Below the pieces are notes generated by a model. It had not been told where the DNA came from, did no database searches, and saw only the letters and a list, made by a program, of their open reading frames with translations. The position numbers and the translations under genes are program-made. DNA of 40,463 nucleotides, from positions 1-40,463 of the forward strand of contig JAKOVT010000194.1 in assembly GCA_029781935.1 (NCBI GenBank). The letters are read 5' to 3'. This DNA is from Actinomycetes bacterium. Lineage in GTDB: Bacteria; Actinomycetota; Actinomycetes; S36-B12; CAIYMF01. Positions 1 through 40,463 of this stretch are shown here, piece by piece (the first letter of the stretch is position 1; each line of letters opens with the position of its first letter).

Positions 1-930
1 GCGCTCCTCGCCGGGGCCGATCGCGACGCCGTCGCCGCGCCGGTAGTCGATGTAGGGGATGCCGATCGCCGCGTCGTCGTCGTCGCCCCACGGCAGGACC
101 CGCAGCACGGCGCGCCGCAGCCGGTCGAGCGGGCCGGGGATGGGCAGGCCGACGCCGATGACGTACTCGCCCGGGAGGTAGGCGCCCGAGTGCGACCCGG
201 CTCCGGCGTAGACCACGGGGTGCGTGCCGTGCACGAAGGCGATGTCGGGGTCGTCCCATCGGCGGCGCAGGTCGTCGCCCACCTCGTCGTGCGAGGAGAA
301 GGCGACCCACGCGGGAGTCGGCTCGGTCCCGGCACCGCGGTCGACCAGGAAGATCGTGACCTGCTCCCAGTCGGCCTCGTGGTCGTTGACGCCGCCGAAG
401 GTCGAGCGCCAGTCGTTCATCGCGTAGAGGTACCAGTACTGCAGCACGACGTAGCCGGCGTCGCGGGTGACATGGCCGTGGTAGGCGTACGACGACTGCG
501 CCCCCACCTGCCGGTGGGCGGCGGCGGCATAGCCGCCGGGCACCCGTCCGCGCAGGAGCAGGGTGAGCCGCATCGTCGTGTCGATGAGGCGCGACAGGAG
601 CCCGACGGAGGCGAACCGGCTGCTCGCGTGGAAGCGCGGGCGTTCGGGGTCGTTGCGCCAGGCCCGGAAGTCCTTGCGCGACAGCGGCTCTGCGACGTAC
701 TGCAAGTACATCGAGTCCTGGTCGTGCTCGCGACCGAGCTCGGCGAGGCGTTCCACGGTCAGCGTTCCCGGCTCGGCGAGGATCTCGCCGTCCTTCTTGT
801 CGCGGCGGCTCAGGTGCAGCGCCGCGTGGGCGAGGTACTCCTCGGCGCGCATCGGCAGGAACAGCTCGCCCTGCGTGTAGCGGATGACGGGCTCGTAGCG
901 GCGCAGCAGCTCGAGGTCGGACTCGCTCAT
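1..930 (-). CDS. Vps62-like (VPS62/DUF946-type) protein, 3' end truncated by window edge
   Basis: Reverse-strand reading from ATG at 928-930 is open to base 1: MSESDLELLRRYEPVIRYTQGELFLPMRAEEYL...YVVLQYWYLYAMNDWRSTFGGVNDHEADWEQVTIFL...YAGAGSHSGAYLPGEY. The NDHEADWE and AGSHxxY segments are typical of Vps62-like proteins. Absent from the ORF track because no stop lies inside the window. Confidence 0.75.
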   Translation of the reverse strand, partial: MSESDLELLRRYEPVIRYTQGELFLPMRAEEYLAHAALHLSRRDKKDGEILAEPGTLTVERLAELGREHDQDSMYLQYVAEPLSRKDFRAWRNDPERPRFHASSRFASVGLLSRLIDTTMRLTLLLRGRVPGGYAAAAHRQVGAQSSYAYHGHVTRDAGYVVLQYWYLYAMNDWRSTFGGVNDHEADWEQVTIFLVDRGAGTEPTPAWVAFSSHDEVGDDLRRRWDDPDIAFVHGTHPVVYAGAGSHSGAYLPGEYVIGVGLPIPGPLDRLRRAVLRVLPWGDDDDAAIGIPYIDYRRGDGVAIGPGEER

Positions 931-1054
931 CGTCGCGCGCCGCTCCTCGAAGCCTCCGGGCCACCGCCAGTCGTGACCGCGCTCCCGAGGATACGGAGGA
1001 CGCGCGCGCGGCACCTCCGGAACCGCGTTAACGGAGGTTACGCGGACCGCGGGT

Positions 1055-1240
1055 TCAGGCCGTGCGGCGCAGGGCGAGGGCGAGCGCGAGGACGGCGTCG
1101 TCGTCGCCCTCGTCGAGCAGCTCCCGCGGGGTGCGGTCACCGAGCTGGTGGCGCGGGCGCTCGAGCCAGGCGCGCACACCGGCGTCGTCGAGCACCGGCA
1201 GCAGGAGCTCCACGACGCGTCGGGTCGACTCGCTGCTCAT
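1055..1240 (-). CDS. Small protein resembling the antitoxin Xre/MbcA/ParS toxin-binding domain (DUF2384-like)
   Basis: 61 aa; AWLERPRHQLGDRTPRELLDEGDDDAVLALALAL follows the 'W-L-x-x-P-x-x-x-L-G-x-x-x-P-x-E-L-L' pattern of this domain. Confidence 0.55.
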   Translation of the reverse strand: MSSESTRRVVELLLPVLDDAGVRAWLERPRHQLGDRTPRELLDEGDDDAVLALALALRRTA

Positions 1241-1445
1241 CGTGGCCTCCTCTCCTGCCTTCGCTACCCAGGTCGGGCCGCGTTACCCCTGGGGATGTCG
1301 TCCGCTGGCACGACGTCGCTGCCGTGGGGCACCGGCAGGAAGGACGGACCAGGACGCGGCGTGGTTCCCGGCCGGTCGTCCCGGGTAGCGGACCCAGCTG
1401 CGGGAGCGGCTGCACGCCGCCAGTCGCGTTCGACAGACTGCCGTC

Positions 1446-4400
1446 ATGAGCCTGCTGCGGGGGTCGTCCGCCCCCGAGCCGCGCACCCTGGTCGACGTGC
1501 TGCGGGAGACCGTCGACGAGCACCCCGACGAGCCGGCGCTCGACAACGGCGCGCAGGTGCTGACCTACTCCGAGTTCCTCGAGGCGGCGGAGGACGTCGC
1601 CGCCGAGCTGCACGCGCACGGAGTCGGGCCGGGGGACAAGGTCGGGATCCGCATCCGGTCCGGGACCGTCGACCTGTACGTCGCCATCGCGGGGACGCTG
1701 CTCGCGGGGGCGGCGTACGTCCCCGTGGACGCCGACGATCCCGACGAGCGCGCGCGCACGGTGTTCCGCGAGGCGGAGGTGTCGGCCGTCCTGGCCGACG
1801 ACCTCGAGCTGACGGTCCGACGCCCGAAGCCAGCCGTGCCCGCGGGCACCACCGCCGCGCTCACCGACGACGCCTGGGTGATCTTCACCTCCGGCTCGAC
1901 GGGCGCACCGAAGGGCGTCGCCGTCTCACACCGCAGTGCCGCCGCCTTCGTCGACGCCGAGGCGCGGATGTTCCTCCAGGAGGATCCGCTCGGCCCCGGC
2001 GACCGGGTGATGGCCGGGCTGTCCGTCGCGTTCGACGCGTCGTGCGAGGAGATGTGGCTGGCCTGGCGGTACGGCGCGTGCCTCGTGCCCGCGCCGCGGT
2101 CGCTGGTGCGCAGCGGCATGGAGCTCGGCCCCTGGCTGGTCGCCAACGACCTCACCGTCGTCTCGACCGTCCCCACCCTGGTGGCCCTGTGGCCGCCGGA
2201 CGCGCTGGCCTCCGTGCGGCTGCTCATCCTCGGCGGCGAGGCGTGCCCGCCCGAGCTGGCGGCTCGCCTCGTCGAGGGCGGTCGTGAGGTCTGGAACACC
2301 TACGGGCCGACCGAGGCGACCGTCGTGGCCTGCGGCGCGCGGCTGACGGGCGTGCCCCCCGTGCGGATCGGTCTCCCGCTCGACGGCTGGGACCTGGCCG
2401 TCGTCGACGGGGAGGGTCGTCAGGTCGAGCCGGGCGGCGAGGGGGAGCTGATCATCGGCGGCGTCGGTCTCGCGCGGTACCTCGATCCGGCCAAGGACGC
2501 GGAGAAGTACGCGCCGATGCCCAGCCTCGGGTGGCAACGCGCCTATCGCAGCGGCGACCTCGTCCGCTACGAGGAGGAAGGGCTGCTCTTCCTCGGGCGG
2601 GCCGACGACCAGGTGAAGGTGGGCGGCCGACGCATCGAGCTCGGTGAGATCGACAGCGCCCTGCTGGCGCTGCCCGGCGTCACGGGGGCGGCTGCGGCGG
2701 TCCGGCGCAGCGGGTCGGGCAACGCGCTGCTCGTCGGCTACGTCGCGACCACCGACGACTTCGAGCCCGTCGCCGCCGTGGCGACGTTGCGGGCGACCCT
2801 GCCCGCCGCGCTGGTGCCCCGTCTCGCGCGGGTCGACACGCTGCCGACGCGCACCTCCGGGAAGATCGACCGCGACGCGCTGCCCTGGCCGCTCGAGACC
2901 GTCGACGCCGGTGAGTCGGTGCGCCTGCAGGGGACCGCCGGTGCTCTGCAGGACCTCTGGGCCGACATCCTGGGCGCCACCGTCGGCAGCGCCGACGACG
3001 ACTTCTTCGACCTCGGTGGTGGGAGCCTCGCCGCGGCGCAGCTGGTGTCGCGGTTGCGCGAGCACTACCCCGAGGTCGCCGTCGCCGACGTCTACGACCA
3101 TCCGCGGATCGGTGACCTCGCCACCGCGCTCGAGGCGCTCGCGACGCCTGCGGCGTACACGGATCGCACGGTGCACCCCGTGCCTCGGTCGTCGCAGGTG
3201 GTCCAGGTCCTGCTCACCGTGCCGCTGCGCACCATCACGGGTCTGCGCTGGCTCACCTGGGTGGCGCTCGGGTGCACCGTGGCGGCGCAGTGGTTCTCGG
3301 TGCCGTGGGTGCCGTCCGCGCCGTGGACGGTCGTCGTCCTGGCGTGGCTCCTCCTCGTCGCGGCCCCCGGCCGGATGCTGCTCACCGCTCTCGGTGCGCG
3401 CCTCGTCCTGGCCGGCGTAGGACCGGGCTCGTATCCGCGCGGCGGTGCCGTGCATGTCCGCGTCTGGGCGGCCGAGCGGCTCGCCGAGGAGCTCGGCGCC
3501 GCCAACCTCGCGGGAGCTCCCCTCATGCGGGTCTACGCGCGGTTGCTCGGAGCGCACGTCGGGCGCGACGTCGACCTCCACTCCATCCCGCCCGTCACCG
3601 GTCATCTCGTGCTCGGCGACGGGTGCTCCGTGGAGCCCGAGGTCGACCTGACCGGGCACTGGGTCGACGGCGACGTGCTCGTCGTCGGCACCCTCGAGAT
3701 CGGTCCGGACGCGCGCATCGGCGCACGCAGCATGCTGTGCCCGGGAGCCGTCGTCGGTGCCAGGGCCGAGATCGCCCCGGGCTCGGCCGTGTTCGGGGAG
3801 GTGCCCGCCGGGCAGGCGTGGGCCGGCGCACCCGCGCAACGACGCACGAAGGCGCGGGGTCCCTGGGACGAGCGGCCGCACAACCGACCGGTGTGGGTCC
3901 TGGCCTACGCCGCGATCGCGGTGGCCATCGCGTCGCTGCCCGGCGTCGCCGTCCTGGTGGTGCTCGGCCTCGCAGTGCCGTCGCTGCGCGCCGCAGGCTC
4001 GGTGAGCGGGGCTGCGCTCACCGCGCTGGCCTGGGTGCCGGTCGGCACCGTCGTCGGCCTTCTCGTGCTCGCGCTCCTCGTCGGGCTGCTGGTGCGGCTC
4101 CTCTCCCTCGGACTGACACCGGGCGCGCACCCCGTGCACGGCCGGCAGGCCTGGCAGGCGTGGGCGACCCTCAGGGTGCTCGACGAGGCGCGGACCTGGC
4201 TGTTCCCGTTGTACTCGAGCTCGTTGACGCCGACGTGGCTGCGAGCTCTCGGAGCGAGCATCGGGCCCCAGGTCGAGGCCTCGACCGTGCTGCTGATCCC
4301 CAAGCTCACCACCGTGCGCGAGGGCGCCTTCCTCGCCGACGACACGTTGCTCGGCAGCTACGAGCTCGGCGGGGGATGGCTGCGCGTCGAGCACGTCGAG

Positions 4401-5336
4401 ATCGGCAAGCACGCGTTCGTCGGCAACTCGGGCATGGCGGCGCCGGGCCGCAAGGTGCCCAAGCGCGGGCTGGTGGCGGTCCTGTCCGCAGCGCCGCGGC
4501 GCACCAAGGCCAAGGCCGGGACCTCGTGGCTCGGCAGCCCTCCCACCAGGCTGCGCCGGGTCGAGCAGAAGGCGGACCGCAGCCGGACCTACGACCCTCC
4601 ACCGCGCCTCGTCGTCGCGCGGGCTCTCGTCGAGCTGTGCCGGCTGGTGCCGGTGATGGTCGGGGTCTGCATCGGGCTCGGCGTCGTCGTCGCCCTGGTG
4701 CAGCTCGCGTCCGGGCGCGGATGGTGGCTCGCGATGCTGCTGTCGGGCCTGACGGTCATCGTGGCCGCGACGGTCGCCGCCGTCGTCACCACCGGGGCCA
4801 AGTGGCTGCTGGTCGGGCGGTTGCGCGCGGGCGACCATCCGCTCTGGAGCTCCTTCGTCTGGCGCAACGAGCTCGCCGACACCTTCGTCGAAGCGGTGGC
4901 GGCACCGTGGTTCGCGCGACCCGCGACAGGCACCCCGGTGCTGAACCTGTGGCTGCGCTCGCTGGGTGCGAGGATCGGCCGAGGGGTCTGGTGCGAGACG
5001 TACTGGCTCCCCGAGGCCGACCTGATCCACCTCCACGCGGGAGCCACCGTCAACCAGGGCTGCGTCGTCCAGACCCACCTGTTCCACGACCGGGTGCTGA
5101 GCATGGACACCGTCACGCTCCGCACCGGATCGACGCTCGGGCCCAACAGCGTGATCCTGCCCGCGGCCACGCTCGGCCGGCATGCGACTGTGGGCCCGGT
5201 GTCGCTGGTGATGCGCGGGGAGTCCGTGCCGGACAAGACGAGGTGGATCGGCAACCCCATCGGCCCGTGGCCGCTCGCGGAGGCATCGACCGACGGCGAG
5301 GCCGACCCCGACGACCGAGAGGAACCTGAGGCGTGA
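1446..5336 (+). CDS. Pls/PosA family non-ribosomal peptide synthetase (A-T plus multi-TM tandem left-handed beta-helix acyltransferase-like domains)
   Basis: A-domain motifs IFTSGSTGAPKG, NTYGPTEAT, YRSGDLVRYEEEG, GRADDQVKVGGRRIELGEI, RTSGKIDRDAL; carrier motif DDFFDLGGGSLAAAQL; then hydrophobic helices alternating with hexapeptide-repeat segments (e.g. IGPDARIGARSMLCPGAVVGARAEIAPGSAVFG). No canonical C or TE domain. Confidence 0.9.
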   Translation: MSLLRGSSAPEPRTLVDVLRETVDEHPDEPALDNGAQVLTYSEFLEAAEDVAAELHAHGVGPGDKVGIRIRSGTVDLYVAIAGTLLAGAAYVPVDADDPDERARTVFREAEVSAVLADDLELTVRRPKPAVPAGTTAALTDDAWVIFTSGSTGAPKGVAVSHRSAAAFVDAEARMFLQEDPLGPGDRVMAGLSVAFDASCEEMWLAWRYGACLVPAPRSLVRSGMELGPWLVANDLTVVSTVPTLVALWPPDALASVRLLILGGEACPPELAARLVEGGREVWNTYGPTEATVVACGARLTGVPPVRIGLPLDGWDLAVVDGEGRQVEPGGEGELIIGGVGLARYLDPAKDAEKYAPMPSLGWQRAYRSGDLVRYEEEGLLFLGRADDQVKVGGRRIELGEIDSALLALPGVTGAAAAVRRSGSGNALLVGYVATTDDFEPVAAVATLRATLPAALVPRLARVDTLPTRTSGKIDRDALPWPLETVDAGESVRLQGTAGALQDLWADILGATVGSADDDFFDLGGGSLAAAQLVSRLREHYPEVAVADVYDHPRIGDLATALEALATPAAYTDRTVHPVPRSSQVVQVLLTVPLRTITGLRWLTWVALGCTVAAQWFSVPWVPSAPWTVVVLAWLLLVAAPGRMLLTALGARLVLAGVGPGSYPRGGAVHVRVWAAERLAEELGAANLAGAPLMRVYARLLGAHVGRDVDLHSIPPVTGHLVLGDGCSVEPEVDLTGHWVDGDVLVVGTLEIGPDARIGARSMLCPGAVVGARAEIAPGSAVFGEVPAGQAWAGAPAQRRTKARGPWDERPHNRPVWVLAYAAIAVAIASLPGVAVLVVLGLAVPSLRAAGSVSGAALTALAWVPVGTVVGLLVLALLVGLLVRLLSLGLTPGAHPVHGRQAWQAWATLRVLDEARTWLFPLYSSSLTPTWLRALGASIGPQVEASTVLLIPKLTTVREGAFLADDTLLGSYELGGGWLRVEHVEIGKHAFVGNSGMAAPGRKVPKRGLVAVLSAAPRRTKAKAGTSWLGSPPTRLRRVEQKADRSRTYDPPPRLVVARALVELCRLVPVMVGVCIGLGVVVALVQLASGRGWWLAMLLSGLTVIVAATVAAVVTTGAKWLLVGRLRAGDHPLWSSFVWRNELADTFVEAVAAPWFARPATGTPVLNLWLRSLGARIGRGVWCETYWLPEADLIHLHAGATVNQGCVVQTHLFHDRVLSMDTVTLRTGSTLGPNSVILPAATLGRHATVGPVSLVMRGESVPDKTRWIGNPIGPWPLAEASTDGEADPDDREEPEA

Positions 5337-6658
5337 GGGACGGCGTGACGGGCGACCCGTACTTCCCGGACCGCGGTGACCGCCGCTACTCGGTCTCGCA
5401 CTACGACCTCGTCCTGTCCTACGACGTCCACTCGAACCAGTTGCGCGGCAAGGCGTCCCTGATGGTCGAGGCCCGCACCGAGCTCCGCGATCTGCGGCTG
5501 GACCTCGTCGGCTTCCGGGTCTCCAAGGTCACCGTCGACGGCGATGCCGTGCGGTTCTCGGTGACCTCGCAGCACCTGGTGGTGCGGCCGCGCACCAGGA
5601 TCGCCGCCGGCGGATCCGTGCGGGTCGTGGTGACCTACGCCGGGAAGCCGCTCCCGGTCCCGGACGGCGACGACGCGTGCGGCTGGGAGGAGCTCGACGA
5701 CGGCGTGCTGGTCGCCGGGCAGACCAACGGCGCGCCGTCGTGGTTCCCGTGCAACGACCGGCCCGACGACAAGGCGACCTACCGGTTCGAGCTCGTCGTC
5801 GCGAACGCCTACCACGTGGTCGCGAACGGCGTGTGCACCAGCCGATGGCGCTCGGCCGGCGCGACGACGTGGGTCTACGAGCAGCGCGAGCCGATGCCGA
5901 CCTACCTCGCCACGGTCCAGATCGGCCGCTACGTCGTGCTGCCGGTCGACGGCGCGTCGGTCCCGATGTCGGCCGTCCTGCCGAAGGCCCTGCTGGGCCG
6001 CTACGGCTCGGCGTTCGGCAGGCAGCCCGAGATGCTCGATTTCTACGCGCGGCTGTTCGGCCCGTACCCGTTCGCGGCGTACACGGTGGTGATCACGGAG
6101 GACGAGCTCGAGATCCCCTTGGAGGCGCAGGGGATGTCGACGTTCGGCTCGAACTTCCTGACGTCGGACTGGGAGCACGTGCGGCTGGTCGCGCACGAGC
6201 TCTCCCACCAGTGGTTCGGCAACGCCGTCACCGCAGCGTCGTGGAGCGACATCTGGCTGCACGAGGGCTTCGCCTGCTACTGCGAGTGGTTGTGGTCGGA
6301 GGAGTCGGGCGGGCGCTCCGCCGACGCGCACGCACGCAGCCACTGGACGAAGCTCGCGGCCAAGAAGCAGGACCTGCTGCTCGGCGACCCCGGACCCGAC
6401 CTCATGTTCGACGACCGCGTCTACAAGCGTGGGGCGCTGCTGCTGCACGCGCTGCGGCTGACGATCGGCGACGAGCGCTTCTTCGGCCTCCTGCGCACGT
6501 GGATCGACAGGAACTGCTTCGGCTCCGTGACCACGGCGATGTTCGAGGCGCTCGCGGCCGAGATCCACGGGCAGCGGCTCGACGGCCTGTTCGACGCGTG
6601 GTTGCGCGAGACCCGCCTGCCCGAGCTCCCGGCGTCCGTCGCGGAGCCCTCGAGCTAG
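5333..6658 (+). CDS. M1 family zinc metallopeptidase
   Basis: HELSHQWFGNAVTAASWSDIWLHEGFACYCEWLW = HExxH-(18x)-E gluzincin signature. GTG start overlaps the upstream stop by 4 bp (GTGA). Confidence 0.9.
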   Translation: MRDGVTGDPYFPDRGDRRYSVSHYDLVLSYDVHSNQLRGKASLMVEARTELRDLRLDLVGFRVSKVTVDGDAVRFSVTSQHLVVRPRTRIAAGGSVRVVVTYAGKPLPVPDGDDACGWEELDDGVLVAGQTNGAPSWFPCNDRPDDKATYRFELVVANAYHVVANGVCTSRWRSAGATTWVYEQREPMPTYLATVQIGRYVVLPVDGASVPMSAVLPKALLGRYGSAFGRQPEMLDFYARLFGPYPFAAYTVVITEDELEIPLEAQGMSTFGSNFLTSDWEHVRLVAHELSHQWFGNAVTAASWSDIWLHEGFACYCEWLWSEESGGRSADAHARSHWTKLAAKKQDLLLGDPGPDLMFDDRVYKRGALLLHALRLTIGDERFFGLLRTWIDRNCFGSVTTAMFEALAAEIHGQRLDGLFDAWLRETRLPELPASVAEPSS

Positions 6659-7215
6659 TCGAGGCCCCGGACCTCCACCGCGACGACGTCGTGGCCGGTC
6701 AGGACGACGACGCTGACGACGTGTCGCGGGACGTCGACGTCGAGCACCCGCGCGTGCGGCGGCCGCGGCTGGTCGGACTCCCACCGGACCACGCCCGTCT
6801 CGTCGAGCCGGACGTGGCGCGGGTCCAGGACCAGACCGGTCCCGAGCGCCTTGACGAGCGCCTCCGTGCGCACCCAGGTGCGGGTCGGGTCGGTGCCCGG
6901 CAGGTGCGCAGCGACCGTGGGGAACCCCGGGAAGTCCGCGGCACCAGGGGGCTCCACGTCGACGCCGATCGGTCCCAGGTCGGTGACGGCGACCACGGAC
7001 ATCGCACCGGCTCGAGCCAGGCTGACGGCCGCCGGCTCGCGCAGCGACGCGGTGGGAAGGACCAGCGGCCGGCCGTGCTCGTCGCTGCCGCAGCGCCCGC
7101 AGGCGTGGCCGAGGACGACCCGATCCCGCGAGACCCCGTGGAACCGCGCGACCTCGGAGCGCAGCAGGTCGTGCGCCGCGACCTCGGCGTAGGCGACGAG
7201 GACGCGGCCGCTCAT
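6655..7215 (-). CDS. 4'-phosphopantetheinyl transferase, Sfp/HetI-like
   Basis: 186 aa with IGVDVEPP and TWVRTEALVKALGTGL motifs, and an upstream SLARAGAMSVVAV segment matching the SxSH-type region. Convergent with the M1 gene (4 bp stop overlap). Confidence 0.8.
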   Translation of the reverse strand: MSGRVLVAYAEVAAHDLLRSEVARFHGVSRDRVVLGHACGRCGSDEHGRPLVLPTASLREPAAVSLARAGAMSVVAVTDLGPIGVDVEPPGAADFPGFPTVAAHLPGTDPTRTWVRTEALVKALGTGLVLDPRHVRLDETGVVRWESDQPRPPHARVLDVDVPRHVVSVVVLTGHDVVAVEVRGLD

Positions 7216-7250
7216 GCGTGGACGCTATCCCGTGCTGCGGTCGGGCGATC

Positions 7251-9203
7251 TCACTCGCGGACGAGGGCCTGGGCGCGGGCGAGCCGCACGGCGTCCTCGA
7301 GGGCACGCACGTCGTAGGCGCCGTGGTGGCGCGAGCCGTTGATGAAGAACGTGGGCGTCCCGCGGACGCCGCTGAGGTCGGCGCTCTCGACGTCGTCGGC
7401 CACGCGCGGCTCGTGCTCGTGCTTGCGCAGGTCGTGCACGAGGCGGTCGACGTCGAGTCCGAGGCTGGTCGCATGCCGGACGAGGTCCTCCGGGCGCAGC
7501 TCGTCCTGGTGCTCGAGCAGCAGGTCGTGCATCTCCCAGAAGGCGCCCTGCGCAGCGGCCGCCTCCGCGGCCTCGGCGGCCAGCTGCGCCTGCGGGTGCA
7601 CGTCGCGCAGCGGCAGGTGGCGCCACACGTAGCGGACATCACCGAAGTCGCTGAGCAGCTCGCGCACCGCAGCTTCGGCCAGACCGCAGTAGGGGCACTG
7701 GAAGTCGCCGTACTCCACCACGGTCACCGGGGCGTCGGCAGGGCCGCGGACGTGGTCGCGCGCCGCATCGACCGGCTCGGCGAGGTCGACGAGCGACTCC
7801 GCCTCGCCGAGGAGCGCGCGCACGCGACGCCGCGTGGGCAGCCTCTCGGTGAGCGAGAACGCGATCCACGTGATGGCTGCCGAGAGGACGCCGGCGACGA
7901 GGATGCCGAGCTTCGCCTCGTCCAGCGTCTGCCCCTCGAACGCGATCGTCGCGATGAGCAGGCTGAGGGTGAAGCCGATGCCCGAGACCGTCCCGGCACC
8001 CAGGACCGCAGCCCATCCGACCGACGGCCGGAGCCGTCCGTGCGAGAGGCGCGTGGTCAGCCAGGCACCTCCCACGATGCCCAGCGGCTTGCCGACGACG
8101 AAGGCGACGACGACCCCCCACAGGACCGGCGAGCGCAGGGCAGTCGCGAGGAAGTCGCCTCGGACGACGATGCCGGCGTTGGCCAGGGCGAAGAGCGGCA
8201 CGATGACGTAGCTCGTCCACGGATGGAACAGCGCCTGGAGCCGCTCGTTCGGCGGCACGGCGGCGCGCACGCCCTGCGCCGCCGATCGGGCGAGCTCGGG
8301 CGTCGGCTGCTCGCGGAAGTCGCGGAACAGCCCCGACGCGCGCTCGAGCGTCTCGGTGGCGACGGGCCGGGCGAACACCAGCATGCCGAGCACGAGACCG
8401 ATGACGACGGGGTCGACGCCGCTCTGCTCGAGCGCGAACCACGCGAGGACGCCGACCAGCAGGTAGAGGGCTCCGCTGTGCACGCGCAGCCGCAGGAGCA
8501 CGACGACCAGCAGCAGGAGCAGGAGCGCGACGACGAGCGGCCCCAGGACGACCGAGTCCGCGTAGACGGTCGCGATCGCCACCAGCGCGACGAGGTCGTC
8601 GGTGATGAGCACGGTGAGGAGGAACGCGCGCAGCCGGTCGGAGAACCGTGGTCCCACCACCGCGAGCACCCCGAGCGCGAACGCCGTGTCGGTCGACAGC
8701 GCGACGCCCCAGCCGTGCGCACCGCCGGACGCCGCGGTGATCGCCACGAAGAGCAGCGCCGACACGGCCATCCCGGCCACGCCCGCCACCACCGGCAGGA
8801 TCACACGACGCCGTTCGCGCAGCTCGCCGATGTCGAACTCGCGCCGCGTCTCGAGGCCGACGACGAAGAAGTAGAACGCCATCAACCCGGAGTTGATCCA
8901 CTCGGTCGCCGTGAGGACGAGCTCGTGGTCGCCCCACGTCAACCCGATCTCGGTGCCCCAGCACCCGGCGTACGCCGCCGGCGCGACGTTGGCCCACACC
9001 AGGGCTACCGCGGCCGCGGCCAGCAGCAGCGCGGCACCCCCGCTCTCGGTGCGCAGGAACTCCCGCAGGGGTGTGGAGCCGTACGTCGACCACCCGGTCG
9101 TCGGGGACTCCGACGTCTCCTGGGGCGGCGGATCCGTGCTCGGCGTCGGCGTTGGCGGCGTCTCCGGCCCCGAAGCCTCGGCGCCCCGCTCGTCGATGCC
9201 CAC
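7251..9203 (-). CDS. nhaA: Na+/H+ antiporter NhaA with fused C-terminal DsbA-like thioredoxin domain
   Basis: NhaA signatures STDTAFALGVLAVVG, LITDDLVALVAIATV, GIGFTLSLLIATIAFEG; C-terminal VVEYGDFQCPYCGLAE (CPYC) and cis-Pro loop VRGTPTFFING. Start set at GTG 9203 (VGIDERGAEASG); the ORF upstream of this looks non-coding. Confidence 0.88.
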   Translation of the reverse strand: MGIDERGAEASGPETPPTPTPSTDPPPQETSESPTTGWSTYGSTPLREFLRTESGGAALLLAAAAVALVWANVAPAAYAGCWGTEIGLTWGDHELVLTATEWINSGLMAFYFFVVGLETRREFDIGELRERRRVILPVVAGVAGMAVSALLFVAITAASGGAHGWGVALSTDTAFALGVLAVVGPRFSDRLRAFLLTVLITDDLVALVAIATVYADSVVLGPLVVALLLLLLVVVLLRLRVHSGALYLLVGVLAWFALEQSGVDPVVIGLVLGMLVFARPVATETLERASGLFRDFREQPTPELARSAAQGVRAAVPPNERLQALFHPWTSYVIVPLFALANAGIVVRGDFLATALRSPVLWGVVVAFVVGKPLGIVGGAWLTTRLSHGRLRPSVGWAAVLGAGTVSGIGFTLSLLIATIAFEGQTLDEAKLGILVAGVLSAAITWIAFSLTERLPTRRRVRALLGEAESLVDLAEPVDAARDHVRGPADAPVTVVEYGDFQCPYCGLAEAAVRELLSDFGDVRYVWRHLPLRDVHPQAQLAAEAAEAAAAQGAFWEMHDLLLEHQDELRPEDLVRHATSLGLDVDRLVHDLRKHEHEPRVADDVESADLSGVRGTPTFFINGSRHHGAYDVRALEDAVRLARAQALVRE

Positions 9204-9300
9204 GCGGCACGTTCTCACGAGCCCGCCCGGGCGTCGAGCGTCAGCGGCGGCGACGGCGGTCGCCGTGGTGCCGCTTCGCGGAGTCGGTCCGAGCTCGGCC

Positions 9301-9334
9301 GTGCCCCGCACGCGACCGGATCGCGGCGGGGCAC
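9301..9334 (-). terminator. Strong hairpin after the CPBP protease gene, possible factor-assisted terminator
   Basis: GTGCCCCGC-a-CGCGA-ccgga-TCGCG-GCGGGGCAC: 9 bp + 5 bp stem with one bulged A; lies 3' of the gene ending at 9367. No clear U-tract. Confidence 0.5.
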
Positions 9335-9366
9335 GGGGCTCGGGACGGGGCAGGTGTCCCGTCGCG

Positions 9367-10899
9367 TCAGCGCAGCTCTCGGGCGACCGCCGGAGCACCG
9401 GTGGCGAGCCGGTGGCCGTGGCCTCGGAACGACAGGACCTTCGCGTCGATGCTGCGGACGACCGTCGGGGTCGTGCCCGTGGCGCCGACGTCGGTCCCGT
9501 CGTCGTTCCGGGAGCGCCGGCCCACCACGGCGAGCGCCGTCGCCCAGGAGAGCAGGGCGAGGAGCGCGAGGGCGAGCGCCGCCGACAGCACCGCGGCGGG
9601 GACGACGAGCCCGACCGCACCGACGAGCAGCAGGGCCGCGGTGACCGACGAGAGGACCCGCCACCAGCGAGGAACGCCCAGGGCCCGACGGCCGGCGGTG
9701 GCGACCAGGCAGGCGAGCAGCAGGAGCTTGACGACGTCGAGCCGGTCGACGGTGTCGAGCAGCGAACCGCTCCACGAGGCGTCGTGCGACGCCGCGCCGA
9801 TCGTGAGGACGAGGGCCGTCGACCACTGCACCACGGACAGCGCCCCGGCTCCCAGGCCCGACACGAGGAGCACTCGCCGCGCCGCGCGGCTCCGTACGAC
9901 GGTGACGAGCCCGCTGACGATGACCACCAGAGCGACCCCGGCGACGAGATGCACGAGCGTCGCCTGCAGGAGCACGGCACCACCGTGCGCCACCGCCTGG
10001 GCCCGCACGCCGACGTCGTCGATCCCGCGGTCGATCGATCCGTTCGCCACGAGCAGGCCGGCGACCCACGCTGCGACGTAGACGACGCCCGCGATGACCG
10101 CCCGGCGTGGAAGGACCGTCGACGGCCTCTCGCCTGCCGGCACGGCGGCGGCGGCTCGGGGGGACGAGGACCCTCGGCGGGGCAGGCCGCGCAGGCAGAC
10201 CAGGCCCCAGGCGAACAGCGCGACATCGTGCCCGACGAGCACGAACCACAGCGCACCGCCGCTCAGCCCTGTCGTGTGCAGGAGCAGATCGCTGAGCGCG
10301 TGGAGGAAGGCGAGCGCCCCCACGGCGTCGGTGCGCTGGCGGAGCACGGCGTACCCGAATCCGCCCGCAGCGGACCCGACCGCCTGCGCCGCGGTGACGG
10401 CGGGGCTCGCGCCGAACGCGATGTTCGACAGGTGCGCGGCCCCGAACAGGACGGAGCTCACCACCGCGCCCCGCACGGCGCCGAGCGGCAGTGCGGCCCG
10501 CAGCACCACGCCGCGGTACCAGAGCTCCTCGAACGCGCCGGTCGCGGCGTACCCGATGACCAGGAGGAGCACGGTGGACGGATCAGGAGACCAGCCCCAG
10601 GCGAGCGGGACGAGGGTGATGGCCAGGGGCACGAGCAGCAGCCGCATGCTCCGCCAGGTCGACGGGCCACCGGCAGCGAGCTGTCGCCAGCCGATCCGGC
10701 GGGCCACGACGAGCGCCATGGCCAGCAGGACGAGCACGACGGGGAGCCGGCGCAGCAGCGGGTCGGACTCCGGTGCGGCGAGCTCGACGACGAGGGCGCC
10801 GGCGACGGTGACGCCCACCGCGAGCGCCGTCCAGGCGGTCGCGGCACGGACAGGTCCGCGGGCGACGACGTCGCGGGCGCGGTCGGTGAACGAGGACAT
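9367..10899 (-). CDS. CPBP (ABI) family intramembrane glutamic endopeptidase with additional C-terminal multi-TM domain
   Basis: FEELWYRGVVLR (EExxxR), FGAAHLSNIAFG and FLHALSDLLLH histidine motifs in the N-terminal half; second hydrophobic domain follows a basic linker. Confidence 0.75.
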   Translation of the reverse strand: MSSFTDRARDVVARGPVRAATAWTALAVGVTVAGALVVELAAPESDPLLRRLPVVLVLLAMALVVARRIGWRQLAAGGPSTWRSMRLLLVPLAITLVPLAWGWSPDPSTVLLLVIGYAATGAFEELWYRGVVLRAALPLGAVRGAVVSSVLFGAAHLSNIAFGASPAVTAAQAVGSAAGGFGYAVLRQRTDAVGALAFLHALSDLLLHTTGLSGGALWFVLVGHDVALFAWGLVCLRGLPRRGSSSPRAAAAVPAGERPSTVLPRRAVIAGVVYVAAWVAGLLVANGSIDRGIDDVGVRAQAVAHGGAVLLQATLVHLVAGVALVVIVSGLVTVVRSRAARRVLLVSGLGAGALSVVQWSTALVLTIGAASHDASWSGSLLDTVDRLDVVKLLLLACLVATAGRRALGVPRWWRVLSSVTAALLLVGAVGLVVPAAVLSAALALALLALLSWATALAVVGRRSRNDDGTDVGATGTTPTVVRSIDAKVLSFRGHGHRLATGAPAVARELR

Positions 10900-10939
10900 G
10901 GAGGCTCCCGAGGTGGAGGGCGGAGGGTCGACGGAGGTG

Positions 10940-11455
10940 TCAGGCGGTGACGGCGACGGCGGACGACGTCGCCAGCCGGTAGGCGCGCACGGCGAGCACG
11001 ACGGTGCGGGCGAGGACCATGCCGAGCGCCATGACGACGAAGGCCGCGGTCCAGGCGTCGGCGCCGGTGATGAGGTGGTCGCGCGAGAACAGGCCGACCG
11101 TGGTCGAGCCGGGGCCGGTGGCCCACTGCGCGAAGGCGATGCGCGCGCCGATCATCAGCACCCACAGGCCCGCGAACGCGAGCCCGGCGGTGGCGGTGAG
11201 GACGCCGTCGCGGTGCTCGAGCCGCGTGACCGCGGCCGCGGCGACGCCGAACGCGACGCCGATCGCACCGAACAGGGCGACGAGACCGAGGTCGTTGCCG
11301 GCGGTCGGCAGCGGCACCAGGAAGCCGACCACGGCGGCGGCGACGATGACCAGCGGGAGCACGAAGGTGCCGCGCGACACGGGACGCGTACCGACGTTGC
11401 GGGCGAGCGCCCACGCGAGGAGCGAGAGCGAGAGGATCCATTGGGCGGTGCTCAT
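10940..11455 (-). CDS. Integral membrane protein of unknown function
   Basis: MSTAQWILSLSLLAWALARNVGTRPVSRGTFVLPLVIVAAAVV...: several hydrophobic helices. ATG at 11453-11455; the longer ORF upstream is antisense noise. Confidence 0.65.
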   Translation of the reverse strand: MSTAQWILSLSLLAWALARNVGTRPVSRGTFVLPLVIVAAAVVGFLVPLPTAGNDLGLVALFGAIGVAFGVAAAAVTRLEHRDGVLTATAGLAFAGLWVLMIGARIAFAQWATGPGSTTVGLFSRDHLITGADAWTAAFVVMALGMVLARTVVLAVRAYRLATSSAVAVTA

Positions 11456-11595
11456 CGGGAGCTCCTTTCTGTCGATGACAGGAGCGTCCCGTCGCGGCAG
11501 GCCCCGCCGCGTCGGCGGAGAGCCGGTCGGAGCCGGTGTGCTTGGGCCGATCCGCGGGTCGGCCGGATGACGTAGGAGCGACGGCGCGGTGGCCG

Positions 11596-13251
11596 TCAGT
11601 CCGGGGGATCCTGGACGGGAACGGTGGCCACGACGACCGTCCCGTGGTCGATGTGCGACCTGATGTCGAGCCGGCCGCCGAGCGCTTCCGCGCGCTCGCG
11701 CATCGTGCCGAGCCCGAGGTGCCCGGGTCGGTCGAGACCGGTATCGAAACCGATGCCGTCGTCGGACACCGTGAGCTCGACCTGGTTCCCCCGCTGCGCG
11801 ACCACGAGCGAGACGCGGGTGGGGTGACCGTGCTTCACCGCGTTGTGCACTGCTTCCAGGCCGATCCGGTAGAGGTGCTCCTCCGCGGCCGCGGTCAGCG
11901 GAAGCCGCGCGTCGGGACCCACGACCTCGACGGCCACCTGCTCGCGCGCGCTCACGGCCGCAGCCTGCTTGCGGAGCGCGGCCACGGCCCCCTCTTCGAC
12001 GAGCGACTGCGGCCGCAGCTCGAAGATGAGCGCCCGCATCTCCGCGAGGGCACCGCGGGTGAGCTCGTGCAGCAGAGCGACCTCCTGGCGCGCGGGTTGC
12101 GCTTCGGGTCCGAGGTCGGCGAGGCGGCGCTCGGCGGCCCGCGCGTGCATCGTCATGGAGAACAGCGCCTGGCTCACGGAGTCGTGCAGGTCGCGCGCGA
12201 GCCGCTGCCGCTCCGCCAGGCCGACCGCCTCCGCCTGCTGGTCGAAGAGCCACCGGTTCTGCACGGCGAGGGCGGCCTGGTCGGCCATGGCGCGCAGATA
12301 GTCGCGATCGTCGTCGGTGACGCGAGCGCCTTCGGGCAGGTGCAGGTGCAGCTCGCCGTACGCGACCGCGCCCGCGACCAGGGGTACGACGACGAGGTCG
12401 TCCCACACCGGTCGGGGCGCTCGCCAGAACGGCGCGACCGGCGCGAAGCGCGGATCGAGCAGCAGCCGCGCACGGGCGCCCGGCACGACGGAGATCGGGC
12501 GCCGCGCCAGCTCCGCCTGGTCGCGGTCGTCGGCGCGGTTCATCGCGTGGACGGCGTCGGCGTACCCGGACCCGAAGGCGGGGTCGGCGGCCATGGTGAA
12601 GCTCTCGTCCGGCGTGCCCGCCGACCAGGTGACGACCGAGCAGGCCGTGGCCGAGGTCGTGCGCAGCAGCTGCGCGCGGATCCCGTCGAGCGTGATCAGC
12701 AGCGGCTGGTCGACGGTCATCGACGCCGCGACCGAGGTGAACGCCTGCACGCGCGCGGCGAGGCGCTCCCCCGACAGCACCCGATCCGTCGCGTCGGTGA
12801 CGACGTCGAGCACGCCGGCCAGCCGGCCGTCGTCGTAGACCGGGGCGAAGACGACGTCCCAGAACGTCTCGACGCCGGGCAGCGCGATGCGGTGCGCCGC
12901 CTGGCGCACGAGCCGGCCCGACCTGACGTGCTCGAACAGCTCCCCGAGCGCCTCCTCGTTGCCGGGGATCAGGTCGGTGATCGGGGTGCCGGGCGCGGCG
13001 TACTCGGGACCGGCGCCGAAGTAGAGCTCGAAGTAGCCGCTCCACGTGCGGTTGCACCGGACCAGCCGGCCCTCGAGGTCGAACAGGGCGAGGCCGAAGG
13101 GCACCCGGTCGAAGAAGAGGTCCAGCAGCTGCCGTTCGAGCGGCTGGTCGGTCGGCGGGAGCGGGTGGGTCTCGGGGATCTCGGGCATCGAGGTGCTCGC
13201 GCGCGGGGACCGACGCGACCCGTCGTCGAGCCCGGGCGAGCCCGTCGTCAC
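11596..13251 (-). CDS. PAS/GAF-containing NarL-type (HisKA_3) sensor histidine kinase
   Basis: ARDLHDSVSQALFSMTMHARAAERRL H-box; EEHLYRIGLEAVHNAVKHG and DDGIGFD...GLGTMRERAEALGG ATPase motifs. GTG start at 13251 overlaps the regulator stop by 4 bp. Confidence 0.9.
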   Translation of the reverse strand: MTTGSPGLDDGSRRSPRASTSMPEIPETHPLPPTDQPLERQLLDLFFDRVPFGLALFDLEGRLVRCNRTWSGYFELYFGAGPEYAAPGTPITDLIPGNEEALGELFEHVRSGRLVRQAAHRIALPGVETFWDVVFAPVYDDGRLAGVLDVVTDATDRVLSGERLAARVQAFTSVAASMTVDQPLLITLDGIRAQLLRTTSATACSVVTWSAGTPDESFTMAADPAFGSGYADAVHAMNRADDRDQAELARRPISVVPGARARLLLDPRFAPVAPFWRAPRPVWDDLVVVPLVAGAVAYGELHLHLPEGARVTDDDRDYLRAMADQAALAVQNRWLFDQQAEAVGLAERQRLARDLHDSVSQALFSMTMHARAAERRLADLGPEAQPARQEVALLHELTRGALAEMRALIFELRPQSLVEEGAVAALRKQAAAVSAREQVAVEVVGPDARLPLTAAAEEHLYRIGLEAVHNAVKHGHPTRVSLVVAQRGNQVELTVSDDGIGFDTGLDRPGHLGLGTMRERAEALGGRLDIRSHIDHGTVVVATVPVQDPPD

Positions 13252-13925
13252 GGGGCCGCGTCCTGCGCGTCGACGAGCCCCTCCCTCACCGCCCACATCG
13301 CAGCCTGCGTCCGGCTGGCCAGCCCGAGCTTGGCGAGGATGTTCGACACGTGCGTGCGCGCCGTGCGCTCCGTCACGCCGAGCTCCTTGCCGATCTCGCG
13401 GTTGGTGCGGCCCTGGGCGACGAGCACGACCACGTCCCGCTCACGGGGTGTGAGGCTGTCGACGCCGGTGGACGCCGGTGCGCGGAAGGACGCCGCGAGA
13501 GCGGCCGCGGCCGCGGGGTCGAGGCGGACCTGGCCGGCCATCGCAGCACGGATGGCGTCGACCACGTCGGCGGCGTCGGCGTGCTTGAGCAGGTAGCCCG
13601 TCGCGCCTGCCTCGAGGACCGCGCGGATCCGCCCCTCCTCGACGAACGAGGTCACGGCCACGACGTCGATCACGGGCCACCGGTCCTTGAGCCGTCGCGT
13701 GGTCTCCACGCCGTCGAGCCCGTCCATCTGCAGGTCCATGAGGACGACGTCGGGGAGCCGACCGGCACGCTCGAGGGCAGCGACCCGCGCCAGCGCCTCC
13801 TCGCCGTCGCCGGCCTCGTCGAGGACCTCGATGCCGGGCTCGGTCTCGAGGTAGGAGCGGAGCCCGCGTCGGACGATGGCGTGGTCGTCGACCAGCATCA
13901 CGCCGATCACGTCGTCGGTGCTCAC
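13248..13925 (-). CDS. NarL/LuxR family response regulator
   Basis: GVMLVDDHAIVRRGLRSYL receiver, VVLMDLQMDGLDG, and C-terminal LTPRERDVVVLVAQGRTNREIGKELGVTERTARTHVSNILAKLG. Confidence 0.95.
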   Translation of the reverse strand: MSTDDVIGVMLVDDHAIVRRGLRSYLETEPGIEVLDEAGDGEEALARVAALERAGRLPDVVLMDLQMDGLDGVETTRRLKDRWPVIDVVAVTSFVEEGRIRAVLEAGATGYLLKHADAADVVDAIRAAMAGQVRLDPAAAAALAASFRAPASTGVDSLTPRERDVVVLVAQGRTNREIGKELGVTERTARTHVSNILAKLGLASRTQAAMWAVREGLVDAQDAAP

Positions 13926-14332
13926 CTGGCCACCCCCTCGTCGGTGCCGCCGTCACCCGCATTGTGCGCGACCGAGGCACGGACATGGGAGGAGATGGCC
14001 GCGACCAGGCGGTCGGCGTCCCCGTCCTTCTCCACGAACGCAGCGGCACCCGCGGCGCGGATCGGCGCCTCCACGGCTCCCGACATGCTCGTGACCAGGA
14101 GCGGGCCCGCCGCCGCGAGGCTCGCGACGGCGCCCAGCGCGCGTGCCGTCACGTGCGGCACGTCGAGCACGACAGCGTCGGCGACGTGGCCGCGCCCCTC
14201 CGCCAGCCGCAGCGCCTGCTCGCGGTCGAGGCCCACGGCCACCAGGCCGTCGCAGTCGTCGAGGGCGCGCACGAGGGCGGCACGGGCCCGGGCGTCGTCG
14301 TCCACGACGAGCACGGTGAGCGGGGCGGTCAC
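13922..14332 (-). CDS. Stand-alone receiver-domain protein
   Basis: VTAPLTVLVVDDDARARAAL...ADAVVLDVPHV...LLVTSMSGAVEAPIRAAGAAAFVEKDGDADRLVAAI: acidic cluster, putative phospho-Asp, Ser/Thr and Lys switch residues present, no output domain. GTG start at 14332; 4 bp overlap with the downstream regulator. Confidence 0.65.
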   Translation of the reverse strand: MTAPLTVLVVDDDARARAALVRALDDCDGLVAVGLDREQALRLAEGRGHVADAVVLDVPHVTARALGAVASLAAAGPLLVTSMSGAVEAPIRAAGAAAFVEKDGDADRLVAAISSHVRASVAHNAGDGGTDEGVAR

Positions 14333-14447
14333 GGGTGGTCCTCCTCGGTGCCGGCACGTCTGTGTCGCGCGGGCTCCTCCCAACCAACCAGCCTCGACCG
14401 CCCAGCGCCCCTGCCGTACGACGTGCCCCGCCTCGGCGGAATGACGT

Positions 14448-14486
14448 ATCTGCGCGGGCACCGGGGACTCCGGTGCCCGCGCAGAT
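14448..14486 (-). terminator. Perfect 17-bp hairpin, likely terminator of doxX-like gene
   Basis: ATCTGCGCGGGCACCGG-ggact-CCGGTGCCCGCGCAGAT, 11 bp beyond the DoxX stop codon (14497). Confidence 0.65.
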
Positions 14487-14496
14487 GTCGTGAGGG

Positions 14497-15024
14497 TCAG
14501 GCGTCGACGGCGACCGAGTCGTGGGCGACCGGGACCGTGGCGCGCTGGGCGGCCTTGGCGCGCAGGATGTTCACGCCGGCGGCGACCAGGCCGAGGACCA
14601 CGGCGCCGACGCCGGCGGCGGTGCCGAACGAGAGGCCGAGCGCGTTGTCGAGCGAGAAGTCGCCGGCGCCGGTGAAGGCGAGCGCAGCGCCGATGGTCGC
14701 GTAGACCAGGGGCAGCTCGTAACCACCGTTGGTGGCCCACACGCCGTTCGCGGCGTGGGTCCACGCGGCGACGACCATCGTCCCGATCACGACGGCGGAG
14801 GCCAGCGGGGTCAGCAGACCCAGGGCCAGCGCGAGGCCGCCGAGGAGCTCGGCGAGACCGGTGACGACGGCCATCGCCTTGCCGGGCTTGAAGCCGATCG
14901 ACTCCAGCCAGCCGCCGCTGCCGGCGATGCCGTAGCCGCCGAACCAGCCGAACAGCTTCTGGGAGCCGTGGGCAGCGAGGAGGAGGCCCGCGACGATGCG
15001 GAGGATGAGGAGACCGGTGCTCAT
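14497..15024 (-). CDS. DoxX family membrane protein
   Basis: MSTGLLILRIVAGLLLAAHGSQKLFGWFGGYGIAGSGGWLESIGFKPG...: characteristic LRxxxGxxxxxHGxQKLFGWFGG N-terminus. Confidence 0.9.
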   Translation of the reverse strand: MSTGLLILRIVAGLLLAAHGSQKLFGWFGGYGIAGSGGWLESIGFKPGKAMAVVTGLAELLGGLALALGLLTPLASAVVIGTMVVAAWTHAANGVWATNGGYELPLVYATIGAALAFTGAGDFSLDNALGLSFGTAAGVGAVVLGLVAAGVNILRAKAAQRATVPVAHDSVAVDA

Positions 15025-15080
15025 GACGTGTTCCTTCGTGATCAGGGGAGCCGGGACGGCTCGGTCAGTCGGAGGAACGG

Positions 15081-15098
15081 TAGTTGAGACGTCAACTA
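15081..15098. promoter_or_regulatory. MarR-type operator-like palindrome upstream of doxX-like gene
   Basis: TAGTTGA-GACG-TCAACTA, perfect 7+7 inverted repeat, 57 bp upstream of the DoxX start. Confidence 0.5.
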
Positions 15099-15374
15099 TT
15101 CCGCCGCCTGCTCTGGATCTGTGTGACCTGGGTCGCACCGGTCGAGGACACCGCGGCGAGCAGGCGTCGCAGGGTCGCCCACCCCTCGCGCCACGCGCGG
15201 CCGGCGTCGCCGGGACGGTCCGGCGCCAGCGGCGCGGCGTCGTGACGGAGGAGGGTCCCTCGCACCACCAAGGCTGTCGGCGTCCCGGAGCGGTAGCGTC
15301 CGGGGCGACCGGGCTGCGTCGCGCGGGTTCTGTCGGGGTCGTCCCGGCGCCGCGGCGTACCGGGGGAGGCCGTC

Positions 15375-16799
15375 GTGCGCTGGGTGAAGCGGATCCTGAT
15401 CGGGATCGGCGTGGTCGTGGTGGTGCTCCTCGCCGTGGTGGTCGGTGCGCTGATGTGGTTCCACATCCCGTCCAACGCGGCCGGCGTGGTGGCGCAGACG
15501 GTGTGCGGGGCGAAGTTCGTGGCCGGTCGCGACCTGCCGACCGACCAGCTCGTGGCCGCCGACGTGACCCCGCAGAGCCCGATCCTCGCCGTCGTGTCGA
15601 CGAGCGTCGACGACGCGAACCGCACGGTCACCTCGAAGTTCCTCGGCATCGTCTCGCGCACCTCGGCGCTGCAGAGCGACCGTGGCTGCGTCCTCGACGC
15701 GCCGGCCGACCCGTCGGCGGAGCCGTACGTACCCGCACCCGCGAGCGGCGCCGTGTGGCCGCAGGGCGACGGCACCGCCACGGTGACCGGCGTCGACACC
15801 GCGGCGCTGACCAAGGTCGTCGACAGCGCGTTCGTCGGCTCCAGCGATCCCGACGGCCTCGCGGCGCGCGGTGTCGCGGTCGTCCAGGACGGCAAGCTCG
15901 TGCTGCTGAAGGACGGCGCCGGCATCAAGGAGAACACAGCGCTGCTCGGGTGGTCGATGACCAAGACCGTCACGGGCATGCTCGCCTGGAAGAAGCTGCA
16001 GGAGAAGGGGATCGGCGTCGACACGAAGGTCGTCGACGCGTTCCCCGCTGGTCGCGCTCCGTCGTGGGTCGAGCAGTGGAGGGCCGACGACCGCAAGAAC
16101 GTCACCATCGCCGATCTCATGTTCATGCGCTCGGGCCTCGCGCTCGACGAGGGCTACGGCCCGACCGGCGACGTCGTGCAGATGCTGTACGGCGAGGACG
16201 ACATGTCGGGGTGGGCGGCGCAGCACCCGCTCGACCATGCGCCCGCGACCTACTGGGAGTACCTCAGCGCCTCCACCAACATCCTCGCCGCGGTCGTGAA
16301 GGCGCAGTTCGCGACCGATCAGGAGTACGCCGACTACCCGCGCACCGCCCTCTTCGAGCCGCTCGGCCTCACCAGCGCGACCCTGTCGCCCGACGCGTCG
16401 GGCACGTGGGTCGGCTCGTCCTACCTGTGGGCGAGCACGTCGGACTGGGCGCGGCTCGGCCAGCTGATGCTCTCGGACGGTCGCTGGAACGGCACGCAGC
16501 TCATCACATCGGGCTGGTGGAAGCTCGCCGGGACGCCGGCCATGCCGACCGGCGAGGGCCACGGCTACGGCGCGCAGACCTGGATCCCCGGAGCCGCGGA
16601 CGGCGGCGAGTGCGCGACGACGCCGGGCTACCCGACGGACGCGCTGCTCATGGAGGGCCACTACGGCCAGGTGGTCGCGATGGTGCCCTCCAAGGCCGCG
16701 GTGATCGTGCGACTGGGCTGGAGCGTCAACACCGACTTCGACGGCTGCGCCTTCGTCGCCGACGTCGCCCGCACGCTGCCCAACGCCCCGACCGCCTGA
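15375..16799 (+). CDS. Serine hydrolase, beta-lactamase class C / D-alanyl-D-alanine carboxypeptidase-like, membrane-anchored
   Basis: N-terminal TM helix; GWSMTKTVTGMLAWKKLQ (SxxK); WEYLSASTNILAAVV; MEGHYGQVVAMVPSKAAVIVRLG. Confidence 0.85.
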   Translation: MRWVKRILIGIGVVVVVLLAVVVGALMWFHIPSNAAGVVAQTVCGAKFVAGRDLPTDQLVAADVTPQSPILAVVSTSVDDANRTVTSKFLGIVSRTSALQSDRGCVLDAPADPSAEPYVPAPASGAVWPQGDGTATVTGVDTAALTKVVDSAFVGSSDPDGLAARGVAVVQDGKLVLLKDGAGIKENTALLGWSMTKTVTGMLAWKKLQEKGIGVDTKVVDAFPAGRAPSWVEQWRADDRKNVTIADLMFMRSGLALDEGYGPTGDVVQMLYGEDDMSGWAAQHPLDHAPATYWEYLSASTNILAAVVKAQFATDQEYADYPRTALFEPLGLTSATLSPDASGTWVGSSYLWASTSDWARLGQLMLSDGRWNGTQLITSGWWKLAGTPAMPTGEGHGYGAQTWIPGAADGGECATTPGYPTDALLMEGHYGQVVAMVPSKAAVIVRLGWSVNTDFDGCAFVADVARTLPNAPTA

Positions 16800-17016
16800 C
16801 GGAGCCCCGTGCCGCGCCGGCCGACTGGCGTGCGCTGCGGCCGCCGGCGGCAACGGCTGCTCCGGACGGGTGAACGTCTCGGGCCCATGCCCGGATGAGG
16901 CTGGGCAGAGCGAACGGAGAGCCGGGTCGACTGGACTGCGGTCCTAGCCGGAGCACGTCGTCGCGGCGCGGCTCGCACCGCCCTCGTTCCGGCTGACGAC
17001 GCGAGGAGAGTGGACG

Positions 17017-19344
17017 TTGACCAGCCGGCTTCGCCGCCAGTGGGGTGCCGAGCGGCCGCGGCCGCCGCTGTCGGCCGAGCCCACCGCTGCCAGCACCGCG
17101 CAGACCTGGATGGGCGGTCTGGCGATGACGGTCACCGTCGTGGCCTTCCTGGTCTACCTGCGTCGTACGGTCTTCGCGCAGTTCGTCGACGCCGGGGGGA
17201 TCGACAGCTCGTTCGTCGTCCAGACGATCGCCTACGTCGTCCTGATGGGCCTGCTCACGTTCTCGGCGCTCATGTACCTGCTGGCGCGGCAGGGGGCGCT
17301 GCACCGCAGCCGCCGCCACCTCCGCGTGCCGAGGGCGGAGATCGATGCGCACCTCGCCGAGTCGGCGTCGGCCATCACGGTGCTGGTGCCGTCGTACCGC
17401 GAGGACCCCGACGTCGTACGGATGACGCTGCTGTCGGCCGCGCTGCAGGAGTTCCCGTCGATCCGCGTCGTCCTGCTGCTCGACGACCCGCCGCAGCCCG
17501 CCGACGACGACGCGGCGGCGAGCCTGGTCGCCTGCCGCGCGCTGGCTGCGGAGGTGGCCGACTACCTGCGCGAGCCGCGCGAGCGCCTGAGCTGCGTCCT
17601 CGACGCCCACGAGCTCAGAGGGTTCTCCGGCGGCGCCGGGTCGCCCGACGACCTGCGCGCTCTGGCTGCCGAGTTCGCGTGGGCGGCGGACTGGCTCCAG
17701 ACCCGCGCCGCGGAGCATCCGCGGAGCACGATGCAGGAGGCGTTCGTCGCCGACGAGGTCCTCGCCGCCCTCGGTGACGATCTCCGGCGGACCGGCGACG
17801 CGCTCGCGGCGGCGGCGGGCTCCGGCGTCGAGATGTCGTGGGAGCGGCTCTGCCAGCTCGCCCGGCGCCTCGCGTGGACCTTCCAGGCGGATCTCGCCAC
17901 CTTCGAGCGCAAGAGGTACGCCGAGCTCCCTCCCGAGGCCAACAAGGCTATGAACCTCAACGCCTATCTGTCGCTGATGGGCGGCAGCTACCGCGAGGTC
18001 GTCACGCGGTCGGGCGTCGTCCTGCGGCCGACCGAGGACTCGCCCGACCTCGTCGTCCCGGCTACGCCGCTCGTGCTCACGCTCGATGCCGACAGCGTGC
18101 TGCTCCGCGAGTACTGCCTCCGCCTGGCCTACCACCTCGACCTTCCCGGGAACGAGCGGATCGCCGTCATCCAGACGCCCTACTCCGCCTTCCGCGGGGC
18201 CATCACGCGTGTCGAGCGCATCGCCGGAGCGACGACGGACCTGCAGCACCAGCTGCACCAGGGCATGACGTACTACGACGCCACCTTCTGGGTCGGCGCG
18301 AACGCCTTGATCCGCCGGGAGGCCCTCGACGACATCGTCGAGGTCACCTACGTCGACGGCGTCGAGGAGCGCCGCTACATCCAGGACCGCACGGTCATCG
18401 AGGACACCGAGTCGAGCATCGACCTCGTCGCCCGGGGCTGGACCCTCTACAACTACGGCGAGCGGCTGAGCTACAGCGCGACGCCGCCGGACTTCGGCTC
18501 CCTCGCCGTGCAGCGCGGCCGCTGGTCCAACGGCGGTCTGCTCATCATCCCGGCGTACTGGCGCTACCTGCGCAGCATGCGCCGCGACCGGCGCAAGGTG
18601 GGACTCGCGTCCATCGCGCTCCGCGTCAACTACATGGCGTCGGTCGCGTGGGCCAGCGTCGGACTCGTCGCGCTGCTGGTGCTGCCGTTCAACAGCCGGC
18701 TGCTCAGCCCTGCCCTGGTCGCTGCGGCGCTCCCGTACTTCATCGCCATGTCGTCCGACCTGCACCGCATGGGCTACAAGCGCACCGATGTCTTCCGCAT
18801 CTACGGGTTCAACCTCGTGCTGCTGCCGGTGAACCTCGCCGGCGTCCTCAAGTCGCTGCAGCAGGCGGCGGCCAAGTCGAAGATCCCCTTCGCCCGTACG
18901 CCGAAGATCCGCGACAGGACGGCGACACCGGCGCTGTTCGTGCTCTCCGCCGTGCTCATCGCGGCGTTCTCGTTCTGGGTCCTGCAGCGGGACGTGCTCG
19001 AGCGCAACTGGGGGAACGCGGCGTTCGCCGCCTTCAACGCGCTGCTGACGACGTACGCCATCGTCGCGTTCCTGGGTGTCCGCAACGCCGTCCAGGACGT
19101 CCTGCACGGGGCCGCGACCTGGATCCGGGTGCCCCGCGTCGAGCGCGCGGTGACCGACGAGACCCGGTCCACCGCGGACGACTGGGAGGACGTCCTGTAC
19201 TACGGCCCGACCAGCACCGGCGACCGGCCGCGGCGAGCGAGCTCGACCCCGCCGATGTCCCGACGTGGCGATACGCGCTCCCGGCACCGGGGCACGGCCG
19301 AGCACAGCACTGCCCGCGGCTCTCGCGAGGAGGTGTCGCGATGA
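17017..19344 (+). CDS. Processive GT2-family glycosyltransferase (cellulose/chitin synthase-like), multi-TM
   Basis: ITVLVPSYREDPDVVRMTLLSA; VLTLDADSVLL (DxD); VIEDTESSIDLVARGW (catalytic D in ED context); LAVQRGRWSNGG (QxxRW-like); C-terminal TM helices. TTG start. Confidence 0.85.
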   Translation: MTSRLRRQWGAERPRPPLSAEPTAASTAQTWMGGLAMTVTVVAFLVYLRRTVFAQFVDAGGIDSSFVVQTIAYVVLMGLLTFSALMYLLARQGALHRSRRHLRVPRAEIDAHLAESASAITVLVPSYREDPDVVRMTLLSAALQEFPSIRVVLLLDDPPQPADDDAAASLVACRALAAEVADYLREPRERLSCVLDAHELRGFSGGAGSPDDLRALAAEFAWAADWLQTRAAEHPRSTMQEAFVADEVLAALGDDLRRTGDALAAAAGSGVEMSWERLCQLARRLAWTFQADLATFERKRYAELPPEANKAMNLNAYLSLMGGSYREVVTRSGVVLRPTEDSPDLVVPATPLVLTLDADSVLLREYCLRLAYHLDLPGNERIAVIQTPYSAFRGAITRVERIAGATTDLQHQLHQGMTYYDATFWVGANALIRREALDDIVEVTYVDGVEERRYIQDRTVIEDTESSIDLVARGWTLYNYGERLSYSATPPDFGSLAVQRGRWSNGGLLIIPAYWRYLRSMRRDRRKVGLASIALRVNYMASVAWASVGLVALLVLPFNSRLLSPALVAAALPYFIAMSSDLHRMGYKRTDVFRIYGFNLVLLPVNLAGVLKSLQQAAAKSKIPFARTPKIRDRTATPALFVLSAVLIAAFSFWVLQRDVLERNWGNAAFAAFNALLTTYAIVAFLGVRNAVQDVLHGAATWIRVPRVERAVTDETRSTADDWEDVLYYGPTSTGDRPRRASSTPPMSRRGDTRSRHRGTAEHSTARGSREEVSR

Positions 19345-20876
19345 CCGGTCCCGCTACGCGCATCTCCCTCACGCGCCTCGCTGTCGTGGTCGTGGCCGCG
19401 GTCGCGGTCGTCGCCGGAGTCGTCGCCGTCGAGCGTCCCCTCCTCACGCCTGCCGCGTCGTCCGCTCCGCCCGTGTTCAGTCCGTACGTCGACGTCACCG
19501 CGATGCCGCAGTACGAGTTCCAGACGCCGCGCAACCAGTACCAGCAGGACGTGACGCTCGCGTTCGTGGTGGCGTCCGAGACGAACCCGTGCCGTCCGTC
19601 GTGGGGAGGCGCCTACACGCTCGACGAGGCCGACGACCAGCTGCAGCTCGGCCGTCGCGTCCTCGCGCTGCGGTCCACCGGCGGCCACGTACGCATCTCG
19701 TTCGGCGGACAGGCGCACCGCGACCTCGCCGCCGCGTGCACCGACGCGTCCGCGCTGCGGGCGGCGTACGCCGACGTCGTCGAGCGCTACGACGTCGACA
19801 CCATCGATCTCGATGTCGAGGGCGCGGCCCTGGCCGACTCCGCCGCCGGGCAGCGCCGGGCCGTTGCGATCGCGCAGCTGCAGCGCAGCCGCCCGGCCGA
19901 CGACCCGCTGACCGTCTGGGTCACCCTCCCGCTCGGCCGCGATGGGCTCACCGCGAACGGCCGCGCCGCCGTGGCGTCTCTCCTCGCCGCCGGCGTGGAC
20001 CTCGCGGGCGTCGACGGCATGGCGTTCGACTTCGGCTCCCTGGCGCCTGACGGCATGGTCGCGACCATCACGACCGCCACGACCGCGCTGCACGACCAGG
20101 TCCGCGCCGTGTTCGGCGAGGCCGGACAGGTGCTCGACGATGCCGGGGCGTGGGCCCGCACCGGCGCGACCGTGATGATCGGACAGACCGACGTGGCGGC
20201 GGAGCGCCTCACGATGAGCGACGCGGACGGCGTCAACCGCTTCGCGCGGGAGCACCACCTCGGCCTGCTCTCGATGTGGTCGCTCAACAGGGACGCGACC
20301 TGCCAGTACCCGCTGCCCACCGTCACGGTCGTCGTGCAGACCTCGTGCAGCGGCGTCGATCAGGGGCAGGGCAGCCTCGCGCAGACGCTGGGCGACGGGC
20401 TGCTCACGCCCCTCTCCGGCGCCGAGCCCGCAGCGGCAGGAGCGACCCCGACGCCGACGACCACGACGGCTCCGGCACCGGATCCACGTGCCTCCGACGA
20501 CCCCGCGACCAGCCCCTACCCGGTGTGGGACCCGCTGACCATCTACGTCACCGGCATGAAGGTCGTGTGGAAGCACCAGGTCTACGAGGCCGCCTTCTAC
20601 TCGACCGGCATGCCGCCGGACGTCAGCGGCTCGCAGTCCGCGGGCGCACCGTGGCGCCTGCTCGGACCGGTGATGCCGGGCGATTCACCGGCACCGTCGC
20701 CGAGTGTGCCGGTCGGCACGTATCCCCAGTGGAACGGGACCACGGCGTACGTCGGAGGCACCCGCGTGCAGGTCGGGACCACTCCCTACGTCGCCCGCTA
20801 CTGGACCAAGGGCGACCGCCCTGGGGTCCCGATGGTGGGCGGCTCCCCGTGGGCCCCGGTCCTGGCCCCGGCGTGA
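19341..20876 (+). CDS. Secreted GH18-like (chitinase-type) hydrolase with C-terminal CBM5/12-like repeats
   Basis: N-terminal signal/TM; DTIDLDVEG (DxDxE); YPVWDPLTIYVTGMKVVWKHQVYEAAFYSTGMPP and YPQWNGTTAYVGGTRVQVGTTPYVARYWTKGDRPG repeats. ATG overlaps the GT2 stop (ATGA). Confidence 0.85.
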   Translation: MTGPATRISLTRLAVVVVAAVAVVAGVVAVERPLLTPAASSAPPVFSPYVDVTAMPQYEFQTPRNQYQQDVTLAFVVASETNPCRPSWGGAYTLDEADDQLQLGRRVLALRSTGGHVRISFGGQAHRDLAAACTDASALRAAYADVVERYDVDTIDLDVEGAALADSAAGQRRAVAIAQLQRSRPADDPLTVWVTLPLGRDGLTANGRAAVASLLAAGVDLAGVDGMAFDFGSLAPDGMVATITTATTALHDQVRAVFGEAGQVLDDAGAWARTGATVMIGQTDVAAERLTMSDADGVNRFAREHHLGLLSMWSLNRDATCQYPLPTVTVVVQTSCSGVDQGQGSLAQTLGDGLLTPLSGAEPAAAGATPTPTTTTAPAPDPRASDDPATSPYPVWDPLTIYVTGMKVVWKHQVYEAAFYSTGMPPDVSGSQSAGAPWRLLGPVMPGDSPAPSPSVPVGTYPQWNGTTAYVGGTRVQVGTTPYVARYWTKGDRPGVPMVGGSPWAPVLAPA

Positions 20877-20907
20877 GGCGCCGTGGGCCTCGGCGCGCCC
20901 GGCGGGG

Positions 20908-22272
20908 TCAGGACGAAGAGCGGAACCGACCCAGCCACTCGTCGCGCGTCGCCGGGAACCGGCTGGCACCACCGGGTTCCTGGCGGACGGCGAGGACCTG
21001 GTGGATGGTGATCCCGCCGTGCTCGAACGCGAGGGCGCACGCGGCGAGGTAGAGCAGCCAGGTGCGGGCCCGGGCCTCGCCCACCTCGGACACCGCCTCG
21101 GCCCAGCCGCCGCGGAGGTTGTCGACCCAGGCGCGCAGCGTGCGGCCGTAGTGCTCGCGCAGGGCCTCGCTGTCGCGCACCTCGAAGCCCACCCGCTCGA
21201 GCGCGTCCAGCGTCGTCGACAGCGGCAGCACCTCGCCGTCGGGGAAGATGTAGCTGTCGATGAAGCCGCGCTCGCGGCGTCGCGGCTCGGGCAACGAGCG
21301 CACCGACGCGATGGCGTGGTTCAGCAGCCGGCCTCCCGGCGCGAGCTGGTCGAAGAGCGTGGCGGCGTACGCCGTCAGCTGCTCGCGACCGACGTGCTCC
21401 GACATGCCGACGCTCGCGATGGCGTCGTAGGGCCCGTCGTCGACGTCGCGGTAGTCCTGCAGGCGGATGGTCACCCGGTCCGCGAGGCCGGCCTCGTCGA
21501 CCCGCGTCCGCGCGAGGGCAGCCTGCTCCTCGCTCACCGTCACGCCGACGACCCGCGCGCCATGGCGATGCGCGGCGTGCAGAGCGAGGGATCCCCACCC
21601 GCAGCCGACGTCGAGCAGGCGCATCCCGGGCCGCAGCCCGAGCTTGGTGCACACCAGCTCCAGCTTCGCCGTCTGCGCACCGTCGAGGTCGACGTCGGCG
21701 CCGGACCAGTAGGCGCACGAGTAGACGAGCGTGGGTCCCAGGACGAGCCGGTAGAACGCGTTGCCGACGTCGTAGTGGTGCGACACCGAGTGCGCGTCAC
21801 GCTGCCGGCTGTGCAGGCGACCACGAGGTCGAGCCACCTCCTCGGCGGGGCGCGGCGGAGGCGGGCCCAGCGCGCCGAGGCGCGACGCGGTGCGCACGGC
21901 CCGGAGGCGCTGCGTGGGCGAGAGTCCGACGTGATCGTGGCCGGACACCCGCGCGATCACCTCGGGCAGGTCGAGAGCCGCGACGATGTCGCCCTCGAGG
22001 TCGAGGTCGCCGCTGACGTAGGCGCGCGCCAGCCCCAGCTCGCCCGGCGACCACAGCAGACGACGCAACGCTCGCGGCGATCGGACGACGACGGTGGCCG
22101 GGCTGCTCGGATCGCCCGCCTCGGAGCCGTCCCATGCGCGGATCCGGAGCGGCAGCGCCCCGCCGGCCATCATCTCCAGGAGACCGAGCAGCTCGGCCGC
22201 GGCACCCCTGGCAGCCGTGGCGTCGGATCGTGGCGGCGCCGGGGGAGCCGCGGGACGCAGTCGTGTGGCCAT
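20908..22272 (-). CDS. cfa: Cyclopropane-fatty-acyl-phospholipid synthase family SAM-dependent methyltransferase
   Basis: SVSHHYDVGNAFYRLVLGPTLVYSCAYW; MRLLDVGCGWGSLALHAA; GMSEHVG; FIDSYIFPDGEVLPLSTTL. Confidence 0.92.
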   Translation of the reverse strand: MATRLRPAAPPAPPRSDATAARGAAAELLGLLEMMAGGALPLRIRAWDGSEAGDPSSPATVVVRSPRALRRLLWSPGELGLARAYVSGDLDLEGDIVAALDLPEVIARVSGHDHVGLSPTQRLRAVRTASRLGALGPPPPRPAEEVARPRGRLHSRQRDAHSVSHHYDVGNAFYRLVLGPTLVYSCAYWSGADVDLDGAQTAKLELVCTKLGLRPGMRLLDVGCGWGSLALHAAHRHGARVVGVTVSEEQAALARTRVDEAGLADRVTIRLQDYRDVDDGPYDAIASVGMSEHVGREQLTAYAATLFDQLAPGGRLLNHAIASVRSLPEPRRRERGFIDSYIFPDGEVLPLSTTLDALERVGFEVRDSEALREHYGRTLRAWVDNLRGGWAEAVSEVGEARARTWLLYLAACALAFEHGGITIHQVLAVRQEPGGASRFPATRDEWLGRFRSSS

Positions 22273-22382
22273 GCCCCCGACTACCCCGATGCGCGCAGGT
22301 CAACCTGCCGGCGTGGGGACGCTGCAGAACCGTCGTTCGTCCTACCGGGAGAAGGGGAGAGGCCATCGAGGGAGGTGCGGCG

Positions 22383-22634
22383 ATGAGCGACGACGTCCAG
22401 GGCTCGCTGTTCGAGTCGGCGCCGCTGCGGCAGCCCGCCTCGCGGGTGGCCGGCGGCGACCAGCTGCTCCACGACCGGGTGCGCCTGGCCCAGGTGCGGG
22501 CGAGCGCCCCCAACCGCCGCCACTTCTGCCTGCAGGCGGGTCTCGAGCCGGGACCGGTCGCCTATGCCCGCGTGAACGCCGCACTGATCGCGGCAGGGCT
22601 CGCGCCGTACACCTCGGTGCGCCGCGCCGCGTGA
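22383..22634 (+). CDS. Small hypothetical protein (83 aa)
   Basis: MSDDVQGSLFESAPLRQPASRVAGGDQLLHDRVRLAQVRASAPNRRHFCLQAGLEPGPVAYARVNAALIAAGLAPYTSVRRAA; start preceded by a purine-rich segment (gagggaggtgcggcg). Confidence 0.5.
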   Translation: MSDDVQGSLFESAPLRQPASRVAGGDQLLHDRVRLAQVRASAPNRRHFCLQAGLEPGPVAYARVNAALIAAGLAPYTSVRRAA

Positions 22635-22820
22635 CGCACGTGCTCCGACACCGGAGGCGGACGAGGCCGACGGGCAGGAGGGGGCCCCGCCGCCCCACGC
22701 CGGCCACGACGGGCGCCTCGAGGGCTGGACCGGAGCGGAAGCCAGGACCCTCCCGTGGATGCGCTGGTGTTTGGCGACTCGGCGCGGGGGCATGCGCGCG
22801 CCCGAGACGAGGAGGCAGGC

Positions 22821-23039
22821 ATGAGCAGGCAGACGACGGATCGGCCCGGCCCGGTCCGGACGGACGGCGCCCAGCTGCGGCACGGGCTGACCGGTCTCGA
22901 CGCCGGCTCCGGGACGGGCACGTCCCACGAGGAGCTCGTCGAGGAGATGCTCGACGCGAAGCTCGGGGCCGAGGCCGCCGACGAGTCGGCGTCCGACCAG
23001 GCTCTCGGTCCCCACGTGGATCGGGACGAGAGCGCATGA
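22821..23039 (+). CDS. Small acidic hypothetical protein (72 aa)
   Basis: ATG preceded by gaggaggcaggc RBS; MSRQTTDRPGPVRTDGAQLRHGLTGLDAGSGTGTSHEELVEEMLDAKLG...; stop overlaps the next ATG (ATGA). Confidence 0.55.
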   Translation: MSRQTTDRPGPVRTDGAQLRHGLTGLDAGSGTGTSHEELVEEMLDAKLGAEAADESASDQALGPHVDRDESA

Positions 23040-23626
23040 GCGAGGAGCTGCCCCAGGCGATCACCGACGAGCCGCTCGGGGACCTCGGCGACCAGGCCTC
23101 CCGGCTGCAGATGGCCGAGGAGCGGGCTGCGATCGAGGCCGCGCTCGCCGGAAGGGTGCGCGGCACCGACGCGCTCGACGACCGTTCCCCTGTCGTCGAT
23201 GCGCTCGAGGGCCCGGACGTGCAGGACGGCGACGCGGTCGATGCGAGCGACGATCCTGTCTACGGCGGCGGCACCCCGGTCACCGATCCCGAGCAGGCGC
23301 GGCTCGACCCGGAGACGCTCGACCTCGATCTCGCCATGACGGGACTCGCGGAGGACGGTGCGGCGATGGCGGTCGACGAGGGAAGCAGCGTCGACGACTC
23401 GGGAACGTCGTTCGAGCTCGACGGCGATCCGGACGTGCTCGACGCGGAGCTGGTGCCCGACGACGAGTCCGACGCAGAGGACCTCGACGCGCTGGTCGGT
23501 GACGAGCTCGACCACGACCCCGACGACCCCCTGGACCCGGACGGGTACGGCGTCCCTCCCGCGCCGGACGGCGGCGCGGCAGTAGCCGACCAGGCGGAGC
23601 TCCGCGACCCGGTCGACGACGACTGA
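23036..23626 (+). CDS. Highly acidic hypothetical protein (196 aa)
   Basis: By manual count 60 Asp/Glu of 196 residues, 7 Arg and no Lys; translationally coupled to the upstream small ORF. Confidence 0.65.
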   Translation: MSEELPQAITDEPLGDLGDQASRLQMAEERAAIEAALAGRVRGTDALDDRSPVVDALEGPDVQDGDAVDASDDPVYGGGTPVTDPEQARLDPETLDLDLAMTGLAEDGAAMAVDEGSSVDDSGTSFELDGDPDVLDAELVPDDESDAEDLDALVGDELDHDPDDPLDPDGYGVPPAPDGGAAVADQAELRDPVDDD

Positions 23627-23634
23627 GCGCGGCC

Positions 23635-24450
23635 GTGCCGGTGCACGTGGGCGTCTCCGGCTGGTCGTACACGAGGTGGCGCGGCGACTTCTACCCCGAG
23701 GGTCTGCCCCGCCGTCGCGAGCTGGAGCACATCGCGGAGAAGCTCGCCGCTGTCGAGATCAACGCGACCTTCTACCGGCTGCAGCGACCGTCGACCTTCG
23801 CGCAATGGCGGTCGCAGACGCCCGAGCGATTCCGCTTCGCGCTCAAGGGATCGCGCTACATCACGCACCTGAGGTCCTTGCGCGGCTGCCGCACGCCGAT
23901 GGCGAACTTCCTCGCGAGCGGCCCGCTGCTGCTGGGTGATCGGCTCGGCCCCTTCCTGTGGCAGCTCCCCGCATGGATGTCCTACGACGCGGAGCCGCTC
24001 GACGCCTTCTTGCGGCTGCTCCCGCGCAGCAGCGCCGAGGCAGCGGAGCTCGCCGCCGAGCACGACGAGCGCGTGGCCGACCGTGCATGGATCGACGTAC
24101 CCGTCGACGTGCCCCTGCGGCACGTGCTCGAGCCGCGGCACCCGAGCTTCGCCTCGCCCGAGGCGCACGACCTGCTGCGCGCGCACGGCGTCGGCATGGT
24201 GGTGTCGGACTCCGCCGGCGTCTTCCCGATGTTCGAGGTGGTCACGAGCGACGTCGTGTACGTCCGGCTGCACGGGCCCCGCAGGCTCTACCACGGCGGC
24301 TACTCCGGGCTCCAGCTCGACCGGTGGGCCGAGCGGATCACGGGCTGGCAGGCGGAGGGCTGCGACGTCTGGGTCTTCTTCGACAACGACGCCGACGGCC
24401 GCGCCCCGTACGACGCCGTGGGCCTGAGCTCGCGGCTGACGGGAGGCTGA
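23635..24450 (+). CDS. DUF72 domain-containing protein
   Basis: VHVGVSGWSYTRWRGDFYPEGLPRRRELEHIAEKLAAVEINATFYRLQRPSTFAQWRSQTPERFRFALKGSRYITH: classic DUF72 N-terminus. Confidence 0.93.
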   Translation: MPVHVGVSGWSYTRWRGDFYPEGLPRRRELEHIAEKLAAVEINATFYRLQRPSTFAQWRSQTPERFRFALKGSRYITHLRSLRGCRTPMANFLASGPLLLGDRLGPFLWQLPAWMSYDAEPLDAFLRLLPRSSAEAAELAAEHDERVADRAWIDVPVDVPLRHVLEPRHPSFASPEAHDLLRAHGVGMVVSDSAGVFPMFEVVTSDVVYVRLHGPRRLYHGGYSGLQLDRWAERITGWQAEGCDVWVFFDNDADGRAPYDAVGLSSRLTGG

Positions 24451-24458
24451 CCCGTGCG

Positions 24459-25121
24459 TCAGGCCGGGCCGAGGTCGACGGCGAGGTACTGCTCGACCAG
24501 CCTGCGCAGCGTGACCTCGTCGGGCACGCGGCCGACGATCCGGTGGACGACCTCGCCCTGAGGCGACACCAGGAGCGTCACAGGAGTCCCGCTGGTCCAG
24601 CCCAGCGATCCGCGGGTGCGTCCCGAGGGATCCACGACGACGGGGTAGTGCACGTTCGACGCGATGAGGGTCTCGAGCGCGGCCCGGTCGGTGTCGACCA
24701 CGTCCACGCCGACGATCTGCAGGCGTCGCCCGGCCTCGTCGTCCAGCGCGGCGAACCAGGGCAGCTCGTCGCGGCACGGCGGGCACCAGGAACCCCACAC
24801 GTTGACCACGAGGGGCGTGCCGGTCAGCGAGGCGAGACTGACGGTCCCGCCGGTCAGGCACGGCAGCTCGTCGGCGGGAAGCTCCGAGGACGCCGCCGAC
24901 GCCGACCCGCTGGGACAGCTCCGCAGCGCCGCTTCCCGGACCAGATCCGGGTCGGTAGCCCCTGGGGAGGTGCTCGAGCGCGAACCCAGGCCGGCCAGGG
25001 CGAGGATCGCGAGCACCGCGAGGGCGAGCCCGGACCCGAGCAGCAGGTTGGTCCGCCGCCGGCCGTCGGCGACGGTGGCGGTGGCGAGGGAGGGGCGGTC
25101 GTGCGCTGCGGGCCTGGCCAT
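24459..25121 (-). CDS. TlpA/ResA-like membrane-anchored thiol-disulfide oxidoreductase
   Basis: N-terminal TM; VVNVWGSWCPPCRDELPWFAAL (WCPPC); SLGWTSGTPVTLLVSPQGEVV (cis-Pro region). ATG at 25119-25121. Confidence 0.9.
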   Translation of the reverse strand: MARPAAHDRPSLATATVADGRRRTNLLLGSGLALAVLAILALAGLGSRSSTSPGATDPDLVREAALRSCPSGSASAASSELPADELPCLTGGTVSLASLTGTPLVVNVWGSWCPPCRDELPWFAALDDEAGRRLQIVGVDVVDTDRAALETLIASNVHYPVVVDPSGRTRGSLGWTSGTPVTLLVSPQGEVVHRIVGRVPDEVTLRRLVEQYLAVDLGPA

Positions 25122-25131
25122 GCGGGAAATG

Positions 25132-25147
25132 ATACCCCCGGGGGTAT
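25132..25147. promoter_or_regulatory. CsoR/CstR (DUF156)-type operator-like perfect palindrome
   Basis: ATACCCCCGGGGGTAT, 16-bp perfect palindrome ending 10 bp before the TlpA-like start codon; a TATCAT -10-like box overlaps its edge. Confidence 0.65.
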
Positions 25148-25305
25148 AGACCCGTGGGTGTCGGGACGCTCGAGATCCTGGGCGGCAGCCGTCCGGGTGG
25201 GCTGCCGCCACCGGGGCGCCCGGTAGGGTCGGACCACCGCCCGCCCGGGTCGCCCGCCTCCACGTCGGGAGACCTCCGACGGAAGGCCGAGATGCTCCGG
25301 AGCCC

Positions 25306-26496
25306 GTGCGTCCGCACCCCGTGCTCGTCGTCGGGGAGCTGATCGGCGTGGGCGTCTCGAGCGAGATCCTCCAGCTGGGCCTGATCTTCCTGGCTGCTGC
25401 CGGCGCCGGCTGGCTCGCGCGGAAGCTGACGCTCCCGGCCGTCCTCGGCTTCCTCGCGGTCGGCGTCGTCGTGTCGCCGTTCACCCCGGGATACGTCGCG
25501 CCGCGCGAGCACGTCGAGCTGCTCGCGGAGTTCGGCGTCGTGCTCCTGCTCTTCGAGGTGGGCATCGAGATCAACCTGCACAGCATCGGTCGCGAGCAGC
25601 GCGCCCTGCTGCTCGCGGTGCCCGCGCAGGTAGCGCTCACCACGCTGCTCACCGGCGGGCTGTTCGTCGCGTTCGGCATGGTGCTCACCACCGCGCTCGT
25701 CCTCGGACTCGCTGTCGCGCTGTCGTCCAGCGTGGTCGTGGTCAACATCGTGCGGAGCCGTCGACGTCGCACCGACCGGGCGACCGAGTCCGCGATGCTG
25801 ACGTGGAGCGTGCTTCAGGACATCTGCGGGGTGCTGCTCGCTGCGCTGCTGCTCTCGGTCGCCGGCGTCTCCGACCGTGGACCGGCGCTCGCGATCGCCG
25901 GGCTGGTCGGCTTCCTCGTCGTCTCCGCCGCGGCCGCGTGGCTGCTGCCCCGAGCGCTGCGCCATCTCGGCTCCGAGCCGGACCTGTTCCTGCTCGTGTC
26001 CATCGGCGTCGGCCTCGGACTCGCAGGTCTGGGGGCCGTCGTCTTCGGCGTCCCCGCCGCCCTCGCGGCGTTCATCGCCGGCCTCGCCGTCGCCGAGTCG
26101 CCCGAGTCGGTGACCGCGCGACGGCAGCTCGTGCCCTTCCGCGACGTGTTCGCCGTCCTGTTCTTCGTGTCGGTCGGCACCCTCATCAACCCGCAGGCCG
26201 TCCTCGCCGGGCTGCCGTGGCTCGCCCTCGTGCTGGTCGCGCTCGTCGTGACGAAGGTGGGCGTTGCGGCGCTGGCCGCGAGGTACGCAGGGGTGTCGCG
26301 GCCGCTCCAGCTCGCGGTCGGGATCGGGCAGGTCGGCGAGCTGAGCTTCGTCCTCGCGTCCCTGCTCGTGACCGCCGGTCTGCTGTCGGGGGAGATCTAC
26401 GCCGCCATGCTGAGCGCAGTCGTGATCAGCATCGCGGTGTCGACGGTCGTCGTGCGGCTGCACTGGACGCGTTCGCCCGCACCCGCCGTTCTCTAG
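25306..26496 (+). CDS. Kef-type (CPA2) cation:proton antiporter, membrane domain only
   Basis: LPAVLGFLAVGVVVSPFTPG; FGVVLLLFEVGIEINLHSIGREQ; SSSVVVVNIVRSR; FVSVGTLINPQAVLAG; GQVGELSFVLASLL. No TrkA-N domain. Confidence 0.88.
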   Translation: MRPHPVLVVGELIGVGVSSEILQLGLIFLAAAGAGWLARKLTLPAVLGFLAVGVVVSPFTPGYVAPREHVELLAEFGVVLLLFEVGIEINLHSIGREQRALLLAVPAQVALTTLLTGGLFVAFGMVLTTALVLGLAVALSSSVVVVNIVRSRRRRTDRATESAMLTWSVLQDICGVLLAALLLSVAGVSDRGPALAIAGLVGFLVVSAAAAWLLPRALRHLGSEPDLFLLVSIGVGLGLAGLGAVVFGVPAALAAFIAGLAVAESPESVTARRQLVPFRDVFAVLFFVSVGTLINPQAVLAGLPWLALVLVALVVTKVGVAALAARYAGVSRPLQLAVGIGQVGELSFVLASLLVTAGLLSGEIYAAMLSAVVISIAVSTVVVRLHWTRSPAPAVL

Positions 26497-28517
26497 GACG
26501 TCGAGGACGAGCCGGCCGAGCTGAGCTCCTCGACGTCGGTGCGCGGCGTCATGCCGTGCTCGGCGTAGAGCTCGAGGAGCTGGTCCGCCGGCATCGGGTG
26601 CGCGTAGAGGAAGCCCTGCGCGAGGTCGCAACCGAGCCGGCGCAGGTGGTCGGCCGTGGCGCGCGCCTCCACACCCTCGGCGACGGCGACCATCTGGAAC
26701 TCGTGCGCGAGGTCGGTCACGACGCGCACGAGGACCTCGTTGCCGTTCTCGAGGTCGACGATGAACGAGCGGTCGATCTTCAGGGTGTCGACGGGCAGGT
26801 CGCGCAGCTGGCTGATCGACGTGTTCCCGATGCCGAAGTCGTCGAGCGCGATGGTCGAGCCCATCGCCGCGATCTTGCGCAGGGTGATGGCGGCCCGCTC
26901 GGGGTCCTGCACGATCGCCGACTCGGTGATCTCGAACTCGAGCAGCTGCGCGGGTACGTCGTACTCCTCGAGCAGCGCGGCGATCTTGTGGTCGAGGTCG
27001 GGCTCGGAGAGGTTGAGCGCAGACAGGTTCACGGCCACCTGCACCTCCCAGCCGGCCCGCCGCCAGTCGCGCAGCTGGCTCAGCACCAGCTCGAGGACCT
27101 TGCGGGTGAGGCTGTGCACGAGGCCGGTGCGCTCGGCGAGCGGCACGAAGTCGCCGGGCGGGATGTTGCCGCGGGTCGGGTGGTTCCAGCGCAGCAGCGC
27201 CTCGAGGCCCACGATGTCCCCGGACGCGAGGTCGATCTTGGGCTGGTAGTGGATGCTGAGCTGGTCGTCGCTGCTCAGCGCCTGGCGCAGGTCTCCGAGC
27301 AGGATCAGCTTGGCGGTCGAGCTCGAGTCGCCGCCGGGGTCGTAGACGCTGAGACCGATGCGCCCGGCCTTCGCGACGTACATCGCGATGTCGGCGTGCT
27401 TGAGAAGCGTCGTGATGTCGTCCGCGTGGTCGGGCAGCACCGCGAGGCCCACCGACGTCTCGACGTGGAGCACGAGCCCGTCCATGTGGAAGGGCTCCGC
27501 GAACTGCTCGAGCACCCGCTGCCCGAACATCACGCCGTCGTCGACGCTGCGGACGCTCGACAGCAGGATGGCGAACTCGTCGCCGCCGAGCCGCGCGACC
27601 GTGTCGGTCGACCGCACGATGCTCGACAGTCGCGAGGCCACCTGCTGCAGGAGCTGGTCGCCGCGGTCGTGCCCGAGCGAGTCGTTGATCTCCTTGAACG
27701 CATCCACGTCGATGATGAGCAGTCCGAGCTGGGTGCTGTTGGCGGTGGACTGCTCGCTCGCGACCTCGAGACGCTGGGAGAGCAGGCGCCGGTTGGGCAG
27801 CCCGGTCAGCGGGTCGAGCAGGGCGAGGCGCGCGTTCTCCGACGCCGAGGCGCGCAGCACGCGGCTGGCGCGGCGGACCGTGCGGAAGAGCAGCAACCAC
27901 ACGGCGACGAGGCAGCCGGCCACGAGCAGCGCTACCCGCTGCAGCGCCTGCGAGGTAGCGGCCCAGTTCGAGGAGTAGTCGAGGACGACCTGCGCGACGG
28001 CGACGGGCGCGCCGTTGCCCTTGGCGCGCACCGGGACGTAGACGTCGAGCACGGTCTCGGCGTCCGACACCACGCGGGAGCCGTCGGCGCTCGCGGGACC
28101 GGCGCTCTCGACCTGCGTCACGATCTCGGCCGTCGGCGTGGAGGAGCCGAGCGCGAGGTCGAGCCGCTCGGTGTCCGGGAACGCGTACGACGTCGAGTCC
28201 GCGTTCGAGTCGTAGATCGGTCGGCCGGACGGCACGAAGATCCGCACCTCGCGCAGGTCGGAGTCCAGTCGCAGGTTGCGCGCCAGAGCCTGCGTCGACG
28301 CGGGCGAGAGCTGCTCGGCGGTCCACTCCTTGAGCGGCACGTGGTCGTTCACGCCCGTCTTCACGTACGCGACCGCCGTGCGCACCGCGTCGTCGAGCGC
28401 CTGCTGGCGCATGAACTGGCTCTGCGTGAGCACCAGGGCCACACCGAGCGCGGACATGGCGACGATGCTCACGACCGCGAACGTCGTCGTGAGCGTGCGA
28501 TGCCGCCGGCGTGCCAT
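26493..28517 (-). CDS. Membrane GGDEF-EAL protein (c-di-GMP cyclase/phosphodiesterase)
   Basis: RLGGDEFAILLSS (intact GGDEF) and GLEALLRWNHP (EAL), plus ITESAIVQD, LDDFGIGNTSISQLRDLPVDTLKIDRSFI, EGVEARATADHLRRLGCDLAQGFLYAHPM. Two TM helices flank an extracytoplasmic N-terminal sensor region. Confidence 0.95.
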   Translation of the reverse strand: MARRRHRTLTTTFAVVSIVAMSALGVALVLTQSQFMRQQALDDAVRTAVAYVKTGVNDHVPLKEWTAEQLSPASTQALARNLRLDSDLREVRIFVPSGRPIYDSNADSTSYAFPDTERLDLALGSSTPTAEIVTQVESAGPASADGSRVVSDAETVLDVYVPVRAKGNGAPVAVAQVVLDYSSNWAATSQALQRVALLVAGCLVAVWLLLFRTVRRASRVLRASASENARLALLDPLTGLPNRRLLSQRLEVASEQSTANSTQLGLLIIDVDAFKEINDSLGHDRGDQLLQQVASRLSSIVRSTDTVARLGGDEFAILLSSVRSVDDGVMFGQRVLEQFAEPFHMDGLVLHVETSVGLAVLPDHADDITTLLKHADIAMYVAKAGRIGLSVYDPGGDSSSTAKLILLGDLRQALSSDDQLSIHYQPKIDLASGDIVGLEALLRWNHPTRGNIPPGDFVPLAERTGLVHSLTRKVLELVLSQLRDWRRAGWEVQVAVNLSALNLSEPDLDHKIAALLEEYDVPAQLLEFEITESAIVQDPERAAITLRKIAAMGSTIALDDFGIGNTSISQLRDLPVDTLKIDRSFIVDLENGNEVLVRVVTDLAHEFQMVAVAEGVEARATADHLRRLGCDLAQGFLYAHPMPADQLLELYAEHGMTPRTDVEELSSAGSSSTS

Positions 28518-28579
28518 GTGCGTGCCCCCTTCCTGCTCTCGTGCCGCTCCTGCCGTGCGCCGCGGGTCGTGCCCGCCGT

Positions 28580-29467
28580 TCACCAGTGGTTGGCGCCCCA
28601 GAGGTCGGCCACCTCGGCGCCGGACAGCGCCCGGCCCTCCCAGATGGCGAGCTCGTCCTGCCGCAGCGCTGCCTGGTTGCGCGACCCGGTGATCACGGTC
28701 GCGACGTTCTGGTCCCAGCCGGCGCGCCAGTAGCCGGTGTACGCCGGTCGCGGCGACGCCACGATCCCTGCGGCCACCTGGACCCCGTCGACGTACAGGC
28801 GCGCCGACGTCCCGGACAGGGTCGCGACCACGAGGTGCAGCACGTTGTCGGTGACGCGGGCCGGGCTCGTGAGGAGCACGTTGCCGGTCGTCGTGGCCAC
28901 CTGGAACACGGCGCGCCCCGAGCGGTCGAGGAGGAGCGCGCGATCCTGCACGGTCGATCCCGCGGTCGCGGAGTCGCCGAAACCGACGATCCGTCCGCCG
29001 TTGAGCGAGGTGCTGCGGATCCACGTCGCGATCGTCAGGGTCGTCGGCGACGTGACGGGTGTCGCGGAGACGACACGGCCCGTGCTGCCCGCGTTGCCGA
29101 GCTGGCGCATCGCGTACGTCGTGTCGCAGGTGACCAGACCGGTGTTGGCGGTGCCGAAGGTGACGCCGTTGCCGGTCAGCGTCCCCGTGCGTCCGTGCCC
29201 GCTGCCGTCGGTGATCGTCGTCGTCCCGGTCACCTCGGAGAACCGCCACCACAGCGACGGCAGGTAGGACGGGCTCCCGAGCAGCGTCGCGTAGGGGGTG
29301 CCTCCGCCGCAGGCGGCCCGGGTGGTCGCCGACGTCGTGGCCGCGGCGCTGGAGGTGTACTGCGCCGACGTCGTGCTCACGAGCGGAAGGACCGAGGCCA
29401 CGACGGCCAGACCGGCCGCCAGCGGCAGTCGGAGACGACGAGCGGTGTCACGCGGCAGTCGACGCAT
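28580..29467 (-). CDS. Secreted LamG/concanavalin-like domain protein
   Basis: N-terminal signal; SLWWRFSEVTGTTTITDGSGHGRTGTLTG; TLTIATWIRSTSLNGGRIVGFGD; HLVVATLSGTSARLYVDGVQVAAG; LDELAIWEGRALSGAEVADLW-type ending. Confidence 0.85.
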   Translation of the reverse strand: MRRLPRDTARRLRLPLAAGLAVVASVLPLVSTTSAQYTSSAAATTSATTRAACGGGTPYATLLGSPSYLPSLWWRFSEVTGTTTITDGSGHGRTGTLTGNGVTFGTANTGLVTCDTTYAMRQLGNAGSTGRVVSATPVTSPTTLTIATWIRSTSLNGGRIVGFGDSATAGSTVQDRALLLDRSGRAVFQVATTTGNVLLTSPARVTDNVLHLVVATLSGTSARLYVDGVQVAAGIVASPRPAYTGYWRAGWDQNVATVITGSRNQAALRQDELAIWEGRALSGAEVADLWGANHW

Positions 29468-30161
29468 CGGCGTCTCCTGACAGGTCGCCGGCGCGACGCG
29501 GGCGCCGGACCAGGCGCCGGGCGCCGTCGACGAGAGGGGCGAGGTCCACGATCGACCGCGAGCGCAGCTCGAGGAGCGCCAGGACCAGCAGCGGGGGCAC
29601 GAACAGGATGAGCCGACCCATGGGCGAGTGGGCCCAGGCGAGCGGGACGCCCCAGCCCGGGTGGACCTCGCGCACGATGCCGCGCACCGACGTCGCGGGC
29701 GTGAGGTTGGGGTCGTCGACCTTGTTGGCGTCGCCCTTGGTCTTGATGTAGGGGTCCTTGATCGGCTGCCCGTCGGCTCCGAGGACGCCGTTGCCCTGGT
29801 TGTCGACCCGTTCCACCCGCGCCATGCCGACGATGCGGTGCGTGACGAGGGTCGCCGAGCCCACCGGGTAGAAGGTGATGATCTGTCCCACGCGCAGCTG
29901 CGACGCGTCGGTCACCTGCTGGATCACGACGCCGTCGCCGGCGGCGATCTCTGGCGCCATCGACCCGCTCGTGACGACGAGCAGCCGGTTCCCGTGCAGC
30001 TGGTACCAGAGCGGGACGGCGTACGACGCGAGGATCAGCGCCACGAAGGGGGCGATGAGCAGCGTCGGCCCCCACGAGCGCCAGCTCGCGGACGCGCGTG
30101 CCAGCACGATCGCCGAACCGCTGCGCCACGCGGGCGCGGCGACCTCCTCGACCGTCGTCAT
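29448..30161 (-). CDS. SipW-like (ER-type, S26B) signal peptidase I
   Basis: LLVVTSGSMAPEIAAGDGVVIQQ (Ser box), ATLVTHRIVGMARV (His instead of Lys in the dyad), YIKTKGDANKVDDPNLTP box. ATG at 30159-30161. Confidence 0.9.
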   Translation of the reverse strand: MTTVEEVAAPAWRSGSAIVLARASASWRSWGPTLLIAPFVALILASYAVPLWYQLHGNRLLVVTSGSMAPEIAAGDGVVIQQVTDASQLRVGQIITFYPVGSATLVTHRIVGMARVERVDNQGNGVLGADGQPIKDPYIKTKGDANKVDDPNLTPATSVRGIVREVHPGWGVPLAWAHSPMGRLILFVPPLLVLALLELRSRSIVDLAPLVDGARRLVRRPRRAGDLSGDADASTAA

Positions 30162-30188
30162 GTCATCACCCCCTCGTGACACGGACGG

Positions 30189-30226
30189 GCTCGGTGGCCG
30201 CTCCGCCCCCGGGGCGGCCACCGAGC
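30189..30226 (-). terminator. Hairpin between TasA-like and SipW-like genes (attenuator/processing site/partial terminator)
   Basis: GCTCGGTGGCCGCTCC-gccccc-GGGGCGGCCACCGAGC: 16-bp stem with one G-U-type pair, immediately after the stop at 30230. No U-tract. Confidence 0.55.
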
Positions 30227-30229
30227 TCA

Positions 30230-30877
30230 TCAGTTGTTCTTCGTCTGCTCCGCGTCGAACGTGAGCGTCACGTTCGCCGACGCGCTGGCGAAGGCCGATG
30301 TGGTGGCGAGCGGGAGGTTCATCGCGACGCACAGGTCCTCGTTGCTGCCCGGTCCGGTGGGCAGGGGTCGGTCACCGGCCTGGAAGCCGTTGGCCTTGTT
30401 GCCGACGAGCGCAGTCGACGTGAGACCGATGGTCACGTTCGACGCGATCGCCGGGGCGCCGCCCATGTTGCCCAGCGCGCAGGCGCCCGACGGCACACCG
30501 GCGTAGACCGTGTACGACAGCACCGACGACAGGTTCTTGGTGTCCGACGTGGTCTGGCCCGAGATCGCGTAGCGCAGGTCGAGCGAGCCGGTGTTCGCGA
30601 CGTTGATGGCGCGGTAGACGGTGTCGCCGGGCGCCAGGTTGGTCGCCGGTGCGAGCGCGATGCTCGACGAGCCGTTGGCCTGGATCGCGACGTTGCCCGA
30701 CGCGTACGACACGGCGGCGGTGGCGCTGTCCTCGAAGAGCGCACCGGTCGCGAGCTGGCCGATGCCCACGAAAGCCAGGCCCACGATGGCAGCGGTGGTG
30801 ATCAGTCGGCGCCGACGCTCACGATCCGCCTTCGACTCGCGGTCGTAGGCGTCCAGCTCGGCAAGCAGCTCGTCCAT
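30230..30877 (-). CDS. TasA/CalY-like (SipW-dependent-type) secreted protein
   Basis: Charged N-terminus, single hydrophobic helix, then GALFEDSATAAVSYASGNVAIQANG...TVYRAINVANTGSLDLRYAISG, as in SipW-type signal plus camelysin/TasA-fold proteins; sits beside the SipW-like peptidase. Confidence 0.8.
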   Translation of the reverse strand: MDELLAELDAYDRESKADRERRRRLITTAAIVGLAFVGIGQLATGALFEDSATAAVSYASGNVAIQANGSSSIALAPATNLAPGDTVYRAINVANTGSLDLRYAISGQTTSDTKNLSSVLSYTVYAGVPSGACALGNMGGAPAIASNVTIGLTSTALVGNKANGFQAGDRPLPTGPGSNEDLCVAMNLPLATTSAFASASANVTLTFDAEQTKNN

Positions 30878-30904
30878 GGGTTCCCCCCATCCGCGGGGGG
30901 ACCC
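30878..30904 (-). promoter_or_regulatory. Hairpin sequestering the Shine-Dalgarno of the TasA-like gene
   Basis: mRNA sense: GGGTCCCCCC-gcggat-GGGGGGAACCC-ATG: 10 bp stem, one bulged A, abutting the start codon and containing the G-rich SD. Confidence 0.5.
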
Positions 30905-30993
30905 CTCCGTCTCCCCTCTGGGACGAGAATGTCGACGCCGGAGAGCGGAACTTGAGGAATCGCCGGTCCGCCGAACGGACGATCCCGGCCCTG

Positions 30994-31194
30994 TCAGGGG
31001 TCCTGGGCGGTCGCCCGCAGAGCGGTGTCGACCTCGCGGCGCCGCCGGCGCAGCGCCACGATCCGGTCGACCCGGTAGCGGCTGGCCCGCGGCGAGCAGG
31101 CCTCGAGCTGCAGCACCAGCATGCGACGCCGCGCGGCCAGCCAGGCGCGCTGCGCCCCTGCGTCCGCGTCCTCGCGCCCGGCCCGGTCCGACAT
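30994..31194 (-). CDS. Small hypothetical protein (66 aa, Arg-rich)
   Basis: MSDRAGREDADAGAQRAWLAARRRMLVLQLEACSPRASRYRVDRIVALRRRRREVDTALRATAQDP; ATG at 31192-31194. Confidence 0.4.
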   Translation of the reverse strand: MSDRAGREDADAGAQRAWLAARRRMLVLQLEACSPRASRYRVDRIVALRRRRREVDTALRATAQDP

Positions 31195-31197
31195 GGC

Positions 31198-31215
31198 GGT
31201 GAGGGTACCCTTACC
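31198..31215. promoter_or_regulatory. Near-perfect 18-bp palindrome
   Basis: GGTGAGGGTACCCTTACC (one mismatched pair), just upstream of the small ORF at 31194 and about 120 bp upstream of zwf. Confidence 0.35.
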
Positions 31216-31337
31216 GCGCGATGCTGTCTGCCGGTCGGTCGGGCCACGTGCGCAGATCGCCCCCGGACCGGGGCGCGCCCGTCCCGGGCGCCCGGCGTGC
31301 GCCATGATCGGGGCACCGATCGACGACGAGGAGCGCC

Positions 31338-32780
31338 ATGAGCACGTCCGAGCAGCCGGACGCGATGCCCCATATCCACCGCGACGAGGACGCGCTGTCG
31401 GATGCGCTCGTGATCTTCGGCATCACCGGCGACCTGGCGCGGGTGATGACCTACCAGGCGCTCTACCGCCTCGAGCGGCGCGGCCTGCTCGACTGCCCGG
31501 TGATCGGCGTCGCCTTCGACGACTGGACCCACGAGCAGCTCATGGACCGCGTGCGCGCCTCGCTGGACGCCAAGGGCGAGCAGATCGACGACGACGTGCT
31601 GTCGCGCTTCTCCGACCGCCTGCTCTACGTGCACGGCGACTTCTCGACCGACGACGTCTATCAGCGGCTCGGCGCGGCGATGACGGACGTGAAGCGGCCG
31701 ACCTTCTACCTCGAGATCCCGCCGTCGCTGTTCTCGACCGTCGTGGGCGGCCTGTCGCGCGCCGGCCTCACCGAGGACGCGCGCGTGGTCGTGGAGAAGC
31801 CCTTCGGCCACGACCTCGAGTCGGCGAAGGCGCTCAACGCGGAGATGGCGCAGTACCTCGAGGAGGAGCAGATCTTCCGGATCGACCACTTCCTCGGGAA
31901 GCTGTCGGTCGACGACATCCTCTTCCTGCGCTTCGCCAACTCGATCATCGAGCCCGTGTGGAACCGGCAGTACGTCGACTCCGTCCAGATCACGATGGCG
32001 GAGGACTTCGGCGTCGACGGCCGCGGCCACTTCTACGACCCGGTGGGTGCGCTGCGCGACGTCGTGCAGAACCACCTGCTGCAGGTCCTCAGCCTCGTCG
32101 CGATGGAGCCGCCGCACGGCCGCGACCCCGACAGCATCAACGACCGCAAGCGCGACGTCTTCCGCGCGATGGGGCCCGCCGACCCCGCCCGGTGCGTGCG
32201 CGGGCAGTACCTCGGCTACAAGGACGTCGACGGCGTCGCTCCCGACACCAAGACCGAGACGTTCGTCGCGCTCGAGCTGTTCATCGACAACTGGCGCTGG
32301 TCGGGCGTGCCCTTCGTCATCCGCGCGGGCAAGGGCCTGCCCCTCACGGCCACCGAGGTCCGGGTGATCTTCAAGGAGATCCCGTGGCTCGGCTTCGTCC
32401 CGCGCGATGCGCCGCGTCCTGCGCCCGACGAGCTCGTCCTGCGCATCGGTCCCGAGCCGGGCACCAGCCTGCGGATCCAGGCGCATCTCGACCAGGAGCC
32501 GCGCCCGCGGCTCGTGGGGCTCGACCTCGACTTCGCCGCGGTCGGCGGCCAGGAACCGACGGCGTACGAGGTGCTGCTGCATGCCGCGATGGTCGGCGAC
32601 CGCACGCATTTCGCACGCCAGGACCTCGTCGAGGAGACCTGGCGGGTCGTCCAGCCCCTGATCGACGATCCGCCCCCGGTGGCGCCGTACGTCGTCGGGA
32701 CGTGGGGGCCTCCCGGCGTCGACGAGCTGGTGGCCGGCAAGCCCGCGTGGCGCGACCCGTGGCGGTCGGGCGAGAACTAG
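31338..32780 (+). CDS. zwf: Glucose-6-phosphate dehydrogenase
   Basis: [65 protein letters not shown] active-site motif; [20 protein letters not shown]. Confidence 0.95.
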
Positions 32781-32837
32781 GCGCGGCTCAGGAACTGCGG
32801 TACGGCACGCCGACCGAGCCGAACACCCTCCCATTCA

Positions 32838-32859
32838 TGTATATCTACAATGGATGTAG
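32838..32859. promoter_or_regulatory. Overlapping AT-rich inverted repeats upstream of marR-like gene (probable autoregulatory operator)
   Basis: TGTA-TATC-TACA (32838-32849) overlapping CTACA-ATGGA-TGTAG (32845-32859): locally AT-rich in a GC-rich region, about 50 bp before the GTG start. Confidence 0.5.
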
Positions 32860-32910
32860 GACACCACGGGTAGCCCGGCAAGGCTGGCGCGGGCCTGGCA
32901 GGATGCCCCT

Positions 32911-33375
32911 GTGAGCGAACTCGACACCTCGGCCGCGGCCGTGCTGACGGCCTCGCGCGCGCTGCTCGCAGTGGTGGCCCGCTCGATCGCGCCGGAGCTC
33001 GACCGCGTGACCGTCCCGCAGTTCCGGGTGCTGGTGGTCCTGTCGACGGCCGCTGCTCCGGTCCGCAACCGCGACCTCGCGGAGACGCTCGGCGTCCACC
33101 CCTCGACCTTCACGCGCAACGCCGACCGGCTCGTCGCCGGCGGGTGGGTGCGGCGGGCGACCAACCCCGACAACCGGCGCGAGACGCTCGTCTCGCTCAC
33201 CGCCGCAGGCAAGCGGGTCGTCGACCGGGTGACCGCACGCCGCCGCGACGAGATCCGCGAGATCCTCGGGCGGCTCGAACCGGCGGAGCGCCGGCTGGTG
33301 CTCGACGCCATGGTGACCTTCGCGCGCGCGGCCGGCGAGCCCCACGTGGGCGACCTCGCCGAGTTCTCGATCTGA
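32911..33375 (+). CDS. MarR family transcriptional regulator
   Basis: LTVPQFRVLVVL-type helix, RNRDLAETLGVHPSTFTRNADRLVAGGWVRRATNPDNRRETLVSLTAAGKRVVDRV: winged-helix MarR signature. Confidence 0.93.
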   Translation: MSELDTSAAAVLTASRALLAVVARSIAPELDRVTVPQFRVLVVLSTAAAPVRNRDLAETLGVHPSTFTRNADRLVAGGWVRRATNPDNRRETLVSLTAAGKRVVDRVTARRRDEIREILGRLEPAERRLVLDAMVTFARAAGEPHVGDLAEFSI

Positions 33376-33450
33376 CCGGGGTTCCGCGGGACGGGCGCGC
33401 GCCCGGTCGACGAGCCGCTGCTCGGTAGGGTCGCGAGCCGTGGGTGATGC

Positions 33451-34323
33451 ATGAGCCTCGTCGTGCTCGCCGCCTACGCGTTCGGCGCCATGCTCGGCTG
33501 GGCGGCGTCGCGCCGGCCGTCGCTGGAGCGCACCTGGCCGCGCTACGTGCGCGCGCAGCTGCTCGTCGCCTCCGTCGTCCTGTCGGTGTCGGCCGCCTGG
33601 CGGCTCACCGGAGTCCAGGACGTCGTATGGCCGCTGGCCGTGGTGGCGGTCTGCGGCGTGCTGCTGGCGCTGGCGCTGCTCTTCTCGCGAGGCGAGCGGC
33701 GGGCGGGGCGGGCGGTGCTGTGGGCCTGGACCGGTACGCCGAACACCGGGTTCTTCGTCGTGCCGTTCGCCGCCGCGTTCGGTGGACCGGCCGCCCTCCT
33801 GGTCGGTGTGCTGGCCGACCGGCTCGGCGCACCGCTCTGGGCGCTGTACGTCGCCCTGCTGCGTCGCGACGCTCCGATCAAGCAGCGGCTCAGCTCGTCG
33901 TGGGTCGACCAGTCGCCGGTGCTGGCGCTCGTCGTGGCGCTCGCGCTGCACCTGGTCGGGCCCGCGCCGGACTGGACGGCGGCGGTGTCGCTCGCGATGG
34001 CACCCGTGCTCGCGGCCACGGGTGCCGCGGTGTTCGTCGGGTCGGTGCTGCACCCGACCCAGCGCATCGACCCGCGCCCCGGACTGGCGCGCTGGGCGGC
34101 CTTCGTCGCTGTGCGCGTCGCCCTGCTCGTGCCCGCGATCCTGCTCGCTCCGGACGGCGTGCGACTGGCGCTGATCCTCTGCGCGCTGTCGATCCCCGCG
34201 TTCGGACCCGCTCAGTTCTCGACCGTCTACGGCTACTCCGAGCCCGTGGTTGCGGCGAGCGCCCGGTACGGCTGGTGGATCGGCGCCGTCGGCATCGCCG
34301 TCGGCTACGCCATCACCCACTGA
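33451..34323 (+). CDS. AEC (auxin efflux carrier)-like permease
   Basis: About 290 aa multi-TM; GTPNTGFFVVPFAAAFGG resembles the NxGFxGxP region of AEC permeases; two-half organisation. Confidence 0.55.
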   Translation: MSLVVLAAYAFGAMLGWAASRRPSLERTWPRYVRAQLLVASVVLSVSAAWRLTGVQDVVWPLAVVAVCGVLLALALLFSRGERRAGRAVLWAWTGTPNTGFFVVPFAAAFGGPAALLVGVLADRLGAPLWALYVALLRRDAPIKQRLSSSWVDQSPVLALVVALALHLVGPAPDWTAAVSLAMAPVLAATGAAVFVGSVLHPTQRIDPRPGLARWAAFVAVRVALLVPAILLAPDGVRLALILCALSIPAFGPAQFSTVYGYSEPVVAASARYGWWIGAVGIAVGYAITH

Positions 34324-34328
34324 CGCCG

Positions 34329-34697
34329 TCAGCGGGTGGCTGCCGGGTCCGGCGCTGCGAGGCCCAGCGAGGCGTAGAGCGTGGCCAGCGCGTGGGGACG
34401 GCTGACGTCCTCGGGACGGACCTCGAGCACGACCTTGCCCTCGGGCACGGCACGGCAGGTGAGGCAGACGCCGTCCGCGCGCTCGTCGTCGGTGAGCACG
34501 GTCGGGGCCACCGCGTGGGTGTAGTCGACGGAGCCCTCGACGATGTGCAGCTTGCAGATGCCGCAGCCCCCTCGGCGGCAGCCCGCACGCACCGCGTGCC
34601 CGTGGCGGTGGAGCGCCGCGAGGACCGTCTCGCCCGGCCGGCAGTCGAGCGCGACGTCGGCGCCGAGCACGACGATGCGCGCCTCGGTCCCCGCCAC
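34329..34697 (-). CDS. [2Fe-2S] plant-type ferredoxin, possibly XylT-like
   Basis: GCRRGGCGICKLHIVEG...VCLTCRAVPEGKVVLEV: C-x4-C-x2-C ... C ligand pattern. Confidence 0.85.
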   Translation of the reverse strand: MAGTEARIVVLGADVALDCRPGETVLAALHRHGHAVRAGCRRGGCGICKLHIVEGSVDYTHAVAPTVLTDDERADGVCLTCRAVPEGKVVLEVRPEDVSRPHALATLYASLGLAAPDPAATR

Positions 34698-34758
34698 GCT
34701 CCGCCTCCTGACGCCGACGGCACGAGGCTAGGGACGCGGCGAGGCCGGGTCCCCCGGA

Positions 34759-34775
34759 GTCCCGTATACCGGGAC
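34759..34775. promoter_or_regulatory. Operator-like palindrome between ferredoxin and IclR genes
   Basis: GTCCCG-TATAC-CGGGAC, perfect 6+6 inverted repeat with AT-rich core in the divergent intergenic region. Confidence 0.45.
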
Positions 34776-34945
34776 CACGCGTTCCCGCGGGTCGGTCCGC
34801 GACGGCGATGCCGAACGGGCCCGAGACGGACGAACCGGTCGTCGTCACGACGGCGAGGCGGGGCTGCCGGAAGCCGTCCACGCTGCGCTGATGGCGTCCG
34901 GGAGCGGCTGGCGCAGCGCGCCCCCTCGACAGGGCTACCCTGCCT

Positions 34946-35773
34946 GTGCCGTACCGGACGAGGACGTGGGTGGCGATGCTCCAGACCATCACCAAGGTGG
35001 GCCCGCTGCTGGACCTGTTCAGCATCGAGCGTCCCGAGTGGGGCGTGTCGGAGGCCGCTGAGGCCCTGGGGATGCCGCGGTCGAGCGCGCACGCGCTCCT
35101 CACCAGTCTCGTGGAGACCGGTCTGCTGGTGAACGTCGGCCGAGGGCGCTACCGGCTGGGCTGGAGGATCGTCGAGCTCTACGAGACGATGCGCGCCGGC
35201 TCCGACCTGCGCACGTACGCCGCACCCGTGCTGGCCGCGCTCAGCGAGCAGACCGGCGAGACGATCAACCTGGGTGTGCTCGAGCGGGGTCAGGTGCTCT
35301 ACATCGACAAGGTCGCGTCGCGGCACCAGGTGTCGGTGACAGGGCTGCGGGTCGGTTCGCGCCTCGAGGCGCACTGCTGCGGCCTCGGGAAGGCACTGCT
35401 CGCGTTCGCCACCCCCGCGCAGCTCGACGCCGCCCTCGGAGGCACGCTGCGCCGCTACACGGAGAACACGATCACCAACCGACGGGCGCTCGAGGCGCAG
35501 CTCCTGGAGGTGCGGCGCACCGGCATCGCGCACGAGAACGGCGAGGTGGTGCGCGACGTCGCGTGCGTGGCCGCACCGGTGAAGGACTCGTTCGGCGTCG
35601 TGGTGGCGGCCGTCAGCCTGAGCGGACCCCTCTACCGCATCGGGCCGAAGCGCGAGGAGCTCGGACGCGCCGTCCGCACGGCCACGGAGGAGATCGGCAG
35701 GCGCCTCGCGGCCGCGGACGCCGCGCCGCACGCGGTGCCGTTCGACGACCCCAGCCGACTGTCTGCCGACTGA
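34946..35773 (+). CDS. IclR family transcriptional regulator
   Basis: LLDLFSIERPEWGVSEAAEALGMPRSSAHALLTSLVETGLLVNVGRGRYRLGWRIVEL wHTH; INLGVLERGQVLYIDKVAS ligand domain. Alternative ATG start at 34976. Confidence 0.93.
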   Translation: MPYRTRTWVAMLQTITKVGPLLDLFSIERPEWGVSEAAEALGMPRSSAHALLTSLVETGLLVNVGRGRYRLGWRIVELYETMRAGSDLRTYAAPVLAALSEQTGETINLGVLERGQVLYIDKVASRHQVSVTGLRVGSRLEAHCCGLGKALLAFATPAQLDAALGGTLRRYTENTITNRRALEAQLLEVRRTGIAHENGEVVRDVACVAAPVKDSFGVVVAAVSLSGPLYRIGPKREELGRAVRTATEEIGRRLAAADAAPHAVPFDDPSRLSAD

Positions 35774-35783
35774 GCGTCAGGGA

Positions 35784-36521
35784 TCAGAAGATCCCGCGCC
35801 GCGCACCGCCGTCGAGGAACAGGGTGGACCCGGTGAGCACCGAGGCCTCGGGATCGAGCAGGTTCGCGATCGCCCAGGCGACATCGTCGGGCGAGGGCAG
35901 GCGCCCGGCGGGCAGCTCTGCCAGCAGCTCGGCCCTGGCCTCCTCCACCGACTGAGCCCTCCCTGCCGCGCGGGAGGCGATGAGGGCGTCCACGCGCGGG
36001 CTCTCGAAGGGGCCCGGCGCGACGAGGTGCACGGACGCGCCGCGTCGCCCGAGGGGTCCGACGAGCTGGCGGACCAGGTTGGCGAGCGCGGCGTTCGCGA
36101 CACCGGCGAGCGGCGCGTGCTCGGTCGGCTCGATGCCGAGATGGCCGCCGACGGCGACGACGCGGCTGCCCTCGCCCAGGTGCGCGTCGACCGCGGCGAG
36201 CAGCCGCAGCAGGCCGCCCGCCTTGAGGTCGACGGCCATGCCGAGCAGCGCAGGATCCACCTCGAGGACGTCGGGTGCGCCCGGCAGCCCGATGGCGTGG
36301 ACGAGCACGGCGAGCCGACCGTCGGGGAGTGCGTCTCGCACGGCCGCCACGCAGTCCGGCGAGCCGACGTCGGCGGCCACCGCGACGACCTCGCCCTCGC
36401 CGGGCGCATCGCCCGACCGGCTGACCGCCACCACCTGCAGCCCACGCGCGGACAGGGTGCGGACGAGGCGGCGCCCGAGGGTGCCGGTGGCCCCGGTGAC
36501 GACCGCGAGGGAGGTGCTCAC
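35784..36521 (-). CDS. Short-chain dehydrogenase/reductase (SDR)
   Basis: VVTGATGTLGRRLVRTLSARG (TGxxxxxG); RVVAVGGHLGIEPTEHAPLAGVANAALANLVRQL; VTGSTLFLDGGARRG-type C-terminus. Confidence 0.85.
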   Translation of the reverse strand: MSTSLAVVTGATGTLGRRLVRTLSARGLQVVAVSRSGDAPGEGEVVAVAADVGSPDCVAAVRDALPDGRLAVLVHAIGLPGAPDVLEVDPALLGMAVDLKAGGLLRLLAAVDAHLGEGSRVVAVGGHLGIEPTEHAPLAGVANAALANLVRQLVGPLGRRGASVHLVAPGPFESPRVDALIASRAAGRAQSVEEARAELLAELPAGRLPSPDDVAWAIANLLDPEASVLTGSTLFLDGGARRGIF

Positions 36522-36551
36522 GCGCGCACCCTAGCGACTCGGCGGGACGAC

Positions 36552-36570
36552 GTAGGCAAGGGAAACCTCA
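36552..36570. promoter_or_regulatory. Sequence resembling a DtxR/IdeR iron box
   Basis: GTAGGCAAGGGAAACCTCA matches TTAGGTTAGGCTAACCTAA at 13 of 19 positions by eye; in the divergent SDR / catechol dioxygenase promoter region. Confidence 0.25.
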
Positions 36571-36584
36571 CTGCGCCAACGGTT

Positions 36585-36621
36585 CCGAACGGCATCGGGA
36601 GACACGAGGGAGGCCGTTCGG
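36585..36621. repeat. 9-bp inverted repeat with 19-bp spacer upstream of catechol 2,3-dioxygenase
   Basis: CCGAACGGC (36585-36593) and GCCGTTCGG (36613-36621). Confidence 0.45.
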
Positions 36622-36720
36622 GATGGCGGAACAGGCATCGTCGCGGGCGGTCCACCTACGGTTCCCTCGAGCCCACACAGCCGTCCCGGTGGACGCCGGG
36701 CGGCTCAACGAGGAGCACGC

Positions 36721-37632
36721 ATGGGTGTCATGAGGCTCGGCTACGTGCATGTCAAGGTCACGGACATGGCGGAGGCCCGTCAGCACTACAGCGAGACCGT
36801 CGGCCTCTACGAGACCGGAGCAGCGGACGGCAAGGTCTACTTCAAGGGCTGGGACGAGTGGGACCACCACTCCCTCGTGCTCGAGGAGGGCGGCGTCGGC
36901 CTGGTCCGGCTGGGCATGAAGGTGCGCAAGCCCGAGGAGCTCGCGCAGTTCGAGTCCGCCGCGCAGAAGTTCGGTTACACCGTGACCCGCTTCTCCAAGG
37001 GCGAGAACGCCGAGGTCGGCGACGGCTTCACCGTCCACATGCTCGGCCACCAGGTCGACTTCTACCAGGACATGACCTACCTCGGTGTCGACGTCGGCGT
37101 GCTCAACCCGATGTCGCACCCGCGCAACCTCAAGGGCATCGGCGCGCCGTTCCTGGACCACATGCTGCTCAAGGGCGACGACCTCGAGACCGCCGAGCGG
37201 TTCTTCGTCGACGTGCTCGACTTCGCCCCCGTCGAGCGCATGGTCGCGAGCATGGACGACGGTGCCCCGCTGATCGCCACGTGGCTGTCGTGCAGCAGCA
37301 AGACCCACGACATCGCGCTGCTCAAGGGCGAGGACGGCGGGCTGCACCACTTCACCTTCCAGCTCCGCGACTGGGGCAAGGTCCAGGACGCCGCCGACAC
37401 GCTCGTGCACGACGACGTCCCGATCGACCTCGGGCCGACGCGCCACGGGATCACGCGCGGGGAGACGATCTACTTCTTCGACCCGTCGGGCAACCGCAAC
37501 GAGGTCTTCGCCGGCGGCTACAACTTCAACTACGACCGCCCGTGCGTCACGTGGACCATGGACCAGCTCGCCCGCGGCCTCGACTACTACAAGCGCGAGG
37601 TCACCGAGACGTTCCTGACCGTCTACACCTGA
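36721..37632 (+). CDS. Catechol 2,3-dioxygenase (extradiol, XylE-like)
   Basis: MRLGYVHVKVTDMAEARQHYSETVGL; FLDHMLLKGDDLETAERFFVDVLDF; LHHFTFQLRDW; RGETIYFFDPSGNRNEVFAGGYNFNYDRP: extradiol signature with His/Glu ligands. Confidence 0.95.
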   Translation: MGVMRLGYVHVKVTDMAEARQHYSETVGLYETGAADGKVYFKGWDEWDHHSLVLEEGGVGLVRLGMKVRKPEELAQFESAAQKFGYTVTRFSKGENAEVGDGFTVHMLGHQVDFYQDMTYLGVDVGVLNPMSHPRNLKGIGAPFLDHMLLKGDDLETAERFFVDVLDFAPVERMVASMDDGAPLIATWLSCSSKTHDIALLKGEDGGLHHFTFQLRDWGKVQDAADTLVHDDVPIDLGPTRHGITRGETIYFFDPSGNRNEVFAGGYNFNYDRPCVTWTMDQLARGLDYYKREVTETFLTVYT

Positions 37633-37663
37633 TCGGCCCGCGGCTCGCCGAGCCGCCACCGTC

Positions 37664-37705
37664 GACGGGCGCGGGGCTCCTCCCTACGCAGGCCCCGCGC
37701 CCGTC
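37664..37705 (+). terminator. Hairpin after catechol 2,3-dioxygenase gene
   Basis: GACGGGCGCGGGGC-(14 nt)-GCCCCGCGCCCGTC: perfect 14-bp stem about 31 bp after the stop. Confidence 0.5.
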
Positions 37706-37731
37706 TGCGTCCAGGAAGGGGGCGAGGCACC

Positions 37732-38154
37732 ATGCCGGTCGTCGTGTTCCATCTCGTCGAGCAGCGCCACCCGGACGCTGCCGTGGGCGTGCTCCTCGAA
37801 CGAGCCTGCGCGCTGTTCGCCGAGGTCCTCGAGACGCCCGTAGCGCGTGTTCGCGCCTTCGCGCAGACCTACCCGGCGCACCGCGTCGCCGTCGGGGGAT
37901 CGCTGGTCTCCGACGGCGCGACGGAGGCGCCCTTCTTCCAGTTCGCCCTTCTCGCCGGGCGTCCGGAGGAGCAGCGCCGCCGGCTCCTCGCCGGGTTCAC
38001 CGACCTGATCGTCGAGATCCTCGGAGCCGACCGCTCGCTCGTGCGCGGAGGCATCTGGACGGTGGCCCCCGAGGACTGGACGATCGGCGGCGCGACGGCG
38101 GCCGACCTGCGCGCCGACGAGATCCGGGCGCGCGTCGAGGGCGCCGCAGGCTGA
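37732..38154 (+). CDS. Tautomerase superfamily protein (4-oxalocrotonate tautomerase-like, Pro-2)
   Basis: MPVVVFHLVEQRHPDAAVGVLLERACALFAEVLETPVARVRAF: N-terminal Pro after Met and a tautomerase-like helix; next to the extradiol dioxygenase. Confidence 0.65.
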   Translation: MPVVVFHLVEQRHPDAAVGVLLERACALFAEVLETPVARVRAFAQTYPAHRVAVGGSLVSDGATEAPFFQFALLAGRPEEQRRRLLAGFTDLIVEILGADRSLVRGGIWTVAPEDWTIGGATAADLRADEIRARVEGAAG

Positions 38155-38158
38155 GGGA

Positions 38159-38842
38159 TCAGGGGTCGAGCCGGTAGCCGAGTCCCGGCTCGGTGATGAT
38201 GTGACGCGGCGACGCAGGGTCGACCTCGAGCTTGCGCCTCAGCTGCCCCACGTACACGCGCAGGTAGTGGGTCTCGCGCTCGTACCCCGGTCCCCAGACC
38301 TCGGTCAGCAGCTGCTGCTGGGAGACCAGGCGACCCATGTTGCGTGCCAGCACCTCGAGCACGTGGTACTCGGTCGGTGTCAGCCGGACCTGCCGGCCGT
38401 CGCGCACGACGACGGCGGAGGCGAGGTCGACCGAGAAGCCCCCTGCATCGACCACCTGAGGCGCCCGGTCGGCTCCCGTCGCTGCGCCGCGTCGTACCGC
38501 AGCCCTCAGCCGGGCGAGCAGCTCGTTCATCTCGAACGGCTTGGTGACGTAGTCGTCCGCGCCGGCGTCGAGGGCCTCCACCTTCTCGTCGCTCGTCGTG
38601 CGCGCCGACAGCACCACGACGGGCACCGGGTTCCAGCCACGGATGCCGTGCAGCACCTCGATCCCGTCGAGATCGGGCAGGCCGAGATCGAGGACGACCA
38701 CATGGGGACGTATCCGAGCCAGCGCGTCCAGCGCCTGCCTGCCGGTGGCGGCGGTCGCCACGTCGTACCCGCGGGCCTTGAGATTGATGGCCAGGGCCCG
38801 CGCCAGCGCGACGTCGTCGTCCACGACGAGAACGCGTGTCAT
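38159..38842 (-). CDS. kdpE: KdpE-type OmpR-family response regulator
   Basis: MTRVLVVDDDVALARALAINLKARGYDV; VVVLDLGLPDLDG; LTPTEYHVLEVLARNMGRLVSQQQLLTEVWGPGYERETHYLRVYVGQLRRKLE: KdpE-specific C-terminus. Confidence 0.93.
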   Translation of the reverse strand: MTRVLVVDDDVALARALAINLKARGYDVATAATGRQALDALARIRPHVVVLDLGLPDLDGIEVLHGIRGWNPVPVVVLSARTTSDEKVEALDAGADDYVTKPFEMNELLARLRAAVRRGAATGADRAPQVVDAGGFSVDLASAVVVRDGRQVRLTPTEYHVLEVLARNMGRLVSQQQLLTEVWGPGYERETHYLRVYVGQLRRKLEVDPASPRHIITEPGLGYRLDP

Positions 38843-40463
38843 GACGGGTCATCGTCCTGCGTCGAGGCCGGGGCCAGCGGAACGGTGACCACCATGGTGA
38901 GGCCGCCGCCCGGCGTGTCCTCGACCTCGACTGAGGCGCCCACCGCGTCGGCCAGACCCCGGGCCACGGCAAGCCCGAGGCCGACGCCGGCCCCCGCCGG
39001 CACGTCGCCGAGCCGCTGGAACGGCTCGAACATCCGCTCCCGGTCCGCGGTGTCGACGCCGCGGCCCCGGTCCACGATGCGCAGCTGAAGGGTGCCCCCC
39101 GGCACCTCGGCCGCGCAGAGCCGCACCGGACGGTCGGCCGGCGAGTGGCGCACGGCGTTCTCCACGAGGTTCGCCACGCAGCGCTCGAGCAGCCCGGCGT
39201 CGGTCAGCAGCAGGGGCGCGCCGTCGTCCGTCTCGTCGAGGACGCGCCCCGCCGGCACGCCGTGCAACGCGCGCTGGAGCACCTCGTCGAGCGACGTCGG
39301 CTCGAGCCGGGGCCGCACCGCACCGGTCTGGATCCGGCTCAGGTCGAGCAGGTTCGCGACGAGCGCGTCGAGCCGGTCGGCGGCCGTCGAGGCATCGCGC
39401 AGCAGGGCGCGGCGGTCGCCGTCGTCGAGCCGGAGCTCGTCGTCCTGCAGGGTCGCGAGCGACGCCTTGATGCCGGCCAGCGGGGTGCGCAGGTCGTGGG
39501 AGACAGCGGTGAGCAGCGCGGTGCGCATGGCCTCGGACTCCCGGAGCCGGGTCGCGTCGGCCGCCTTCGTGGCGAGCCGGTCGCGATCGAGGACCGCGGC
39601 CGCCTGGGCGGCGAACGCGTCGAGGATGCGGCGGTCGCTCGCAGGGAGGGGGGCGCCCGAGAGGGCCAGCACCAGGCTCGGTCCCGCGTCGACGGCGACG
39701 TCGGCGCGATCGGGCGACGAGGGCGGCAGGTCTCCCGAGACCTCGATCACCGTCGTGGAGCCGTCGACGGTCTCGAACAGCGCGGCACTGCGCATGCCGA
39801 ACGTCTCGCGCGCCTGGTCGAGAAGCGCTCGGACGCCGTCGCGGCGCCGCAGCACTCCTGCCGACAGGGAGGCGAGCACGTTCGCCTCGGCCCCGCGCCG
39901 GGCCGCCTGCGCCGCCCGCACCGCACTGCGGTCGACGATCGTCGCGACCACGGCGCCGACCCCGACGAAGACCGCGATGGCGAAGGCGTTCTCGGGCTCC
40001 GCGATCGTGAAGGTCCCTACCGGAGGCACGAAGAAGAAGTTGGCGAGCAGGCTCGCCTCGATCGCCGTGACGATGGCGGGCGCGAGCCCGCCCACGAGCG
40101 CGGTGGCGACGACTCCGAGCAGGAACGCGAGCAGCACCGTGCTGAGGCTCAGCGCATCGCGTACGGGCAGGAGAAGCAGGGTCAGCAGCAGGGGAAGGGC
40201 CAGCCCGACCGCCCAGGACCACGCCCGGCGCGGCCCCCGGACGCGGCGGACGGAATCGCTCCCGTTCTGCCCGGCCGAGCGGGGATCTCGCGTGACGACG
40301 TGCACGTCGATCTCGCGCGAGTCGCGGACGATCAGGTCGGCCGTGCTCGGACGCAGCGCGGTGCTGAGCCGACCGCGTCGCGACGTGCCGACCACGACCT
40401 GGGTGCCGTTCACCGACCGTGCGAACTCGAGCACCGCCGACGGGATGTCGTCGCCCACGACGG
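38839..40463 (-). CDS. kdpD: KdpD-type osmosensitive K+ sensor histidine kinase, N-terminus truncated by window end
   Basis: USP-like tail (VVVGTSRRGRLSTAL), DUF4118 four-helix region (LANFFFVPPVGTFTIAEPENAFAIAVF), TAVSHDLRTPLAGIKASL H-box. Open to the window edge; 4 bp overlap with kdpE. Confidence 0.93.
   Translation of the reverse strand, partial: VVGDDIPSAVLEFARSVNGTQVVVGTSRRGRLSTALRPSTADLIVRDSREIDVHVVTRDPRSAGQNGSDSVRRVRGPRRAWSWAVGLALPLLLTLLLLPVRDALSLSTVLLAFLLGVVATALVGGLAPAIVTAIEASLLANFFFVPPVGTFTIAEPENAFAIAVFVGVGAVVATIVDRSAVRAAQAARRGAEANVLASLSAGVLRRRDGVRALLDQARETFGMRSAALFETVDGSTTVIEVSGDLPPSSPDRADVAVDAGPSLVLALSGAPLPASDRRILDAFAAQAAAVLDRDRLATKAADATRLRESEAMRTALLTAVSHDLRTPLAGIKASLATLQDDELRLDDGDRRALLRDASTAADRLDALVANLLDLSRIQTGAVRPRLEPTSLDEVLQRALHGVPAGRVLDETDDGAPLLLTDAGLLERCVANLVENAVRHSPADRPVRLCAAEVPGGTLQLRIVDRGRGVDTADRERMFEPFQRLGDVPAGAGVGLGLAVARGLADAVGASVEVEDTPGGGLTMVVTVPLAPASTQDDDPS

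Follow-up and report, generated by a model that had tools for sequence, protein, structure and literature searches.

Among the matrix scaffolds of Bacillus, TasA fibres have been studied best, and TasA-like fibres are known mainly from this genus. The tapA-sipW-tasA operon of Bacillus subtilis (PMC9674648, PMC10151520) encodes a jelly-roll subunit (TasA), a dedicated ER-type peptidase (SipW), and a further SipW substrate (TapA) with a TasA-resembling N-terminus, whose gene overlaps sipW. A donor-strand mechanism has been described for TasA (PMC9674648). Residues 44-57 of TapA (14 residues) suffice for biofilm, and its AFHDI motif resembles the AFNDI of TasA (PMC10151520). The TapA initiator is not conserved even within Bacillus (PMC10151520), and this leaves open how fibres start in other TasA systems. 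The sipW-tasA/calY/CapP system of Bacillus cereus (PMC13082335) also has TasA-like subunits, SipW, and a SipW-processed accessory protein that starts the filament; its description mentions neither c-di-GMP nor a donor strand. Archaeal bundling pili are TasA-related donor-strand fibres as well (as cited in PMC9674648), and the parts of that account available to us include no c-di-GMP element. Finally, the RsiG-(c-di-GMP)2-WhiG switch, whose regulatory logic and promoter consensus have been described (PMC8325347), controls sporulation in Streptomyces and type IV pili in Rubrobacter; TasA fibres are not among its known targets.

The locus described here shares with the B. subtilis operon the TasA-type subunit, the dedicated ER-type peptidase, and a third gene that overlaps sipW and encodes a putative substrate with a TasA-like N-terminus. 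It differs in that it belongs to another phylum, has the order tasA-sipW-third gene, and encodes an initiator candidate with a LamG domain, or in some relatives only the strand, where TapA has an Ig domain. The Bacillus operon is under SinR control, whereas the actinobacterial unit has a linked GGDEF-EAL gene, also lacking from the B. cereus system, and a WhiG-type promoter.

Organisation and conservation of the unit

The window, i.e., the whole stretch of 40,463 nucleotides that we analysed, comes from an uncultured actinobacterium with an assembly of 4.17 Mb in 517 contigs (95.7% complete, 8.7% contaminated). Four ORFs follow each other on its minus strand, as do all features given below: tasA (30230..30877), sipW (29448..30161), lamG (28580..29467), and GGDEF-EAL (26493..28517). 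They are separated by 68, −20, and 62 nt. The original prediction had placed four same-strand genes at these positions with a 20-bp overlap between sipW and lamG, and both the coordinates and the recomputed overlap (29448..29467) proved correct. An identical 20-nt overlap is found in four relatives, and among the 39 Cellulomonadaceae loci that have sipW, the third gene nearly always starts at −20 relative to it. The 68-nt gap between tasA and sipW folds at −43.2 kcal/mol and contains a strong hairpin with a 13-bp stem (30189..30226). This hairpin was rejected as a conserved element because it is strong only in the window and L017; it is weak in L019 and absent from L018.

The four-gene unit is real and conserved. 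Its order is identical in four Nanopelagicales genomes with differing flanks, and a fifth genome has a partial unit (sipW-lamG-GGDEF/EAL) at a contig edge. All 40 loci examined in Cellulomonadaceae have a permuted order, GGDEF-EAL, tasA, sipW, third gene, and variable flanking genes. These loci come from the family of Actinotalea, in which 73 of 200 genomes were TasA-positive; they are the best-scoring TasA matches of a single family, are not independent, and leave out 33 TasA-positive genomes. A lack of co-occurrence of the four families in related genomes would have refuted the original prediction, and they do co-occur in both groups. Two families (f26 and f33) have the tasA-sipW-lamG core without an adjacent GGDEF-EAL gene, which shows that the latter is not an obligatory member. 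The original prediction is supported overall, with this correction and two more given below. In a broader survey by TasA alone, TasA-like proteins were matched in 45 of 395 genomes of the class and 32 of 397 of the phylum. Most have sipW nearby but mostly no linked GGDEF-EAL gene, making the full unit a minority type.

The TasA-like subunit and its peptidase

The tasA-like gene encodes a candidate major fibre subunit of 215 aa. It meets the Pfam cut-off for Peptidase_M73/camelysin (E 2.4e-9) and misses that of NCBIfam TasA (E 4e-7, 29.7 bits against a cut-off of 450); we therefore class it as a camelysin/TasA-like member and not as TasA proper. A search of the PDB with the single sequence gave no match, but a profile of the family placed the TasA structures 8aur and 5of1 on top. 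The best Foldseek matches of the predicted structure are also TasA (5of1_B, E 7.8e-5; 5of2, E 3.3e-4), although with a TM of about 0.4 and a model whose N-terminus is disordered. The absence of a TasA/camelysin fold had been named as another possible refutation; the predicted model supports a TasA jelly-roll. The cytoplasmic n-region of the precursor (MDELLAELD...RRRR, 30803..30877) is conserved: 47 of 50 relatives have an MDDLL-type start, which the C161 paralogues lack. It was rejected as a marker of the GGDEF link because f26 clusters without the link carry it too. Alignment and comparison of N-termini place the predicted mature N-terminus, a putative donor strand, at TGA-LFEDSATAAVSYASGNV (30686..30739). 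It is donor-strand-like, and assembly by donor-strand exchange is itself inferred.

The SipW-like protein (237 aa) scores above the cut-off of the archaeal/ER-type signal peptidase family TIGR02228 (67.8 bits against 51.85), and its catalytic residues Ser67, His108, and Asp144 are invariant in the six relatives compared, in agreement with its earlier description as an ER-type peptidase. That it cuts TasA and the third protein is inferred from their matching cleavage sites alone.

The third protein

The third gene of the window encodes a putative SipW-type substrate of 295 aa with a Laminin_G_3 domain (E 5.9e-16; residues 129-287, 28607..29083). N-terminus comparison and site scores predict that the mature protein starts at TSA-QYTSSAAATTSATTRAAC (29309..29362). 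Using a cleavage-site score trained on TasA, 38 of 45 third proteins exceeded the 99th percentile of 269 control ORFs; the window protein does so marginally (5.1, against 4.98). The original prediction had suggested that this protein could be a second SipW substrate or a tip adhesin. The TasA-like cleavage site backs the first part, and over the second we favour a TapA-like initiator in which the LamG part is dispensable. The LamG domain is present in Nanopelagicales, f26, f33, and Actinotalea-like relatives. The proteins of 30 Cellulomonadaceae loci (62-163 aa) have lost it and keep the signal and the TSA-xFTD strand, and in one clade only the signal peptide and about 20 residues remain. A single change separates the 30 short forms from the LamG forms in the tree. 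The predicted mature start of the proteins reduced to about 20 residues (TSA-QFTDS...) nearly matches that of TasA (TSA-LFTDN...). Since TapA needs only 14 such residues, the third protein is best interpreted, by analogy, as an initiator that provides a donor strand and may or may not carry LamG as cargo. No TapA-type Ig domain was found, as the window protein has LamG and its relatives have LamG or no domain. The protein may work like TapA, but we do not file it as TapA.

The GGDEF-EAL protein and the candidate promoter of tasA

The last gene was predicted to encode a membrane GGDEF-EAL protein with intact motifs, and Pfam domains and motif checks of its 674 aa bear this out. The GGDEF domain with its I-site RSTD (27366..27824) and the EAL domain with its catalytic and metal-binding residues (26595..27293) are intact, and all nine motifs are present in 5/5 Nanopelagicales copies. 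Cyclase and/or phosphodiesterase activity is inferred, and the direction of the net activity is undetermined. The extracytoplasmic sensor (27963..28430) matches no Pfam family above cut-off; its model (pLDDT 91) has a predicted sCache/PDC fold, with the extracellular domain of WalK (9a5d, 4ywz) as best PDB matches. The tasA-linked enzyme is the sole full-length member of its subfamily among the 20 and 14 GGDEF-EAL matches of G880 and G881. Nanopelagicales have two close paralogues beside other genes, unlinked to tasA, and f26 and f33 encode a member of the subfamily between pheA and serS, away from the fibre core.

A conserved WhiG/FliA-type motif, CTCAAGT-N13/14-GCCGATAA, lies upstream of tasA. 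Its −10 GCCGATAA, found in relatives, resembles that of the RsiG-WhiG system, whereas its −35, CTCAAGT, differs from the consensus TAAA (PMC8325347). We scanned both strands of the 40-kb window with a position weight matrix trained on Cellulomonadaceae alone. The candidate in the window (CTCAAGT-N13-GTCGACAT, 30929..30956), 79 nt upstream of tasA, is the second-best site, with a weak −10 that matches the consensus only partially. In the seven other core loci from outside Cellulomonadaceae whose upstream region is intact, the site before tasA ranks between first and third (rank 1 to 3 in all eight, window included). In the other cluster type it ranks only 148 and 183, and the six Actinotalea-like loci and L326 have no such promoter upstream of tasA. 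The assembly encodes homologues of WhiG (E 2.8e-115 to 6pfj_A) and RsiG (E 3.3e-37 to 6pfj_T), on contigs other than that of the window in a genome with 8.7% contamination; the composition of both fits. RsiG has not been described as typical of Cellulomonadaceae. WhiG and its c-di-GMP-dependent anti-sigma RsiG could plausibly connect c-di-GMP to tasA, with WhiG-dependent transcription inferred. A c-di-GMP riboswitch was rejected: the window has no Rfam family at gathering threshold, and positions 26000-31500 gave one chance match (E 0.27). A BldD-like box (TNAC-N5-GTNA) was also discarded, as its single match is distant from tasA and below chance expectation.

Proposed mechanism and alternative explanations

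We propose, with a probability of roughly 0.6, that the unit serves to build an extracellular fibre of the TasA type and to couple it to c-di-GMP; all function is inferred, without bench data. The sequences suggest that TasA and the LamG protein are exported and cut by the dedicated SipW at TSA-x-(F/Y/L). By homology to TasA and TapA, the freed N-terminus of TasA would act as a donor strand and insert into the following subunit; the third protein would supply the first strand, starting the fibre. The LamG domain would then sit at the fibre end in the window organism, while one Cellulomonadaceae clade would have little beyond the strand. The membrane GGDEF-EAL protein, which is conserved, may adjust c-di-GMP in response to its outside sCache sensor. 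Loaded with c-di-GMP, RsiG would hold the sigma factor WhiG; a drop in c-di-GMP would free WhiG, and tasA could be transcribed from its WhiG/FliA-type promoter. Should WhiG/RsiG be the effector, low c-di-GMP would switch the fibre genes on. Species that lack RsiG must have a different effector for this last step. The complete chain, from outside-sensing enzyme through c-di-GMP and RsiG/WhiG to a fibre operon whose fibres are begun by a SipW-released donor strand (in the Cellulomonadaceae clade a free peptide of ~20 residues, a natural minimal TapA), is a tentative proposal that we consider possible but would not yet bet on.

The fibre module might instead have no specific link to c-di-GMP, the GGDEF-EAL gene being a neighbour that feeds the general pool. 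The cores without this gene in f26 and f33, the location of the same subfamily at pheA-serS in these families and beside other genes in Nanopelagicales, and the many further GGDEF-EAL genes per genome all fit such a scenario. We still find it unlikely, though it is the strongest contender, because the linkage holds in 40/40 Cellulomonadaceae loci despite changing flanks, occurs in two orders with differing gene order, and goes along with a promoter of the WhiG type and a genome that encodes RsiG/WhiG. Slightly less likely again is that the third protein does not initiate fibres but sits at their end as an adhesin or anchor, its LamG domain binding sugar or cell wall and its shared site reflecting SipW processing only. 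LamG folds are often carbohydrate binders, and the domain recurs in Nanopelagicales, f26, f33, and the Actinotalea-like relatives. Yet the 30 loci without it retain the signal and the TSA-xFTD strand, and mature peptides of ~20 residues are hardly adhesins.

Spurious long ORFs abound in GC-rich DNA, and the pooled pN/pS of the short third ORFs is only 0.62, so that these may not be genes but frames that happen to be open where sipW ends. This is very improbable given the start at precisely −20 nt and the ribosome-binding-like site that nearly every locus has, the retention of signal peptide and TSA-xFTD motif in diverged genomes, and the full-length LamG homologues in the same position. We give even less credit to the idea, suggested by the Pfam name Peptidase_M73, that the TasA-like proteins are not fibre subunits but secreted proteases of the camelysin type or some other class of surface protein: TasA is their best structural match, the N-terminus is donor-strand-like, and SipW is co-located.

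Implications

The unit extends TasA-like fibres to another phylum, with new wiring, and offers a family-wide candidate answer to the question of how TasA fibres start. If the proposed regulation is true, RsiG-WhiG would control matrix fibres in addition to sporulation and type IV pili, and c-di-GMP would gain a concrete matrix target in the Gram-positive Actinomycetota.

The unit and its products

The four minus-strand genes of the original prediction are all present: tasA (30230–30877), sipW (29448–30161), lamG (28580–29467) and a GGDEF-EAL gene (26493–28517), flanked by a convergent Na+/H+ exchanger-type gene on one side and a divergent zwf on the other. The gap between tasA and sipW is 68 nt, lamG overlaps sipW by the predicted 20 nt, and 62 nt separate lamG from the GGDEF-EAL gene. 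The expected domains (camelysin/TasA-like, archaeal/ER-type signal peptidase, LamG, GGDEF and EAL) were also recovered, and gene identity is assigned from these sequences. A strong hairpin directly 3' of tasA, before sipW (30189–30226), is also found in L017 and not in L018, two core loci outside Cellulomonadaceae; it could lower expression of sipW and lamG relative to tasA. The acidic cytoplasmic start of pre-TasA (MDDLLQEMIDP...RRRR; 30803–30877), which may bind a cytoplasmic partner, is conserved in several families.

The TasA-like protein scores above the Pfam cut-off and below the NCBIfam TasA cut-off. We modelled it using AlphaFold2 with 11 relatives (mean pLDDT 71, N-terminus poorly ordered to around residue 59). 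Among 350,542 PDB chains, the top two structural matches were B. subtilis TasA 5of1 (E = 7.8e-5) and 5of2 (E = 3.3e-4), with modest TM-scores (~0.4), and a sequence profile search again placed TasA on top (8aur, E = 0.006; 5of1, E = 0.009). Since TasA comes first in both searches, the absence of its fold, which would have refuted the prediction, is not what we observe. That the protein forms fibres and is processed by SipW is inferred. In the GGDEF-EAL enzyme, claimed to have intact motifs, all GGDEF and EAL residues are present, plus the inhibitory site; the sites are thus intact by sequence, and the direction of the enzyme is inferred. Its outside part (model pLDDT 91) best matches the WalK extracellular PDC/sCache domain in the PDB.

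Conservation of the unit in Actinomycetota

The genes of the unit co-occur in related genomes, judging from loci of Nanopelagicales and Cellulomonadaceae. The window's group is Candidatus Nanopelagicales, as placed by named relatives, and TasA-like proteins occur in 7 of the 17 genomes of its family. Three genomes (G008, G004, G003) keep the order and strand of the unit, with 59–63% identity in the GGDEF-EAL protein and otherwise different flanks, and in another (G011) sipW-lamG-GGDEF/EAL lies at a contig edge. A second SipW cluster in the genome of the window (L006; contig C161, 5423–10570) comprises four tandem tasA-like genes, sipW and a LamG gene, and lacks both GGDEF-EAL and a WhiG-type promoter. 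It also encodes a small protein of 182 aa, related to one in G007, where a similar cluster occurs.

Farther away, JAHLLI MAG62 (LamG-like protein matching Laminin_G_3, E = 4e-9) and Actinotalea ferrariae carry a permuted unit: GGDEF-EAL, tasA, sipW, LamG-like. This TasA class is present in 73 of 200 genomes sampled from the Actinotalea family. In the 40 best-scoring of these 73, a full-length GGDEF-EAL gene adjoins tasA on the same strand in every locus and sipW is found in 39, the remaining locus ending at the contig end; beyond the unit, neighbours differ among subgroups. The linked enzyme is the only full-length member of its subfamily among 20 GGDEF-EAL matches in one genome (G880) and 14 in another (G881). 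Extra GGDEF-EAL genes upstream of the linked one form small c-di-GMP islands in 12 loci (L312, L313, L315, L319, L320, L323, L328, L332, L333, L340, L348, L349).

The enzyme tree groups the Cellulomonadaceae copies in one clade, sister to the Nanopelagicales copies (SH-aLRT 94), the latter side including two unlinked copies. Two other families (f26, f33) have the tasA-sipW-lamG core with no enzyme alongside, and encode a close relative of the linked enzyme between pheA and serS. Both one ancestral link followed by losses and two separate recruitments remain possible. The place between pheA and serS is itself conserved for this subfamily (L258 to L263, in f26, f33 and f30). A different GGDEF-EAL gene immediately precedes TasA-like genes in Acidimicrobiales, in what looks like an independent c-di-GMP link. 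At three such loci (L085, 2–7522; L094; L095), a very large protein and a further TasA-like gene come after the SipW-type substrates that this GGDEF-EAL gene precedes.

Each single part of the unit is of a known kind, and what is new is best called the combination. A partial literature search, which cannot prove absence, found no paper on SipW and LamG together; papers on TasA and Cellulomonas, as far as titles and abstracts tell, report no TasA fibres there.

The third gene

The N-terminus of the LamG protein was proposed to resemble SipW substrates: its predicted cleavage region TSA-QYTSS fits the TasA pattern (TGA-LFEDS), and its TasA-trained site score is marginal. Predicted cleavage regions in its relatives are TSA-AFTS, TAA-VFSA and TGA-FFTS. 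An aromatic residue two positions past the cut marks the TasA site and is poorly handled by ordinary signal peptidase (PMC10269814). The third gene of Cellulomonadaceae starts at the same −20 position; its products have 259–400 aa in 8 loci and 62–163 aa in 30, most short ones consisting of a signal peptide and a brief stretch after it (e.g., QFTDSTDVSITFVVAPEQP). The TasA-site-trained score exceeds the 99th percentile of control ORFs (n = 269) in 38 of 45 third proteins. A single change in the tree separates LamG from short forms, and the short ORFs are under weak purifying selection (pooled pN/pS 0.62). At the sequence level, LamG was lost while the strand was retained, with a cleavage pattern common to TasA and the third protein.

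TapA of B. subtilis provides the first TasA with its own N-terminal strand, and TapA residues 44–57 alone permit biofilm (PMC10151520). TapA starts with AFHDI, resembling AFNDI of TasA, and tapA overlaps sipW (PMC10151520), as the third gene does here. Because of this parallel, we infer that the third protein functions as a TapA-like initiator, without belonging to the TapA family, since it lacks the Ig domain.

A putative WhiG-type promoter and c-di-GMP

K-mer counting gave CTCAAGT and TGCCGAT as the strongest common words upstream of tasA, which correspond to the WhiG/FliA promoter form (−10 GCCGATAA; PMC8325347). A matrix trained solely on Cellulomonadaceae sites ranked the tasA-upstream site first in five core loci of other groups (L018, L169, L170, L171, L078), second in the window and L017, and third in L019, always 74–96 nt before tasA. 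The same matrix ranked it only 148 and 183 in C161-type clusters. Among the 40 Cellulomonadaceae loci, training sites included, the rank is ≤3 in 34, and the site upstream of tasA is missing in the Actinotalea-like clade and in L326. At the sequence level, this putative promoter is conserved.

Both partners are present in the window's genome assembly: WhiG (E = 2.8e-115 to 6pfj_A, above the NCBIfam WhiG cut-off) and an RsiG (E = 3.3e-37 to 6pfj_T), on contigs whose composition fits the genome, itself partly contaminated. A second RsiG-like protein of this assembly (L355, contig C424) has two c-di-GMP-type motifs, ETKVSYWRRIIQARLD and ERELSAYRRELHGRID, and weakly matches Rubrobacter RsiG (E = 1.2e-4). 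c-di-GMP-loaded RsiG binds WhiG (PMC8325347). From this we infer, without expression data and from a partly contaminated genome, that under WhiG/RsiG control tasA would be expressed when c-di-GMP is low.
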